In this document: positions 1-64,000 of the stretch, in pieces | Position numbering within the stretch: position 1 is the stretch's first letter | Layout: every line of letters begins with the position of its first letter | NCBI RefSeq assembly: GCF_000144695.1 | Contig: NC_014378.1 | Coordinates: 1,491,833-1,555,832, forward strand | DNA: 64,000 nt | DNA from: Acetohalobium arabaticum DSM 5501 | Lineage (GTDB): Bacteria > Bacillota > Halanaerobiia > Halobacteroidales > Acetohalobiaceae | Direction of reading: 5' to 3' | Program-made: the position numbers and the translations under genes | Notes under the pieces: generated by a model | Database searches by the model: none | What the model was told of the DNA's origin: nothing | Seen by the model: the letters and a program-made list of their open reading frames with translations, nothing else

Positions 1-1873
1 CACTTAAAGCAGCTGCCTCTAACTCTATCTCTCCATTAGCCATATATTCTTCTACTCTAGCCTTATTTTGCAGCAGATACTTTAAGGCTCCATCATTAAT
101 CCCAACTAACTCGCTGCGCAGGAACTTAATTAATTCGAAGTAATCACTATAAGCTAGATAATTCAACAGAAAGTAGAGCGGCTTAACTGCTCTGTGGTCC
201 ACTAGACTATCATTACTCTCTAGAATATAGGGAATCCCTTCCTTATCCAGTTGGGCAGCAATCTCTGCTAACTCATTATTGGATCTAGCCAGAATCCCTA
301 CATTATTATAATTGGGCAGTTTCTCCTTTATCCTTTGGGCTATTTCTGCCTTTAAATCTTCGGTTACTCTCTGATTCAGATTATGTAGTTTCTCTTGATG
401 ATCCTCACCTAGCTTCCCAAAGGCCTTAGTATCAGTATTAATCTTGGCCCGTTCATCGCCATATAAGACTTCCACATAACCGCCGTCTTTTTCAGGTAGA
501 TGTTCTACCCCATCATAATCCCAGTTTTCATAGATCCCTGTAAAGAAGCGGTTCACAAACTCGATAATCTCTCTTTCACTGCGGTAAGAAGTCCCCAGCG
601 ACTCACTATCACCGCCTAATATCTCCTCTAAGTTGGCAAATAGCTCCTTCTCGCCGCCGCGCCAGCCGTAGATCGACTGTTTCTCATCACCGACGGCTAC
701 TATAGTCTCGCACTCAGCCAACAGCGGCTGTAGGATGCTCCACTGTAGGATACTGGTATCTTGGAATTCATCGATTAGGAGGCTGCTTACTTCACTGCCC
801 AGCAGCTCAAAGAAATAATCACTGACACTCTGTCCCTCCAGTAGGTTCAATTCATCGCGGTAAAAATAGTAATAAGTGTAGTTACTGACATCGGCATGAG
901 TAAATATCTTCTCTTTAAACTTGAGCCTATCATAGATCTCGAATATCCGCTGAGAGAAGTTAAAGACCTCTTCTTCATAGGGAATCATCTCTTGGTTATA
1001 GATATAATTAGCCAGCTTCCTTCGAAATTCATCATAAGCAGCCTCTAGCTCCTCCTTCAAAGCCTTCACCTTCTTACCCCGAGTCTTATTTCCATTCCAG
1101 AACTTATTCTTGATAAACTGCTTATAATTCTTAGTGATATACTCCTCTTTGTTGGTTAAGCCCTCCAGTTCCAGATAGCGGCGGAAGTCCTTCTTAAAGT
1201 AGGCCTGGGAAAACTCCTTTCCCTTTGCCTGAGCAATGCTCTTTAAGATATCCACCGCCTGTTCAAACTCTGCAACTAGATTGCCCACCTCTCGTTTGGG
1301 CCGTTCCTCTCTTTCGATCAATAAAAACTTCCATCTATCCTTGATTAACCGATCTATCAAAGTTAAGTAATTATCTATATCCCGTTCCACATTCTCCAAC
1401 AGAAAGTCTTCCATTAACTTAAAGTCCGCCGGATTATTGAGCAGTTCTTTAAAGACCCTTTCTACTATTTCCCGGTTCTGGTCATCATCGACGATCTCAT
1501 AGGAGTAGATACCGAGATAAGGAGCTATGGCTTCTCTAAAGATATGATTAATAAAGCTGTCTATGGTATAGACCTTAATCTGATCCTTATTACAGAGCAT
1601 CTTCTCATAAACCTCTTCTAGCTGGCTGAGATCTACTTCTAAATCGTTATAGATCTCTTCTAAATTCTTAACTACTTCACTCTCAGCACCTTCAGCCAGG
1701 ATATCCTCTAGATGTTCAAAGATCCGCTCCCTTATCTCCGCTGTTGCCTTTCTGGTAAAGGTCATCACCACTATCTTTCCAAAGTCCTCTCCTCTCAGCA
1801 AGGCCGCTACATACTCCAAGGATAGCCGATAGGTCTTACCCGTTCCTGCGCTGGCCTTTAAGACATTTATCAT
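1..1873 (-). CDS. UvrD/AddA-like superfamily 1 DNA helicase (3' end outside window)
   Basis: Partial gene: about 624 N-terminal codons are open and the frame runs off the left edge. It begins MINVLKASAGTGKT, giving a Walker A motif at residues 7-14. The Walker B motif DEFQDTS starts near residue 368 and is followed by VGDEKQSIYGWRGG, the classic UvrD/RecB/AddA motif III region. The ATG overlaps the stop of the upstream nuclease gene (ATGA), so the two are translationally coupled. With that partner it should form an AddAB/RecBCD-like ATP-dependent helicase-nuclease that processes double-strand breaks. The C-terminal nuclease domain expected of AddA is not visible, so AddA cannot be told from a nuclease-free UvrD-like partner. 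Confidence 0.88.
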   Translation of the reverse strand, partial: MINVLKASAGTGKTYRLSLEYVAALLRGEDFGKIVVMTFTRKATAEIRERIFEHLEDILAEGAESEVVKNLEEIYNDLEVDLSQLEEVYEKMLCNKDQIKVYTIDSFINHIFREAIAPYLGIYSYEIVDDDQNREIVERVFKELLNNPADFKLMEDFLLENVERDIDNYLTLIDRLIKDRWKFLLIEREERPKREVGNLVAEFEQAVDILKSIAQAKGKEFSQAYFKKDFRRYLELEGLTNKEEYITKNYKQFIKNKFWNGNKTRGKKVKALKEELEAAYDEFRRKLANYIYNQEMIPYEEEVFNFSQRIFEIYDRLKFKEKIFTHADVSNYTYYYFYRDELNLLEGQSVSDYFFELLGSEVSSLLIDEFQDTSILQWSILQPLLAECETIVAVGDEKQSIYGWRGGEKELFANLEEILGGDSESLGTSYRSEREIIEFVNRFFTGIYENWDYDGVEHLPEKDGGYVEVLYGDERAKINTDTKAFGKLGEDHQEKLHNLNQRVTEDLKAEIAQRIKEKLPNYNNVGILARSNNELAEIAAQLDKEGIPYILESNDSLVDHRAVKPLYFLLNYLAYSDYFELIKFLRSELVGINDGALKYLLQNKARVEEYMANGEIELEAAALS

Positions 1874-4491
1874 CTCCATCCCACCTTACATATATCAATG
1901 TAGTCACACCGCTTACACCGCGACTTAAACTGCCCCTGATACTCCTTACTATCGATAATCGCTTCCTCTAGCAGATTCCTTAATTTATCCCTGAATCTCT
2001 CTTCCGAACCGCGGTAGCCTCGATCAAACTTCTGATCCATTACATTATAAATACTCTTATCAATCATCTCCCCTGCTTCAAGCTCCTGATTATAGAGTAG
2101 AGAATAGAGATCCAACTGTTCAGTGTTGCCGCGGCCGGTCTTATAGTCGATAATATGCTTGCTTTCATCAGTCTCAATCACTAAATCGATTCGGCCGTTT
2201 AATTGAATCTCCACCTCTTCACTTTCCATAAAGACTCGGGATTCATCCTGGGCCGGCATCCATTCCGTAACAATATCTTTGATATTTCCTTTGACTCTGT
2301 CAGGAAGTACCGTCAAAAAGTACTCAACAGATTCCTGGACCGCCTTAAAGATTACTTCTTCATAGTACTCTTCATAATAGCCGGGAATCTTTAAGTCAAA
2401 GGAAGCTACCTTCTCTGTTATAACCTCTTTAATTACTTCTTTCTCAGGTTTATATCCGCCGTCCTTAATTCTATCTCCTACTCGATTAATCATTTCTTCA
2501 AAGACACGGTGGACAAGGATTCCTAAAACCTTCGGACTTAGCTCCCTACTGAACTCCATCTGCTCAGCTTCTAATCCTGCAAGCTGTTCTAAATAAAATC
2601 GATAACTACAGTACCTCTTCAAAGTAGAATACTTATAATAAGTCAGCGACAACCTCTGGTTTGCAAAGTCCTCCGCTTCTATCTCCAATCTATCCGAATA
2701 CTTGTCAGCTAACTTCTCATCAACCCCTAATAAGCAAGAATCACAGTCAAAGATACTCTTAATAATCTCCGGATAGTCTGCGCCGGTAATCTCTACCTCT
2801 TTAGTAGGTAAGTTGTACTTCAGCTGCAGCTCTTCTATAAAGGAGCTAACAGCTATATTCTGCTCTTCATTCTTAAGGCTGAAAATCACTGCCTGCTCAG
2901 AACTGAGTAGATGTCGGAAGAACTTATACTTCATCTCCAGCCGCTGCTGTTGGTATGTTTTTAATCCTACTTGAGTCCGCTGGCTTTCAGTCAGTAGGAA
3001 TGCAGCCTCCTCAGCCCGGGGAACTATACCTTCAACTACATTCAACATCATAATTCTATTCCGATTAACAAAGCTGCTGGTCAATAGATCCTTGACCTCA
3101 ACTTCAGCTCCACTATCATCAACTGTAGTTTCAACCCGTTTAAACCGTAGATACCTTAAGATCAATAAGAATAAACCCTGAGCATTATTAGTAAAATATT
3201 GATTCCAAGAATCGACAATTCCCATCTCTGTAATGGAATTCAGTTCTGCCAGCGAGCCAAAGAAGATATTAAGGTCATTTTTGTACCGATTGTCAGCTAA
3301 CTTCTCTACTACAAGCCCCTCTAAATAGCTACAGAAGCCGCTTAAACTTCTCAACCCACTTATCTGCTCTATCTCCTCTACAACCGCTCTAAATGGAGCC
3401 AACTGATCATCGATTAATTCTTCACAGAAATAGACATAGTCCTCCTGAGCCAGCTGATTAAGGCCATTCAGTTCACTTCTATCCAAACTATAGTAGTCTC
3501 TAAATCCAGCTAAATGACTGGCCTCCACCAAGTCGCCTAACCTCAATCTTATCCCACCGCTGCTAAAGTCAGCATTCTTAAGGAGAGTATAAAGTGACTC
3601 CAGAAATCTAAAGAGCCTGGTCTTAGTAAAACTGACATCTTTATCGACTTTAATCTTGCTACTGGATAATAAGTTATGGTAGTTACTATTCTCAAAATCA
3701 CCATCCAGAATAGTGTAATTTGTCTCAGCTTCGTCTACTTTAACAAGAGCATTAACTAACTGTAGTAAGTCCTCATCAATCTGATAGATCTCTACCTTAG
3801 GCTCTAACTCATCAGGAAGAGTAACCGACTTTAATTGTAGAGTTTCTTCATCATAGTCTTCAGGTTTAATCTGATTATAAAGCTGCACCGTCTGGCCGGC
3901 TACTTCTAACTTAGATACTATCTCCTTTTCCAACGGTGTAAACTCAAGAACATTAACAAAGACTACTTCATCAAAATCCTGTAGGAAATCTAAACTGAAG
4001 TTAGCAGTTTCATAACTTAAAGTTTTATCCGTGTAATCCAATTCTTCCATCTTAGCTATATATCTCTTGCGCAGGTCCTGAAAGATATCATACTTCTCCT
4101 GCTGCCAATCTCTCAAATCCTCAATCTCATCTACTTTATATTCAGCCAGTTCTTCATAGAAGTTAAAGAAGTCATTAGCCAGATCAATTACATCATTATA
4201 ATCACTAATCCCTAACTGCTGTTTATCCTCTTCTGTCAATAGCTCATAAAAGATGATTACTAGCTTCTCTTCCTTTAACTGTAATCTATCGCCGGGAAAT
4301 AACCTCTCCTTCAACTCAGACATCATCAAAAATTCACTCTCTAGAGCTAAAAAAGGCCTGCAGTAGTAATTCTTGGCTTCTAACTTAGTTGCGTAGTTAT
4401 TAAAGACATAGACTCTAGGCCTGCTGTCATCTACTACCGCTTCCAGAAGATTATCAAAGTAATCTACATAATTTATCTCCATTACTGACAC
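1870..4491 (-). CDS. AddB-like PD-(D/E)XK exonuclease with Fe-S cluster
   Basis: 873 aa. The C-terminal third is a RecB/Cas4-type nuclease: GRIDLV, then IIDYKTG (the D-x-K core), then QLDLYSLLY. Cys628 plus Cys859, Cys862 and Cys868 (CxxCx5C at the extreme C terminus) match the four-cysteine iron-sulfur clasp of AddB nucleases. The N-terminal part shows no Walker A motif where AddB proteins often have one, so that half is probably an inactive helicase scaffold. It is shorter than Bacillus AddB (over 1100 aa). It is coupled by ATGA overlap to the downstream helicase, supporting a two-subunit recombination nuclease. A GTG start at 4491 is used here. An in-frame ATG three codons later is the alternative; neither is ideally spaced from AAGGAG. 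Confidence 0.82.
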   Translation of the reverse strand: MSVMEINYVDYFDNLLEAVVDDSRPRVYVFNNYATKLEAKNYYCRPFLALESEFLMMSELKERLFPGDRLQLKEEKLVIIFYELLTEEDKQQLGISDYNDVIDLANDFFNFYEELAEYKVDEIEDLRDWQQEKYDIFQDLRKRYIAKMEELDYTDKTLSYETANFSLDFLQDFDEVVFVNVLEFTPLEKEIVSKLEVAGQTVQLYNQIKPEDYDEETLQLKSVTLPDELEPKVEIYQIDEDLLQLVNALVKVDEAETNYTILDGDFENSNYHNLLSSSKIKVDKDVSFTKTRLFRFLESLYTLLKNADFSSGGIRLRLGDLVEASHLAGFRDYYSLDRSELNGLNQLAQEDYVYFCEELIDDQLAPFRAVVEEIEQISGLRSLSGFCSYLEGLVVEKLADNRYKNDLNIFFGSLAELNSITEMGIVDSWNQYFTNNAQGLFLLILRYLRFKRVETTVDDSGAEVEVKDLLTSSFVNRNRIMMLNVVEGIVPRAEEAAFLLTESQRTQVGLKTYQQQRLEMKYKFFRHLLSSEQAVIFSLKNEEQNIAVSSFIEELQLKYNLPTKEVEITGADYPEIIKSIFDCDSCLLGVDEKLADKYSDRLEIEAEDFANQRLSLTYYKYSTLKRYCSYRFYLEQLAGLEAEQMEFSRELSPKVLGILVHRVFEEMINRVGDRIKDGGYKPEKEVIKEVITEKVASFDLKIPGYYEEYYEEVIFKAVQESVEYFLTVLPDRVKGNIKDIVTEWMPAQDESRVFMESEEVEIQLNGRIDLVIETDESKHIIDYKTGRGNTEQLDLYSLLYNQELEAGEMIDKSIYNVMDQKFDRGYRGSEERFRDKLRNLLEEAIIDSKEYQGQFKSRCKRCDYIDICKVGWR

Positions 4492-4512
4492 ACTCCTTAA
4501 CTCAACAACTTT

Positions 4513-5283
4513 CTACTCTCCAATCTCCGCTAATATCTGTTCCACCAAGCTATCATTACCAGCTACTATAGTTATTCCCTTTTCTTTATTGAAGGTAACT
4601 ATTTCTCCACCAGCCTCCTCTACTAATAAAGCACCAGCAGCTATATCCCAGAAGCTTAATTTCAACTCCCAGAAAGCATCAAAGACTCCACTGGCCACAT
4701 TACATAAATCGAAAGCAGCACTACCGCTTCTTCTTATCCCGCGGATCTGAGGCACCAGCTTAGTAAAGTTATCGAGATTATTCTTCCGGGCAGTAGCCTT
4801 ATCATAGGGAAAACCTGTTGCCAGCAGCGCTTCTCCTAAATTATTAGTCCTACTTATCTCAATCCATTCATCATTTAAAAAGGCCCCTTCGCCCTTAACA
4901 GCCCAGTAGAGATGGTCCAAAGGAGGAATATAGACTACTCCCAGCACAACCTCTTCTTTATATTCCAAAGCTATCGAAACAGCAAAGATAGAAAAGCCGT
5001 GCGCATAATTAGTAGTTCCATCCAGCGGATCTATCACCCATCTATAATCAGAATCATTATCTGCTACTCCGCTCTCTTCAGCTAAAATTGAATGATCAGG
5101 ATAATTATTATTTATCTTTTCTATCAGTATCTCCTCAGACAGCTCATCAACCTCAGTTACTAAATCAACATCACTGGACTTGCAGTTGACCTGAAAATTA
5201 GAATCCAATCTTTCCAATTGGAATTCTCCTACCCCTCGAGCCCATTCCTTTACCTGCTTTGCACACTCTTTAAGATCTAACAA
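4513..5283 (-). CDS. suhB: Inositol-1-monophosphatase family protein
   Basis: 256 aa, the normal length for this Mg-dependent phosphatase family. Metal-binding signatures are all present: EESG at residues 69-72, DPLDGTTN at 85-92 and WD at 212-213 followed by the typical AAGALLVEEAGG. The family hydrolyses inositol phosphates and related sugar or nucleotide monophosphates; the true substrate is not readable from sequence. The start is TTG, well supported by AGGAGG seven bases upstream. The gene sits 21 bp ahead of the AddB-like gene on the same strand and probably shares its transcript. Confidence 0.9.
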   Translation of the reverse strand: MLDLKECAKQVKEWARGVGEFQLERLDSNFQVNCKSSDVDLVTEVDELSEEILIEKINNNYPDHSILAEESGVADNDSDYRWVIDPLDGTTNYAHGFSIFAVSIALEYKEEVVLGVVYIPPLDHLYWAVKGEGAFLNDEWIEISRTNNLGEALLATGFPYDKATARKNNLDNFTKLVPQIRGIRRSGSAAFDLCNVASGVFDAFWELKLSFWDIAAGALLVEEAGGEIVTFNKEKGITIVAGNDSLVEQILAEIGE

Positions 5284-5432
5284 TTGACTACCTCCTCTGA
5301 TATTAAGATTACTTCATATATATTAACTTAAAAGATCATTCCATTAGTATATACTAATTCAAAAGTCACATATAAAGTCCTCCATATCTAATGGATATTT
5401 ATTATAAGCTCCAATCTCCAAAATATAAAAGA

Positions 5433-5453
5433 GCAGTCTATCCACTAGACTGC
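5433..5453 (-). terminator. Intrinsic terminator after TerB/J-domain gene
   Basis: An 8-bp perfect stem (GCAGTCTA/TAGACTGC) with a 5-nt loop is followed on the minus strand by TCTTTTATATTTT. It lies about 70 bp past the stop of the 5524-6288 gene and separates it from suhB. Confidence 0.75.
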
Positions 5454-5523
5454 CCGAAAACTACCTTATCCTATTCTTCTGCTATAATCTACTTAAAGCC
5501 TTCCAGCCTAATTTTATTATTCT

Positions 5524-6288
5524 TTAACTTGCCTTCTTTTTCTTTATCATCTCATATGCTTCCTGTATTTCCTTAAATTTTTCCTCCGCAAAATCCACAA
5601 ACTCCTCTGATAAGCCTTTATTAATTATATTATCAGGATGGAACTCTTTAACCTTTTCCCGATACTTTCTCTTAACTTCACTCATGTTGGCCTCGGGAGA
5701 GACTTCAAGTATCTTATAATACTTGTCCATATTCTCTTCCTGATTTTCTTCCTGTGTATACCTAGCCTTAATACTTTTATACTGGCTGTCATTAATATTA
5801 AAAATCTGCTTTACTTTTCTTAAATACTTTCTTTCTTGCTTATGTAGGTTATTATCCGCTACGGCCACTCTCATAAGTAAGTCTAACATGCTGACCAATA
5901 TAGATTCCTGCTCTTTAAAGTAATCATAAAACTGCTCCGCAAAGTCTTCAAAGCTATCCTGATTCCTTTTTGCCTCATCAAAGATCTTGATAGCTAACTC
6001 TCTGGCTTCTTTATCCAGCTGTAAATCCTTCTTTATAAAATTATCTACTACATTTATTTCCGACCTAGTTACCGCCCCATCTGCCTGGGCAAACTTGGCC
6101 AGCATTGAAAAAGTAGTAGTGAAAAACATCATATCCAGTTTTTCTCTTTCATCTAATTCAGGTCTTGACTGCTGCCGCTTATCGCTTTGATCGAATTTAT
6201 TTCCTATCAATCCACCAATTACTGCTCCAATGGGGCCGCCAAACATATAACCAATACCGCCACCAATTAATTTTCCACTCCAACTCAT
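5524..6288 (-). CDS. TerB and DnaJ-domain protein (DjlA-like)
   Basis: 254 aa. Residues 1-30 are a glycine-rich hydrophobic segment (GGGIGYMFGGPIGAVIGG) that probably anchors the protein in a membrane. Residues about 45-165 form an all-helical TerB-like domain with the LAKFAQADGAVTRSEI signature. Residues 188-253 are a J domain with the HPD triad at 217-219, which would stimulate DnaK ATPase. The order membrane segment-TerB-J matches DjlA-type co-chaperones, although enterobacterial DjlA is somewhat longer. The gene is monocistronic with its own terminator. Confidence 0.85.
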   Translation of the reverse strand: MSWSGKLIGGGIGYMFGGPIGAVIGGLIGNKFDQSDKRQQSRPELDEREKLDMMFFTTTFSMLAKFAQADGAVTRSEINVVDNFIKKDLQLDKEARELAIKIFDEAKRNQDSFEDFAEQFYDYFKEQESILVSMLDLLMRVAVADNNLHKQERKYLRKVKQIFNINDSQYKSIKARYTQEENQEENMDKYYKILEVSPEANMSEVKRKYREKVKEFHPDNIINKGLSEEFVDFAEEKFKEIQEAYEMIKKKKAS

Positions 6289-6719
6289 AGACTAATCCTC
6301 CTTTTATAGACTCCAAAGTTTAAATTACAACAATATTTTCTTGCCTGATTATAATATTATATAAATTAGCCATTATTCCCTTTATTTGCTGATGATTTTC
6401 ATCCATCTAAAAGATTAACTCTTGTTTAATAAGTTAATATATATTAAAATCATTATATGAATATTAATTATTGGAGGAGGAACTATGCTCTTTTTGTATT
6501 AGGAATGAACTTTGACTTAAGATAGGCTATTACAACTCCATTCACCTAGACATAAACTGCTTCCTATGTTAAAATATTAATATCTGATTAAAAGGAGTTT
6601 TTTGTAATGAAAGTAGAATGACTACTGATAATAAAGTTTTAATTATAGGAGATAACTTCGGAGAACCAGCGGCTGCAAATCACAAAAAACTTTAAGCAAG
6701 AAAGGGGACAAAAATAACA
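6289..6719 (+). other. Intergenic region with short dead reading frames
   Basis: This 431-bp gap holds no full gene. A strong ribosome-binding site (GGAGGAGG) at about 6473 precedes an ATG that stops after five codons (near 6485-6502). Further on, 6618-6695 encodes a 25-residue peptide containing KVLIIGDNFGEPAAANHKKL. This resembles the N-terminal dinucleotide-binding fold of NADH/sulfide-quinone oxidoreductases (VLIIGGNFGG-type) with the glycine motif spoiled. I read both as gene remnants. The oxidoreductase match is tentative. Confidence 0.4.
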
Positions 6720-8429
6720 ATGTCAAAACCAGATCTCATCTTACTACATCCGCCTAGTGTATATGACTTTAGAGAAAAATCAATCTTTTATGGGCCAATC
6801 AGTGATTTAATCCCTTCTTCTCCAATATTTGAAATGTATCCTTTAGGATTATTAACTATTCAGAGCTATCTAGAAAAAAAAGGATATAACGTAAGGATTG
6901 TTAATTTAGCTTTGAAGATGATGAAGAATAATGATTTTAATGTTAGAAAATTCATCTCTAACCTAAATCCTAAGGCCTTTGGAATAGATCTACATTGGCT
7001 TCCTCATGCCCACGGTTCGTTAGAAATTGCTAAGATAGTGAAAGAAGAACATTCAAAAATCCCAACTATTTTTGGCGGTTTATCCTCTACTTACTTCCAT
7101 AAGGAATTAATAGATTATCCACAGGTTAATTATGTACTTCGGGGCGACTCTACAGAAGAGCCGTTTTATGATCTATTACAAGCAATCGAAAGAGAAACTT
7201 CCCTACAAAAAGTTCCTAATTTAACCTGGAAAGACAGTAAAGAAGAAACAGTAGTGAATTCCTTAGACTTTAATCCCCCCACGCTAGATCATGCAGATTT
7301 AGGAATAGATACTATGATTAAGAATGTATTCAAATACCGTGATCTAGAAAGTGTAATTCCCTTTCATGGCTGGCTAAAAAATCCGATTACTACTGTCATC
7401 TCCGTAAAAGGATGCCGGCAGGGCTGTATCACCTGTGGAAGATCAAAATACAGTAATGAATGCTACAATGAAAGACAGGGACCTATCTTTAGAAGTCCAG
7501 ATAGCATGATAAAAAACATAAAGGAAATTATTAACTTTTCGCGCGGCCCTATCTTTATTGTAGGCGATATCAGACAGGCTGGCAGAGATTATGCCGAAGA
7601 GTTATTGGATAAACTATCCAGAATTAATTGTAAAAATGAGATTGTCTTTGAATTATTCAGACCTGCTGCAAGAGACTTCTTAGAAAAGATTAATGATTCA
7701 GTAACTAACTGGAGTCTAGAACTTTCTCCCGAAAGCCACAGTGAAGAGGTCAGAAAGGCCCAAAATGGAACCGCTATCTATACTAACGAAGAGATGGAAC
7801 AAACGTTAGACATAGCGACTAATCTGGATTGTAACAGAATAGATGTCTTTTTTATGATCGGGCTTCCTAAACAGACTGCTAAATCAGTAGAAGAAACTAT
7901 AGATTACTGTGAATATCTATTCCAAAAATATGATACAAAATTATCATGTTTCATTTCTCCTATGGGGCCTTTTTTAGACCCCGGCAGCTTAGCATTTGAA
8001 GAACCAGAAAAAATGGGATATAAAAAGTTTGCCCATACTCTAGAAGACCATAGAAAGAGATTAACCAACTCCTCCTGGGAAGAAATTCTAAGCTATGAAA
8101 CTGAATGGATGACAAAGAAAGAAATTGTAGAACAGACTTATAAGGCAGGAGATAAATTAAATAAATTAAAGTCTAAATATGATAGAATTGATAATCAGAC
8201 TAGCCAAAGGATCAACAAACGAATTAAACAGGCCAAAAAATTAAAGAAATACTTAGACAGAGAAAAGAAAGACCTTAAGATTAGCGGTGATTTCAATCTA
8301 AAAGGAGAAATCGATAAATTCAGTATTTCTACTGTCTGTGAAAAGAGTGAACTTGATTGGCCTACAACCTTCGGTAAATTTAAGATATTAGGAGGAATTA
8401 AATCACTAGTAAGCCATTTTTTGAGTTAA
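6720..8429 (+). CDS. B12-binding/radical SAM domain protein, Ta0216-like
   Basis: 569 aa. Residues 1-160 form a cobalamin-binding-like Rossmann domain (DLILLHPP at the start, MYPLGLLTIQSYLEKKGY, then GIDLHW). The radical SAM domain follows with the CX3CX2C cluster motif at Cys232, Cys236 and Cys239. It continues with GPIFIVGDIRQAGRDYAEELL and MIGLPKQT. The overall pattern matches the family annotated as B12-binding domain/radical SAM domain protein of the Ta0216 type, whose reaction is unknown. The C-terminal 120 residues are lysine-rich and helical. The gene is alone, with weak Shine-Dalgarno spacing (AAAGGGG about 12 bases ahead) and a good terminator behind it. Confidence 0.8.
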   Translation: MSKPDLILLHPPSVYDFREKSIFYGPISDLIPSSPIFEMYPLGLLTIQSYLEKKGYNVRIVNLALKMMKNNDFNVRKFISNLNPKAFGIDLHWLPHAHGSLEIAKIVKEEHSKIPTIFGGLSSTYFHKELIDYPQVNYVLRGDSTEEPFYDLLQAIERETSLQKVPNLTWKDSKEETVVNSLDFNPPTLDHADLGIDTMIKNVFKYRDLESVIPFHGWLKNPITTVISVKGCRQGCITCGRSKYSNECYNERQGPIFRSPDSMIKNIKEIINFSRGPIFIVGDIRQAGRDYAEELLDKLSRINCKNEIVFELFRPAARDFLEKINDSVTNWSLELSPESHSEEVRKAQNGTAIYTNEEMEQTLDIATNLDCNRIDVFFMIGLPKQTAKSVEETIDYCEYLFQKYDTKLSCFISPMGPFLDPGSLAFEEPEKMGYKKFAHTLEDHRKRLTNSSWEEILSYETEWMTKKEIVEQTYKAGDKLNKLKSKYDRIDNQTSQRINKRIKQAKKLKKYLDREKKDLKISGDFNLKGEIDKFSISTVCEKSELDWPTTFGKFKILGGIKSLVSHFLS

Positions 8430-8443
8430 ATATTACTTAAGAT

Positions 8444-8467
8444 AGGCTCTCAAATATCTGAGAGCCT
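8444..8467 (+). terminator. Intrinsic terminator after radical SAM gene
   Basis: The stem AGGCTCTCA/TGAGAGCCT (9 bp) with a 6-nt loop is followed by CTTATT. It lies 15 bp after the radical SAM stop codon. Confidence 0.8.
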
Positions 8468-8478
8468 CTTATTATCTA

Positions 8479-8670
8479 TCAAAAAAAGTAATACAGTTCT
8501 TTCCCACAGCCTTTGAAGTATAGGACTTCTTCTTTATTAGAAATATCAGGAATCGCCACTACAAACTCTTCTCCACCATATCTATCCACTAAATGATGCT
8601 TTAAAAAACAGTTACTATCGAATGTATATTCAATACAACATCTACTTTTTCCTTGGAAAAATTTATACAA
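8479..8670 (-). pseudogene. Diguanylate cyclase (GGDEF) remnant
   Basis: A 63-codon minus-strand fragment contains DRYGGEEFVVAIPDISNKEE, an unmistakable piece of a GGDEF domain around the active site (GGEEF variant). The flanking residues (FLKHHLV before; KGCGKELYYFF after) no longer follow the domain. The rest of the fold, about 170 aa, and any sensory domain are missing. There is no convincing ribosome-binding site. It is best read as the decayed core of a cyclase gene. The rest of the 322-bp gap between 8429 and 8751 holds the terminator above and the ylbJ ribosome-binding site. Confidence 0.65.
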
Positions 8671-8750
8671 TTTAACTTATAAGCATAAATATCAATTATT
8701 AAAAATATGATTATATAAAGTTAGAACTTGATAGTTAAGGAGGTTTTACT

Positions 8751-10001
8751 TTGAGCAGAGCAATTAATAAAAGATCAGTCTATATTAAAGCAGCAATTGG
8801 AATCTTTATCACTATCTCATTAATCATATTCTCAGAACAAGGATTTGAAGCAGCAGTTCAAGGGCTACATACCTGGTGGGAAATAGTCTTCCCCGCATTA
8901 CTACCATTCTTTATTATGGCAGAAATTCTTATGGGACTGGGGGTAGTTCACTTTATCGGTGCACTTTTAGAACCGCTAATGCGGCCAGTCTTTAAGCTAC
9001 CGGGAGTTGGAGCCTTTGCCTTTGCTATGGGATTAGCTTCTGGTTATCCTATTGGAGCTAAAATTACTGGTAATCTACGGCGGGATAAGTTATGCACTCA
9101 AGTGGAAGGAGAGCGATTGGTTGCTTTCTGTAATACAGCAGATCCATTATTTATGATCGGAGCTGTGGCCGTTGGAATGTTCGGTAAACCAGAGATAGGT
9201 TTAACCCTGGCTGCTGCTCACTACATTTCCTGTATCATAGTTGGGTTAACTATGCGTTTTTATGATCCACCTAACAGTAATGAAGATGTAAAGACAAGTC
9301 CCCATCAAGAAGAAGGATTAATTAAACATGCTTTGGGAGAACTATATCGGGCCCGCAAAAGTGATGGACGGCCATTAGGCGAATTGATGGGTGATGCTGT
9401 AATGGAAGCAGTCAACACCCTACTTTTAATTGGCGGCTATATTATTCTGTTCTCTGTTTTGACAGAAATTTTACATTTAATGGGGATTACTAAATTACTC
9501 ACTGCTATCCTAACGCCAATCTTAAAACCTTTTAACATAGATACATCATTGATTTTACCGATTATCAGCGGTCTGTTCGAAATTACTAATGGAGCAGATT
9601 TAGCCAGTCAAACCAGTGCTCCTCTGATCGAACAGATCATTATCACTAGTGGCATTATAGCCTGGAGCGGATTTTCGGTTCATGCCCAAGTAATTACTAT
9701 GGTCAAAGGTACAGATATTCGGATTAAACCTTATATCTGGGCTAGAGTTTTACATGGTATAACAGCTAGTATAGTTACTGCTATTATTTTCAATCCCTTA
9801 CAGAGTATAAGTCCATTAGATACAGCTCCGGTCTTTGCTAATCAGGGTTATCAACTCAGCAAACTTTCCTTAGGCATTGATTATTTACAGCGAATTGAGA
9901 TACTTAGTCTAGGACTGATAGCCTTTTTAAGTGGATTAATTGCCATCTCAATTATCTTTTATATAATTCAAAAAATTACTGTAGTAACAATCAAAACGTA
10001 A
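8751..10001 (+). CDS. ylbJ: YlbJ-like sporulation integral membrane protein
   Basis: 416 aa polytopic membrane protein with about eight or nine hydrophobic segments and two nucleoside-recognition GATE-type halves. Family signatures are clear: WWEIVFPALLPFFIMAEILMG, LLEPLMRPVFKLPGVG, MGLASGYPIGAKITGNLR and ADPLFMIGAVAVGMFG. In Bacillus subtilis YlbJ is sigma-E-controlled and needed for spore cortex formation. In a member of a lineage that often fails to sporulate, it may be a relic or have another transport role. The start is TTG, supported by AAGGAGG seven bases upstream. It is monocistronic and followed by a terminator. Confidence 0.85.
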   Translation: MSRAINKRSVYIKAAIGIFITISLIIFSEQGFEAAVQGLHTWWEIVFPALLPFFIMAEILMGLGVVHFIGALLEPLMRPVFKLPGVGAFAFAMGLASGYPIGAKITGNLRRDKLCTQVEGERLVAFCNTADPLFMIGAVAVGMFGKPEIGLTLAAAHYISCIIVGLTMRFYDPPNSNEDVKTSPHQEEGLIKHALGELYRARKSDGRPLGELMGDAVMEAVNTLLLIGGYIILFSVLTEILHLMGITKLLTAILTPILKPFNIDTSLILPIISGLFEITNGADLASQTSAPLIEQIIITSGIIAWSGFSVHAQVITMVKGTDIRIKPYIWARVLHGITASIVTAIIFNPLQSISPLDTAPVFANQGYQLSKLSLGIDYLQRIEILSLGLIAFLSGLIAISIIFYIIQKITVVTIKT

Positions 10002-10036
10002 AATATTCATCTTAATTAAAATACTTAATTTTTCTT

Positions 10037-10058
10037 ACTCCCAGATTATTCTGGGAGT
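10037..10058 (+). terminator. Intrinsic terminator after ylbJ
   Basis: Perfect 9-bp stem ACTCCCAGA/TCTGGGAGT with a TTAT loop, followed by TTATTTTT. Confidence 0.85.
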
Positions 10059-10150
10059 TTATTTTTGCTGAAAAAGCATATTTATTATTAATTAAATTAA
10101 TCCTAATAATAAGAAGGTACATAAAAAGTAGAATAGAAGGGAGAAAACTT

Positions 10151-10876
10151 ATGTTTAAAATTAAAGATAAGTATTCCTTAGGAATTTTAGCGGGATTAAT
10201 AGCCAATATAATTAGAACAGTCTTTAATTATATAGCTTACTACTTTAATCTGAGTGAACTACTCGGCATTGAAATACCGAGCTTCATGGTCGCCTGCTTT
10301 TATGGGAGTTACCCATAATATCAAGCAAGTTACCCAATTGGCGTGTCCAACGCCACTACTCCTATCTAGCATAAGTGCTAGACTCAGAGATACTTTTACT
10401 CTGCTCAAGATAGAAGTGTAAGCACCTCTATAAGTGCTTACTAGAAGATTTAGTGTCTTCTATCTACAACGAGCACCCTGAATATTTTACACAGTAGAGG
10501 TTTAGCTACTGCAACCTCCAATATTCACTTGTGATTTACATCTATATTATAATAAATTATGGAGCAAATATCAATTGTTTAAATTAATATTTGCTAATCC
10601 TTATATCTCCCATTTGAAAAAGGTGTAGCTGTCTTTTTTGGAATAACTATAGTATATCTTTTATATTATACAGGTAGTGATTATAGCTGGATAAAAGGTA
10701 TCTCAGTTGGCTTACTGTATTGGTTATTATTATTTGGAATGGGACTACGATTTGGACTTAGCAGAATTAATCCACCTGGTCTTAGTACAAATTTAACTTT
10801 TTTCACTAATCACATCCTGTTAGCAATTATCGTAGTTTGGATAATCAAACAATATGATTTAACTACATTAAAATAA
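10151..10876 (+). pseudogene. Membrane-protein gene split by a hairpin-rich insert
   Basis: The 5' part (10151-10318) follows a GGGAG ribosome-binding site. It encodes MFKIKDKYSLGILAGLIANI and continues through FNYIAYYFNLSELLGIEIP before stopping inside foreign sequence. The 3' part (open from about 10596 to the TAA at 10876) encodes GVAVFFGITIVYLLYYTGSD, then WIKGISVGLLYWLLLFGMG and INPPGLSTNLT, ending IIKQYDLTTLK. Together they look like one multi-pass membrane protein of about 170 aa whose middle was displaced or replaced by roughly 290 bp. I cannot name the family. Confidence 0.6.
10300..10600 (+). mobile_element. Non-coding, hairpin-rich insert of unknown type
   Basis: This insert interrupts the membrane-protein gene and codes for nothing. 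It is a chain of short hairpins: TGGGAGTTACCCA; TGGCGT/ACGCCA; TCTAGCA/TGCTAGA; CAGAG/CTCTG; GTAAGCAC/GTGCTTAC; TAGAAGA/TCTTCTA, which competes with AGATAGAAG/CTTCTATCT; GAATATT/AATATTC enclosing CAGTAG/CTACTG; and AGCAAATAT/ATATTTGCT near the right edge. GTTACCCA occurs twice within 30 bp at the left. The boundaries are approximate and no terminal inverted repeats or target duplication could be fixed. A non-autonomous IS200/IS605-type element, an omega-RNA-like scaffold or an intron remnant are possible; none is demonstrated. Confidence 0.45.
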
Positions 10877-10895
10877 TTACTCTATCTATAGAGCC

Positions 10896-11003
10896 ATCTT
10901 AGGAATGATTTTAGTCTACATTTTTAGACTAACTGGTAAAGATTACTGGTGGGAAGACCTGTTCCTTATTTTCCTTAACTGCATAGCCCAAAGATATTCT
11001 TAA
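10896..11003 (+). pseudogene. Fragment of a second membrane protein of the same family
   Basis: The open stretch encodes GMILVYIFRLTGKDYWWEDL, which parallels GITIVYLLYYTGSDYSWIKG in the pseudogene just upstream. The frame breaks afterwards and nothing recognisable follows up to 11087. It is probably the residue of a tandem paralogue. Together with the split gene it makes 10010-11087 a region of decay without an intact gene. Confidence 0.45.
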
Positions 11004-11086
11004 CGGTTCAAGCAATTCCTGTCTCTTATTATGCTGTTGAATCTTAGCTTGAATGCGGCTGCATAACAATTTGTTCCAAAAATTAA

Positions 11087-11113
11087 AGAGCTCGAGATAT
11101 AATCCCGAGCTCT
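11087..11113 (-). terminator. Intrinsic terminator after DUF6920 gene
   Basis: 8-bp stem AGAGCTCG/CGAGCTCT. On the minus strand it is followed by TTTAATTTTT. Confidence 0.78.
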
Positions 11114-11126
11114 AACTAAATCCTTC

Positions 11127-11993
11127 TTAGAATTTTTCATAGATTACCGGCTTGTTATATTCAATTTCAGTAATCTCAAACTGGAACCAGTTAAAGTCTC
11201 CTGTTTCTAACTGCCAGGTTACTGCTCCCTGAACAGGAATGCATACACCATTACACTCTTTATATTCATCCATAGAAACTACCCAAGTTTCCAGATCATA
11301 TTCCCCATTCTTCTCCATATACCTTTCGGCAGTAAAGTTAATAACTCTTCCTTGTGAGTCAAATTCAAATACCCCAGAGGCAGTTACTCCCCTATAACTC
11401 ATAATAGCCTTAGCCGAAGTAGAATCAATCTCTTCCCATTCAATATAACTGCTTAAAGCTGCCGTGGGAAACCAGACTATCTCCGCAAGATATCGTACCA
11501 ATGTAGCCTGGTCCATCTCCTGTCCCTTTGAATCGGCCACTGTTATCAGGGAAAGGATCTTAATCAGCATACTTCCTCTGCCGTTCTGATACTTATCTCT
11601 ACCTACAATATAAAAGAAGGGAGCAGCTTTGATTCTAGCTTTCCAAATAAATCCTGGTTTATCCACTGTAAAGTATTGTTCAGCTTTAACAGACATCCAG
11701 GACTTATCTTCTTCTATTCTCATCACTGCTTTCTGTTTTAAGCGAACCGACCTAATTCTCTCTTTACCAACCACCTGAGAATATTCCAGCCATTTCTGAA
11801 CAGAGTTTGGTAATTCCTCTAGATCTGATTCTTGAATAACCCCATTATTATTTTCTACAGTGTTATTAAAAAGCTCTTTTACTTCCTGCTTCACTTGTTG
11901 ATTAAAAAGTATATTAGCTATAACTGATGCTACAAAAACCAGACAAGGTATAATTAGTAGAGTACTGAATATTTCAAATACTATTTTGATCAT
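11127..11993 (-). CDS. DUF6920/DUF6544-type protein
   Basis: 288 aa. An N-terminal hydrophobic helix (residues about 5-30) anchors a large exported or cytosolic-face domain. Recognisable family stretches are LPNSVQKWLEYSQVVGKERI, VRLKQKAVMRI, KPGFIWKARIKAAPFFYIVG, AEIVWFPTAAL and WEEIDSTSAKAIMSYRG. These match the widespread uncharacterised family listed as DUF6920 (earlier DUF6544). The biochemical role is unknown. It is monocistronic and divergent from the mscS-like gene, with which it shares an upstream region of about 175 bp. Confidence 0.75.
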   Translation of the reverse strand: MIKIVFEIFSTLLIIPCLVFVASVIANILFNQQVKQEVKELFNNTVENNNGVIQESDLEELPNSVQKWLEYSQVVGKERIRSVRLKQKAVMRIEEDKSWMSVKAEQYFTVDKPGFIWKARIKAAPFFYIVGRDKYQNGRGSMLIKILSLITVADSKGQEMDQATLVRYLAEIVWFPTAALSSYIEWEEIDSTSAKAIMSYRGVTASGVFEFDSQGRVINFTAERYMEKNGEYDLETWVVSMDEYKECNGVCIPVQGAVTWQLETGDFNWFQFEITEIEYNKPVIYEKF

Positions 11994-12170
11994 TTCCTCA
12001 ACTCCCTTCTTCTATAATATATCTACTTCCATCTTCATTATGAATATCCTTCTTCCTCTGCTGCTTAAAACCACTTTTTTCGGCTATCATTTTCATAATT
12101 TTTCCATTAGACAATATATATTTATATGATAGTTATAATCCGTTTTAGATTATCAAGGAGGAAGTATTAA

Positions 12171-13502
12171 ATGTCTTCAGATTTAATTAATGAAGTAACA
12201 AACCAACTGATTAAGATGGGGAATAGATATATTTTACTGCCCAAAAATATTATTCAAATAGGCATAATGCTTATAATATTCACTCTTACTCTATTGACAA
12301 ATAAAAAAGTAACTTCCCAAATCAAAAGTATCGTGAAGAATATATTCGAAAGATCAGAAGTTGAATTCGATGAAAAGGTTGAAGCTTTAATTGAAAAATT
12401 AACCTTTCCTATAACCTACACTATCTTATTTGGGCTTTATATTCTGTTTGGAATCAATTTTTCCTGGCCTTATCAAATAGTAAATATCGCAGTTGAAATA
12501 ACAACCGCCTGGATAATCATCCGGTTTATGTCTTCCTTCTTTAAAAATACACTCCTAATCCGGCTCTTTTCATTCCTCATACTTTCAATAGCTATTCTCA
12601 ATATCATGAATATATATGATAGTACCATTAATCTATTGGATGATATTGCTTTAAGTACAGGTGAAATCAGAATTTCATTATTATTGATAATCCAGGGCTT
12701 CTTTTTATTATCAATATTTATGTGGATAGCAACAAAAATCACCTCATTTATAGAAAAAAAGATCAATAACTCTAAAAATCTAACCCCTTCCCTGCAGGTT
12801 CTAATTAATAAATTCAGCCGGTTTACTATATTTGGTTTTGCAATCCTTATCTCTTTAAGTAGTCTCGGAATTGATCTAACGGCCCTAACAGTCTTAAGTG
12901 GAGCTATCGGTGTTGGTATTGGTTTTGGACTACAGAAAATAGTTTCTAACTTTATAAGTGGAATTATTATTCTAATCGATAAATCTGTTAAACCGGGAGA
13001 TGTAATTGAAATAGATAATACTTACGGTTTAATCTCCAGCCTGAATTCCCGATTTGTTTCAATAGTCACTCTTAATGGAGAAGAATATTTGATTCCTAAT
13101 GAAGATTTCATTACTAAAAAAGTAGTTAATCTTTCCTATAGTAATAAACTAATCCGGTTGGAAGTACCTGTCGGTATTTCATATAATAGCAATGTTGAAG
13201 AAGCCATGAAACTTATAGAAGAAGTAGCAAATAAGAATGACCGAATTACTAATCTTCAAAACCCCTCCTGTCTCTTAACTGGATTTGGAGACAGTTCTAT
13301 CAACTTAAAATTAAAATTCTGGATTACTGATCCTGAACAGGGATTAGAAAATATCAAAAGCCAGGTTCTTTTAGGTATCTGGAAGACCTTTCAGGAACAT
13401 GATATTGAAATTCCCTATCCCCAATATGAGCTTCATTTATCATCTGTAAAAAGAGAATCCACAGAAACTTCTTTTAGTTTTCAGAAAAAAGAATCTATAT
13501 AA
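12171..13502 (+). CDS. MscS-family small-conductance mechanosensitive channel
   Basis: 443 aa. About five transmembrane helices precede the diagnostic TM3 pore helix and beta domain: LSGAIGVGIGFGLQKIVSNFISGIIILIDKSVKPGD, then VSIVTLNGEEYLIPNEDFI and the alpha/beta cytoplasmic cage to the end. It is longer than E. coli MscS (286 aa) owing to extra N-terminal helices. The protein would release solutes on hypo-osmotic shock, a sensible need for a halophile. The ribosome-binding site AAGGAGG precedes the ATG. It is monocistronic. Confidence 0.92.
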   Translation: MSSDLINEVTNQLIKMGNRYILLPKNIIQIGIMLIIFTLTLLTNKKVTSQIKSIVKNIFERSEVEFDEKVEALIEKLTFPITYTILFGLYILFGINFSWPYQIVNIAVEITTAWIIIRFMSSFFKNTLLIRLFSFLILSIAILNIMNIYDSTINLLDDIALSTGEIRISLLLIIQGFFLLSIFMWIATKITSFIEKKINNSKNLTPSLQVLINKFSRFTIFGFAILISLSSLGIDLTALTVLSGAIGVGIGFGLQKIVSNFISGIIILIDKSVKPGDVIEIDNTYGLISSLNSRFVSIVTLNGEEYLIPNEDFITKKVVNLSYSNKLIRLEVPVGISYNSNVEEAMKLIEEVANKNDRITNLQNPSCLLTGFGDSSINLKLKFWITDPEQGLENIKSQVLLGIWKTFQEHDIEIPYPQYELHLSSVKRESTETSFSFQKKESI

Positions 13503-13864
13503 TTAACTCTTCCATTTCTATTATTTTTCTCATGTTCAACTTCTATTAGACAAATTTCGCTTATTAATCCAATTTTTTATTATTGATGAGAATATTGCAA
13601 ATACTTTTAAAATAATTTTTTCGAGTTTAGGTATTGATAATAACTACATAATGGTATAGTATAAGGAACCGTAGTGATTAAATATGGTAAATTTTTTTAA
13701 CCTAATTTTAATTCCATTATGACAGAGAAGATAGATTTAAAGTAAGGAGGCTCATATGCAATATTAATGTAATACTAATAACTTTATAACTTAAGCAAAA
13801 GTAGTAAAGCAGTTAATGATCAGCTGAATGAATTAATCGATATTAAAAAAGGAGAGTTTTATAT
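13503..13864 (+). other. Intergenic region with a probable promoter and a dead short ORF
   Basis: The 362-bp gap holds no intact gene. AAGGAGG at about 13744 precedes an ATG that reads only MQY before a stop. Downstream, an open stretch ending just before yczE reads LSKSSKAVNDQLNELIDIKK, slightly reminiscent of Spo0E-like phosphatase peptides (LSQELDELI). I treat this as a frameshifted remnant with low confidence. Confidence 0.35.
13634..13662 (+). promoter_or_regulatory. Candidate sigma-A promoter upstream of yczE
   Basis: TTGATA, a 17-bp spacer and TAGTAT. It lies about 200 bp ahead of the yczE-like start, so it may originally have served the dead short ORF as well. Confidence 0.35.
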
Positions 13865-14455
13865 ATGAAAATAGCAAAAAAATGGACGAAGTTTCTGATA
13901 GGTTTAGTTGTTTTAAGTTTTGGATTAGTTCTAACTATTAAATCAAATCTGGGAGTAAGGCCCTGGGATGTATTCCATATCGGTCTCACAAAGTATTTTG
14001 ATATAACTATAGGACAGGCTAGCCAGCTAACAGGATTGGCAGTAATTATAATCAGCTTTTTGATTATTCGCGTAAAACCAACATTAGGTACAATAATCAG
14101 TATTATAATAGTAGGATTCTTAATTGATTTAGTTGTAGCCTTCATTCCTCAGCCGGTCAATATAATCTGGCAGTACTTATATTTATTCTGCGGAATACTT
14201 ATCTTCGGTACCGGAGTAGGAACTTATATCTCAGCCCAATGCGGAGCCGGGCCGCGGGATAACTTAATGATAGCACTACATAAAAAGTTAAAGTTTAAGT
14301 TAGGAATAATTAGAAACGGAATTGAAGTAATAATCCTGGTAATCGGCTCAATACTAGGTGGACCAGTCGGAATCGGTACAGTCTGTGCCGCCCTGGGAAC
14401 TGGCCCAGTAGTAGAGTTTTCATTAAATATGATGAACGACTCTAATGATAATTAA
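13865..14455 (+). CDS. YczE/YitT-like integral membrane protein
   Basis: 196 aa with five hydrophobic segments. The family motif SNLGVRPWDVFHIGLTKYF near the N terminus is followed by GTYISAQCGAGPRDNLMIAL and by GGPVGIGTVCAALGTGPVV. In Bacillus subtilis YczE is required for surfactin/bacillibactin activity by an unknown mechanism. Function here is unknown. AAAGGAG lies ten bases ahead of the ATG. Confidence 0.8.
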   Translation: MKIAKKWTKFLIGLVVLSFGLVLTIKSNLGVRPWDVFHIGLTKYFDITIGQASQLTGLAVIIISFLIIRVKPTLGTIISIIIVGFLIDLVVAFIPQPVNIIWQYLYLFCGILIFGTGVGTYISAQCGAGPRDNLMIALHKKLKFKLGIIRNGIEVIILVIGSILGGPVGIGTVCAALGTGPVVEFSLNMMNDSNDN

Positions 14456-14468
14456 ACTATCACAAAAA

Positions 14469-14502
14469 ACAAGGCTTTTGGATGATCATCCAAAAGCCTT
14501 GT
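14469..14502 (-). terminator. Perfect 34-nt palindromic terminator
   Basis: ACAAGGCTTTTGGATGA and its exact complement meet without a loop gap. On the minus strand the stem is followed by TTTTTTGTG, so it terminates the chemoreceptor gene. On the plus strand there is no U tract, so it acts only weakly, if at all, for yczE. Confidence 0.85.
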
Positions 14503-14515
14503 AGACTACTTAAGC

Positions 14516-16168
14516 TTAAACTTCAAATTCTTCAATTAACTCCTTCAAATCCTGAGCCATACTTGCCAATTCCTGAGAAGAATTTGCTACTTCTCTAGCT
14601 ACATTATCATTCTCTTCAGCAGCTTCTCTTATCTCATCACTATTCTCTACTAAATCCTGAGTAGCCGCAGCTGTCTGTTGAATATTGCTAGAAGTCTCCT
14701 GGTTAGCATTATTGATTTCAGCAAAGACTTCCCCTGTTTCTTCTGCAATTTCCAATCCTTTCTCCGCCTTAGCTTCTACTTCCTTAATTGACTGCAGGCC
14801 AATATTTGATTTCTGCTGTGTTTCTGTAACCAAATTATTAATTTCATCAGTAGCATTAGCAGTCTCCTCTGCTAACTCTCTAATCTCTTCGGCTACTACC
14901 GCAAAGCCTTCACCATGCTCTCCCGCTCTAGCAGCTTCAATTGAAGCATTTAAAGCCAGCATATTGGTCTGTTCAGCTATATTAGTAATTAAATCTACAA
15001 TCTTTCCAATTTCCTCTGACTTACTATCTAGATTGCTGATCACTTCTACTGTCTCTTCCACTGCATTATTTATTTCCTTCATGCTGCTTACTGCCTGCTC
15101 AATATTCTCACTACCAATCTCAGCCTGTGAGTTAGCTTCTTGAGCTAAACCGGTTACTTCCTGAGCAGAAGCTGAAATCTGTTGAATATTAGTTGACATC
15201 TCTTCGATTAATTGAGTAGTAGTTTCTATTGCTGCATTTCCTTCTTGGGCAGAAGCAGATAATTCCTCACTATAGGCCGAAAGATCATCCACTACCCCCA
15301 AAATATTAGCCAATAACTTAGACTGCTCGGTAGCAAATTGATTAAAAGCCCTTCCTAACTCTCCAATCTCATCTTGACTATCTATCTCAACTGTAGCATT
15401 CAAATTCCCGTCCTCTAGTTCTTTGAAACCGGTTAATAATTTATCAAAATTACTTTCTAAGTAACCTGAAATCTTAAAAATTATAATCCCCAGTAAAAGA
15501 AGTTCAACAGCCAAAACAAGAAAAACAGATAATAGGATATCCCATTCTGTCTGCTGCACTTTCTTACTTTCAGCTTTTAGTTTAGGATTAATCGCTGATT
15601 CATAAGCTCCTGAACCGATAAACCAGTCTGTTCCCTCAATAGGTGCTGCATAACCAAACTTCTGTTCCATCTTATCAGTCTCCGGATGTTCCCAGAAAAA
15701 GTTAACAAACCCGCCTCCATCTTCGGCAGCAGCAGCTAAATCTCTAATCACATACTGGTCTTTTCTCTGTAAATCCCAGAGATTATCATTGATAAGCTGT
15801 GGTTTTGCACCGTGGGCGATGACTGTTCCTTGGTAGTTATACATATAAAAATAGCCATTTTCACCAAAATTAGCTTCATTAACCTCATTAACAAGCAGTT
15901 CTTTCAATTCTTCTTTAGATAAATTACCCTGCTGTTTGTCATAAATATCACTTAAAGTTCCAGACATTACATCTACTGTACTTTTAATCTGTTGCCTCTT
16001 TTCCCGAATCAATAATTCTCTAAGATTATGTACATTCTCATCAGTAAAAGTTTTAAATTCAAATAAGATTAAACTTCCTAAAATCAACATCCCGATTAAG
16101 ACACTTAAACCAACACCTAATAAAATCTTATTCCTGATCGTAAGCTTATCTACTATTTTTTTCAGCAT
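14516..16168 (-). CDS. Methyl-accepting chemotaxis protein with Cache sensor
   Basis: 550 aa. TM1 lies at about residues 15-38 and an extracytoplasmic single-Cache domain at about 45-200 ([34 protein letters not shown]). TM2 is at about 205-230, followed by HAMP and the long signalling coiled coil. The hairpin tip reads [20 protein letters not shown]. It should sense a small organic ligand and control CheA, though no che genes are in the window. The ATG at 16168 is chosen because AAGGAGG lies six bases ahead; a GTG one codon upstream is the alternative. Confidence 0.93.
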
Positions 16169-16306
16169 CACTAGCCTCCTTGATTTAATTATTCAATTAT
16201 TATAATTCAATGTTATATATGATTATCCTTCATGAAATGTTAAATTTAACATATAATTAACAAAAAAACTACCTCTCAAGCTGTAATTTCCAGATAATAA
16301 ACCATA

Positions 16307-17374
16307 TTATTGCTTATTACTATAAAATGCAGTCTTATTTTCAATTATTATTCTAACTACTACATAAATCGGTACAACAAATAAAGCACCCAATACTCCA
16401 AATAATAGAATAGAAATTATAATCAAGAAGAGTACAACTAACGGATGAATATTAAGCTTACCGCCCTGGACTATAGGCCGTACTAGATTACCTTCTAAGT
16501 ACTGGGCTACAGCCAAGACAATAAACAGCTTGACGATCATTAAGAAATTAGTTGTTAAAGCTACAAATAAGGCCGGTAGAATCCCTAAAGCTGGACCTAG
16601 AATAGGAACTAAAGAAGTGATTGCTATTATCAATGCCAGAGCTAAAGAATTCGGCAGTCCAATCAGCAGATAGCCGACAAACATAAAGCTCCCCAGAATA
16701 AAGGCTACGATCAATTGAGTACCGATATAGGTAGCTAAGGCTTCATCTATCTCTCTTAACATTCTTTTAGCCTGCGGTTTATTCTCTTCTGTAAACCAGG
16801 ATAAGAGTAAATAATAAATTTTATGATCATCCTTTAGAAAATAAAAGACTACAAACGGAATTAAAACTACAATTGTCCCTAGATTGGTTAGTGAAGAAAA
16901 AGCTCCCATGAAGTTATAATTGCTGAACTTCTCTAACATCCTCTGCGCAAAGCCAAGTAGTCTCTTTTGAATATTGAAGTCGGATAAGAAATCAAGATGA
17001 CCATTCCCTAACTTAATAATCCGGCTTATATTCTCCCTAATTACTTCATAATTAAGAGAAAAATAATTAATCAGCTTCTCTAGTTCAGTATAGATTATGC
17101 TTCCGCCGAAATAAATAACTACAACTGCAGCAATAATGATTAATAAACCGGTAATCAGAATAGCAAGATTCTTACTGTTGACTCTAGCAGTAAAGAAGCG
17201 AACTATCGGCCGCAGTAGATAATAAAAGAAACCGCCCAGCAAGACCGGAAGCAGAATAATAGATATTACTGTAGATAACGGATTCATGATATACGGAATC
17301 TGACCGGCTAAAAATAGAATTAATAAGATTAAAATTAATCCGTAAGCTGCTTTAAAAAATCTGCCTGTAAACAT
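16307..17374 (-). CDS. AI-2E/PerM-family transporter
   Basis: 355 aa with about eight hydrophobic helices in the characteristic arrangement. The signature region LVPFVVFYFLKDDHKIYYLLLSW is present in variant form (VLIPFVVFYFLKDD), followed by IDEALATYIGTQLIVAFILG and the terminal block NSLALALIIAITSLVPILGP. Members export autoinducer-2 or exchange Na+/H+. A luxS gene occurs at 56131, but no link is shown. A well-placed GGAGGG precedes the ATG. Confidence 0.87.
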   Translation of the reverse strand: MFTGRFFKAAYGLILILLILFLAGQIPYIMNPLSTVISIILLPVLLGGFFYYLLRPIVRFFTARVNSKNLAILITGLLIIIAAVVVIYFGGSIIYTELEKLINYFSLNYEVIRENISRIIKLGNGHLDFLSDFNIQKRLLGFAQRMLEKFSNYNFMGAFSSLTNLGTIVVLIPFVVFYFLKDDHKIYYLLLSWFTEENKPQAKRMLREIDEALATYIGTQLIVAFILGSFMFVGYLLIGLPNSLALALIIAITSLVPILGPALGILPALFVALTTNFLMIVKLFIVLAVAQYLEGNLVRPIVQGGKLNIHPLVVLFLIIISILLFGVLGALFVVPIYVVVRIIIENKTAFYSNKQ

Positions 17375-17472
17375 AATTTATCCCTCCGCTCTTCTTTATC
17401 AGGAAAACTCCACCCAAAATCTCTACTTTGATTTAGGGGGGATTTACATCAACTACAGACAGCTCTATCTCC

Positions 17473-18195
17473 TTAAACCCCCGTCACTTCTGGATCCCAG
17501 ATCAACTTATGGAGTTGTATACTTAATCTTACCTTTAAATTAAATTGAGCAAAATAAGTTTGATGTTCTTGTAAAATTGATACTAATTTTTTAGGGGCTA
17601 ACTCTTCAAAAACCGGCGAAAAATTAATAACTATTTCTTGCTTAGAAAGTTCATTCTTATAATCATCAATTACTTTTAATGCATAATCTATATCTGATTT
17701 ATCTTGGACTACAAACTTGATTTCATCATTTAAACCTAACTGTTCCAAATTAGTAAATAAATTATATTCAGCCATATTAGAACTAGGGCACTTAATATCT
17801 AAAGTATAATTAATCCCCTCACCATCGAGTCCAAATTTCTGAAGTTCCTGTTGATTATAAACAGACCAGCTACCATTGGTTTCAATTCTAACTTCAAATC
17901 CTTGCTTAGCTAGATAAAGCGGTAAATACCTTTTAGGTTTATCTTCTTCTAATGGTTCTCCTCCCGTACAAATAACCTGTTGAGTACCAAAGTTATTTAT
18001 TCTATTTACTATTTGTTGTGGAGTCAATAATTCATACTCTTCATCTTGATAACTGTACATAGTATCACAATAATCACATCTTAGATTACAACCGGCTACG
18101 CGAACAAAAGTTACTATCTCTCCAGCTGATATACCTTCTCCAGAAATACTATTAAAAATTTCAACTACTGGGAGTTTAACTCCTTCCATTTCCAT
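17473..18195 (-). CDS. queE: 7-carboxy-7-deazaguanine synthase
   Basis: 240 aa. This radical SAM enzyme converts 6-carboxytetrahydropterin to 7-carboxy-7-deazaguanine. The CX3CX2C cluster motif (CNLRCDYC) lies at Cys36, Cys40 and Cys43 and is preceded by the family opener PVVEIFNSISGEG; TGGEPL follows. A longer frame begins at 18252, but the ATG at 18195 sits one base after the queD stop with AAAGGAG ideally placed, so I use it. It is the last gene of the hgdB-hgdC-queC-queD-queE operon. No strong terminator follows, only a weak imperfect hairpin near 17415-17440. Confidence 0.93.
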   Translation of the reverse strand: MEMEGVKLPVVEIFNSISGEGISAGEIVTFVRVAGCNLRCDYCDTMYSYQDEEYELLTPQQIVNRINNFGTQQVICTGGEPLEEDKPKRYLPLYLAKQGFEVRIETNGSWSVYNQQELQKFGLDGEGINYTLDIKCPSSNMAEYNLFTNLEQLGLNDEIKFVVQDKSDIDYALKVIDDYKNELSKQEIVINFSPVFEELAPKKLVSILQEHQTYFAQFNLKVRLSIQLHKLIWDPEVTGV

Positions 18196-18196
18196 T

Positions 18197-18658
18197 CTAT
18201 CTAACTCCTTTAACTTCAGCATAACTAGTTGGAGTTTCCCAAACTTTAACACTTACAACTTCTATATCTAGCTTAGTAAAATTATTTTGTAGTATTTCCC
18301 AAAAATAATTAGCCATATTCTCTGCTGTAGGCCTAAAGTCTACACTAACGACCTTTCTATCTGCATCCTGTAATGTAGCAGCTAATTGATGCTCTACTTC
18401 ATCAGGGGATTTAGCCCAGTATAAAAAAGCATGATCCAAAGGAGCAACTATCTCTTCTGTAACAACCTGTTTTAAATCTTTAAAATCAATTATCATTCCT
18501 TGACTAGCACCGGCTGCTTGTAACTTACCAGATTTACTGGTTACTTCTACTTCTAATTTATAAGTATGGCCGTGTAAGTTTTTACATTGGTCTTCATGAC
18601 CTGCTAACATATGAGCCATATCCCAGGAAAAACTCTTTGTGACAGATACTTGTGACAT
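18197..18658 (-). CDS. queD: 6-carboxytetrahydropterin synthase
   Basis: 153 aa, the normal length for the PTPS/QueD fold. Zinc ligands His16, His29 and His31 (HGHTYKLEVEV) and catalytic Cys25 are present. A second signature is IDFKDLKQVVTEEIVAPLDHAFL. It converts dihydroneopterin triphosphate to CPH4, the QueE substrate. The ATG at 18658 has GAGGTG eight bases ahead. An in-frame extension to 18697 would overlap queC and looks unlikely. Confidence 0.94.
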   Translation of the reverse strand: MSQVSVTKSFSWDMAHMLAGHEDQCKNLHGHTYKLEVEVTSKSGKLQAAGASQGMIIDFKDLKQVVTEEIVAPLDHAFLYWAKSPDEVEHQLAATLQDADRKVVSVDFRPTAENMANYFWEILQNNFTKLDIEVVSVKVWETPTSYAEVKGVR

Positions 18659-18671
18659 TACTTGCACCTCA

Positions 18672-19343
18672 CTATTTATATTCAATTGGATCATCATATC
18701 CTGCTTCTTCGAAAGCCTTTAATCTTAACATACAACTATCACAGTTACCACAAGCTAATTCTTCTCCTCGATAACAAGACCAAGTTAAGCTATAATCAAC
18801 TCCTAATTCCATACCTAATTCAATCTCTTCTGCTTTAGTCAGATTGATAAAAGGAGCCTGTATCTTAATTGGGTTATCTTCTTCTGCTCCACAAACCGTC
18901 CCTTGATTAATTGCTTCTTCCATGGCATCAATAAATTCTTGCCGACAATCTACATAGCCAGAATAATCTACTTCACTAACTCCAATAAAAATATCATGCG
19001 CTCCTACAGCCTCAGCATAAGAAGCAGCATAGGATAAAAAGATCATATTTCTAGCCGGCACATAAGTAGTTGGAATCTCTTCTCTTTCTTTTTCTCCCTG
19101 TGGAATATCCATTTCTTGGTCAGTTAAAGCAGAACCGCCCCAGGCTGACAAACTAGTTTCAACTACCACATGCTCAGCAACTCCTACTTGGTCTGCTATT
19201 CGTTTAGCAGCTTCTAATTCTCGACTATGACTCTGTCCATACTTAAAAGAAAGAGCATAAACTTGATAACCTTTTGATTTAGCTAAATATAAAGCCGTTG
19301 TTGAATCTAATCCTCCAGAAAATAAAACTACTGCTTTTTTCAT
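18672..19343 (-). CDS. queC: 7-cyano-7-deazaguanine (preQ0) synthase
   Basis: 223 aa ATP-dependent enzyme making preQ0 from 7-carboxy-7-deazaguanine and ammonia. The PP-loop [12 protein letters not shown] lies at residues 9-20 and a zinc-binding cysteine set (CYRG, then CGNCDSC) near the C terminus. The ATG at 19343 is preferred over the GTG three codons earlier because the ribosome-binding site GAGGTGA overlaps that GTG. It is separated by only about 20 bp from the activator-like gene upstream, so it belongs to the same transcript. Confidence 0.95.
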
Positions 19344-19363
19344 TTTTATCACCTCACAACAAT

Positions 19364-20125
19364 TTAATTATCCATTAACAATCCATAATAACAACAACCA
19401 ATTGCCCCATTAAATTGCGGCTTATCTAAAGCAATTACTTGGTCATAATCAGTTTCTAAATATCTTGTTATAGCCTGATTATAAGCCACTCCGCCGGAAA
19501 TAATTAATCTTCTTCCTTTAAATTGCGTTAATAAAGGACGTAATCTTTTATACATTGAGTAATTAACTCCAGCACATAACCTCTCTATTTGAGCTCCTTC
19601 AGCAATTTTGCCAATCAACTCTGACTCAGAAAAAACAGCACAGGTAGAATTAAGTTCTACCGGATCCTGATAATAATTGGACATTTCAGTCAAAGAAACT
19701 TCTAATACATTAGCCATATTCTCTAAATAGCGTCCACAGGAAGCAGCACATTTCTCATTAAGCTCTAAATCTGTAATTAGTCCCTTTTCAACTTTAACTG
19801 CTTTAACATCTTGTCCTCCAACATCCAGTAAAATAAAATTTTTAAGTCCAGTTTGATAAATAGCACCGTAAGTATGTGCTTTTATTTCATTAATTGGTTC
19901 AAATTCCTTCAAATCAGTATTATTCTTTCCGTAACCTGTTGAAATCTTTATTTTAGTTTGAGAAACATCAAGTTTGTCCTTATCAACTATAATCCTTCCG
20001 GCAAAATTACAGTAATCCCGATAAAAAGACATAGTGCTAACCTTAAATTGGTCTATAATATTATTTTTATTCATAACTATAACCTTTACTTCCCGACTTC
20101 CTAAATCAATTCCTAAAACCTTCAT
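19364..20125 (-). CDS. HgdC/YjiL-like ATP-dependent activator of a low-potential Fe-S enzyme
   Basis: 253 aa, ASKHA-fold ATPase of the BcrA/BadF/HgdC family. It has the phosphate loop [11 protein letters not shown] at residues 5-15, then [30 protein letters not shown] and TCAVFSESE, with Cys126 and Cys162 as expected ligands of the 4Fe-4S cluster bridging the homodimer. Such proteins use ATP hydrolysis to push one electron to a partner dehydratase or double-cubane reductase. The start overlaps the stop of its HgdB-like partner, and GGAGGG precedes the ATG. Its placement directly before queC is notable. Confidence 0.88.
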
Positions 20126-21122
20126 TCCTGCCCTCCTTTAAATCTCCCAACATATCTAGAAATGCTTCTAACCTAAGCTTCATTCGTGAATCAAGCTGTC
20201 TAGACTTATCACCTCGGATATTTAAAATTGGTATCTCTAGTTCCTCCTTAATTACTACATCCTCTAATTCTCGATAACAAAAAGATTGAGTATAATGAAT
20301 TAAACCATCTAAATTTCTAACTTCAATCTGTTCCTTTATCTTTTCTAGTCTAAAATCCAAGTCATAAGGATATGTGTAATCATAATACTGTTGATAAATG
20401 TTATCAGCTTGCTTAGCTCTAGGAAAAGCAAACTCTCTTTGCACTTCATTATATACTATATAAGCATTAAATTTAGTTACAAACTCATATAAATCATCCA
20501 TCATTGGAGGGACACCTATATAACCTAACCTTACCTTTTTATCTATACTCTCTCTTTTTTCTATTTCATTTATTTTAGCCTTCAGTTCTTCTGCAAAAGA
20601 ATCAACATCCCCAGTAAAATCACTACAATTAATCTGATACAGATGGTTTTCAAAACCTGTAGCTTTACTGTCCTTCCAAGTAAGTCGGTCTATTTCTTTA
20701 GCTAAAGATCTAATATTATTCAATTTATCCCTTACTTCTTCTACTTCCTTTCTAGTTACTCCAAATAAATCCATAAAGTGATTAATAGCCTCTTTCACAT
20801 CATCTAACTTATGACTATAGGGATAAGCTAAAGGATACGTCGTTATTCCTCGAGCTTTTAATACTTCAGCTAAAGCATGAGTATTAGAACAATCCCCCTC
20901 TAGTACACTAATTACTTCTTTAATGTTATGTTTTAAACAAGCTCCGTAGATGCCTTTAATCCAAGCACAAGAATTTTTAGGAAAGCCGTCTCGTTCAGCC
21001 TGTTCAATATACTGGTCATACTTATCAGATGTAATAAATAAATTATTAAGGTCAACTGCCTGATAACCAGCTGCTAATAAGACTTCTACCGGTACTGTAG
21101 TAGTAATTCCTATTTTGTTCAT
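20106..21122 (-). CDS. HgdB/YjiM-like 2-hydroxyacyl-CoA dehydratase-type subunit
   Basis: 338 aa, one HgdB/FldC/BcrC-type polypeptide with cysteines suited to iron-sulfur binding (Cys52 in NSCAW, Cys62, Cys78 in EGDCSNTHAL, Cys166, Cys282 in QSFCYRELED). The final block PILNIRGDKSRQLDSRMKLRLEAF is typical of the family. True CoA dehydratases need two different subunits. Here there is one subunit plus an activator, as in E. coli YjiM/YjiL and the double-cubane cluster proteins, which reduce small molecules. The substrate is unknown. It is the first gene of the queuosine operon. Confidence 0.85.
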   Translation of the reverse strand: MNKIGITTTVPVEVLLAAGYQAVDLNNLFITSDKYDQYIEQAERDGFPKNSCAWIKGIYGACLKHNIKEVISVLEGDCSNTHALAEVLKARGITTYPLAYPYSHKLDDVKEAINHFMDLFGVTRKEVEEVRDKLNNIRSLAKEIDRLTWKDSKATGFENHLYQINCSDFTGDVDSFAEELKAKINEIEKRESIDKKVRLGYIGVPPMMDDLYEFVTKFNAYIVYNEVQREFAFPRAKQADNIYQQYYDYTYPYDLDFRLEKIKEQIEVRNLDGLIHYTQSFCYRELEDVVIKEELEIPILNIRGDKSRQLDSRMKLRLEAFLDMLGDLKEGRNEGFRN

Positions 21123-21185
21123 GACACCATTACTCCTTTAAAATAAAAATTTAAAATCTGATAATCAAATTCCTGCAACCACATA

Positions 21186-21215
21186 ATTATAACATAAAAT
21201 ATAATATTAAAGCAA
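21186..21215 (-). promoter_or_regulatory. Candidate promoter of the hgdB-hgdC-queCDE operon
   Basis: TTGCTT, an 18-bp spacer and TATAAT, lying about 65 bp upstream of the HgdB-like start. No preQ1 riboswitch motif was seen in the leader. Confidence 0.6.
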
Positions 21216-21256
21216 ATTATCTACAACCTGTAAAAATATAATTCCTATATGACAAA

Positions 21257-21284
21257 AACCCCTCAGGGATTTCCCTGAGGGGTT
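21257..21284 (-). terminator. Intrinsic terminator after first porin gene
   Basis: 13-bp stem built on AACCCCTCAGGGA with a two-base loop, followed on the minus strand by TTTTTGTC. Nearly the same stem follows the second porin gene (22873-22900), so it was probably duplicated with the gene. Confidence 0.9.
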
Positions 21285-21307
21285 GAATGTTAACTAGTAG
21301 CTACTAC

Positions 21308-22459
21308 TTAAAACTTAGTAGTTAAAGTAGTAGTAATTGTTTCATCATCGTCAGAAGCTCCATCAATATCATAATCATGGTTTTCATACTCTAAGTCTAA
21401 AGTAGTATTTTCAGCTAGATCATAAGCAAATACTAAATCTAAATAATCTTCATCCATATCTACATCATCAGCATCGTACATTGCATAAGAGAAGTCAACA
21501 TTTAACTTATCAGTAATGTCAAAGTTAACTCCTGGCTGAATTACATCAAAGTCTGTAAGACCATATGGTAACTCAGCATTATTTAAATAAGAATCTTGGA
21601 AAGGCTGTACATAACCAGCTTCAACATCACCATAAGCTAAAGAAAGTGTAGCTCCCGGAAGTAACTGATCAGTAGATAAATCTAAGCTTACAGCATCTGC
21701 ACTATCAATATTCTCACTATCTACATTACCTAAAGTTAAAGCAGTATCTACAACGCCAAAGTTTTTAGCAGCTTTTAGAGTATATCCATCAAAATCACTG
21801 TAATCAATATACTTTTCATTTAAGTTACCTAAATCATTAAGCTTATTACTGAAATCAAAGTAATTTGCAACACTAGTTTGGAAATCACCAACACCAATAT
21901 AATCAAAGTCTAAGCTGTCAATTACTCCTAGGTCAGTTACTCCAAACTTAGCAACTGTAGCTGAACCTAGACTTTCATCACCATCATCATCTAAAGTATT
22001 ACCAACCATAGCATTAACATTACCTTCTTCATAGTAGAAAGTAGCAAAGTTATTGTCTTTCTCTATTTCATCATAGTCATATAGCATAGCATCAGTAGAA
22101 ACTAATTCCATTTTACCAGCCTTTAGACCAATAGGGCCAAATACATCCTTAACATCCACACCTGCTTCTTCAACATCAAAGTCATCTGTCATATCATCAT
22201 TGTTATCTGCAATTTCTAATGTAGAAAATACAGATACTTTCTCAGATATTTGAGAATCAATGTATAGAGTTAAAGTTGTTTCTAATGTATCTTCAGTTCC
22301 AACAAGTTCAGTATTATCACTATTATTATCTGTCTGCTCAATCTCTACCTCACCGCTAATATTCACAGCATTGTCATTAACTTTTACTTCTGCTGCCATA
22401 GCTGGAAGAGCCATAGCTACAACTAATACTAAAGCCAGTGTAATTGAAAGTTTCTTCAT
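21308..22459 (-). CDS. Predicted outer-membrane beta-barrel porin (paralogue 1)
   Basis: 383 aa. A cleavable signal peptide spans residues 1-22 (MKKLSITLALVLVVAMALPAMA, cut after AMA). The mature chain is very rich in Asp and Glu and built of alternating beta strands (TLSLAYGDVEAGYVQPF; KLNVDFSYAMYDADD; LDLVFAYDLAENTTLDLEYENHDYD). It ends TTTLTTKF, a C-terminal Phe as in the BAM recognition signal of outer-membrane proteins. It has no SLH domain. It shares signal peptide, strand pattern and whole blocks (SVFSTLEI/NFYSEIDF; VNFDITDKLNVDFSYAMY) with the next gene. Porin function is inferred. Confidence 0.75.
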   Translation of the reverse strand: MKKLSITLALVLVVAMALPAMAAEVKVNDNAVNISGEVEIEQTDNNSDNTELVGTEDTLETTLTLYIDSQISEKVSVFSTLEIADNNDDMTDDFDVEEAGVDVKDVFGPIGLKAGKMELVSTDAMLYDYDEIEKDNNFATFYYEEGNVNAMVGNTLDDDGDESLGSATVAKFGVTDLGVIDSLDFDYIGVGDFQTSVANYFDFSNKLNDLGNLNEKYIDYSDFDGYTLKAAKNFGVVDTALTLGNVDSENIDSADAVSLDLSTDQLLPGATLSLAYGDVEAGYVQPFQDSYLNNAELPYGLTDFDVIQPGVNFDITDKLNVDFSYAMYDADDVDMDEDYLDLVFAYDLAENTTLDLEYENHDYDIDGASDDDETITTTLTTKF

Positions 22460-22474
22460 TATTTAATTTCCTCC

Positions 22475-22795
22475 TTTAGAAAATTAAGTTAGTTTTGTGT
22501 TTGTAATTAATCTTTCTAATCAACCACCAATTTCGATACTTCGGCACAGATGAGTGACCTTGTTTCCTCATCCGAATAACAACAATTGTCTGCTGATTAA
22601 GTAGCCAATTAGAAAGCAAATCGCCTCAACCAATATTACCACTGCACAGGAGTCTAAATTTCCTGTTATTTATCTTAAATGCAGTTTTCTTGCTCTTACT
22701 CCCCCCCCTTTCATTAATAACTGCATTATCAGCCTTGGAATAAATGGTTATTATATTTAATTATGTTGCCCAACCAAAAATATCACTTCCATATA
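22475..22795 (-). promoter_or_regulatory. Structured 5' leader RNA of porin 1
   Basis: The gene-free stretch 22460-22872 is mostly a leader of about 335 nt running from the promoter to the start codon. Elements in transcript order are: hairpin A at 22679-22726 (ATGCAGTT/AACTGCAT enclosing GAAAGGGGGG); hairpin B at 22646-22666 (ACAGGA/TCCTGT); and a long-range stem at 22512-22616 (CTTTCTAAT/ATTAGAAAG). The long stem encloses TTCGG/CCGAA and an apical hairpin at 22549-22572 whose 12-nt loop reads GAAACAAGGTCA. The same plan with compensatory changes occurs ahead of porin 2. It matches no riboswitch class I can name. Confidence 0.65.
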
Positions 22796-22800
22796 TATAT

Positions 22801-22829
22801 TTACTAGACTAGGATTTATTTTCCTGCAA
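22801..22829 (-). promoter_or_regulatory. Promoter of porin 1
   Basis: TTGCAG, a 17-bp spacer and TAGTAA, preceded by an A/T-rich UP-like tract. The arrangement TTGCAGGAA-N14-TAGTAA is conserved exactly upstream of porin 2 (24311-24339), which supports it as a real promoter. Confidence 0.65.
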
Positions 22830-22872
22830 AAAATTAAATTTTTTTCTGATTCTAGTTGCTATAACTACAAAA

Positions 22873-22900
22873 AACCCCTCAGGGAAATCCCTGAAGGGTT
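22873..22900 (-). terminator. Intrinsic terminator after second porin gene
   Basis: The stem AACCCTTCAGGGA pairs with TCCCTGAGGGGTT, followed by TTTTTTGT on the minus strand. Confidence 0.88.
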
Positions 22901-22923
22901 AAATATTAATTGCTAACTACTAA

Positions 22924-24009
22924 TTAAAAGTTAGTTTCTAAAGTAGTAGTAATTATAGTCTCATCATCATCAGTTATATTTGAACCATCATAACTGTGAT
23001 CTTCAAGCTCTACCTCTAATGTAGTATTCTCAGCTACATTATGAGTAATTAATAAATCTAGATAATCATCATCAGCATCATCATTATCAGCACTGTACAT
23101 TGCATAAGAGAAGTCAACATTTGTCTTATCAGTTAGATCAAAGTTAACTCCCGGCTTGATCATATCAAAGTCATCTCCAGTAACAGTATCATTTAAATAA
23201 GAATCTTGGTCTTCAGCCTTTACAAAGTTCTCTTCAACATCAGCATAGTCTAAAGAAAGAGTAGCTCCCGGGAATAACTGGTCAGTAGATAAGCCTAAAG
23301 CAGTAATATCTGCACTTTCGTTCCAGTCATTACCAGATGCATACTCACCATCTGCAGTTCCATAAAGTAAGCTAGCATCTACTACATCAAAATCATTAGT
23401 AAGCTTTACAGTATATCCCTCATAACTATCGCCAGTAGCATTGCCATCTGCGTCAGTTAAATTATTATCTTTAGTGTAGTTAAGAGAAGCTTGGTCTAAT
23501 AAACCTAAGTCAGTAGCTTTGAATTCAGCAAATGCTTCTGAATCTCCTGCTGTTGCTGGTGCATCATCGCCTTCACTATCAAGGTTATGTCCGAACTTAG
23601 CACTGACATTACCTGCTTCATAACCTAATCTTACAAAGTCATCAGAGTCATATTCATATAGCACATTATCAGCAGATTCTTCATACATTCTACCTAATTT
23701 CACATCAACCGGACCAACTACTTCATCAACCTCAATCCAAGCTTCATAAACATCTACATCTTCTTCATTCTTATTACCATCAAAATAACCAGTAAAATCA
23801 ATTTCAGAATAGAAGTTTACATTCTCAGTTGGATTTCCTTCTAAGAATAAATATAAATATCCTTCTGTTGCACTACTTTCATCTTTACTATCATCATACA
23901 CATTCTCCACACCTACAGTTGTGCTTACATCTACATCAGCTGCTGCCATAGCTGGTACAGCTAAGCCTAAAACTAATACTAAAGCTAATAGAATAGAAAA
24001 CTTTTTCAT
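22924..24009 (-). CDS. Predicted outer-membrane beta-barrel porin (paralogue 2)
   Basis: 361 aa. The signal peptide covers residues 1-22 (ending PAMAAA). The mature chain is strongly acidic and strand-rich and ends TTTLETNF, again with terminal Phe. Blocks shared with the neighbouring paralogue include GLSTDQLFPGATLSLDYADVE, PGVNFDLTDKTNVDFSYAMY and the C-terminal strand pairs. The two genes are tandem, same-strand, and each has its own promoter, leader and terminator, so they form two transcription units rather than an operon. Likely the major diffusion channels of a diderm cell; no homologue with known function was identified by eye. Confidence 0.75.
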   Translation of the reverse strand: MKKFSILLALVLVLGLAVPAMAAADVDVSTTVGVENVYDDSKDESSATEGYLYLFLEGNPTENVNFYSEIDFTGYFDGNKNEEDVDVYEAWIEVDEVVGPVDVKLGRMYEESADNVLYEYDSDDFVRLGYEAGNVSAKFGHNLDSEGDDAPATAGDSEAFAEFKATDLGLLDQASLNYTKDNNLTDADGNATGDSYEGYTVKLTNDFDVVDASLLYGTADGEYASGNDWNESADITALGLSTDQLFPGATLSLDYADVEENFVKAEDQDSYLNDTVTGDDFDMIKPGVNFDLTDKTNVDFSYAMYSADNDDADDDYLDLLITHNVAENTTLEVELEDHSYDGSNITDDDETIITTTLETNF

Positions 24010-24019
24010 TATTTAATTT

Positions 24020-24305
24020 CCTCCTTTAGATTATCGTCCTCGTCAATTATTTGTGTAATTGTTCCTTTAATTAACCAGTATCAAATGAGTGGCCGTGTTT
24101 CCTCATCCATACAGCAGTCAATTAAAGATTACAGTATTTACTAGCAGGATATCCACCAGTTTCCCTGCCGTCTATGTTATGTAGCCTCTTATGTTCTCCC
24201 CCCTTTCACTTAGCTACATTTCCTACCTCTTAAAAGAAAGCTATGTAAATTATACCTACGTACTAGCTGTTTTTCCATAATAACCATTTTTTCTTGGTTC
24301 TATAG
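24020..24305 (-). promoter_or_regulatory. Structured 5' leader RNA of porin 2
   Basis: The gap 24010-24412 is chiefly a leader of about 295 nt. Hairpin A lies at 24179-24219 (ATGTAGC/GCTACAT around GAAAGGGGGG) and hairpin B at 24144-24168 (GCAGG/CCTGC). A long stem at 24055-24132 (GTAAT/ATTAC and CTTTAATT/AATTAAAG) encloses GTAT/ATAC and an apical hairpin at 24085-24106 with loop GAAACACGGCCA. Compared with the porin 1 leader, stems differ in sequence but keep pairing while loops are conserved, which is the hallmark of selected RNA structure. CTAAAGGAGGAAATTAAATA before the ATG is identical in both. Confidence 0.65.
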
Positions 24306-24310
24306 AATAA

Positions 24311-24339
24311 TTACTATATAAACGACAAAATTCCTGCAA
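24311..24339 (-). promoter_or_regulatory. Promoter of porin 2
   Basis: TTGCAG, a 17-bp spacer and TAGTAA, with AAAAAAATTAATT upstream. It is conserved in sequence and spacing with the porin 1 promoter. Confidence 0.65.
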
Positions 24340-24382
24340 AATAATTAATTTTTTTATGAAACTTCATCATCTCCATTAAAAA

Positions 24383-24406
24383 GACTAAACCCTCTCGGAT
24401 TTAGCC
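24383..24406 (-). terminator. Intrinsic terminator after coiled-coil gene
   Basis: 10-bp stem GGCTAAATCC/GGGTTTAGTC with two wobble pairs, a GAGA loop, then TTTTTA on the minus strand. It closes the recG-rsmD-coaD group. Confidence 0.75.
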
Positions 24407-24412
24407 TTAACA

Positions 24413-24874
24413 TTACGAAGTCTGTTTTAAATCCTCCTGCTGTTTTAGCTCAGCCCGATTTCTGCGGACTTCATTCAGTTTCTCTTCTAACTTATCCTCT
24501 ACCTCCGCCAATACTTCATCTCCATAAGTATCGACTCCTGTCCGAATTTCACTAGCAACTCTTTTAGCTTCATCAACTATCTCTTGAGCTTTATCCTCTG
24601 CCTTTTTAATCACCTGTGATTCAGAAATCTTTCTTTCCACTTTCTTTTCAGCCGCCTGTTCTGCTTCAGCCAGAATCTCTTTTTTGCGGTTGACAATCTC
24701 CTCAGCTCTTTCAATTTCAGCCGGCATCATATTCTTCAGCTTAGCCACAAGCCTTAATATATGATCAGGATTAACTAAGACTTTATTCGTTAAAGGCAGA
24801 CTATCAGCAGTCTCAACTGTTTCTTCTAATTCATCTAAGATATTATTCAGCTGTAACAGATCCTTATCCTGCAC
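24413..24874 (-). CDS. Coiled-coil protein found next to coaD
   Basis: 153 aa, almost entirely helical. The first 45 residues carry the conserved ILDELEETVETADSLPLTNKVLV, and a long Ala/Glu/Lys-rich coiled coil fills the rest (ILAEAEQAAEKKVE; AQEIVDEAKRVASEIRTG). Proteins of this type follow coaD in many clostridia and are sometimes labelled ATPase-subunit-like because of the coiled coil. No enzymatic motif is visible and I assign no function. It starts 2 bp after the coaD stop, so translation is probably coupled. Confidence 0.7.
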   Translation of the reverse strand: MQDKDLLQLNNILDELEETVETADSLPLTNKVLVNPDHILRLVAKLKNMMPAEIERAEEIVNRKKEILAEAEQAAEKKVERKISESQVIKKAEDKAQEIVDEAKRVASEIRTGVDTYGDEVLAEVEDKLEEKLNEVRRNRAELKQQEDLKQTS

Positions 24875-24876
24875 AA

Positions 24877-25362
24877 CTACTCCCCTCCAATCTTCTCCCG
24901 TAATTTCGGAATTACATTCTCCGGTACTAATCCTTCTATACAGCCACCTAATTCTGAAACTTCTCTAATAATACTGGAACTGAGATAAACATACTGATTC
25001 TTAGTCATCATAAAGATCGTCTCAATATCAGAATCCAGCTTCTTATTCATTGAAGCCATCTGAAACTCAGCCTCAAAATCAGATACTGCTCTCAAACCGC
25101 GGACAATAATCTCCGCTTTTTGCTCTCTAATATAATCGATTAATAAACCATCAAAGGCATCAACCTCTATTTCTTCATAATCAACAATTGCTTCTTCTAT
25201 CATCTGAACTCTTTCTTCTCTGCTGAACAGGTGATCTTTATTAGGATTATTCGAAACTGCTACAATTACATTATCAAATATATTAGCCGTTCTTTCAATG
25301 ATATCTAAATGACCATTGGTTATCGGATCAAAACTTCCGGGATAAACTGCAGCTCTTCCCAT
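24877..25362 (-). CDS. coaD: Phosphopantetheine adenylyltransferase
   Basis: 161 aa nucleotidyltransferase of coenzyme A synthesis (4'-phosphopantetheine to dephospho-CoA). It starts AAVYPGSFDPITNGHLDII with the T/HxGH-type motif NGH. The second motif is YVYLSSSIIREVSELGG (SSS(I)R). The ATG at 25362 has AAAGGAG in place; a longer frame to 25395 would overlap rsmD and adds an atypical leader. It lies 2 bp after rsmD, the common rsmD-coaD pair. Confidence 0.96.
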   Translation of the reverse strand: MGRAAVYPGSFDPITNGHLDIIERTANIFDNVIVAVSNNPNKDHLFSREERVQMIEEAIVDYEEIEVDAFDGLLIDYIREQKAEIIVRGLRAVSDFEAEFQMASMNKKLDSDIETIFMMTKNQYVYLSSSIIREVSELGGCIEGLVPENVIPKLREKIGGE

Positions 25363-25364
25363 AG

Positions 25365-25913
25365 TTAGTCTCCTTTCATATATAGACTCAAGCATGTATT
25401 ACCGTAATCTCTTTCTCTAATTAATTCTAAATTATCAAACTCTATTGCAATTTCATCCTGTTTATGATGTTCAACAGAAATAATCCCTGCTTCCTTCAAC
25501 AGATCATACTGCATAATTTTTTCGATAGTCGGCTCCAACAAACCGGCTTGATAAGGCGGATCCATCACAATAATATCAAAGCTTTGTGGGGTAAATCTAC
25601 CTAGCTGAGTCAACACATCGCCCTGAATTACTTCCGCCTGTTGTTCTAAACCAGTAAGCTTTAGATTCTCCTCAATAATCCCGATCTGTCTAGCCGAATT
25701 ATCAATGAAAGTACTGCTTGCTGCTCCTCTACTCAAAGCCTCAATTCCTAAACCGCCAAAGCCGGCATACAGATCTAAAAAATCTATATCTATAATCTCT
25801 GGACCTAATATATTGAATAATGCTTCTTTAACTCTATCTATCGTCGGCCGCACTTCAGTGCCGGAAATAGACCTAAGATTATGTCCTTTAGATTTACCAG
25901 CAATTACCCGCAT
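25365..25913 (-). CDS. rsmD: 16S rRNA (guanine966-N2)-methyltransferase
   Basis: 182 aa. It opens with the family signature MRVIAGKSKGHNLRSISGTEVRPT. The SAM-binding region FLDLYAGFGGLGIEALSRGA and catalytic motif IVMDPPYQ identify an N2-guanine rRNA methyltransferase. The start at 25913 is preceded by GAGGAGG; the frame extends to 25964, but those residues are atypical. It is paired with coaD. Confidence 0.94.
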   Translation of the reverse strand: MRVIAGKSKGHNLRSISGTEVRPTIDRVKEALFNILGPEIIDIDFLDLYAGFGGLGIEALSRGAASSTFIDNSARQIGIIEENLKLTGLEQQAEVIQGDVLTQLGRFTPQSFDIIVMDPPYQAGLLEPTIEKIMQYDLLKEAGIISVEHHKQDEIAIEFDNLELIRERDYGNTCLSLYMKGD

Positions 25914-25991
25914 AAATCCAACCTCCTCTGGAAATCTTATTAATAAACTATTCCTCCCCATCAACTCTTCCTCCGGTTTTCCCTCTCCCGC

Positions 25992-26022
25992 ACAAGAAGC
26001 TGGTATTTTACCAGCTTCTTGT
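25992..26022 (-). other. Long intergenic hairpin between recG and rsmD
   Basis: The 14-bp perfect stem ACAAGAAGCTGGTA/TACCAGCTTCTTGT has a 3-nt loop. On the minus strand it is followed by GCGGGAG rather than a U tract, so it is not a typical terminator. It could be an mRNA-stabilising or processing hairpin. Confidence 0.55.
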
Positions 26023-26028
26023 TATCTA

Positions 26029-28410
26029 TTAACTAACATCTATTAGCTCAAAACCATCCCCAAACTTAGCCTGAAGCAGATCAGCCAGCAGTTGATGCTC
26101 CTCCTGCTGTAGTTTAGGATCGCTGTCTACTACTTTTCTGGCTTCCTTTCGGGCTAGCTCCACTAGCCTACTATCCCGCAGCAGATCAGCCACCTCCAGA
26201 TCAGGCAGCCCATGCTGGCGGGTACCAAAGAACTCACCCGGTCCTCTAAGCTGCAGATCCTCCTCAGCAATCACAAAACCGTCAGTGGACTGAGTCATAA
26301 TCTTCATCCGCTCTCTACCAGTCTCAGTTCCAGGATCAGCAACTAGAATACAATAAGACTGATACTCACTTCTGCCGACTCTGCCCCGCAGCTGATGGAG
26401 CTGGGCCAAACCAAAGCGCTGCGCATCAAGAATAACCATCAGCGTAGCATTGGCTACATCGACTCCTACTTCAATTACAGTAGTAGAGACTAAAATATCG
26501 ATCTGCTGGCTGCGGAAGCCCTCCATTACCGCTTCCTTCTCGTCCGTCTTTAACTGACCGTGTAATAGACCAATCTTAAACTCCGGAAAGATATCCTCAT
26601 CCAGTTTCTCAGCCATATTTTCAGCCGATCTAACATCCAGCTCCTCCGATTCTTCTACTAACGGACAGACTATATAGGCCTGCCGTCCCGACTTGACCTC
26701 CTGCCGGATAAAATCAAAGATCTTATCAAAATCCTTCTCTCTTCTCCATTCAGTTATCACCGGCTTTCTGCCCGGCGGCAGTTCATCAATTACCGACAGA
26801 TCAAGATCACCATACAGCGTTAGAGCTAATGTTCTCGGAATCGGAGTAGCCGTCATAACCAGCACATCAGGATTCTCACCCTTCTCCTTGAGAATAGCCC
26901 GCTGTCTAACGCCGAATCTATGCTGTTCATCAGTAATTACCAGCCCCAACTTGGCAAAGCTGACCTCTTCTTGAAGCAAAGCATGAGTCCCAATAACTAT
27001 ATCCACTTCACCGCTCTCAATGCCGGCAATTACTTCTTTTCGTTCACTCTTCTTTAGGCTCCCTACCAATAATCCTATCTGTAGTCCATACTCCTCTAAT
27101 GACTCCTTTAGACTTAAGTAATGCTGCTCAGCCAGAATCTCCGTAGGAGCCATCATAGCTCCCTGATAACCGCTGCTTACAGCCTTAAGTAAGGCTAAAG
27201 TAGCCACCACAGTCTTTCCCGAACCTACATCGCCCTGCACTAATCTATTCATCACGATACTGCTTTCAAGATTATCCTTAATCTCCGCCCAGACTCTACG
27301 CTGAGCAGAAGTTAATTCAAAAGGTAAATCCGATAAAAAATTAGTAATTAATTCATCACTTCCGGTATGTACAAGACCTTCCTCTTCTGTTAAAAGATCA
27401 GTCTTCTTTAACAGAATTCCCAGCTGTAAAATAAATAATTCACCAAAGGCCAATCTTTGTCTAGCCTCTTTTACCTCCCGAATCTGATCAGGAAAATGTA
27501 TCTTATAAAGTGCTTCTTTAACATCCAACAGATCATACTTATCCTTTATTCCCGGAGATAATGACTCAGGAAACCGATCTAGATGTTCTTTTAAAATTCT
27601 GCTCACTATCTTTCGCAGTAGATTCTGGCTTAAACCCTGCGTAGTCGAATAGACCGGCAGAATCTTACCTGGATCTAACTCTTTATCGCTATCCATTATT
27701 TCATAATGGGGATGAGTAATCTGTAATTCTCCATACTCCTGCTTTACTTCACCGCTAAAGGATACCGCCATTCCCGGCTTAAACTTCTGCTTAATATAGG
27801 ACTGATTAAACCATACTCCAGCCAGCCGCCCGGTATTATCACTGATAATCACTTTAGTAATTGTCAATCCTTTACGCGGACGGAGCTCAGTAGAATCAAC
27901 TACCTGACCTGTTGCAGTCACTTCACTGTCCGGGGATAACTCTCTAATAGGAAGGTTCTTACTCCAATCCCGATAATCACGCGGAATATAGAATAACATA
28001 TCCCGCAGAGTATCTATCTCTAATCTAGCTAACTTCTCAGCCCGCTTCTTGCCGACACCCTTGACATATCGGATCGATTTCTGCCAGATTGGGGGTAACC
28101 GCTGCATAGAATCCTCTTCGACTGTTTCCTCTTGGATTAAATTAGATAAACTGTTAAATAATTCCTGCCCAGCCGCCAATTTTTTCTGTCTCTGTTTTAT
28201 CTGAACCCGGGAGTAATCAGAAAAAAGTTCTTTTAAATCAGCTATTAATTCTAATACTCGCTCATCACTGCTTAATTCAGCCAGCCTATCAAGCCACTGC
28301 AGAATATAATTATCAAATCCACCAAAAACAGAAGAATTATTATAGCCAGCCTTCTTTTCAATTCCAACCGGCTTCAATAATTTCTGTAAAATCTCTTCCT
28401 TATCAGCCAT
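26029..28410 (-). CDS. recG: ATP-dependent DNA helicase RecG
   Basis: 793 aa. An N-terminal extension of about 110 residues precedes the wedge/OB domain (GVGKKRAEKLARLEIDTLRD at about residue 120; VTATGQVVDS). The helicase core shows GDVGSGKTVVA, DEQHRFGVRQR, TATPIPRTLALT and the QLRGRVGRS motif VI. RecG remodels stalled forks and branched DNA. The ATG at 28410 has GAGGTGG upstream; a TTG six codons earlier overlaps that site and is less likely. The next gene upstream is a DegV gene about 65 bp away. Confidence 0.95.
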   Translation of the reverse strand: MADKEEILQKLLKPVGIEKKAGYNNSSVFGGFDNYILQWLDRLAELSSDERVLELIADLKELFSDYSRVQIKQRQKKLAAGQELFNSLSNLIQEETVEEDSMQRLPPIWQKSIRYVKGVGKKRAEKLARLEIDTLRDMLFYIPRDYRDWSKNLPIRELSPDSEVTATGQVVDSTELRPRKGLTITKVIISDNTGRLAGVWFNQSYIKQKFKPGMAVSFSGEVKQEYGELQITHPHYEIMDSDKELDPGKILPVYSTTQGLSQNLLRKIVSRILKEHLDRFPESLSPGIKDKYDLLDVKEALYKIHFPDQIREVKEARQRLAFGELFILQLGILLKKTDLLTEEEGLVHTGSDELITNFLSDLPFELTSAQRRVWAEIKDNLESSIVMNRLVQGDVGSGKTVVATLALLKAVSSGYQGAMMAPTEILAEQHYLSLKESLEEYGLQIGLLVGSLKKSERKEVIAGIESGEVDIVIGTHALLQEEVSFAKLGLVITDEQHRFGVRQRAILKEKGENPDVLVMTATPIPRTLALTLYGDLDLSVIDELPPGRKPVITEWRREKDFDKIFDFIRQEVKSGRQAYIVCPLVEESEELDVRSAENMAEKLDEDIFPEFKIGLLHGQLKTDEKEAVMEGFRSQQIDILVSTTVIEVGVDVANATLMVILDAQRFGLAQLHQLRGRVGRSEYQSYCILVADPGTETGRERMKIMTQSTDGFVIAEEDLQLRGPGEFFGTRQHGLPDLEVADLLRDSRLVELARKEARKVVDSDPKLQQEEHQLLADLLQAKFGDGFELIDVS

Positions 28411-28475
28411 CAAATCCACCTCAAACAATTAAAAACTTCTCCGTTTACTATATTATTAGGTTATCCAACCTCTTG

Positions 28476-29336
28476 CTATAATATTACAACTCCTAAAGCA
28501 CCAGGGCCTACATGGGTACCGATTACAGGGCCGATCTCTGAAACTACAACACTCTCCCAGTCAGCCAGCTCTATAATCTCACTCTGCAGCTCCCGTAAAT
28601 CATTCATAGCCGCTCCATGCAGTAATGCCAGCTTAGGGGGAAAATCCAGGGTCCGTTCTTTTAATTTCCGCCTTGCCAGCCGCTTAACCTTTCTGAATAA
28701 TCTCTTCTTCCCCCGCACTTGAGAATGGAAATTAACTTCTCCAGTTTCATCAACCTCCAGAATAGGCTTTATATTCAATAGATCACCTAAAAAGGCCTTG
28801 GCTTTACCGATTCTCCCGCCCTGCTGTAGATACTCTAAAGTATCGATGGTAAAGAGAATGCTGACTGCATTCCGCCTCAATTTAATTCCTTCCATTATTT
28901 CTCCAATATCTCTATCCTGACTAACTGCCTCAGCAGCATAAATAGCCAAAAAACCCAAGCCTAACGAAGCACTTTTAGAATCTATCACTCTAATATCTAC
29001 CTCAGCCTCTTCCTGTACAGCCTCCGCAGCTAACTGAGCCGTCCTGTAAGTACCGCTTAACTTATCAGATATGTGAATCGAAATAATAGTATCATACTCT
29101 TCAGCTAACTGAAAATACCTTTCCTTAAACTTACCTACCGCAGGCTGAGAAGTAGTCGGCAGCTCATCTTCCTGTTCTAATCTTTCAAAAAACCCTCTAG
29201 CCGAAATATTTATCTTATCTATAAAGAACTGATTGTCGATATTTACAGTTAGCGGAATCATTCCGATTCCAAACTTATTCAACAGACCTGAAGAAAGATC
29301 AGATGTACTATCAGTTACCACCTTAATTGCTGACAT
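28476..29336 (-). CDS. DegV family fatty acid-binding protein (FakB-like)
   Basis: 286 aa, normal for the DegV/FakB family. It has VVTDSTSDLSSGLL at the N terminus, TTSQPAVGKFKERY, SDKLSGTYRTAQLAA, and VIDSKSASLGLG and GGRIGKA in the central fold. FakB proteins bind a fatty acid and present it to the kinase FakA for phosphorylation to acyl-phosphate. The gene directly upstream encodes a FakA-like protein, making a complete kinase pair plausible. The fatty acid specificity cannot be read. Confidence 0.88.
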   Translation of the reverse strand: MSAIKVVTDSTSDLSSGLLNKFGIGMIPLTVNIDNQFFIDKINISARGFFERLEQEDELPTTSQPAVGKFKERYFQLAEEYDTIISIHISDKLSGTYRTAQLAAEAVQEEAEVDIRVIDSKSASLGLGFLAIYAAEAVSQDRDIGEIMEGIKLRRNAVSILFTIDTLEYLQQGGRIGKAKAFLGDLLNIKPILEVDETGEVNFHSQVRGKKRLFRKVKRLARRKLKERTLDFPPKLALLHGAAMNDLRELQSEIIELADWESVVVSEIGPVIGTHVGPGALGVVIL

Positions 29337-29364
29337 AATTTATCTCCTACCTTCACTTTAATAA

Positions 29365-31035
29365 TTATTCTACAGCTATTAGATAGTAGTAAAGAGGTTG
29401 TCCTCCGTTACAGATTTCTAAATCCAATTCCATAACTTCATCCTCTAATCTCTCTTCCAATCTCTTCACTTCCTTCTCCTCAACCTCATCTCCAACATAG
29501 ATAGTAACTAAATAATCCTCTAGCTCAATCAATTTATCCACTATTTCTGTAGCCGCTTCAATTCTATCTTTAGTTACAACCTCAATATTACCTTCTACTA
29601 AGCCTAATATATCCCCTTCTGCAATATTCAGATCATTGAGGTCAGAATCACAGACAGCATAGGTAACTTCTCCTGTCTTAACTTCACCGGCTTCCTCCTC
29701 CATCATCTCTTTAATCTCTGTCAACCGGCCTGCCGGGCTAAACATCATCATGGCTGCAATCCCCTCGGGCATAGACTTAGTTGTAACTACTTCTATTTCC
29801 TTATCAGCAACCTCTACTACCTGTTTAGCCGCCGAAATAACATTCTTATTATTAGGTAGGATGATTACTTTATCAGCCTTGACCTCTCTAATTGCCTCCA
29901 GTAGATCCTCAGTACTGGGATTCATCGACTGGCCGCCTTCAATTACTAAATCAACTCCTAAGCTGTCAAAAAGATCTATAATTCCTTCGCCAGCAGCCAC
30001 AGCTATAACACCGATTCTATCTTTCTTCTCTTCTTTAACTGCTTCTTCTGACTCTTTGGCAACTACTCTATTCTCATGCTGTTCTTCTTCCATATTATCA
30101 ATTTTAATTCCTGTCAAGCTTCCCGCCTCTAGGCCTGCTTCCAGCACCAAACCAGGATTATTGGAATGTATATGTACCTTAATAAAACCATTCCCCTCCA
30201 CAACCAGCAGCGAAGCTCCATACTCTTCTATTCTACCCCTCAATTCCTTGCTGTTAAGTTCAGGCTCCTTAATTATAAATTCAGTACAGTACTTATACTC
30301 CAGACTCGGAAGCTGTTTGGATTCAGCTTTAGAATCACTAGCAATATCATCCTCAGCCGGCTTACTATGAGTTATATCATCTGCAGCAAAGTACTTATAG
30401 ATACCTTCCAAAAAAATTTCATAGCCTCTACCGCCGGCATCAACAACCCCAGCCTCCTTTAGTGGAGACAGCAGCTGAGGAGTCTTTTCTACAGTAGATT
30501 CAGCCTGCTTAACTACCGCCTGCAAGAATTCATCCACTTCCTTTTTTTCTTCAGCTAAGGAAAGAGCAGTCTCCCCAACTTCTCTGGCTACAGTTAAAAT
30601 TGTACCTTCAGTCGGTTTCATAACTCCTTGATAAGCAACTGCAGCTGCATTATCTAAACCGCTGGCTATTTCAGCTATCCCGAGCCCATCTTCAGCCTTA
30701 ATCTCTTCCGAAAAACCACGCAGAAGCTGAGAAAAGATAACGCCTGAATTTCCTCTAGCTCCCATTAATGCTCCAGCAGCAAAGGATTCCAGTAGTTCAG
30801 AAACTGACTCTGTTGTAAGCCCTTCAATTTCATCTACAGCCTTCGACAGCGTCAAATACATATTTGTTCCCGTATCACCATCCGGAACCGGAAAAACATT
30901 TAATCTATCTATCTCCTCTTTAAAATCAGCAAAGTAGTCTACAGAAAACTTTAATGCCTCCTTTAACTGTACTGCATTTAAAGTATATAATTTTCCTTTT
31001 GTATTAGACTGCTTCACCTTATTCTTCGACCTCAC
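29365..31035 (-). CDS. fakA: Fatty acid kinase catalytic subunit FakA-like (DAK2/YloV family)
   Basis: 556 aa, standard for YloV/FakA. The N-terminal DhaL ATP-binding domain has RLNVFPVPDGDTGTNMYLT near residues 44-62 and ALMGARGNSGVIFSQLLRG. A middle region and a C-terminal DegV-like domain follow (IILPNNKNVISAAKQ; MPEGIAAMM). It would phosphorylate FakB-bound fatty acids with ATP. The start is GTG at 31035, with AAGGAG nine bases upstream, overlapping the asp23 stop by 17 bp. The order asp23-fakA-DegV-recG is typical of Firmicutes. Confidence 0.9.
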   Translation of the reverse strand: MRSKNKVKQSNTKGKLYTLNAVQLKEALKFSVDYFADFKEEIDRLNVFPVPDGDTGTNMYLTLSKAVDEIEGLTTESVSELLESFAAGALMGARGNSGVIFSQLLRGFSEEIKAEDGLGIAEIASGLDNAAAVAYQGVMKPTEGTILTVAREVGETALSLAEEKKEVDEFLQAVVKQAESTVEKTPQLLSPLKEAGVVDAGGRGYEIFLEGIYKYFAADDITHSKPAEDDIASDSKAESKQLPSLEYKYCTEFIIKEPELNSKELRGRIEEYGASLLVVEGNGFIKVHIHSNNPGLVLEAGLEAGSLTGIKIDNMEEEQHENRVVAKESEEAVKEEKKDRIGVIAVAAGEGIIDLFDSLGVDLVIEGGQSMNPSTEDLLEAIREVKADKVIILPNNKNVISAAKQVVEVADKEIEVVTTKSMPEGIAAMMMFSPAGRLTEIKEMMEEEAGEVKTGEVTYAVCDSDLNDLNIAEGDILGLVEGNIEVVTKDRIEAATEIVDKLIELEDYLVTIYVGDEVEEKEVKRLEERLEDEVMELDLEICNGGQPLYYYLIAVE

Positions 31036-31384
31036 CTACTCTCACTCCTTGCACATTAATATTAATCTCACTCACCTCAACACCTGCTAACTCTTCTAGC
31101 GTATACTTTACCTTATCAATTATATTATTGGCCACTTCAGAAATATTGACGCCGTATTCTACTATTATATATAAATCGATACTGACTGTTCCTTCACCAA
31201 CTACAACCTCTACTCCTTTGCGGAGATTCTCCCTTCCTAGTAATTCGTTCAGACCGTCCTTAACTCGCTGTGTAGCCATCCCCACTAGACCATAACATTC
31301 AACAGCCGCCATCCCAGCAATAATTGAAATAACCTCTTTAGAAATTGTAATCTTTCCTAATTCATTTTCAAGTTCCTGCTGCAT
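31019..31384 (-). CDS. Asp23/Gls24 family protein (YloU-like)
   Basis: 121 aa, the length of YloU. It contains the family core GKITISKEVISIIAGMAAVECYGLVGMA, then VEVVVGEGTVSIDLYIIVEYGVNI and INVQGV at the end. Asp23 proteins are membrane-associated envelope-homeostasis factors, and this form regularly precedes the FakA-type gene. Its stop overlaps the fakA start; it begins 3 bp after the DUF1858 gene. Confidence 0.9.
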   Translation of the reverse strand: MQQELENELGKITISKEVISIIAGMAAVECYGLVGMATQRVKDGLNELLGRENLRKGVEVVVGEGTVSIDLYIIVEYGVNISEVANNIIDKVKYTLEELAGVEVSEININVQGVRVGEVEE

Positions 31385-31387
31385 AAT

Positions 31388-31603
31388 TTATTCCTCCTTC
31401 TCCTCCATTTTTTCTACTGCTTTATTTAAATCAGCTAACAGACTTTCTAAATCTATTTCATGGTTAAAAGCTATCTCCTCAATCTGGGCCGAATCAACCC
31501 CCAGACAGCCACTACAGCTTAGGCCATAATCCGATAAAACCTTTTTAACCTCAGGATACTCTTTTAAAACATCTAAAACATACATATCCTTTTTTATCTT
31601 CAT
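31388..31603 (-). CDS. DUF1858 domain protein
   Basis: 71 aa. Matches DUF1858: KDMYVLDVLKEYPEVKKVLSDYGLSCSGCLG, where the CSGC pair resembles a redox or metal site. These small proteins often accompany hybrid-cluster or scaffold proteins. Here it heads the asp23-fakA group. The ATG at 31603 is preferred because GGGGGAG lies six bases upstream. Function unknown. Confidence 0.8.
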   Translation of the reverse strand: MKIKKDMYVLDVLKEYPEVKKVLSDYGLSCSGCLGVDSAQIEEIAFNHEIDLESLLADLNKAVEKMEEKEE

Positions 31604-31683
31604 CACTATCTCCCCCTACCTACATTAAATATTCAACAAACCTAGCTAAATTCCTCCGCCATCTAATAAATAAGAATTTAGTC

Positions 31684-31713
31684 TTGTCATTTAGTCTTAT
31701 CTTATGATAAAAT
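31684..31713 (+). promoter_or_regulatory. Candidate promoter of rpmB
   Basis: TTGTCA, an 18-bp spacer and TAAAAT, about 60 bp upstream of the rpmB start in the divergent region between DUF1858 and rpmB. Confidence 0.55.
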
Positions 31714-31772
31714 AATTAAGTAAGTTTGTCAATTCCAATCAAATATCCGCTTTGTTAGGGAGGTGTTCAAAT

Positions 31773-32003
31773 ATGGCTAAACATTGTGAAATATGTGGAA
31801 AAGGTTCAAATAAGGCAAATGCTGTTACTAGACGAGGTAAAGCAAAAAAAGAAGGTGGAGTTGGACGCAACGTAACTCAACGCGCCAAGCGGACTCAAAA
31901 GCCTAACCTCCAGAAGGTAAAGGCAATGGTTGACGGCAGTCCTAAACGTATCCACGTCTGCACTAAATGTCTTAAAGCAGGTAAAGTAGAAAGAGCATAC
32001 TAA
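31773..32003 (+). CDS. rpmB: 50S ribosomal protein L28
   Basis: 76 aa. [11 protein letters not shown], the [11 protein letters not shown] block and [17 protein letters not shown] identify bacterial L28 of the zinc-ribbon (four-cysteine) form with CxxC at both ends. The ATG at 31773 has AGGGAGGTG upstream. It is the only plus-strand gene between 14456 and the right end, and stands alone between its own promoter and a strong terminator. Confidence 0.96.
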
Positions 32004-32022
32004 TTCTACTTAAATATACAGC

Positions 32023-32050
32023 AGGCCTAGATAATTAATTATCTAGGCCT
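32023..32050 (+). terminator. Perfect palindromic terminator after rpmB
   Basis: 28-nt perfect palindrome based on AGGCCTAGATAATT, followed on plus by TAATTTTTAT. It also lies just beyond the malic enzyme gene and may block readthrough from either side. Confidence 0.85.
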
Positions 32051-32067
32051 TAATTTTTATCTACAAA

Positions 32068-33246
32068 TTATATTTCCTGCCTTGCTACTCCACTCTCTAC
32101 AGCAGCTTTAGCCACTGCAGTTGCAACCTCTGGCACTACCTGTTTATTAAACGGATCAGGAATAACATAATCCGCCTTAAGCTCCTCTTTAAAAATCAAA
32201 TCTGCTATAGCATAAGCAGCTGCTATCTTCATCTCTTCATTAATATCAGCCGCTCTGACATCCAAAGCTCCCCGAAAGATACCAGGGAAGGCTAGAACAT
32301 TATTGATCTGATTAGCATAATCCGAACGACCAGTTCCTACTACCTTAGCCCCTGCTCTTCTGGCTGCCTTAGGCCTAATCTCCGGTACCGGATTAGCCAT
32401 AGCAAAGACAATAGGATCCTCAGCCATAGAAGCCACCATATCTTCAGTTACAATCTCCGGCGCCGAAACTCCTATAAAGACATCAGCTCCTTTCATAGCC
32501 TCAGTTAGATCACCGGTTAAATTCTTTTGATTAGTCATTTCAGCCATCTCTGACTGAATCTCATTCATCTCTTCCTGGTCAGGATGCAGAATTCCAAAAA
32601 TATCAGCTAAGATTACATCCTTAACACCGACACTCAATAATAATTTAGCAATAGCAATCCCCGCTGAACCGGCTCCATTGACAACTACAACTGCTTCCTC
32701 CAACTCTTTATCTACATATCTTAAAGCATTAATCAACCCCGCCAGAACCACAATAGCGGTACCATGCTGATCATCATGAAAGACAGGTATATCAAGCTCT
32801 TCCTTTAATCTAGCCTCAATCTCCATACAGGCCGGCGCAGCAATATCCTCAAGATTGATACCGCCAAAGGTAGGTGCCAACCTCTTAACTGTCTCAATTA
32901 TCTCATCAGTCTCCTGAGTATCCAGACAGAGTGGAAAAGCATCCACTCCCGCAAATTCCTTAAATAATACTGCTTTCCCCTCCATTACCGGCATCGCTGC
33001 CTTCGGGCCTATATCTCCCAGCCCTAATACTGCACTTCCATCAGTAACTACTGCTACTAAGTTACCCCGGGCAGTATATTCATCAGCTAACCTATCATCT
33101 TCCTCAATCTTGCTACAGGGAGCAGCAACCCCCGGCGTATAAGCCAGACTGAGCTGATCTTTATTCTCTACTGGAACCTTACTTTCTATACTCAACTTTC
33201 CTTTATGTTCTCGGTGAAGCTTTAAAGCTTCTTCATCTACTGACAT
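32068..33246 (-). CDS. NAD(P)-dependent malic enzyme (short form)
   Basis: 392 aa, the size of prokaryotic short malic enzymes without the phosphotransacetylase tail. Signatures are [46 protein letters not shown], the metal-binding [11 protein letters not shown] and the Rossmann motif [13 protein letters not shown]. It decarboxylates malate to pyruvate with NAD(P) reduction. It is monocistronic. The coenzyme preference is not readable with certainty. Confidence 0.93.
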
Positions 33247-33349
33247 AATTAAATACAGCCTCCCTTGCTATCTTTAGCTATCTATATTATACAACACGAC
33301 TCTAATTTCTAGATTATAATCATTATTTCCTGCTTTTAACCGATTCTTT

Positions 33350-33532
33350 TTATCTTATTTTCACAATCTCTTTAGAAGTTACATAAGTTGACAGCGGCAT
33401 CTCAAGGGCTTCAATCTTAATATAATCCTCTGTTATATCAGTAACTTCAAAATAAACCTGCTTAGTCTCCGATGCCTTAATTACGATATCCCCAATCCGA
33501 AACTCATTATTCCGCTGAGGAGAATCAACCAT
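33350..33532 (-). CDS. Small 60-aa protein of unknown function
   Basis: 60 aa reading MVDSPQRNNEFRIGDIVIKA, then a beta-rich remainder (VYFEVTDITEDYIKIEALEM; KEIVKIR). GGAGGGGG four bases ahead of the ATG is a strong ribosome-binding site, which is why I call it real. The pattern FRIGDIV...VTDI..DYIKIEAL suggests a small SH3/KOW-like barrel. It lies between alr and the malic enzyme gene, about 80 bp downstream of alr. No family was recognised. Confidence 0.6.
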   Translation of the reverse strand: MVDSPQRNNEFRIGDIVIKASETKQVYFEVTDITEDYIKIEALEMPLSTYVTSKEIVKIR

Positions 33533-33610
33533 AATACCCCCTCCATGATAAAAATAATTACTATTAAATTATATGCTGAAATTAATTGATTTAGGAGGGA
33601 GAAGCAAATA

Positions 33611-34738
33611 CTAATTTACATAAATTCTAGGCACCCGCTTAGTAATCTTAGAAATAATCTCATAATTAATTGTACCGACTAAATCAGCCAGCTCCATAGC
33701 AGTTACCTCTTTATCATCCTGCTTACCGATCAATATAACTTCGTCACCAACACTAACCCCCGGTATCTCCGTTACATCCACCATAAACTGATCCATACAG
33801 ACTCTGCCCCGAATCGGCGCCCGTCGACCGTTAATTAAGACATCCCCTTTATTACTCAATGCTCTAAAGTAACCATCTGCATATCCTAGGGGAATAGTGG
33901 CAATCTCAGCCTTATCAGCAGTAGTATAGGTTGCACCATAACTAATACCGCAGCCTTTATCCACCTCCTTGAGATAGACTATCCGTGCTTTCCAGTTTAA
34001 AACCGACTTTAACTGGAGGCTGTCGCCCACTTCATCCGACGGCCGCAGACCATAGAGCATAATCCCTGCTCTAACAAGATCCAATTCCATCTCCGGCAGG
34101 TCAATAATGGCAGCACTATTAGCACAATGCTTAACCGGAATTCTAATTCCAGCAGCTTCTAAACATTCAATAGCATAATTGAACTTCTGCCACTGCTGTC
34201 TAGTATACTCCTTATCCGCTTCATCAGCAGTAGCAAAATGAGTCAGCAGACCTTCCAGTTCTAGATGGGGGAAACTACTCAGCTTCTGGGCAAACCCAAC
34301 TACCTCATCCGGCTTAACTCCCAGTCTGCCCATTCCGGTATCAACTTTAAGATGGATCTTCTGTCTGCTCTCTAATTGGGCATTAATCCTTTCTAATTCA
34401 ACAGCAGTCTCCAGTTTAGAAACTGTAGGAATTAATCCATACTTAGCTAATAGAGGAATCTGTTCAGGAAGCACTTCTCCTAATATCTGAATCGGCACTT
34501 CGAATCCAGCATTACGCAGTTGGACCCCTTCTTCAGGCAGCCCAACAGCTAATCTATCTGCCCCTGCTTCAACAGCAGCCCTAGCTACCGGAACTGCTCC
34601 ATGGCCGTACGCATCTGCTTTAACAACAGCCATCACCAGAGTATCAGCCGAAACCCTAGCTCTAATCTGCTTCAAATTAAATCTGATATTCTCCAGATTT
34701 ACCTCAACCCAGACAGGTCTGTTGAATTCATTTCCCAA
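33611..34738 (-). CDS. alr: Alanine racemase
   Basis: 375 aa PLP enzyme converting L- to D-alanine for peptidoglycan. The PLP lysine motif AVVKADAYGHGAVPVARAA lies at about residues 37-55, the GRLGVKPDE region is central, and RVCMDQFMVDVT is near the C terminus. The start is TTG at 34738, with AGGAGGA 11 bases upstream, somewhat distant but with no better candidate. Probably co-transcribed with the 60-aa gene. Confidence 0.95.
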   Translation of the reverse strand: MGNEFNRPVWVEVNLENIRFNLKQIRARVSADTLVMAVVKADAYGHGAVPVARAAVEAGADRLAVGLPEEGVQLRNAGFEVPIQILGEVLPEQIPLLAKYGLIPTVSKLETAVELERINAQLESRQKIHLKVDTGMGRLGVKPDEVVGFAQKLSSFPHLELEGLLTHFATADEADKEYTRQQWQKFNYAIECLEAAGIRIPVKHCANSAAIIDLPEMELDLVRAGIMLYGLRPSDEVGDSLQLKSVLNWKARIVYLKEVDKGCGISYGATYTTADKAEIATIPLGYADGYFRALSNKGDVLINGRRAPIRGRVCMDQFMVDVTEIPGVSVGDEVILIGKQDDKEVTAMELADLVGTINYEIISKITKRVPRIYVN

Positions 34739-34808
34739 TTTAATTTGATTCCTCCTAAAAATTTAATTTCGTTACAAATAGTATATTCACTTAATATATT
34801 ATAACTTT

Positions 34809-34840
34809 AAAGCGGACTCCATTCAACTGGAGTCCGCTTT
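34809..34840 (-). terminator. Terminator of the riboflavin operon
   Basis: 13-bp perfect stem AAAGCGGACTCCA/TGGAGTCCGCTTT. It lies 25 bp past the ribH stop. The U-rich end is contained within the stem. Confidence 0.75.
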
Positions 34841-34864
34841 TCTGTCTGAAATTAGACAAGAGTC

Positions 34865-35335
34865 TTACTTTTCAATTTCTGTAATTAAGTTAGCCATCTC
34901 CAGAGCACTGACTGCTGCTTCCCAACCTTTATTTCCAGCTTTAGTACCGGCTCTTTCAATAGCCTGTTCAATAGTATCAGTGGTAATTACACCAAACATT
35001 ACCGGAATCTCCTCTTGTAAACCTACCTTGCCTATTCCTTTAGAAACCTCATTACAGACATACTCAAAATGCGGCGTATCACCTCTAATAACAGCTCCCA
35101 GACAGATAACAGCATCATACTTTCCGCTTTTAGCCATTTTCTTTGCAATCAACGGAATCTCAAACCCACCCGGTACCCAGGCAACCTCTACATCCTCTTC
35201 AGCTACATCATGTCTCTTCAAAGCATCCATAGCCCCTGATAATAACTTATTAGAAATAAATTCATTAAACCGTCCTACTACAACTCCAAACTTCAGACCC
35301 TTCCCAACTAACTTGCCCTCAAATACCTGTTTCAT
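34865..35335 (-). CDS. ribH: 6,7-dimethyl-8-ribityllumazine synthase
   Basis: 156 aa lumazine synthase. Signatures are [47 protein letters not shown] and [27 protein letters not shown]. It joins 5-amino-6-ribitylamino-uracil with the butanone phosphate from RibBA. Last gene of ribD-ribE-ribBA-ribH. Confidence 0.97.
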
Positions 35336-35364
35336 TATAAAATCTCCTCTCTAAAATAAATTAA

Positions 35365-36579
35365 TTATTTATTAAAACCGTCAACCAACATATGACCTAA
35401 CTTTTCTTTCTTTGTCCGCAAATACTCTTCATTATTACAATTAGGTTCTACTTCTATTGAAACCCGCTCAGTAACCTCTAGACCATATCCTTCCAGCCCC
35501 ACTATCTTGCGCGGATTATTAGTCATCAATCTAATACTACTTAAATTTAAATCAGTCAGAATCTGAGCCCCGATACCATAATCGCGAAGATCAGCATCAA
35601 AACCTAACATTTCATTAGCCTCAACAGTATCCTTACCTTCATCCTGCAGCTCATAGGCTTTAAGCTTATTGCTCAAACCGATTCCTCTACCTTCCTGCCG
35701 CATATAAAGCAGTACTCCTGCACCTTCTTCTTCGATCTTGGTTAGAGCTCTCGCCAGCTGCTCTCCACAGTCACAGCGCAGTGAACCCAAAGCATCACCG
35801 GTCAAACACTCAGAATGAACTCTCACTAAGACATCTTCTTTATCCTCTATATCTCCCTTGACCAATGCTATATGGCAGTTCTGGCCGTTATCCTCTACAT
35901 AGCTATAAGCCTTAAAATGTCCATGCTTGGTCGGCATGTCTACTTCAGCAGTTCTTGTAACCAGTTTATCACGCTTAACCCGATACTTAATCAGATCTTC
36001 GATAGTTATTATCTTTAACTGATGCTCTTCTACAAACTCCATTAACTCCGGCACCCGGGCCATAGTACCGTCATCACTCATAACCTCACAGATAACTCCA
36101 GCCGGATACAGACCGGCTAACCTAGCTAGATCAACTGCTGCTTCAGTATGTCCAGCTCGGCGTAAAACACCTCCTGGTCTAGACCTTAGAGGAAATATAT
36201 GTCCCGGACGAGTAAAGTCTTCCGGCTTCGAATCCGGATTCAACACTTCTCGAACTGTCTGGCATCTTTCATAAGCTGAAATACCGGTAGTTGTATCCCG
36301 ATGGTCAATCGAAACAGTAAAGGCAGTTTCATGAGAATCAGAATTATGCTCAACCATCTGCGGAAGCTCCAGCTTATCCAGCCTTGTCCCAACAATCGGT
36401 AGACAGATTAATCCCCGGGCATGCATGGCCATAAAGTTAATTGCTTCAGGAGTAACCTTATCTGCTGCCATAATTATATCTCCTTCATTCTCTCTATCCT
36501 CATCATCAACTACAACTACCATCTTACCTTCTTTGATATCCTTAATTGCTGCCTCAATTTTATTGAATTCAAAATCCAT
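35365..36579 (-). CDS. ribBA: Bifunctional DHBP synthase/GTP cyclohydrolase II
   Basis: 404 aa fusion. Residues 1-200 are 3,4-dihydroxy-2-butanone-4-phosphate synthase ([27 protein letters not shown]). Residues about 205-404 are GTP cyclohydrolase II with zinc ligands in [21 protein letters not shown] and the catalytic stretch [10 protein letters not shown]. It supplies both precursors of riboflavin. It lies 22 bp after ribE. Confidence 0.97.
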
Positions 36580-36601
36580 TCTTTAGTCACTCCTTTATTG
36601 A

Positions 36602-37255
36602 TTATAAAAATCCATTCTTCTGTAATAAGTTCAAATCCACATTAGACTGGTTATTATCTGACTCAATCTGAAAGTTCAACATTCTCTCTACATACTTACC
36701 GATTAGATCAACCTCGAGATTTACAGTATCTCCTATACTCTTCTGGCCTAAGGTAGTCTCCTGAGCAGTATGAGGAATTAGAGAAACTATAAATTCAGTT
36801 TCCTCCAGTTCAGCAATAGTTAAACTGATTCCGTCAACAGTAATTGATCCTTTAGGAATCAAATATCTTTTCAAATCTGAAGGCAGCGAAACGGTCACTA
36901 AAATAGCATTATCCTCCCGCTGCTTCTTTTTAATCTTACCTGTCCCATCTATATGACCCGAAACTAGATGGCCGCCTAATCTATCCTGCAGCCGCAGTGC
37001 CCGTTCTAGATTAACCTTAGAACCGATCTGTAATTCAGCCAGACTTGATTTACGCATTGTTTCCGGCATTACATCAACAGTAAAATAATCCTCACCAAAA
37101 TCAGTTACCGTCAGACAGACGCCGCTGGTAGCAATGCTGTCTCCTATCTTTACATCTTCCAGCACCTTATCAGCCTTAATCTCCAGTTCAACCGACTGGC
37201 TACCGCGATTAATAGAACTAACTTCTCCCATCTCTTCTACAATTCCAGTAAACAT
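36602..37255 (-). CDS. ribE: Riboflavin synthase alpha chain
   Basis: 217 aa with two lumazine-binding repeats. The first begins MFTGIVEEMGEV with IGDSIATSGVCLTV; the second has LVSGHIDGTGKI and KGSITVDGISLTI. The ATG at 37255 is chosen because AAGGAG precedes it by eight bases and the protein then begins with the canonical MFTGIVEE; a GTG at 37264 is the alternative. It begins 5 bp downstream of the ribD stop. Confidence 0.95.
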   Translation of the reverse strand: MFTGIVEEMGEVSSINRGSQSVELEIKADKVLEDVKIGDSIATSGVCLTVTDFGEDYFTVDVMPETMRKSSLAELQIGSKVNLERALRLQDRLGGHLVSGHIDGTGKIKKKQREDNAILVTVSLPSDLKRYLIPKGSITVDGISLTIAELEETEFIVSLIPHTAQETTLGQKSIGDTVNLEVDLIGKYVERMLNFQIESDNNQSNVDLNLLQKNGFL

Positions 37256-37260
37256 TATCT

Positions 37261-38376
37261 TCACTCCTTATAGTCCGGATAGCCTACAATCAGAATATCA
37301 TTGCCTATAGTAGACAGTTCATAATCTCCAAGTTCGATTCCATCAGCTACTTTATCAACCCCTTGACCGCCAACTGCTTGCACAGCCTCACTGCCCCCGA
37401 TGAGTTTAGGAGCAATAAAATAAAGAATCTTATCTACCAGCTCTGTAAATAAAAAAGAGGTATTAATCCGGCTTCCCCCTTCTACTAATAGACTCATAAT
37501 CTCCATTCTACCTAACTCAGCCAGTAAGGAATCAAGATCTATCCTTCCCTGCTTGTCCGGCAGAAAGATAACCTCAACTCCAGCCTCTTCTAGTTTAGCT
37601 GCTTTTTCTTCATCAGCAGTCTCAGCTGCAGCTACTACTGTTTTGGCTTCAGATTCTTGAGTAACCAGATTGGAATCCAGCGGAATCTCTAACCTGCTGT
37701 CTAGTACTATCCGGATTGGATCCTGGCCATCCTGCTCAGGCAATCTAGTAGTTAACCGCGGATTATCAGACAGGACCGTTCCAATCCCAACCAAAATTCC
37801 ATCAACTTCATCCCGCAGTCGGTGAACATATCGGCGGGATTCTTCTCCGCTAATCCACTTGCTGTCACCGGTTTTAGTTGCAATCTTGCCATCCAGAGTC
37901 ATAGCATTCTTTAAGATTACAAAGGGACGTTCTGTAGTAATATACTTTATAAATGCCTCATTTAACTCTTTAGCCTCCTCTTCTAATAAACCGCTTTCTA
38001 CTTCAATTCCTGCGTCAGCCAGCTTCTGTAACCCCCGGCCGGCTACTTTAGGATTTGGATCTTTCATTGCCGCTACTACTCTGCTTACCCCCGCTCCGAT
38101 TAACGCCTTAGTACAGGGCGGAGTCTTTCCGTAATGAGAACAGGGCTCTAGTGTAACATAGACTGTTGCATCTTCTGTTTTGTCAGCTGCATCCTGTAAA
38201 GCATTGACTTCAGCATGCGGCTTACCTGCAGCATGATGGTAGCCTTGCCCTACTATCTCGCCATCCTTAACAATCACTGCTCCTACCATGGGATTAGGAC
38301 TGGTTCTGCCCCGTCCTTTAGCTGCCAAATCCAGAGCCAGCCTCATATAATCAATATCTCTATTATAATCCGCCAT
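37261..38376 (-). CDS. ribD: Bifunctional riboflavin biosynthesis deaminase/reductase
   Basis: 371 aa. The N-terminal deaminase domain has the zinc motif HAEVNAL and PCSHYGKTPPC. The C-terminal reductase domain (from about residue 150) has VILKNAMTLDGKIATKTGDSKWISG and LLVEGGSRINTSFLF. It catalyses two consecutive steps after GTP cyclohydrolase II. First gene of the operon, preceded by a foldback element and an FMN riboswitch. Confidence 0.96.
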   Translation of the reverse strand: MADYNRDIDYMRLALDLAAKGRGRTSPNPMVGAVIVKDGEIVGQGYHHAAGKPHAEVNALQDAADKTEDATVYVTLEPCSHYGKTPPCTKALIGAGVSRVVAAMKDPNPKVAGRGLQKLADAGIEVESGLLEEEAKELNEAFIKYITTERPFVILKNAMTLDGKIATKTGDSKWISGEESRRYVHRLRDEVDGILVGIGTVLSDNPRLTTRLPEQDGQDPIRIVLDSRLEIPLDSNLVTQESEAKTVVAAAETADEEKAAKLEEAGVEVIFLPDKQGRIDLDSLLAELGRMEIMSLLVEGGSRINTSFLFTELVDKILYFIAPKLIGGSEAVQAVGGQGVDKVADGIELGDYELSTIGNDILIVGYPDYKE

Positions 38377-38443
38377 CTAAACACCTCATTTCTATTTTAG
38401 AATCATGCATTCACTTAATACATACTTTCCCAGTTAACCTGCT

Positions 38444-38704
38444 TTTATTAATATAATATATCACTTTATTGTAGTGCATTATCCAGGCTAAAGCTGCAGA
38501 ATTATAAATAATCTTGTGCAGTTATTATTGATATATTTCAAAAAGCAACTTAAAGCAGCCCCAAAAGAAAAGAGGATTAAGATATAAAGTAGAAGTTTTA
38601 AGCCATAGCTTCAAGTATAATTTATTGCTAATTGATGAGGGCTGATTTTGGCAGCGTTTGAAATATATCAACTCTCAAGTGACGCATCATATTATATTAA
38701 TAAA
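38444..38704. repeat. 261-bp foldback (MITE-like) element in the rib leader
   Basis: Terminal inverted repeats of 16 perfect bases (TTTATTAATATAATAT at 38444-38459; its complement at 38689-38704) are extended by CACTT/AAGTG. An internal pair TTGATATATTTCAAA/TTTGAAATATATCAA (38528-38542 and 38657-38671) encloses CAGCCC/GGGCTG. The left arm has an extra CTGCA/TGCAG hairpin. It encodes no protein. It lies between the FMN riboswitch terminator and ribD, so it is transcribed as part of the rib leader. It may be a MITE or a fixed RNA structure; no clear target duplication is seen. Confidence 0.6.
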
Positions 38705-38708
38705 TGAA

Positions 38709-38737
38709 AAAATTCCCAAAGTAACTCCGGGAATTTT
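38709..38737 (-). terminator. Riboswitch-controlled terminator of rib operon
   Basis: 9-bp stem AAAATTCCC/GGGAATTTT with an 11-nt loop, followed on minus by TTCATT. It sits about 25 nt downstream of the FMN aptamer and is the likely expression platform. Confidence 0.8.
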
Positions 38738-38761
38738 ATTCAGGCCTAACAAGGCCGTAGA

Positions 38762-38910
38762 TGTCTTCTCCCCTCCAGACTTTACTGTCGGTTTTGGAAT
38801 CTCACCAAATCAACCATTATAGGCTCGCGGACTGAATCTTCAAGCTACTGAAACTCCAAGCTAAAGATAATACCGCCGGTTAGGAATTCCACCTAGTCCC
38901 GAAGCAGTAA
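38762..38910 (-). promoter_or_regulatory. FMN riboswitch (RFN element)
   Basis: On the minus strand the conserved blocks appear in order: GGTGGAATTCCTAACCGGCG, AGTCCGCGAGC, TGGTGAGATTCCAAAACCGA and CAGTAAAGTCTGGAGGGGAG. It is followed by a terminator and then the ribD operon, so FMN binding should stop transcription of the riboflavin genes. The 5' part of the leader (to about 38960) presumably contains the promoter, which I could not fix. Confidence 0.95.
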
Positions 38911-38972
38911 TATTCAATTCTCTATATTAGAATATTCTATAGCCAATAGCTAATTCCTTGTTTCAATTTAAA

Positions 38973-39620
38973 CTATTTACAGCTTTCTTGTAGGTCAACA
39001 ACTGCTTGTCCAGGATCATCACTGCCAAAGATAGCAGAACCGGCTACTATTACATTAGCCCCAGCCTCAACTACTCGGTCTACATTATAAGGCTTAATAC
39101 CTCCATCAACCTGAATATCAATATCTAAATTATTCTGCTCAATTCTTTTTCGTAATCTATTTATTTTAGGCAGCATATCCTCGATAAACTTCTGTCCCCC
39201 AAAACCGGGATTGACTGTCATTAGCAACACAAGATCAAGTTCCGGCAGAATATGGTCTAAAGCTGTTAGCGGTGTAGCCGGATTCAAAGCCACTCCAGCC
39301 TTTACCTCCTGCTCTTTAATATTCTGGACTGTACGATGCAGATGGGGACAGGCTTCAGCATGGACTGTAATTAACTCAGCCCCGCTATCAGCAAAATCAG
39401 GGATATACTGGTCCGGATTCTCAATCATTAAATGAGCATCCAACAGTTGATCTGTTTTATCACTAATAGCCTCAACTACCAGCGGTCCTATAGTAATATT
39501 AGGTACAAAGTGGCCGTCCATTACATCTAAATGTAGATATTCCGCTTTACTGACCTGCTTTATCTCCTCTTCTAAATTACTGAAATCAGCTGCTAAAATT
39601 GATGGTGCAATCTTTACCAT
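38973..39620 (-). CDS. rpe: Ribulose-phosphate 3-epimerase
   Basis: 215 aa TIM barrel. Signatures are KIAPSILAADFSNLEEEI, YLHLDVMDGHFVPNITIG, LLMTVNPGFGGQKFI and DGGIKPYNVDRVVEAGANVIVAGSAIF. It interconverts ribulose-5-P and xylulose-5-P. The start overlaps the rsgA stop by 7 bp. It is the last gene of the rsgA/prkC/priA run. Confidence 0.97.
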   Translation of the reverse strand: MVKIAPSILAADFSNLEEEIKQVSKAEYLHLDVMDGHFVPNITIGPLVVEAISDKTDQLLDAHLMIENPDQYIPDFADSGAELITVHAEACPHLHRTVQNIKEQEVKAGVALNPATPLTALDHILPELDLVLLMTVNPGFGGQKFIEDMLPKINRLRKRIEQNNLDIDIQVDGGIKPYNVDRVVEAGANVIVAGSAIFGSDDPGQAVVDLQESCK

Positions 39621-40501
39621 TGGTTATCCTCCCCTTTAATCTCTGATAAAAAGCTTAAATAACTATCATATCTAGATTGGGGAATCTCTCCCTCTTCTAA
39701 AGCCTGCTTAACTCTACATTCTGGCTCACTGGAATGGAGACAGTCATTGAACTTACACTGTCCGGTATATTCTCTCATCTCGCGAAAGAAATAAGCCAGT
39801 TCCCTCTCTGCAATGAAATCGATCCGCAGACTGGTAAAACCGGGGGTATCAACAACCAATCCACCGTTATCTAAAGTTATTAACTCCACATGCCTGGTGG
39901 TATGTCTGCCCTGTTTTATCTTCTGGCTGACTTTACCAACATCCATCTCAGCCTCAGGACTTAATCTATTTAATAGGCTTGATTTTCCTACCCCAGATGG
40001 TCCGGCTAGAACAGATAGCCTCCCCTGCAGCTCTTCTGTTAACCTATTCAAACCATGCTCAGTTTCAGCAGAAGTATAAACAACCCTATATCCAATATCT
40101 TCATAATCAGCCAGTGCTTCTTGAGCCTCATTGAGTCCAACTAAATCCACCTTATTTATACAGATTAATATCTCAAATCCATAAGCCTCAACCAGAAGTA
40201 GAAATCGATCCAACAATTCATAATTCAACTCTGGCTGTTGGCTAGCAAAGACCAAAACAACCTGGTCTATATTAGCCACTGCCGGCCGATCCAGCTTTGT
40301 TGAACGCGGCAGCAATTCTTCAATTACTCCTGTCTGTTCATCCTCATCAATAATAGAAAATTCAACTCTGTCGCCTACATAGAAATCGATATCCTCCTGA
40401 CGGAATCTACCGCGCAGTCTGGTTTCATAAACTACATCTCTTTCAAAACTCAATACATAATAATAACCTGCATAAGCCTTAATTATTCGTCCAGTTTCCA
40501 T
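39614..40501 (-). CDS. rsgA: Ribosome small-subunit GTPase A
   Basis: 295 aa circularly permuted GTPase for 30S maturation. It has an N-terminal OB fold (residues 1-70), G4 CINKVD, G1 GPSGVGKSSLLNRL, G3 DTPGF and a zinc module CKFNDCLHSSEPECRVKQAL near the C terminus. It sits between prkC and rpe, the common prkC-rsgA-rpe order in Firmicutes. Confidence 0.97.
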   Translation of the reverse strand: METGRIIKAYAGYYYVLSFERDVVYETRLRGRFRQEDIDFYVGDRVEFSIIDEDEQTGVIEELLPRSTKLDRPAVANIDQVVLVFASQQPELNYELLDRFLLLVEAYGFEILICINKVDLVGLNEAQEALADYEDIGYRVVYTSAETEHGLNRLTEELQGRLSVLAGPSGVGKSSLLNRLSPEAEMDVGKVSQKIKQGRHTTRHVELITLDNGGLVVDTPGFTSLRIDFIAERELAYFFREMREYTGQCKFNDCLHSSEPECRVKQALEEGEIPQSRYDSYLSFLSEIKGEDNQW

Positions 40502-40518
40502 TGTTCCCTCCTCAATTA

Positions 40519-42462
40519 TTATAGTCTCTGCTCACGGACCAATCTATCATTGACATACACCTGTACTACTGTCGATCCTACACTGACAATCTGTTGTTTA
40601 ACTAGATCGCCCGGATGATGGACCTGATTATAGATAATTCGCCGGCCGTTATCATCACGAACAATTATTTTAACCCGCTGGTCTTCTTCGCCGGGATTAA
40701 TATTGACTCTAATATTGAATTCATGGACTTCAGAACCATAGGGATTTCTGATTCCTTCACTAACTACTAAATTAATAGGAAAACTAGGTACTACCTCAGC
40801 ACCAGACTTCGGTTCCTGGTCCATAACCTCACCTTCAAAATAGCTTAAACTCTTTTTATACTTAACTTCACCAATAATTAAATCAAAATCACGCAGCCTC
40901 TTTTTAGCATTCTCTTCAGTCAAGCCGACTAAATTGGGCACCTTTACCGGCTTAGCTTCTTTTCCTTTACTGATTATTAAATCAACCTCAGTATCTACCT
41001 TAACTTCCTTATTAGAACTGGGAGTCTGGCTAACAATCAGCCCCTTCTTAATCTCATCATTAAAGACATATTCAACCTCACCTACTTCTAAATCTTCTTC
41101 TTCAATCAAAACTTTAGCTTCTCTAAGCTGCTTGCCCATCACTCCAGGTACCTTAATTAATTTCGCACCTTTGCTGACAGCCACACTTATATCCCGGTTC
41201 TGCTTAACTTTTTTACCGGCTTCAGGATATTGTGAAATAATATGCTCTTCAGGAATATCATTATTATAACTGCGGTTATAAATTTCAAGCTGTAGCCCCT
41301 TGTTTTGCAAACTCTGTTTAGCAGTTTCTAAATCTTTTTCAACTAAATTAGGTACTTCAACAACAGGTACTTCGAAATAACTAATAACCTGATGATAACC
41401 AAATACTAAACTACCAGCAATCAAAACCACTACCAAAGACCAGATAACGAGGCTCCGATTCTTCTGACAGAAACTGGAGGCTTTATTAGACTGTATATAA
41501 TTTTCTTCTCTGTAGTCCTCATCCGTTACATTCGATAACTGCTTTGTGGGATAATCATTCTTGGACATAACAATAGTCTCTTCCTGCTCCTTATCAGTCT
41601 CTGCCGCAGACTTATCTATATTATCCTTCTCCAACTCCTCTAATTCTTTCAAAGCCGCTTTAACATCAACTAGCATCTTCTTAACATTATCATAACGTTC
41701 CTGCGGCTTCTTACTAACTGCCTTTAAGACTATATTCTCAATCTGAGCGGGAATAGTATTATCAAACTTCGTCGGCGGTTCAGGCTCTTCTTTAATATGT
41801 TTTAAAGCCACAGAAACAGGAGATTCCCCTCTAAACGGAACCTCTCCCGTTACCATCTCATAAAGAACAATCCCTAATGAATAGATATCAGTCCGATTAT
41901 CAAGCTTATCTCCTCTGGCCTGTTCTGGCGAAAAATAAGCAGCTGAACCTATCACTGTATCCGTCTGTTTTAGAGTCGAAGAAGAAGTTACAGCCCGAGC
42001 AATACCGAAATCAGTTAATTTAACTACATCTTCCGAGGCTAACAGTATATTACCAGGTTTAATATCACAGTGAATAATCTGTTTTCGATGGGCCGTAACT
42101 AAAGCATTACATATCTGTTTAGTAATCTTTAGAGCAGATAAAGAATCAAGTTTGCCCTGCTTTTGAATCCTATGCTTCAAAGTCTCCCCCTGAACATTCT
42201 CCATTACAATATAATGAGTACCATCATCCTCACCTATATCAAAGATATTAACAATATTAGGATGTGTGAAATTAGCTACTGCCTGTGCTTCCCGTTTAAA
42301 CCTCTCTATAAACTCTTCATCAGTAGCAAATTGAGGCCGCAGCACTTTGACTGCTACCCTGCGGTTTAAGAGTTTATCTGTTGCTTCATAAACTAGCGCC
42401 ATTCCGCCTGCTCCGATTCTGTCTTCAATTTTGTAACGATTATTTAAACATCCACCAATCAT
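40519..42462 (-). CDS. prkC: PASTA-domain Ser/Thr protein kinase
   Basis: 647 aa. Kinase domain at residues about 9-270: GAGGMALVYEA, AVKVL, catalytic loop HCDIKPGNILL, DFGIA. One transmembrane helix near residue 345 is followed by three PASTA repeats (VPNLVEKDLETAK; VPGVMGKQLREAK; VPNLVGLTEENAK) and a short beta-rich C-terminal domain. It senses muropeptides and lipid II outside and phosphorylates cell-wall and translation proteins inside. The catalytic loop has HCD in place of the common HRD. Its phosphatase partner lies immediately upstream. Confidence 0.95.
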   Translation of the reverse strand: MIGGCLNNRYKIEDRIGAGGMALVYEATDKLLNRRVAVKVLRPQFATDEEFIERFKREAQAVANFTHPNIVNIFDIGEDDGTHYIVMENVQGETLKHRIQKQGKLDSLSALKITKQICNALVTAHRKQIIHCDIKPGNILLASEDVVKLTDFGIARAVTSSSTLKQTDTVIGSAAYFSPEQARGDKLDNRTDIYSLGIVLYEMVTGEVPFRGESPVSVALKHIKEEPEPPTKFDNTIPAQIENIVLKAVSKKPQERYDNVKKMLVDVKAALKELEELEKDNIDKSAAETDKEQEETIVMSKNDYPTKQLSNVTDEDYREENYIQSNKASSFCQKNRSLVIWSLVVVLIAGSLVFGYHQVISYFEVPVVEVPNLVEKDLETAKQSLQNKGLQLEIYNRSYNNDIPEEHIISQYPEAGKKVKQNRDISVAVSKGAKLIKVPGVMGKQLREAKVLIEEEDLEVGEVEYVFNDEIKKGLIVSQTPSSNKEVKVDTEVDLIISKGKEAKPVKVPNLVGLTEENAKKRLRDFDLIIGEVKYKKSLSYFEGEVMDQEPKSGAEVVPSFPINLVVSEGIRNPYGSEVHEFNIRVNINPGEEDQRVKIIVRDDNGRRIIYNQVHHPGDLVKQQIVSVGSTVVQVYVNDRLVREQRL

Positions 42463-42481
42463 TCAAGTCACCTCTATAATT

Positions 42482-43192
42482 TTAGCTAACCGCAAAGAGA
42501 TTAATGGTTATATTATCATACCCTCCGAATTCTTTAGCCCGCTGAACCAGTTTATCAGCCTTCTGTTGTAAACTCTTCTCTTCCAGTAAAATTGATTTAA
42601 CTTCTCTATCACTCAACATAGTATTTAATCCATCACTGCATAATAAAAAGAGGTCGCCTGTTTTAGCCTCTAATTCAATCAGGTCTATATCTACCTGACT
42701 TTCAGTTCCTAAAGCTTGCAATAATACATTACTCTGCGGATGATCTTTGGCTTCCTCAGCAGTTATTTTACCGTCTTTAACCAATCTATTTACCAGTGAG
42801 TGGTCCTCAGTTAGCTGCTTAAACTCTCTGTTTCGCAGTAGATAGGCCCGACTGTCACCTACATGACCGATATAAACTTGATTTTCACTTAAAACAGCCG
42901 CCGTTAAGGTAGTTCCCATTCCCTGATACTCAGGATTCTGTTCAGCTTTATTTTTAATCTGATTATTGATAGCTTCAATAACTTCAATTAAGTCTCCAGG
43001 TACTCTATTGAAACTAAAATTATGATCTCGTAGCATCTCAATAGCTATTGAGCTAGCCACTTCGCCGGCATTATGGCCGCCCATTCCATCAGCAACAGCA
43101 AATATTTTAAGTCCATTCTGTTCAGTCTGTAGATAATTATCCTCATTCTGTTCTCTTATCTTTCCACAATCCGATTTGAATCCAGATTCCAT
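42482..43192 (-). CDS. stp: PP2C-type Ser/Thr phosphatase (Stp/PrpC)
   Basis: 236 aa PPM-family phosphatase. Metal-binding motifs are REQNEDNYLQTEQNG, VADGMGGHNAGEVAS, GHVGDSRAYLLR and LCSDGLNTM; GGYDNITINLF is near the end. It reverses PrkC phosphorylation; the stp-prkC pair is standard. It lies between rlmN and prkC. Confidence 0.95.
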   Translation of the reverse strand: MESGFKSDCGKIREQNEDNYLQTEQNGLKIFAVADGMGGHNAGEVASSIAIEMLRDHNFSFNRVPGDLIEVIEAINNQIKNKAEQNPEYQGMGTTLTAAVLSENQVYIGHVGDSRAYLLRNREFKQLTEDHSLVNRLVKDGKITAEEAKDHPQSNVLLQALGTESQVDIDLIELEAKTGDLFLLCSDGLNTMLSDREVKSILLEEKSLQQKADKLVQRAKEFGGYDNITINLFAVS

Positions 43193-43219
43193 TAAATCAC
43201 CCCACTTATCAACTTCAAA

Positions 43220-44272
43220 CTAACTATTTTCAGTCCTAAGCTGTCCGCAGGCAGCTTCAATATCATTTCCTCTCTCCTGGCGAACAGTAGCCTGAATATT
43301 ATGCCGATCCAGTATCTCTTTAAACTCCTTAATAGCTTTCCGATTAGGCCTTGTAAGTCCCAACTCCTTTACTGGATTAACAGGAATTAAGTTAACATGA
43401 CAGAGCAGCCCTGATAATAATTGAGCCAGCTTCTCAGCATCCTGGCGCCGGTTATTAACACCGTCTACCAAAGCATATTCAAAAGTAATCCGCCGGTTAG
43501 TCTTCTGTAAATAATACTCACAAGCAGCAATTAATTCTTCCAGGGGATACCGCTTATTAATCGGCATCATCTCACTTCGGAGTTTATCTTCGGCAGCATG
43601 TAGTGAAATAGCCAAAACCAACTGCAGCTCCTTATCAGCCAGCCTCTTAATCTGGGGTACTAAACCACAGGTAGAGACTGTTATTCTCCGCATAGATATA
43701 TTCAAAGCTTTCTCAGAATTTAGAATATCAATTACCCGCAGAAAATTATCATAATTAGCCAGCGGCTCCCCCATTCCCATAAAGACTACATTCGATATCA
43801 ATGATGGATCATAGCCATTAGACCCCATCAGCTGCTGCACTTTTAGAATCTGACTTACAATTTCACCAGTAGTTAAATTCCGTTCTAATCCCTGCTGTCC
43901 AGTTGCACAGAAGTTACAGCCCATTCCGCAGCCTACCTGCGTAGAAACACAGATACTATTTCTGCCATCCTGATAAGGCAAAAAGACCGTCTCGATCTCT
44001 TTGTTATCCTCCAGTTCAAAGAGAAATTTAACTGTACCATCCTCTGACTTAGCCCTAGTTATCTCCGTAAGCTGCTGGATATAGGCCTTGCTTTGGAGTC
44101 TACTGCGTAACCCTTGACTTAGATTAGTCATTTCTTCAAAATTAACAGCACCCTGTTTATAGATCCAGTTAAATATCTGCTCTGCTCTAAAAGAAGCTTC
44201 ACCTAATTCATTATTAATAAAATTTTCTAATTCAGTTAAATCAAAAGAAATAAGTTCTGCTTTATCAGTCAT
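43220..44272 (-). CDS. rlmN: 23S rRNA/tRNA (adenine-C2)-methyltransferase RlmN
   Basis: 350 aa radical SAM methyltransferase. The cluster motif CGMGCNFCATG (CX3CX2C) follows CVSTQV. MGMGEPLANYDN, SLHA and the C-terminal RQERGNDIEAACGQL with its conserved methyl-carrying cysteine are present. It methylates A2503 of 23S rRNA. The order rsmB-rlmN-stp-prkC is typical of the group. Confidence 0.97.
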   Translation of the reverse strand: MTDKAELISFDLTELENFINNELGEASFRAEQIFNWIYKQGAVNFEEMTNLSQGLRSRLQSKAYIQQLTEITRAKSEDGTVKFLFELEDNKEIETVFLPYQDGRNSICVSTQVGCGMGCNFCATGQQGLERNLTTGEIVSQILKVQQLMGSNGYDPSLISNVVFMGMGEPLANYDNFLRVIDILNSEKALNISMRRITVSTCGLVPQIKRLADKELQLVLAISLHAAEDKLRSEMMPINKRYPLEELIAACEYYLQKTNRRITFEYALVDGVNNRRQDAEKLAQLLSGLLCHVNLIPVNPVKELGLTRPNRKAIKEFKEILDRHNIQATVRQERGNDIEAACGQLRTENS

Positions 44273-44299
44273 TCTATCTTCCTTTCTACAGTCTAAATA

Positions 44300-45646
44300 T
44301 CAAACCCTTTTCTTTAACTTAGCAATGAAGAATCCCTCATTGGTCTGCCAGGTAGGCAGTAGCTGAATACTGCCCTCTAAAATAAACTCAGAACTGATCC
44401 CCAGCTTATCAGCCCAGCTACTTAAATCGACTAACTCAAAGTCTGAATTCTGGGCTAAAAATTTATTTATTACTTCTAAATTTTCTTGGTGGGTAATAGT
44501 ACAGGTACTATAAACCAATTCTCCTTTCGGCTTTAAGAATCTACCGGCATTATTTAAAAGCTCAAGCTGCAGTTCAGCTAATGAGTCAATATCCTGAGGC
44601 TTCTTCTGCCATTTGATCTCCGGCTTTTTAGCTATCATCCCTAGCCCAGAACAGGGAGCATCAACCAAAATTCTATCAAATTTTTTCTCAAACTTCAGAC
44701 TGCGGCCGTCGCCAGCCCGAGTTCTGACGATTCGAATACCTAACCGGTTACAGTTTCTTTCAATCAGCTCCAGCTTATCCTCATGTAAATCATTGGCTAC
44801 TATCTCCCCCTGATTAGCCATCAATTCAGCCAAATGAGTCGTCTTACCGCCAGGGGCACTACATAGATCTAAAACTATATCTTTAGGCTGCGGGTTCATA
44901 ATATGTCCCGCTATAATAGAAGCCAGACCCTGAATCTGAAAGTATCCAGCTGTAAAGGAATTCGATTGGAAGAGAGAAGAAGAATTAGTAACTCTAAAGG
45001 CTTGAGGAATCTCAGAAATAGCTTCTGTTTCTATCCCTACCGAAGCCAGATCTGCCTGTAATTCTTCTGCTGTTACTTTAAGCCGGTTCTGCCTAATAAT
45101 CTTGCTGGGTATTTGATTGAATGCAGAACAGATATCAACTGTCAATTCTACTCCATATCTTTTAACCCAGGTTTCTACCATCCATTGAGGAAAAGAATAT
45201 TTGTATCTAATATGCTGTACAGGATTGCTCTTTAATTGAGGAAATTCAATTTCATCCAAACTGCGGAGAATACTACGTAAAATCCCATTCACAAAGCCGG
45301 CTGCACCGCTATGCTGATAATCTTTAGCCAGTTCCACTGTTTCATTACAGGCTACAGCATCAGGAATGCTGTCCAAAAACCGAATCTGATACAGCCCTAA
45401 CCGTAATATATTCCGCGTCCACTTATCCATCTTATTTACTCTTCGATCTGCAAACTGATTCAGAATCCAGTCCAGATGATTACGCATCCTCAAGCTACCA
45501 TAGATTAACTCAGTAGCCAATCCCCTATCCTGGTCCGCTAGATTATACTTTTTGAAGAGATGATTCAATATTAAATTCGAATAGGCTCCTTCTTCATTAA
45601 CACGGTATACCGCTTCTACAGCAGTCTGACGTCCATTCTTGGTCAC
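44300..45646 (-). CDS. rsmB: 16S rRNA (cytosine967-C5)-methyltransferase
   Basis: 448 aa. An N-terminal NusB-like domain (RQTAVEAVYRVNEEGAYSNLIL) is followed by a SAM methyltransferase with DLCSAPGGKTTHLAELM, VDAPCSGLGMI and STCTITHQEN (catalytic cysteines). The GTG at 45646 is chosen because TTGGAGG stands eight bases upstream; a TTG at 45664 overlaps that site. Confidence 0.95.
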   Translation of the reverse strand: MTKNGRQTAVEAVYRVNEEGAYSNLILNHLFKKYNLADQDRGLATELIYGSLRMRNHLDWILNQFADRRVNKMDKWTRNILRLGLYQIRFLDSIPDAVACNETVELAKDYQHSGAAGFVNGILRSILRSLDEIEFPQLKSNPVQHIRYKYSFPQWMVETWVKRYGVELTVDICSAFNQIPSKIIRQNRLKVTAEELQADLASVGIETEAISEIPQAFRVTNSSSLFQSNSFTAGYFQIQGLASIIAGHIMNPQPKDIVLDLCSAPGGKTTHLAELMANQGEIVANDLHEDKLELIERNCNRLGIRIVRTRAGDGRSLKFEKKFDRILVDAPCSGLGMIAKKPEIKWQKKPQDIDSLAELQLELLNNAGRFLKPKGELVYSTCTITHQENLEVINKFLAQNSDFELVDLSSWADKLGISSEFILEGSIQLLPTWQTNEGFFIAKLKKRV

Positions 45647-45660
45647 TATTTTACCTCCAA

Positions 45661-46347
45661 TCAATAAACCTCTAATCTATCTGTTTTAACGAATAATTTC
45701 TGCGGCTGATTGCTAAGACTGATGCCAAAGAAATTATTAAACTCAGCTTCAGACCTAATCTCTTTAATCACCATACCCTCTACATCGGTCGAAGTAGTCA
45801 AGAATCTCTGAGTATACCTACCTACAATAGGCCCTAACAGCCTAGAACAGACAACAGCAACCAGTACATATAGAATAGTAAAATGTCCAGTTGATAATAA
45901 TAAACCAAAAAAGATTAAAGCCGATAAAAGATTACCAACCATTAAACTGGTACCACATCTATCATGAATAACTAAGCCCTGCTCTCCAGCCTTCAGTCTC
46001 TGCAGCCCTTCCTGGGCTGCTTGCTGTAACACTACAGGATTGATAATTCCCTGAATCAAGAAACCATCCTCTCGGGCCAAACCGGACAGCTGCTGGTGAC
46101 CGTATGATTCTTCTAACACATTAATGGTAGCATGTTCTAGAGCATGATTCCTCCTTAATTTAGGATTCACAGCAATCTTGATAATCTGTCCAGGAGCAGT
46201 CAGTAGAATAATTAATGAATCAAAGGTAAACTTGAAAGGAATAAATAGAACCAACAACATCATTAAGAAACCAACAGGAATTAATAATGACGGAAACAGT
46301 ACTACAATTAATAATATAATAAATAGCAGCGGCATATTAATTATCAT
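45661..46347 (-). CDS. DUF6391 membrane protein
   Basis: 228 aa. Two N-terminal transmembrane helices (residues about 5-50) precede LRRNHALEHATINVLEESYG, the recognisable DUF6391 motif. A soluble segment, two further hydrophobic helices and a short C-terminal tail follow. The HALEHAT motif with Glu and His could bind metal, but no function is known. It starts inside the end of yugP (11-bp overlap) and lies in the fmt/rsmB run. Confidence 0.7.
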   Translation of the reverse strand: MIINMPLLFIILLIVVLFPSLLIPVGFLMMLLVLFIPFKFTFDSLIILLTAPGQIIKIAVNPKLRRNHALEHATINVLEESYGHQQLSGLAREDGFLIQGIINPVVLQQAAQEGLQRLKAGEQGLVIHDRCGTSLMVGNLLSALIFFGLLLSTGHFTILYVLVAVVCSRLLGPIVGRYTQRFLTTSTDVEGMVIKEIRSEAEFNNFFGISLSNQPQKLFVKTDRLEVY

Positions 46348-47038
46348 CCAGCATACTAGCCATCATCAGCAACCGCAGCATATGGCCTATAGAAACTAAG
46401 ACGGCTGCTACATAGGTCAAAGCAGCTGCATTCAATACCTTCTTAGTCGATTTTACCTCATCACTAGCCAGGTAATTACCATTCCGCAGAAATTCAATAG
46501 CCCGAGTACTGGCATTAAACTCTACCGGCAGCGTTACAATCTGAAATAAAACAGCTCCCGCAAAAATAACCAGTCCTAACTGGACTAAAAATTGTGACCT
46601 AAAGAAGAAGAAGCCAAATATTCCTAGCGGCAGCCCTAATTTAGAACCAAAATTAGCTGCCGGCAGTAAAGTGTGACGAATATTCAACGGCAGATATTCT
46701 ACAGCATGCTGTACAGCATGACCGGTTTCATGGGCTGCTACTCCTAGAGAAGCCAATGATCTCCCATTATATACTTCTGACGATAAGCGAACTGTTTTAC
46801 TGCGGGGATCATAGTGATCATTTAAACTTCCACTGCCCTTTGCTCTTTCTACTGTTACATCTCGAATACCTTTCTGCTGTAGAATATCCCGAGCTACTTC
46901 TGCTCCAGTATAGCCTTTGCTAGCTGCTACATTTAGATATTTATTGAAAGTGCTCTTTACTTTATATTGGGCATACATTGAAATCAGTAACGCCGGTATC
47001 AGAATAAAAAATGTCGGATCAAAAAACGGAAAAAACAT
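46337..47038 (-). CDS. yugP: YugP-family zinc metallopeptidase
   Basis: 233 aa membrane metallopeptidase. An N-terminal transmembrane helix is followed by GYTGAEVARDILQQKGI and the zinc motif HETGHAVQH (His103, Glu104, His107). Further helices and PVEFNASTRAIEFLRNG complete the fold. Family members occur in this genomic position in many clostridia; the substrate is unknown. GGAGGGGG precedes the ATG. Confidence 0.88.
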   Translation of the reverse strand: MFFPFFDPTFFILIPALLISMYAQYKVKSTFNKYLNVAASKGYTGAEVARDILQQKGIRDVTVERAKGSGSLNDHYDPRSKTVRLSSEVYNGRSLASLGVAAHETGHAVQHAVEYLPLNIRHTLLPAANFGSKLGLPLGIFGFFFFRSQFLVQLGLVIFAGAVLFQIVTLPVEFNASTRAIEFLRNGNYLASDEVKSTKKVLNAAALTYVAAVLVSIGHMLRLLMMASMLDDN

Positions 47039-47052
47039 ATTAACCCCCTCCT

Positions 47053-47826
47053 TTATAATAGTTTATTAATAGCTTTTTCTAACTTTTCGATCTCAACCAA
47101 AGTATTAATACAGGGGCCTTCCGGCCGAATATTAACCACTCCGATCACCGGCAGCGGATAAGTATCCTGAATTCCGCTGGTTAAGTCCCGTTCACAAGCC
47201 ACAGCAATAATAGCTCTAGGCTGCACCTCTTTGATTATCCTTCGGGCTAGAGTCCCGCCGGTTGCCACCGCTACCTTAATACCATACTTATCCCTTAACT
47301 GAAGTATATCATCTACTGGACACCGACCGCACCTACGGCAGTTATCGAGATCATTGGTTATTCTATACTCACAGTCTACCTGTTGGATACAGTGCGGCAG
47401 TAACATTAGAATATTTTCCGGAGCAACCTCCAGCCTATTCGGTTTAACTAACTGATTATTAACCCGAATAAAAGAATTCTTGATTTCTAATCTGTCAAAC
47501 CCCAATATCTTACCCAGATAAATAACTAAAGGGAATAAATAAGAAATCACAATTCTAATCGGTCCATAAAAGAAGGAAACCGGCTCATTCTTCCGCAGAA
47601 TAATTAAAATACCGACTATTCCCAAAACAACAATTAAGCTAAATAAAGTAATTATTATTCCAACAACTAATAGAATAATCCGACTAATATGATTAAAATT
47701 AGTTAGATTTAAATACCAGATCCCACTTACTATAATTCCCAGAATCATCACTGATAATACCAGTAGACTCAAAAACAATTTTCGATCTCTGGTATTTTCT
47801 TCATTCTGCTGCATCTTAATCTTCAT
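47053..47826 (-). CDS. DUF116 domain protein
   Basis: 257 aa. Two or three N-terminal transmembrane helices (residues about 18-110) precede the DUF116 domain. Its cysteine-rich motif is LPHCIQQVDCEYRITNDLDN followed by CRRCGRCPVDDILQLRDKYG, with VATGGTLARRII and IAVACERDLTSGI later. The cysteine set suggests an iron-sulfur or zinc site. Its start overlaps the fmt stop. Function is not established; conserved linkage to fmt/def suggests a link to translation or the envelope. Confidence 0.82.
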   Translation of the reverse strand: MKIKMQQNEENTRDRKLFLSLLVLSVMILGIIVSGIWYLNLTNFNHISRIILLVVGIIITLFSLIVVLGIVGILIILRKNEPVSFFYGPIRIVISYLFPLVIYLGKILGFDRLEIKNSFIRVNNQLVKPNRLEVAPENILMLLPHCIQQVDCEYRITNDLDNCRRCGRCPVDDILQLRDKYGIKVAVATGGTLARRIIKEVQPRAIIAVACERDLTSGIQDTYPLPVIGVVNIRPEGPCINTLVEIEKLEKAINKLL

Positions 47827-48781
47827 TCTGATCCTGGTCAGTAGCTAATAAAGTTCCCTCTTGTAGATCATAGCCCCTAAGGAAGTCATTAGCCGACATA
47901 CGCTGTTTATTCTCCGGCTGAACCTCATTAATCAACAGTTGACCTTCACCGCTTTGAACTATAAAACCGGATTCTGCTTCAATATCGACTACTGTTCCAG
48001 GAATTACAGAAGGTTTGGTTTTCGAATCATAGATCTTACTGCCCCAGACTTTAAGTCTATTATCATTATAGAAAGTATAGGCACCTGGCCAGGGATTCAT
48101 ACCCCGAATTAAGTTCTTGATCTCATAAGCACTTGCCGTCCAATCAATCCGCCCTTCTTCCTTATTAATCTTTTGAGCATAGGTAGCCTTTCTATCATCC
48201 TGCGGAATTCGTTCAGCCTCTCCGGATTTAATTAACTCCAGAGTTTCAATCAAAACATCAGCACCTAAAACAGCTAATCTATCATGTAATTGGCCGACAG
48301 TCTCTTCAGAAGTTATCTCAACTTCTTCTTGTAAGATCATATCACCGGTATCCAGTCCTTCTTCCATATATATTGTAGTAATCCCTGTCTTCTCTTCACC
48401 ATTAATGAGCACTCGATGAAGAGGACCAGAACCTCGGTACTTAGGAAGTAGCGAAGCATGAACATTGATACATCCTAATTTAGGCAGCTCAAGAATCTCG
48501 TTATCCAAAACTTGGCCGTAGGCAATTACTACAATTACATCAGGATTTAATTCTTTAAGTTTAGCCACTGAATCAGAACTGTTGATATCTTCAGGCTGTA
48601 ACAGAGTTAAATCCTCTTTTAGAGCTTCTTTTTTAACTGGCGATGGGTGCAGCTTCTGTCCTCTACCCCTAGGCCGGTCAGGCTGGGTAACAACTCCTAT
48701 TAGATCAGTAAACTCTTCTTTAATTAATCGTTTAAGTGTAGGTACTGCAAAATCAGGAGTTCCCATAAATATAACATCCAT
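47816..48781 (-). CDS. fmt: Methionyl-tRNA formyltransferase
   Basis: 321 aa. FMGTPDFAVPTLKRL opens the protein. The formyl-transfer site region INVHASLLPKYRGSGPLHRV and the GLDTGDM loop are intact, and a C-terminal OB-fold domain is present. It formylates initiator Met-tRNA. Paired with def, which is co-directional 30 bp upstream. Confidence 0.97.
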   Translation of the reverse strand: MDVIFMGTPDFAVPTLKRLIKEEFTDLIGVVTQPDRPRGRGQKLHPSPVKKEALKEDLTLLQPEDINSSDSVAKLKELNPDVIVVIAYGQVLDNEILELPKLGCINVHASLLPKYRGSGPLHRVLINGEEKTGITTIYMEEGLDTGDMILQEEVEITSEETVGQLHDRLAVLGADVLIETLELIKSGEAERIPQDDRKATYAQKINKEEGRIDWTASAYEIKNLIRGMNPWPGAYTFYNDNRLKVWGSKIYDSKTKPSVIPGTVVDIEAESGFIVQSGEGQLLINEVQPENKQRMSANDFLRGYDLQEGTLLATDQDQNED

Positions 48782-48811
48782 AAAATAGCTCCTCCTTTAT
48801 ATTTACCATGA

Positions 48812-49249
48812 CTATTCTACTTTATCAACAAATAAAATCCCCTCTAGATGGTCAATCTCATGCTGCAAAACTCTGGCCAATAAGCCTTCAGCTTCAATCT
48901 CTACTTCTCTACCGTCACTATCTAACGCATCAACCACTACTCTAGCTGCTCGCTCAACATTACCATTTTCATTTGGAATACTCAAACATCCTTCCTCATC
49001 TATTTCAGAACCTGAACTCTCCACAATTTCAGGATTAATTAAAGCCAAAGGACCCTCTCCAACATCAACAACAATAACCCTTTTCGAAATTCCAATCTGC
49101 GGTGCTGCTAGACCAACACCTGAAGCATCATACATAGTATCCTGCATATTCTTGATTAATCCTTCTGTTTTTTCAGTAACCTCATCAACAGGCTTAGCCT
49201 CAGTCCGCAGAACTGGATCTCCAATCGTTCTAATCGATAATACTGCCAT
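48812..49249 (-). CDS. def: Peptide deformylase
   Basis: 145 aa. All three motifs are present: [18 protein letters not shown] (EGCLS) and [12 protein letters not shown] (HEIDH), giving the Cys-His-His metal site. It removes the N-formyl group from new proteins. It sits between priA and fmt. Confidence 0.98.
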
Positions 49250-49291
49250 TTTAAACTCCTCCTTAACTGCTACTATATTATTATTTATCTA

Positions 49292-51535
49292 TTATAACAT
49301 TTTTATTGGATCAACATCAACACTAATTACAGTACTCTCTAAATTAACAGTCTTCTTTAAAGCCTCCAGACTGTAGCTATTTAGCTTTCTCATCATATCC
49401 AAATCTCTGCCTTTAAGAATCATCTGCCATCTATACTTGCCCCTTAATTTAGCCAATGGTGCCGGAATAGGTCCTAACAGTTCAACATTTAATTCCCTAT
49501 CTCTAATCTGTTGGTTAAGTATTCCTCCTAGCTGATTGGCTACTTTGCTGACTTTAACCTCCTTCTCATGCTTGATAATCAGATTAATCAGATGAGTGAA
49601 GGGAGGATAATCCAATTCTTTTCTAGCCTCTATTTCCTGTTGATAGAAGGTTTCATAATCATGTTCTTTAGCTAATTGAATACTATAATGATCCGGATCG
49701 TAAGTCTGAACAACTACCTCCCCTACTATATCCCCCCGACCAGTCCGTCCGGCTACCTGAGTTAACAGCTGAAAGGTATGTTCGGCTGCTCTAAAATCCG
49801 GAAAATTCAAAGCAGTATCAGCTGTAATCACCCCAACTAAAGTAATATTAGGAAAATCATGTCCTTTAGCAATCATCTGCGTTCCCAGTAGAATATCAGC
49901 CTCATTATTTCTAAATCTATCCAGCATTCGCTGATGGGCCCCTTTGCGAGTAGTAGTATCTACATCCATTCTCAGCACCCGGGCAGTCGGAAACTCCTCT
50001 ATAATTGCCTGTTCTACTTTCTGAGTTCCAGCTCCAAAGTACTTAATATATCGGCTTTCACACTCAGGACAGATGTCAGGGACCTTCCTTTGATAATCAC
50101 AATAATGACAGCGCAGAAGCGTTTTATCAGCATGATAAGTAAGAGATACATCACAGTTAGGACACTCCAGTACAAAACCGCATTCGCGGCAGAGAACAAA
50201 GGTAGAGAATCCACGCCGATTCAAAAAGAGAATAATCTGTTCATTCTTAGCCAGTCTATCCTCAATAGCAGCAGTTAACCTTCTACTGAAGATGCTTCTG
50301 TGTCCTGCTTCCAACTCTTCCCTCATATCGATTACTTCTACCGGCGGCAGCGGCCTATTATCTATTCTATTCTCCAGGCTTACAGATTGATAATTTCCCT
50401 GCTGTACCTGATAATAACTCTCCAAAGCCGGAGTTGCTGTCCCTAGAACCGTTACTGCTCCGGTCAGTTCTGCCCGTTTGTTTGCTACCTTTCGGGCCTG
50501 ATATTTAGGATGGTCCCCCTGTTTATAGGACGTCTCATGCTCTTCATCGATAATTATTAAACCTAGATTACTGAAAGGAGCAAAAATAGCAGACCGGGCT
50601 CCAACCACTACTTTAGCTTCTCCCCGCTTCATTCTCAGCCACTCATCATACCGTTCTCCATTAGAAAGATGGCTATGATAGATAGCAATCTGATCGCCAA
50701 ATCTACTCTTAAACCGCTTTACTGTCTGAGGAGTTAAAGAAATCTCAGGCACTAATACAATTGCATCCTGACCATCATCTATTACTTGGGCAATAGCCTG
50801 TAGATAAACTTCTGTCTTACCACTACCTGTCACTCCCTTAAGGAGTAAGGTCCCACTTTCCGGTGCTTCCCTTAAATTTTCAATCTGATTTAAAGCTTTT
50901 TGCTGTTCAGTAGTTAAAGAGAAAGGAGTTGTAGGTTCAAAATCTATATCTGCTACCGGGTCTCTTCTAACTTCCATCTCTTCATATCTAATTAAATCCT
51001 TCTCATATAATCTCCGGACTGTACCGGAAGTAGTATTCACTTTTTCAGCTAAAGCAGTCGATGTTAAATCCTGATCTTGATTCTCAATCAAGTATTCTAG
51101 AACCTCTCGCTGCTTATAAGCCCGTTTACTTAACTTAGCAAGCTCTTGCTTTATCTCAGGTACAGAATAATTTAATCTAACAATCCTTTCTGTCTTCTGT
51201 GTTATGTCTCCAGATGGAATCACAGATTTTAAAACTGTAATTAAGTAAGTCTGGTAATAATCAGCAATCCACTTAGCCAACCTTAAAAGTTCTCTGTCAA
51301 ATAACTGTAGTGAACTCTTTAGTTTAATTATTTCCTTTAGCTTTGTTGAATCAGACTCGACCTCTTCCTTTAATTCTATAACATAACCAGAAAGCTGTCG
51401 ATGGCCAAAAGGTACTTTTACTTGGTATCCGATCTCAATTTCTTCTCTTAATTGATCGGGAATAAGATACGTAAAAGGTTTATCTACTTCATTAATAGGT
51501 AAATCTACAATTACTTCTGCATATCTAAACTCCAT
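49292..51535 (-). CDS. priA: Primosomal protein N' (replication restart helicase)
   Basis: 747 aa. N-terminal DNA-binding domain (YAEVIVDLPINEVDKPFTYLIP), then the helicase core GVTGSGKTEVYLQ, DEEHETSYKQGD and GTATPALES. The zinc-binding insert holds eight cysteines (CRECGFVLECPNC and CHYCDYQRKVPDICPEC), followed by TQVAGRTGRGD. It reloads the replisome at stalled forks. The ATG at 51535 has TGGAGG seven bases ahead; nine upstream codons (to 51562) are probably untranslated. First gene of the def/fmt/rsmB run. Confidence 0.96.
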   Translation of the reverse strand: MEFRYAEVIVDLPINEVDKPFTYLIPDQLREEIEIGYQVKVPFGHRQLSGYVIELKEEVESDSTKLKEIIKLKSSLQLFDRELLRLAKWIADYYQTYLITVLKSVIPSGDITQKTERIVRLNYSVPEIKQELAKLSKRAYKQREVLEYLIENQDQDLTSTALAEKVNTTSGTVRRLYEKDLIRYEEMEVRRDPVADIDFEPTTPFSLTTEQQKALNQIENLREAPESGTLLLKGVTGSGKTEVYLQAIAQVIDDGQDAIVLVPEISLTPQTVKRFKSRFGDQIAIYHSHLSNGERYDEWLRMKRGEAKVVVGARSAIFAPFSNLGLIIIDEEHETSYKQGDHPKYQARKVANKRAELTGAVTVLGTATPALESYYQVQQGNYQSVSLENRIDNRPLPPVEVIDMREELEAGHRSIFSRRLTAAIEDRLAKNEQIILFLNRRGFSTFVLCRECGFVLECPNCDVSLTYHADKTLLRCHYCDYQRKVPDICPECESRYIKYFGAGTQKVEQAIIEEFPTARVLRMDVDTTTRKGAHQRMLDRFRNNEADILLGTQMIAKGHDFPNITLVGVITADTALNFPDFRAAEHTFQLLTQVAGRTGRGDIVGEVVVQTYDPDHYSIQLAKEHDYETFYQQEIEARKELDYPPFTHLINLIIKHEKEVKVSKVANQLGGILNQQIRDRELNVELLGPIPAPLAKLRGKYRWQMILKGRDLDMMRKLNSYSLEALKKTVNLESTVISVDVDPIKML

Positions 51536-51625
51536 AATCCTGCCTCCAGATCCTCTTGCCATAACTAATTCTTACCACTATTATTATTCAAGACCTAGCT
51601 GAATATTCCTTTAAAAAATATAAAA

Positions 51626-51649
51626 GGACTAGACATTTCTGTCCAGCCC
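51626..51649 (-). terminator. Terminator after metK
   Basis: CTGGAC/GTCTAG stem extended by flanking GG/CC, followed on minus by TTTTATATTTTTT. Confidence 0.7.
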
Positions 51650-51662
51650 TCAACTTTCATTT

Positions 51663-52850
51663 TTATAATCCTGCCTCGTCCCGTAAAAGATCAGCCTTAT
51701 CTGTCCGCTCCCACGGCAGTTCTAAATCATTTCGGCCAAGGTGACCGTAGGCAGCTACCTGATTATAGATAGGTCTCCTTAAATTCAGTTCTTCAATAAT
51801 CCTACTGGGACGTAAATCAAAGTACTCTGTAATCAACTCTTCCAAAGCCTCTTCTTCAATATTAGCCGTACCAAAGGTATCCACCATGATTGAAACTGGT
51901 GAAGCCACTCCAATAGCATAAGACAGCTGAACCTCACATCTATCAGCCAGTCCTGCTGCTACTACATTCTTGGCCACATAACGGGCGGCATAAGTAGCAG
52001 ATCTATCAACTTTTGTCGGATCTTTACCGGAAAAAGCCCCACCGCCGTGGCGAGCTGTACCACCGTAGGTATCAACAATTATCTTACGTCCGGTCAAACC
52101 AGCATCACCATGGGGGCCGCCGATAACAAATCTTCCGGTTGGATTTACTAAGTATTCTGTCTTATCATCCAGCATTTCTTCGTCAATAACCGGTTTAATC
52201 ACTTCAGAAATAATATCTTCTTTAATCTGATCCAGAGATACATCCGGACCGTGCTGAGTAGAAACTACTACCGTATCCACTCTCACAGGCTTGTCCTCTT
52301 CATACTCAACAGTAACCTGTGTTTTACCATCAGGACGCAGATAAGATAACAGATTATCCTTTCTTACTTTAGCCAGCCTTCTAGCAAGTTTATGGGATAG
52401 AACAATCGGCAGCGGCATTAACTCTTCAGTTTCATTAGTAGCATAGCCAAACATCAATCCCTGGTCACCGGCTCCAAGCTCCTGGTCACCAGTGCTGCCT
52501 TCTTTAGCCTCTAGAGCCTCATCTACTCCCATAGCAATATCCGGCGACTGTTCATCAATAGATGTTAAGACAGCACAGGTCTCTCCATCAAAGCCGAATT
52601 TAGCCCGGGTATAGCCAATCTCCTTAACAGTCTCTCTAGCAATCTGCGAAATATCAACATAACAATCGGTAGAAATCTCACCGGAAACCAAGACCATTCC
52701 AGTTGTTACTAATGTTTCACAGGCAACTCTCCCCTGCGGGTCCTGGCTTAAAATAGCATCCAACACAGCATCAGAAATCTGATCAGCAACCTTATCCGGA
52801 TGTCCTTCAGTTACTGATTCCGATGTAAATAAGTAATTTTTATTAGCCAT
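51663..52850 (-). CDS. metK: S-adenosylmethionine synthetase
   Basis: 395 aa. Signatures are [35 protein letters not shown], the P-loop-like [21 protein letters not shown] and [15 protein letters not shown]. It makes SAM from methionine and ATP. The ATG at 52850 with GAGGTGA upstream is the true start. The frame is open further upstream to 52946, but that stretch is the SAM riboswitch. Regulated by that riboswitch. Confidence 0.97.
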
Positions 52851-52873
52851 TATATCACCTCTTAAAATAAAAA

Positions 52874-52894
52874 ATCCCCTCCCGAAGGAGAGAT
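52874..52894 (-). terminator. Terminator of the SAM-I riboswitch
   Basis: The stem ATCTCTCC/GGAGGGGAT closed by a TTCG loop is followed by TTTTTTATTTT on minus. It lies between the aptamer and the metK ribosome-binding site. Confidence 0.85.
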
Positions 52895-52911
52895 GCTTAA
52901 TCAATACGTTC

Positions 52912-53001
52912 TCAATGCCACCACATCTCCTAGGAATTAGCACCATGCAGGTTGCTGGTTGCCGGGCTTCATCGGGCCTGTCCCTCCGCCGCTCTTGATG
53001 C
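52912..53001 (-). promoter_or_regulatory. SAM-I (S-box) riboswitch controlling metK
   Basis: On minus the conserved blocks are ATCAAGAGCGGCGGAGGGAC, GGCCCGATGAAGCCCGGCAA, CCAGCAACCTGCATGGTGCT and AATTCC, which match the S-box core (AGAG, GA-GAA/CCGGCAACC, GGTGCTAA-TCC). SAM binding should favour the downstream terminator. Confidence 0.95.
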
Positions 53002-53031
53002 AGTATTTACAACCACATAAATACACTTAAT

Positions 53032-53060
53032 ATGTTAACATATCCAGAATTAATTGTCAA
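53032..53060 (-). promoter_or_regulatory. Promoter of metK leader
   Basis: Consensus TTGACA, a 17-bp spacer and TAACAT; transcription would begin about 25 nt upstream of the S-box. Confidence 0.7.
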
Positions 53061-53091
53061 TTAATATTTATCCAAAGTAACCGATTTTTCC

Positions 53092-53889
53092 TTATTGGGC
53101 TAACAACATCCGGTCATTCGTCAATTCTTTTCCCTGGGCTTGAGCAAATTTATCCAATAGCTCCTCTACTGTCATATGGCTGCGAGCCGAGCCTTTAATA
53201 TCCAAAACTATCTCTCCAGTATCCATCATAATAGTTCTAGTTCCCATATCCAGAGCTTGAGTTAAATCATGGGTTACCATCAGTACTGTCAGATTATGCT
53301 TACCTACTATCTTATTAGTTAAATCAATAACCTGTTCTGCTGTTTTAGGATCTAAAGCAGCAGTATGTTCATCTAAAAGCAGCACCTTCGGCTTAGCTAT
53401 CGTGGCCATAAGCAGCGTTAAAGACTGACGCTGGCCGCCGGATAAGAGACCGACTTTATCAGTTAATCTATCTTCTAAGCCTAATCCTAATAGGCTTAAA
53501 TATTCTTTAAACTCATCTCTTCTTTCACTATCCACTCCGATACTTAGCCCCCGTCTTTTACCGCGGTCCGCTGCCATAGCTAAATTCTCCTCAATCGACA
53601 TAGAAGCAGCAGTTCCTTCAAGAGGATCCTGAAAAACGCGACCGATTAAACCGGCCCGTTTATAATCAGGTTCACCAGTCAGTTCAATTCCGTTTACCTC
53701 AATACTGCCTTTATTAATCGGAAAAGTACCGGCAATTGAATTTAGCAATGTAGACTTACCAGCTCCGTTACTGCCGATAACCGTTACAAACTCCCCGGCA
53801 TCCAGCTCCAAATCTACATCCCTGAGAGCTATATTCTCATTAACTGTTCCCTGACCAAATACTTTGCGTACTCCACTTACCTTTAACAT
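53092..53889 (-). CDS. ABC transporter ATP-binding protein (TrpZ-like)
   Basis: 265 aa ATPase with Walker A GSNGAGKSTLLN, signature LSGGQRQSLTLLM and Walker B VLLLDEHTAALDP; EDPLEGTAASMSIEENLAMA (read QDPLEGT...) is typical of the branched family that pairs with PF04392-type binding proteins. The ATG at 53889 has AAGGGAG eight bases ahead. Last gene of a binding protein-permease-ATPase operon. Systems of this type include tryptophan importers (TrpXYZ); the substrate here is not proven. Confidence 0.9.
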   Translation of the reverse strand: MLKVSGVRKVFGQGTVNENIALRDVDLELDAGEFVTVIGSNGAGKSTLLNSIAGTFPINKGSIEVNGIELTGEPDYKRAGLIGRVFQDPLEGTAASMSIEENLAMAADRGKRRGLSIGVDSERRDEFKEYLSLLGLGLEDRLTDKVGLLSGGQRQSLTLLMATIAKPKVLLLDEHTAALDPKTAEQVIDLTNKIVGKHNLTVLMVTHDLTQALDMGTRTIMMDTGEIVLDIKGSARSHMTVEELLDKFAQAQGKELTNDRMLLAQ

Positions 53890-53905
53890 AATGCCCACTC
53901 CCTTA

Positions 53906-54802
53906 TCAAGAACTAGTATCAGATAACAGACTTAACTTTAAGTCTTCCTTTAAAGTAGGTGCCGCCAGAGCCAGAATCACTAACACTGAGGTCACTATCT
54001 TTAAATCCGTCGGCGCAAAACCTAAACGCAAAGCAGTAGTAATTGCTAAGCGGTAAACAATTGAACCGCCAATCACACTTAAAGTCGCCCAGAATATTTT
54101 TCGGGTACTGAAGACTACTTCTCCAATAATCACCGACGCTAAACCGATAATAATCATTCCAATTCCCATTCCGACATCAGCAAACCCCTGGTATTGGGCT
54201 ACTAATGAACCAGCTAAAGCTACTAATGAATTGGATAAGGCTAAACCTAAAATAATCATCAGATCAGTATTAACCCCTAAGCTTCTAATCATCTGCTGAT
54301 TATCTCCAGTTGCTCTTAGAGCCAGTCCTAGTTCAGTATGCAGAAACCAGTCTATTAATAACTTTAACAGAATAATAACAATCAAAAAGAAGATACCGGT
54401 CTGCCATAATCCAGCAAATCCAAGCGCTTCTATCTTAGTTAAGACAGTCTCTTGATTAAGCAGCGGAATATTGGCCTTCCCCATAATCCGTAAATTAATA
54501 GAATAGAGAGCAGTCATAGTCAAAATTCCAGACAGCAGTCCTACAATCTTTAATTTAGTATTTAAAAATCCAGTAATCATTCCGGCTACGGCCCCAATTA
54601 AGACTGCTATCAAAGTAGATATAATCGGATCTACTCCGCTGATAATCAGCTTAGCAGTGACAGCAGCTCCCAAAGGAAAGCTGCCGTCCACAGTTAAATC
54701 AGGAAAATCTAAAATTCTAAAGGTTAAATAGACACCTAGAGCCATGATGCCGTAGACTAACCCCTGTTCTATTGAACTCAATAATGTTCCCCACATTATC
54801 AT
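53906..54802 (-). CDS. ABC transporter permease (TrpY-like)
   Basis: 298 aa with about eight or nine transmembrane helices, of the BPD_transp_2 (LivH/TrpY) type. Motifs are GLVYGIMALGVYLTFRILDFPDLTVDG, GLLSGILTMTALYSINLRIMG, GLALRATGDNQQMIRSLGVNTD and the final hydrophobic pair. It lies 16 bp before the ATPase gene and 20 bp after the binding protein gene, in one operon. Confidence 0.9.
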   Translation of the reverse strand: MIMWGTLLSSIEQGLVYGIMALGVYLTFRILDFPDLTVDGSFPLGAAVTAKLIISGVDPIISTLIAVLIGAVAGMITGFLNTKLKIVGLLSGILTMTALYSINLRIMGKANIPLLNQETVLTKIEALGFAGLWQTGIFFLIVIILLKLLIDWFLHTELGLALRATGDNQQMIRSLGVNTDLMIILGLALSNSLVALAGSLVAQYQGFADVGMGIGMIIIGLASVIIGEVVFSTRKIFWATLSVIGGSIVYRLAITTALRLGFAPTDLKIVTSVLVILALAAPTLKEDLKLSLLSDTSS

Positions 54803-54822
54803 TCTTCACCAACACCCCGATC

Positions 54823-55821
54823 TTATTTTATAATATTAGCTGCTCGATTAACTATATCATCTGGTAGATCTACATTCATCTCTTTAGCAGCTTCTTTATT
54901 GATTACTAATTCAGCTCCCTCTAAGTATTCTATCGGCATCTGAGCCGGATCTGCTCCAGCAATAACTTCTGCTGCCATGCTTCCTGTCTGCTGTCCAAGT
55001 TGATAATAGTTAATTCCAATAGTAGCCAGACCGCCCCGCTCAACCACCTCTTCTTCTCCAACAATCAGCGGTAGATCATTTTCATTAGCAACCTTCACTA
55101 CTGATTCAACTGCTGATGCTACTGTATTATCTGTCGGGACATAGAAAGCATCTACTTTACCAGCCAGCGTTTGAGTAGTCTGAAAGACATCGCTACTATT
55201 ACTTACAGCGCCTTCAACTAGATTAAGTCCTAACTCATCTGCCTTCTCTTTAGCCAGATCAGCCTGAACTACAGAGTTAGTTTCTCCTGCATTATATAGA
55301 ATTCCAACATCCTTAACTTCAGGACTGATTTCAACCAACAGTTCCAGCTGTTTTCCTACAGGAGTTAAATCACTGGTTCCTGTTACATTGGTACCGGGTT
55401 TATCCAGGCTATTAACCAGTCCTGCCTCTTTGGGATCAGTAACTGCTGTAATCAGAATAGGAATCTCCGAAGTAGCATTCGCAGCCGCCTGGGCTGTAGG
55501 AGTAGCAATAGCTAAGATCATATCAACCTGATTATTCTTGAAATTCTTAGCTATCGTCTGAGCAGTAGACATATCTCCCTGTGCATTCTGGTAATCATAG
55601 TCCACATCTTCGCCTTCTTTATAACCCTGCTCAGCCAAAGAATCAACAAATCCTTTCCGGGCAGCATCCAAAGCAGGATGTTCTACAATCTGAATAACTC
55701 CAATTTTTAATTTTTTATCAGCTTCATTTCCCGTCTGACTCTGACCACAGCCTACTGTTATGATGATCAGTCCCAATATCAATAATCCTAATACAAGCTT
55801 TCTGTTAATTAAATCCATCAC
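54823..55821 (-). CDS. ABC transporter substrate-binding lipoprotein (TrpX-like)
   Basis: 332 aa. The lipoprotein signal has its lipobox near Cys25 (IIITVGC-GQS). The mature part is the ABC_sub_bind fold (KIGVIQIVEHPALDAARKGFVDSL; NQVDMILAIATPTAQAA; VTGTSDLTPVGKQLELL). Relatives bind tryptophan or other amino acids; the ligand cannot be deduced. First gene of the operon. The start codon lies about 30 nt downstream of an intrinsic terminator, so expression probably depends on antitermination. Confidence 0.9.
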   Translation of the reverse strand: MMDLINRKLVLGLLILGLIIITVGCGQSQTGNEADKKLKIGVIQIVEHPALDAARKGFVDSLAEQGYKEGEDVDYDYQNAQGDMSTAQTIAKNFKNNQVDMILAIATPTAQAAANATSEIPILITAVTDPKEAGLVNSLDKPGTNVTGTSDLTPVGKQLELLVEISPEVKDVGILYNAGETNSVVQADLAKEKADELGLNLVEGAVSNSSDVFQTTQTLAGKVDAFYVPTDNTVASAVESVVKVANENDLPLIVGEEEVVERGGLATIGINYYQLGQQTGSMAAEVIAGADPAQMPIEYLEGAELVINKEAAKEMNVDLPDDIVNRAANIIK

Positions 55822-56087
55822 CTTTATCCACCCCTCTTAAAAAAATAAAATACACTCCAGGTAGGAGTGTACTAAACAACAGAAATAATATATACTAGCC
55901 ACAACTTCATAATTTTAACTGAATAAAGAATACTAGCATATATAAGTTATCTCCTACCATCAAACCAAACTACTCTTTTGAAGTATAAAACTCTTTAATG
56001 AACTTCCCTACATATAACTACTATTCCTACATAAAGATACCTAATACTACTTATAAACCTGCTTGAAATATCAATGCCTACATCTTA
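55822..56087 (-). promoter_or_regulatory. Attenuated leader of the ABC operon
   Basis: The 309-bp gap before luxS is a leader of about 260 nt with no ORF and no T-box signature (no GGGTGG-ACC block). It carries TGTAGG three times (56007-56012, 56026-56031, 56077-56082) plus related GGTAGG at 55953-55958, many further TAG triplets, and ends in the terminator below. The regulator (RNA-binding protein or ligand) is unknown. Confidence 0.55.
55851..55871 (-). terminator. Attenuator terminator ahead of the ABC operon
   Basis: 8-bp perfect stem TACACTCC/GGAGTGTA with a 5-nt loop, followed on minus by TTTTATTTTTTT. It stands directly before the ribosome-binding site of the lipoprotein gene. Confidence 0.85.
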
Positions 56088-56116
56088 ACTATATCGTAAT
56101 CTTTAATTAAAGTCAA
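56088..56116 (-). promoter_or_regulatory. Promoter of the ABC operon
   Basis: TTGACT, a 17-bp spacer and TATAGT, immediately downstream of luxS and about 265 bp upstream of the lipoprotein start. Confidence 0.7.
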
Positions 56117-56130
56117 TTTAAATCGAATAA

Positions 56131-56577
56131 TTATTCTTTAAATCCAGCCAGAACTTCCTCGGCATACTCTTTGGCTCCAAATAATGAATGATCACGATAA
56201 TTACCGCATTCTCTAGCCGTAGTTGCTGGTACATCTTCCATTTCTGTCTTAATCACTTCCTGTAGTGAATCAACAACAGCTTCTTCTATTTCATCAAGTT
56301 CTGGACTGCCAACTACAATTAAATAAAAGCCTGTTCTGCATCCCATAGGAGCTACATCAACTACATTATCTATTCTTTCCCGCATATATCCTGCTAGAAG
56401 ATGCTCCAAAGTATGCATTGCTCCTGTCGGTACAGCATTCTCATTAGGCTGTAATAATCTCAAATCATACTTTTGAATTAAATCTCCTTGAGGTGTCTCA
56501 ATTCTACCGGCTTCACGCACATAAGGTGCATCAACCTGAGTATGATCCAGATTAAAGCTTTCTACTTCAATCTCCAT
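56131..56577 (-). CDS. luxS: S-ribosylhomocysteine lyase (LuxS)
   Basis: 148 aa. The zinc site His55, His59 (HTLEHLLAG) and Cys124 (ARECGNY) is complete, with catalytic Cys80 in APMGCRTGFYL. It cleaves S-ribosylhomocysteine to homocysteine and the AI-2 precursor. The ATG at 56577 fits GAGGTG six bases ahead and overlaps the coaBC stop by 11 bp. It recycles SAM-derived homocysteine; its SAH nucleosidase partner is not in the window. Confidence 0.96.
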   Translation of the reverse strand: MEIEVESFNLDHTQVDAPYVREAGRIETPQGDLIQKYDLRLLQPNENAVPTGAMHTLEHLLAGYMRERIDNVVDVAPMGCRTGFYLIVVGSPELDEIEEAVVDSLQEVIKTEMEDVPATTARECGNYRDHSLFGAKEYAEEVLAGFKE

Positions 56578-57799
56578 TCTGCTCACCTCTCCTTTCCAAC
56601 AGATTAGTAATCCGGTCCAGTAGTCTACTAGCTACTTCTTCTTTAGGTAAAGTAGGCAGTTCTTCTCTATCAGTTCTGCTAATTATTATTCCCCGGTTGG
56701 TATCAGTACCAAATCCGGCATCATCAGCAGTGATATCATTAGCTAGAATCAAATCCAGATTCTTCCGTTCCAGTTTTTCTTCTGCATTAGCAATTAAGTC
56801 TTCTGATTCAGCAGCAAAACCGACCAGTAATTTTTCTTCTTTTCTGTTACCCAGTTCAGCTAAGATATCAGGATTCCGCTCTAACTTAATTACCAGATCA
56901 GAATCATCTTTCTTAATCTTATTCTCAGCAATTTTTTGTGGGCGGTAATCAGCAACAGCAGCTGCTTTAATAATTATATCCTGCTCAGCCTGCAGTTCCA
57001 TTACTCTTTCATACATCTGTTGGGCTGTTTGGACTTGAATAGATTCAACCCCCACCGGAGTCTGCAGGGCTGTCGGCGCTGTAACTAAGGTTACTTCAGC
57101 TCCGCGTCTGGCAGCTTCTTTAGCTACAGTATAACCCATCTTTCCTGATGAGTGATTACCAATAAACCTTACTGGATCGATAGGCTCCTGGGTACCTCCT
57201 GCTGTTATGAGTATTCGTTGGTCAGTCAACTCCAATCCTTTAGTCAACCGCTTAATTAACTCATTTACAATTTCATCCGGAGCAGGTAATCTGCCCTTGC
57301 CTTCAGTTCCACAGGCTAAATAGCCGGCATCCGGCTCTATTAGCTGATAATCTAATTCCTTAAGTTTAGTTAGATTTTGCTGTAGAATCGGATTATCATA
57401 CATATTACAGTTCATAGCCGGAGCTAAAAGAACCGGAGCATTAGTAGCCATTACTGTGGTAGATAACATATCATCGGCAATTCCATTAGCTACCTTACCG
57501 ATAATATTAGCTGTTGCTGGAGCTATTAAACAGAGGTCGGCCTTCTCTGCCAGCGAAATATGTTTAACATTCCACTGCTTTGGTTCAGTAAACATATCTA
57601 CTATCACTGGATTATGGCTTAAAGAACGAAAACTTAAAGGCTGAACAAATTCAGTTGCTGACTCAGTCATAATCACATCAACTTCGGCCCCTAGCTTCTT
57701 TAAGCTGCTTACTATCTCCAGTGCCTTATAGGCAGCAATTCCACCGGTTACCCCCAATAATATACTCTTATTTTTCAACTTTTTCTCTTCATTAGGCAT
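56567..57799 (-). CDS. coaBC: Bifunctional phosphopantothenoylcysteine decarboxylase/synthetase
   Basis: 410 aa. The N-terminal flavin decarboxylase CoaC (GVTGGIAAYKALEIVSSL; PAMNCNMYDNP) is followed from about residue 190 by CoaB (ILITAGGTQEPIDPVRFIGNHSSGKMG; AAAVADYRP). It catalyses two consecutive coenzyme A steps; coaD at 24877 catalyses the next. In operon with gmk and rpoZ. Confidence 0.97.
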   Translation of the reverse strand: MPNEEKKLKNKSILLGVTGGIAAYKALEIVSSLKKLGAEVDVIMTESATEFVQPLSFRSLSHNPVIVDMFTEPKQWNVKHISLAEKADLCLIAPATANIIGKVANGIADDMLSTTVMATNAPVLLAPAMNCNMYDNPILQQNLTKLKELDYQLIEPDAGYLACGTEGKGRLPAPDEIVNELIKRLTKGLELTDQRILITAGGTQEPIDPVRFIGNHSSGKMGYTVAKEAARRGAEVTLVTAPTALQTPVGVESIQVQTAQQMYERVMELQAEQDIIIKAAAVADYRPQKIAENKIKKDDSDLVIKLERNPDILAELGNRKEEKLLVGFAAESEDLIANAEEKLERKNLDLILANDITADDAGFGTDTNRGIIISRTDREELPTLPKEEVASRLLDRITNLLERRGEQNGD

Positions 57800-57819
57800 A
57801 TTTATCAGTCCATTATAAT

Positions 57820-58023
57820 TTATTCTTCGTCAACAGATTTATGCTTTAATCTACCAGCTAAAACCTCTTCTAAAGCATTAGAGACAGGCTTTTTAGTTTT
57901 ACAATCAACTACCGGGTCTTCATCATTTAATTCTCTTGCTCTCTTTGCTGCTTCAATTACTAAGGTATACTCTTTAGCTCCAGACTTTTCCAACAGTTCT
58001 CCTATAGGTGGATAAGCTAACAT
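57820..58023 (-). CDS. rpoZ: RNA polymerase omega subunit
   Basis: 67 aa. MLAYPPIGELLEKSGAKEYT, then VIEAAKRARELN and KPVSNALEEVLAGRLK, are typical omega motifs. It lies between gmk and coaBC, the standard Firmicutes order. Confidence 0.94.
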   Translation of the reverse strand: MLAYPPIGELLEKSGAKEYTLVIEAAKRARELNDEDPVVDCKTKKPVSNALEEVLAGRLKHKSVDEE

Positions 58024-58049
58024 CTTAATTCCCCCTTATTAATATAATT

Positions 58050-58628
58050 TTAGTCTACTTTACAGCGTTCAGCAATAATAACCGACTTTACTTTCTCTAC
58101 TGCTTCCTCAACCTCATCATTAACAACTATATAATCATAATTTTCTGCCCGTTCCATCTCTTCAGTAGCATTCTCCATTCTAACCTCTATTGCTTTCTGG
58201 CTGTCAGTACCACGCTTTTGAATTCTTGCCTCCAGTTCTTCCAGAGACGGAGGGGCTAAAAAGATAAAAACCCCCTGTTGATAACTCTTCTTCACCTGGG
58301 CAGCCCCCTGAATATCTATCTCCAGAATCACATCCTGCCCACTAGCTAGAGTATCTTCAACACACTTTTTAGGCGTACCATAATAATTCTCATGTACTTT
58401 GGCCCATTCTATAAACTCATCATTATCGATCATTTCCTTAAATTCTGTTTCCGATACGAAGAAATAATCAACCCCATCCTCTTCATCAACACGAGGCTGG
58501 CGGGTAGTAACTGAAACAGAATAAGATATATCCTGGTATTCATCCATCAGTGCTGTAATGACTGTGCCCTTACCTACAGCTGATGGTCCAGACAGAATAA
58601 TTAATTTTCCTTCTTCAGACTTTAACAT
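58050..58628 (-). CDS. gmk: Guanylate kinase
   Basis: 192 aa. P-loop ILSGPSAVGKGTVITAL, then SVSVTTRQPRVDEEDGVDYFFV and EWAKVHENYYGTPK. It phosphorylates GMP to GDP. Between remA and rpoZ. Confidence 0.97.
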   Translation of the reverse strand: MLKSEEGKLIILSGPSAVGKGTVITALMDEYQDISYSVSVTTRQPRVDEEDGVDYFFVSETEFKEMIDNDEFIEWAKVHENYYGTPKKCVEDTLASGQDVILEIDIQGAAQVKKSYQQGVFIFLAPPSLEELEARIQKRGTDSQKAIEVRMENATEEMERAENYDYIVVNDEVEEAVEKVKSVIIAERCKVD

Positions 58629-58643
58629 TTCTACGCCACCTTC

Positions 58644-58889
58644 TTATTCTTCATCGTCTATACGCTGAGATACTGTTTCTGGTTGAACAGCTGATAGAAT
58701 AACATGGTCACTATCAGTAATCACAACTGCTCTAGTTCGCCGACCATAAGTAGCATCAACTAGCATTCCTCGGTCTCTAGCCTCTTGAATTATCCTTTTA
58801 ATCGGAGCTGATTCAGGACTGACAATTGCAATAATCCGATTAGCTGCAGCAATATTACCAAAACCAATATTAATTAATTTAATTCCCAT
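58644..58889 (-). CDS. remA: RemA-family (DUF370) DNA-binding regulator
   Basis: 81 aa. [20 protein letters not shown], then [13 protein letters not shown] and [17 protein letters not shown], are diagnostic. In Bacillus RemA activates biofilm matrix and osmoprotection genes. The ATG at 58889 with AAAGGAGG nine bases upstream is preferred over a TTG two codons earlier. Conserved yicC-remA-gmk order. Confidence 0.94.
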
Positions 58890-58911
58890 TTTCAAATTCC
58901 TCCTTTACATC

Positions 58912-59796
58912 TTATTCTACATTCCTTACCTGTTCTCTAATCTTATCTACTTCACTCTTTAAATCTATAACATAATTACTGATTTCTGAATCATTTATCT
59001 TGGAGCCGACAGTATTGATCTCTCTGTGCATCTCCTGCGCAATAAAATCTAGTTTTCTTCCTACAGGCTCTGCTACATCCAGTTCCAATGTCTCTTCAAA
59101 CTGTTCAATATGGCTCTTTAATCTAACTAATTCTTCTGTAACGTCACTTTTATCAGCCATAATAACTACTTCATTGGCTAATCTCTCTTCATTAACTTCA
59201 GCATCAGTCAATAATTCTTCAAGCCTATCTTCCAGCTTTGCTTTATACTTATCAACCATCTCAGGAATTCTATCTTCTATCTTTTCAATCAAACTCTCAA
59301 TACTTTCCGCTCTGGCTGCTAGATCAGCTAGAAGTTTATTACCTTCCTTTTCTCTCATCTCTATAAAATCAACTAAGGCTTCTTTTGTTGCCTCTTTAAT
59401 CTCAGGCCATAGCCCCTCTACATTCTGTTTTATTTCTTCTACTTCCAGAATATCATCAAACTGCGTTAATAAATTAATATTCAGTTCACCAGTTAAATCA
59501 AATTTATCCTTTAATCTCTTTAAAGAATCAATATACTCTGTAGCTGTTGTCTGATTAATACTTACTTTTACCTCAGCCTCTTCTTTATTCTTTATCTCTA
59601 AATTATAATTCACTTTTCCCCGTCCAACCCTGCTTTTAATAATCTCTTTGAGTTTGGGCTCCAATGGAGAAAAATGATCCGGAATATGTAAATAGATCTT
59701 CTGATATTTATGATTAACAGACTTAATCTCTACTATTATCTCATATCCTTCAATTTCTACCTGGGCCTGACTATAACCGGTCATACTTCTAAGCAT
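58912..59796 (-). CDS. yicC: YicC family endoribonuclease-like protein
   Basis: 294 aa. It begins MLRSMTGYSQAQVEIEG and has VEIKSVNHKYQKIYLHIPD, and the C-terminal DUF1732 block EPVGRKLDFIAQEMHREINT and SEISNYVIDLKSEVDKIREQ. E. coli YicC has RNase activity. The ATG at 59796 with GGTAGGTG upstream is preferred; the frame is open three codons further. Confidence 0.93.
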   Translation of the reverse strand: MLRSMTGYSQAQVEIEGYEIIVEIKSVNHKYQKIYLHIPDHFSPLEPKLKEIIKSRVGRGKVNYNLEIKNKEEAEVKVSINQTTATEYIDSLKRLKDKFDLTGELNINLLTQFDDILEVEEIKQNVEGLWPEIKEATKEALVDFIEMREKEGNKLLADLAARAESIESLIEKIEDRIPEMVDKYKAKLEDRLEELLTDAEVNEERLANEVVIMADKSDVTEELVRLKSHIEQFEETLELDVAEPVGRKLDFIAQEMHREINTVGSKINDSEISNYVIDLKSEVDKIREQVRNVE

Positions 59797-59848
59797 CTTT
59801 GTCACCTACCTACTCCAATAATAGATTTACCCACATTACAGGAAATTA

Positions 59849-59877
59849 TTAATACTTTAGTTGCTAAGTTAAACCAA
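59849..59877 (-). promoter_or_regulatory. Candidate promoter of yicC operon
   Basis: TTGGTT, a 17-bp spacer and TATTAA, about 55 bp ahead of yicC. Confidence 0.45.
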
Positions 59878-59925
59878 TATGACTATCTATTAATATAACA
59901 TTCTTTAATTCTGATTGCAAGAAAA

Positions 59926-59950
59926 AAGATAGCTCTTGAAGAGCTATCTT
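59926..59950 (-). terminator. Terminator of the histidine operon
   Basis: 10-bp stem AAGATAGCTC/GAGCTATCTT with a 5-nt loop, then TTTTTTCTTG on minus. Confidence 0.88.
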
Positions 59951-59963
59951 AGAAAGAATGCTA

Positions 59964-60686
59964 CTACTTTTCAAATCTACTGGCCAATTCATCATACACC
60001 TGATTTAAATTGATCTCGTGATAATTCAATAAAACCAATAAGTGATATAATAAATCAGCTATCTCAGCAACAATCTCCTCCTCATCGCCATTCTTCGAAG
60101 CAATGACTACTTCTGTTGCTTCTTCGCCTACCTTCTTTAAGATCTTATCCAGTCCTTCATCGAAGAGATAACAGGTATAGGAATCCTCTACCGGATTCTC
60201 TTTGCGGTCCAGTACTACCTGATAGACTTCCTGCAGAATCTGGGGCAAGCTGCCTTTCGGTACTAACTGATTCTCAGTCTTCTCTTCAGAATCATCGCTT
60301 ACTTTCTCGCCGTAGACTTCATCAGGGTCAAATACCTTCCGGCCAGTAGCTTCAAACTTCTTGCTAGAATTAAGCTGGCGGTAAAAACAGGAGTAATAAC
60401 CAGTATGGCAGGCGCCCCCTGTCTGGCGTACCTTAACTAGTAATGTATCTCCATCACAATCAAGCTTAATCTCTTCTACCTGTTGTAAGTGACCGGATGA
60501 TTCTCCCTTCTTCCATAGTTTCTGTCGGCTGCGGCTCCAAAACCAGGTATAACCTGTCTTTACAGTCTTAGTTACTGCTTCTTGATTCATATAAGCCATC
60601 ATCAGAACTTCATCAGTCTCAATATCCTGAACAATAGCCGGAATTAAATCGTCATCATTAAAATCAAGCTCATCTAAATAATTCAT
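59964..60686 (-). CDS. hisIE: Bifunctional phosphoribosyl-AMP cyclohydrolase/phosphoribosyl-ATP pyrophosphatase
   Basis: 240 aa fusion. HisI at residues about 10-115: [41 protein letters not shown] and [16 protein letters not shown] (zinc ligands). HisE at residues about 145-240: [32 protein letters not shown] and [13 protein letters not shown]. Catalyses steps 2 and 3 of histidine synthesis. Start overlaps hisF by 4 bp; last gene of the operon. Confidence 0.97.
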
Positions 60687-61444
60687 ATCCTTACTACTAC
60701 CTCCTCCTGCTGTAGATACTCCTTAACTTCTGTAATCGAATACTCCTCAAAATGAAAGATAGAAGCTGCTAAAGCTGCATCAGCCTTACCTTCAGTAAAG
60801 GCATTCAAGATATCCTCCGGATCTCCTGCTCCTCCAGAAGCAATCACTGGAATATTTAACCGGCTGGAAACAGCAGCATTCAATTCGTTATCATAGCCGT
60901 CTTTAGTACCGTCAGAATCCATACTGGTTAACAGAATCTCGCCTGCTCCTAGCTCTTCAACTCTTGTAGCCCACTCAACAGCATCCAGTCCTGTAGCTTT
61001 GCGCCCGCCGTGAATATATACTTCCCAGCCTGAATCATCCTCCTTGCGTTTAGCATCAATGGCTACTACAATACACTGGCTGCCGAACTTTTTGGCACCT
61101 TCAGCAATCAAATCAGGATTCTTAACTGCAGCCGAATTAATAGAAATCTTATCGGCCCCGGCCTTCAAAAGCCGACGCATATCAGCTATGGTCCGAATGC
61201 CGCCCCCGATTGTGAAGGGAATAAAGACCTCTTCTGAAGTCCGCTTCACTACTTCAACCATTGTCTCCCTCTTTTCTGCGGAAGCAGTAATATCTAAAAA
61301 GACCAATTCATCAGCCCCTGCCTGATCATAAAATGCAGCCAGTTCTACTGGATCACCGGCATCTCTAAGTCCCACAAAATTAACTCCTTTTACTACCCGG
61401 CCTTCATCCACATCAAGACAGGGAATTATCCGTTTAGCTAACAC
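60683..61444 (-). CDS. hisF: Imidazole glycerol phosphate synthase cyclase subunit
   Basis: 253 aa TIM barrel. [20 protein letters not shown] carries catalytic Asp11; VVAIDAKR carries the second Asp. [20 protein letters not shown] and [21 protein letters not shown] are typical. Works with HisH as a glutamine-dependent synthase making IGP and AICAR. Confidence 0.97.
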
Positions 61445-61462
61445 ATATCTTCCCTCCCATCA

Positions 61463-62194
61463 CTAATCTTGGTCATCGACTAACTCAATTGCTTCTTCTA
61501 AATCTAGATCCTTACTGTAAAGAGCCTTACCTGTAATTACTCCTTCAACACCAAACTCCTCTAACTCAGCTATGGCCTCAATATCGGCTAATTGGGATAC
61601 CCCTCCAGAAGCTATAACCTTCAATTCTGTCTTACAGGCCAACTCTTTAGTATTCTCAATATTAGGACCAGTTAGCGTTCCATCTTTACTGATATCAGTA
61701 AAGACAACCCGCTTAACTCCTTTCTGCTGCATAGCCTTGCCTAGATCTACAGCAGTAGTATCCGATGTCTCTAGCCAGCCTTCAGTAGCTACATAGCCGT
61801 CTTTAGCATCAATACCGATGACTATCCTATCACTACCGAAGTTATCGATTGCCCTCACTACCAGATCAGGATTCTCCACTGCTGCTGTTCCGATAATCAC
61901 ACGTTCAACTCCGATATCTAAATAATTTTCTATTGTTGCTAAATCACGGATTCCACCGCCTACCTGCAAAGGTAATTCTACTCTATTCACAATCTCAGAA
62001 ATGAGATCTAAATTCTTCGGCTTGCCATCCAAGGCTCCATCCAAATCAACAATATGAAGCCTGGTAGCCCCTTTAGCAGCCCATAATTCAGCCATCTCCA
62101 GCGGTTGACCATAGACTGTCTTCTGGTCAAAGTCTCCTTTATAGAGCCGGACACATTCTCCATCTTTAATATCTATTGCCGGAATAACCTCCAT
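61463..62194 (-). CDS. hisA: ProFAR isomerase
   Basis: 243 aa TIM barrel. MEVIPAIDIKDGECVRLYKG has catalytic Asp8; QVGGGIRDLATIENYLDIG and ASGGVSQLADIEAI follow. It isomerises the aminoaldose to the aminoketose. Start overlaps the hisH stop. Confidence 0.97.
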   Translation of the reverse strand: MEVIPAIDIKDGECVRLYKGDFDQKTVYGQPLEMAELWAAKGATRLHIVDLDGALDGKPKNLDLISEIVNRVELPLQVGGGIRDLATIENYLDIGVERVIIGTAAVENPDLVVRAIDNFGSDRIVIGIDAKDGYVATEGWLETSDTTAVDLGKAMQQKGVKRVVFTDISKDGTLTGPNIENTKELACKTELKVIASGGVSQLADIEAIAELEEFGVEGVITGKALYSKDLDLEEAIELVDDQD

Positions 62195-62802
62195 TATATC
62201 AACTCCCCAAAGTTTTTCAAGATCTTAAGTCCCTGCTTACTGCTCTTCTCTGGATGGTACTGAACAGCATAAACATTATCCTGTTGAATACTGGAGACAA
62301 ACTCCATTCCATACTCAGTAGTAGTGGCAATTACTGACTCATCTTCCGGTACTACATAATAGGAATGAACAAAGTACTGAAAGAAACCTGATTCCAGATC
62401 CTTAAATAGTTCTGTCTCCTTTTCCAATTCAAGCTGATTCCAGCCCATGTGGGGAATCTTTTTATCCAACTCAGCAGGAAATTTGACTACTTTACCCGGA
62501 ATAATATCCAGCCCTTTCTGCTGGCCCCATTCTTCACTAGTCGAAAAGAGCAAATGAAGGCCCAGGCAGATACCTAAAAAAGGCATTCCCTGCTCAATTA
62601 CATCATTGATTACTCCAATCAGTCCAGCCTCTCTTAGATTATCCATAGCATCACCAAAGGCACCGACTCCCGGCAGTACTACACCATCAGCCTTCGCTAT
62701 CTCTGCTGGATCAGAAGTTATTTCAGCAGCAAATCCCATCTTTTCAAATCCCTTTTGAACGCTGCGTAAATTTCCCATGCCGTAATCTATAATCCTGATC
62801 AT
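62194..62802 (-). CDS. hisH: Imidazole glycerol phosphate synthase glutaminase subunit
   Basis: 202 aa class I amidotransferase. Nucleophile Cys79 in FLGICLGLHLLF; His and Glu in VQYHPEKSS; opening IDYGMGNLRSVQKGFEKMG. It delivers ammonia to HisF. Confidence 0.97.
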   Translation of the reverse strand: MIRIIDYGMGNLRSVQKGFEKMGFAAEITSDPAEIAKADGVVLPGVGAFGDAMDNLREAGLIGVINDVIEQGMPFLGICLGLHLLFSTSEEWGQQKGLDIIPGKVVKFPAELDKKIPHMGWNQLELEKETELFKDLESGFFQYFVHSYYVVPEDESVIATTTEYGMEFVSSIQQDNVYAVQYHPEKSSKQGLKILKNFGELI

Positions 62803-62822
62803 TATTAACTACTACCTCCCTG

Positions 62823-63410
62823 CTACTCTAGCTTATCTTTGGTAGACATAACTCCAGTAATTCGCTTATCCTCTTCTACTGCTTCACATAAAGCACGGCC
62901 AAAGGCCTTAAAGGCTGCTTCGATAATATGATGCGTATTCTCTCCAGCCAGCTGGCGGAGATGGAGATTCAGACCACCATTCTGGACTACAGCTCGCATA
63001 AACTCTACTACTAACTCGGTATCAAACTCGCCTACTCTGTCCCGTTTCAATTCCAATCCATAGGCTAGATAGGATCTACCGCTTAAATCCAGTGAAACTG
63101 AAACTAAAGCCTCATCCATAGGTACATATTCAGTTCCATACCTCTTAATTCCTGCTTTATCTCCTATCGATTTATTAATAGCCCGTCCTAAACAGATACC
63201 TATATCCTCTACTGTATGATGAGCATCAATCTCCAAATCGCCATCTGCTGTAAGCTCAAGATTGAATAGGCCATGTTTACTAAACAGCTCCAGCATATGA
63301 TCTAAAAAAGGAACTCCTGTATCTACTTTGCTGCTGCCGTCTCCATCCAGATTTAACCTAAGTTCAATCTCAGTTTCTGATGTCCGGCGTTTAATCTCGG
63401 CTTCTCTCAT
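62823..63410 (-). CDS. hisB: Imidazoleglycerol-phosphate dehydratase
   Basis: 195 aa monofunctional dehydratase without phosphatase domain. Metal motifs are DTGVPFLDHMLELFSKHG, DAHHTVEDIGICLG and HHIIEAAFKAFGRAL. Between hisD and hisH. Confidence 0.97.
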   Translation of the reverse strand: MREAEIKRRTSETEIELRLNLDGDGSSKVDTGVPFLDHMLELFSKHGLFNLELTADGDLEIDAHHTVEDIGICLGRAINKSIGDKAGIKRYGTEYVPMDEALVSVSLDLSGRSYLAYGLELKRDRVGEFDTELVVEFMRAVVQNGGLNLHLRQLAGENTHHIIEAAFKAFGRALCEAVEEDKRITGVMSTKDKLE

Positions 63411-63430
63411 TTAAATCTTCCTTTCCTTAC

Positions 63431-64000
63431 TTAATCTTCAAACCTAACTCTAACTGAATTAGCATGGGCATCCAGTCCTTCCACTTCAGCTAACTTGATA
63501 GCTTTATCCTTTACTTTGGCCAGTCCTTCCTTCGAATAAGACAGAATACTGGACTTTTTAATAAAGTCATCCAGATTTAAAGAAGAATAGAAGCGGGCTG
63601 AGCCTCCTGTCGGTAGAACATGGTTCGGTCCAGCTATGTAATCACCGAGCGGTTCAGCCGTATTGTGGCCTAAAAAGATTGCTCCGGCATTTTTGAGCTT
63701 ACCTACTAATTCAAAAGGCTTATCAACAGCAACCTCCAAATGCTCAGGAGCAAAGCGGTTAGTAATCTCTATTGCCTCAGTTAGATCATCAGTTAAAATA
63801 ATTGCTCCGTAATCCTCAAGAGCCTGAGTAGCTATCTCCTGGCGCGACAATTCAGCCAGCTGCTTTTTAAGCTCGACCTGTACAGCTTCTGCTAACTCTT
63901 TCGAATCAGTTACCAAGACTGATGAAGCCATAGGATCATGTTCAGCCTGGGATAGCAGATCAGCCGCCACATGCTTAGGAACTGCTGTATTATCAGCTAA
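63431..64000 (-). CDS. hisD: Histidinol dehydrogenase (5' end outside window)
   Basis: Partial: about 190 C-terminal codons, with the frame open to the right edge (LADNTAVPKHVAADLLSQAE reads through it). Signatures are the Zn-site region AEHDP, FAPEHLEVA, GAIFLGHNTAEPLGDYIAGPNHVLPTGG and the terminal EGLDAHANSVRVR. It oxidises histidinol to histidine in two NAD-dependent steps. First visible gene of the his operon. Confidence 0.96.
   Translation of the reverse strand, partial: LADNTAVPKHVAADLLSQAEHDPMASSVLVTDSKELAEAVQVELKKQLAELSRQEIATQALEDYGAIILTDDLTEAIEITNRFAPEHLEVAVDKPFELVGKLKNAGAIFLGHNTAEPLGDYIAGPNHVLPTGGSARFYSSLNLDDFIKKSSILSYSKEGLAKVKDKAIKLAEVEGLDAHANSVRVRFED

Follow-up and report, generated by a model that had tools for sequence, protein, structure and literature searches.

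The bacterial MITEs RUP, Correia/NEMIS, and ERIC provide the comparison class for the segment analyzed here, which lies in the rib leader of Acetohalobium arabaticum DSM 5501. As described in two articles (PMC2229807, PMC10969869), these elements are short, encode no protein, carry inverted repeats, occur in many intergenic copies, show strong base pairing, and duplicate their target, and the present family resembles them in these features. On the other hand, the present family is longer and modular (median of 478.5 bp between its inner repeats), and a comparison by description sets it apart from RUP, Correia/NEMIS, and ERIC by its 19-bp outer ends, its 6-bp duplication, and the lack of any partner IS among the loci searched.

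A modular repeat within a riboswitch leader has a precedent in the pneumococcal BOX element, which is flanked by two T-box riboswitches in the trp leader and is co-transcribed; the authors of that study state that the riboswitches still work (PMC3049150). That case concerns another organism and another riboswitch, and the present repeat, known from its sequence, is located past the terminator. Possible repeats within riboswitch leaders are also mentioned in a review (PMC10969869). Within the same order, Halanaerobium hydrogeniformans contains a PATE-like derivative of IS200/IS605, described as an ends-only element of about 271 nt (PMC7290912), and the present family is likewise short and ends-only. 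The present family has inverted ends and a 6-bp duplication, whereas the ends of IS200/IS605 elements are subterminal hairpins and are not known to be accompanied by target duplication.

We interpret the segment, with a probability of roughly 85%, as one member, now decayed, of a non-autonomous family of MITE-like foldback elements, inserted between the FMN-riboswitch terminator and the Shine-Dalgarno sequence of ribD. Most probably it is a passenger that the leader tolerates, and not a conserved RNA switch. No description of this MITE-like family was found in searches of the PMC literature. The family has ends and a target duplication that can be measured in several genera of halophiles, and the ends that its members have in common could be used to track down the missing transposase.

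Setting and structure of the element in the rib leader

The window, i.e., the whole stretch of 64,000 nucleotides that was analyzed, contains the following features of the rib leader, listed from ribD to the aptamer.

37261-38376, minus strand: ribD (ORF of 371 aa; homologues in 25 of 26 genomes)
38382-38387, minus strand: ribD Shine-Dalgarno sequence GAGGTG, outside the element (from the sequence; modeled mean unpaired probability of 0.88)
38402-38704, no strand assigned: whole inserted unit, a decayed MITE-like foldback (repeat family, flank homology, absence from the sister leader)
38402-38443, minus strand: A-type outer end, a diverged family end reading ...GTTAACTGGGAAAGTATGTATTAAGTGAATGCATGAT in the rib sense (common to L116, L015/L008, L157, and L159)
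38444-38459, no strand assigned: outer inverted-repeat arm (exact complementarity)
38528-38671, plus strand: 144-bp family-conserved core between the inner arms (58-sequence alignment, consensus helix, inner arms)
38689-38704, no strand assigned: outer inverted-repeat arm adjoining the terminator (exact complementarity; the high flank is at background)
38709-38737, minus strand: intrinsic terminator of the riboswitch, outside the element (13-pair stem and T-run, both also in the aligned sister leader)
38759-38910, minus strand: FMN riboswitch aptamer RF00050, outside the element (Rfam 95.9 bits, gathering threshold 66.2)

In the rib sense, the element starts four bases past the terminator stem (38709-38737); the original prediction had placed it five bases after the riboswitch terminator. 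Because of its position between the terminator and ribD, the element is expected in every read-through rib mRNA. Since the aptamer, the terminator, and the Shine-Dalgarno sequence all lie outside it, its effect on rib control is likely to be small. A riboswitch leader can thus accept a hairpin of 300 nt with its working parts intact.

The outer arms (38444-38459 and 38689-38704, 16 nt) and the inner arms (38528-38542 and 38657-38671, 15 nt) are each 100% complementary. When 38380-38760 was shuffled 100 times with its dinucleotides preserved, the longest perfect inverted repeat per shuffle ranged from 7 to 11 nt, as compared with 16 nt in the actual sequence. The predicted 16-bp terminal and 15-bp internal perfect repeats are exact and go beyond the shuffle maximum of 11. 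The rib-sense strand has a predicted fold of -56.3 kcal/mol (z = -3.05; none of 200 shuffles was equally stable), and the opposite strand also folds well (-61.6, z = -2.92). G+C content is 29.4% for 38402-38704 as compared with 38.5% for the whole window; the window copy is AT-rich and strongly base-paired, as expected of a MITE, and it has terminal inverted repeats in the form of its 16-bp arms, matched at the family level by inverted outer ends (19 pairs, one of them spurious). No ORF can be assigned to the window copy, the longest being 48 codons, in agreement with its predicted non-coding nature. The AT-richness of the region (29.4% G+C) would favor chance pairing; nevertheless, the idea that the palindrome arose by chance, or that it is a fixed component of the rib leader, has next to no likelihood, because shuffles reach 11 bp at most, dozens of further copies exist, and the sister leader lacks the element.

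A repeat family in the A. arabaticum genome

The genome is a single contig of 2,469,596 bp. A search with the element DNA yielded 40 scored places among 119 candidates, mostly corresponding to the inner part. A 33-base core pattern matched 67 times and two inner-repeat patterns matched 80 and 47 times, and the reversed controls gave no match in any case; the many other copies to be sought under a MITE reading are thus present. Grouping of these marks within 900 bp gave 82 clusters, 67 with the core, nine with paired inner repeats only, and six with single marks. Elements with both inner repeats (n = 60) span 278-1864 bp, and the two longest contain a nested IS3-type element. Five groups consist of copies that lie in differing flanks and have 98% identity or more across over 95% of their length; such a pattern indicates recent spread. 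As in MITEs, the copies are dispersed and contain no transposase gene of their own.

Among 63 distinct cores, 58 were aligned; those omitted were L058 and L064 (nested insertion), L089 (short), L120 (long), and a second reading of L116 from the opposite strand. The alignment shows conserved arms around a variable middle, and the consensus helix has double-sided changes at four of its 25 pairs. The 1450 pair cells comprise 1436 Watson-Crick pairs, five G-U pairs, five A-C pairs (equivalent to G-U on the other strand), and four others; they do not show selection for either RNA strand, the wobble counts being small.

A palindrome of ~60 bp is nested in the cores of L058 and L064 and is found elsewhere within L052 and L061, representing a second small repeat. 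The copies L050, L051, L054, and L068 are 99.2-100% identical over 532 bp, and they have nothing in common outside the inner repeats, where no target duplication was found. In the 60 elements, the flanks outside the inner repeats resemble a degenerate palindrome, reading outward approximately TWWARYTKYA, and the second and third bases of the right flank are never G or C.

Outer ends and target duplication

Elements related to the family are also present in other Halanaerobiales. In complete relatives, the ends are formed by an inverted 19-bp motif (TTAAGTTGACGYAYATGAT when read outward), which sits outward of the inner repeats and adjoins subterminal sequence of either type A or type B. When 122 ends were compared with a B-type query, 13 scored at least 24, among them the end from which the query was taken; 0.9 were expected, and one of 81 control stretches scored as high. 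The pattern TTAAGTTGACGYMYATRAT was present in seven of the 12 genomes searched, with nine matches in the A. arabaticum genome and 25, 15, 5, 5, 2, and 1 in the others; the reversed control gave 0-5 matches per genome, and in the two genomes with the fewest matches, G010 (two) and G011 (one), the reversed controls gave five and two, so that the pattern is not above control there.

Inverted pairs of the motif were obtained for 13 elements at first and then for 19. Just outside the ends of seven of these 19 pairs there are exact 6-bp direct repeats; one further pair has a repeat of 5 bp, and none has one of 7-9 bp. Shuffling of partners gave a mean of 0.37 at 6 bp, and none of 1000 shuffles reached seven. 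The carriers are L191 and L197 in the A. arabaticum genome, L193 (G002), L198 and L203 (G004), and L224 and L228 (G009), and these exact duplications span four genera. The target duplication characteristic of MITEs is therefore a property of the family, seen in seven of the 19 pairs and separate from the window copy. The inner repeats were rejected as the site of target duplication, as no length from 1 to 12 was enriched at five start offsets in the 60 elements.

For the window copy, 38402-38443 matches the flanks of other copies, extending the repeat unit by ~42 nt past 38444, and the inserted unit was therefore set at about 38402-38704. The repeats originally predicted within 38444-38704 hold, but the end of the unit does not lie at 38444, because homology continues to 38402. 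A 24-base A-end pattern, built from the window copy and L116 and hence biased to both, fits L015/L008 with three mismatches, L157 with four, and L159 with five; by BLAST, L015 matches 38401-38468 at 75% (E = 3e-4). The automatic outer-end finder did not pick up the window copy, and against the B-type query both its ends score at background. No B-type end is present past 38704, where the high-coordinate side runs directly into the terminator. The window copy therefore appears to be decayed, having kept one diverged end (38402-38443) and lost the end on the terminator side.

We propose that the foldback family spread through this Halanaerobiales lineage and that one copy would have landed between the terminator and the Shine-Dalgarno sequence. 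Complete relatives have inverted TTAAGTTGACGYAYATGAT ends, 6 bp of duplicated target, and an interior formed by a palindromic modular hairpin, and the window copy retains one diverged end, the inner repeats, and the core, its terminator-side end being gone. Movement would presumably depend on a transposase supplied in trans. At low FMN, read-through of the terminator would make the hairpin part of the mRNA, whose structured leader would thereby grow by ~300 nt.

Recent near-identical copies have their interiors, and not their outer ends, in common, a pattern for which simple transposition of the outer unit does not account. The family may now change mainly by homologous recombination or by template switching at hairpins, the window copy being a relic that owes little to transposition. 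The shared interiors of recent copies speak for this, as do mosaics with segments in both orientations within a copy (L055, L075) and the negative transposase searches in the A. arabaticum genome, the outer-end pairs, and viral contigs. We nevertheless regard it as unlikely, if worth keeping in mind, given the exact 6-bp outer-end duplications in four genera and the empty sister leader.

Search for a mobilizing transposase

Neither the inner-repeat matches nor the 19 outer-end pairs contained a transposase with the ends of the family; an autonomous IS relative bearing these ends, which is usual but not required for a MITE, is thus missing among them. An inner-repeat scan of genome contigs gave 24 loci, three of them in Natroniella and the rest mostly single, chance-like matches; 18 loci, including some of these 24, were inspected by sequence. 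Viral contigs had no match to the family, and no further transposase was found at two unpaired motif matches in the A. arabaticum genome. Matches to Y1 transposases in this genome number nine.

Two candidates were rejected. An IS3-family element, nested in L069 and L070 and adjoining L049, has no ends in common with the family, and L221, the only long outer-end pairing (2223 bp), contains by its sequence ordinary genes and no transposase. G006 and G009 are probably the Natroniella strains found in the contig scan, since the flanks agree with those of the Natroniella loci. At five G009 loci (L219, L220, L222, L232, and L233), the contigs stop 100-150 bases past the outer motif, as if broken at repeats, and a longer autonomous copy could hide at such contig ends.

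Rib leaders of the sister species and other genomes

Of the 26 genomes, 25 have RibD, and the FMN aptamer was detected by Rfam in all 18 leaders tested among the 24 ribD loci outside A. arabaticum. In the sister species of the same genus, whose RibD is 77% identical, the gap between aptamer and ribD is 94 nt, as compared with 382 nt here, a difference of 288 nt. The terminator and the Shine-Dalgarno region both match in the alignment and flank the missing part; of the element itself, the sister leader aligns with no more than a short AT-rich run at the arm on the terminator side. Element DNA occurs in two of the 26 genomes, those of A. arabaticum and its sister, and the five sister matches are all at other sites. 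The segment is thus not kept in orthologous leaders, as a conserved cis-regulatory RNA would be; the sister represents an empty site, as the MITE reading anticipated. Loss in the sister rather than gain here may also account for the difference, which comes from one sister genome at 77% RibD identity.

The gap is 66-210 nt in 16 of the 18 leaders, 521 nt in L094 (G002), and 400 nt in L101 (G011). The L101 insert (L101:2710-2817) has the arms ATATTACGACACTTT and AAAGTGTCGCAATAT, and its DNA is present at tens of other sites in G011 (45 listed matches, part of which hit one place again in reverse). Copies of the L094 insert (L094:2631-3057) are likewise spread over tens of sites in G002 (101 matches listed). 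Each insert belongs to a different repeat family, and both are unlike the window element in sequence. These two cases could reflect recurrent insertion into a tolerant gap, and no enrichment is claimed. A broader picture, in which an order-wide Halanaerobiales superfamily with a common 19-bp end and 6-bp duplication, an almost completely turned-over interior, and mobilization in trans has repeatedly been inserted or retained in rib leaders, maybe tuning rib mRNA, is speculative and rather doubtful.

The question of RNA control

The original prediction had also offered an added layer of RNA control, and this idea is not supported by the evidence. Co-option of the element as a second rib control, e.g., as an attenuator or a nuclease entry site on read-through mRNA, would suit its stable predicted rib-sense fold (z = -3.05), its site between terminator and ribD, and the multicopy inserts at the same place in two other genomes, and the transcribed repeats ERIC and Correia affect mRNA processing according to one account (PMC2229807). 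We consider it improbable, because the sister leader is without the element, the L094 and L101 inserts differ in sequence, the pair cells show no strand bias (five G-U against five A-C among 1450), the Shine-Dalgarno sequence is open in the model with and without the element, copies between tandem genes are divided 12 and 12 by orientation, and no Rfam family scored above its threshold. A large leader structure alone is no evidence of regulation, a caution that applies to the rib operon.

In the modeled leader, the terminator forms unchanged with the element present, and the mean unpaired probability of the Shine-Dalgarno sequence is 0.88 with the element and 0.75 without it; the start codon is predicted to be mostly paired with the element (0.34 unpaired). 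A promoter inside the element was rejected, as two promoter-like sites in 38360-39000 compare with 2.5 expected by shuffling. Gene context was clear for 32 of the 60 elements (eight were ambiguous and 20 had flanks that were too short): 24 lie between tandem genes, 12 per orientation, six between convergent genes, and two between divergent genes. A tolerated passenger would show such a distribution, with which local effects are still compatible. No Rfam family reached its gathering threshold within the element, the only match being to intron D5 at 22.5 bits against 65.5. Elsewhere in the window, a SAM riboswitch (RF00162, 67.5 bits) is located at 52920-53004 on the minus strand.
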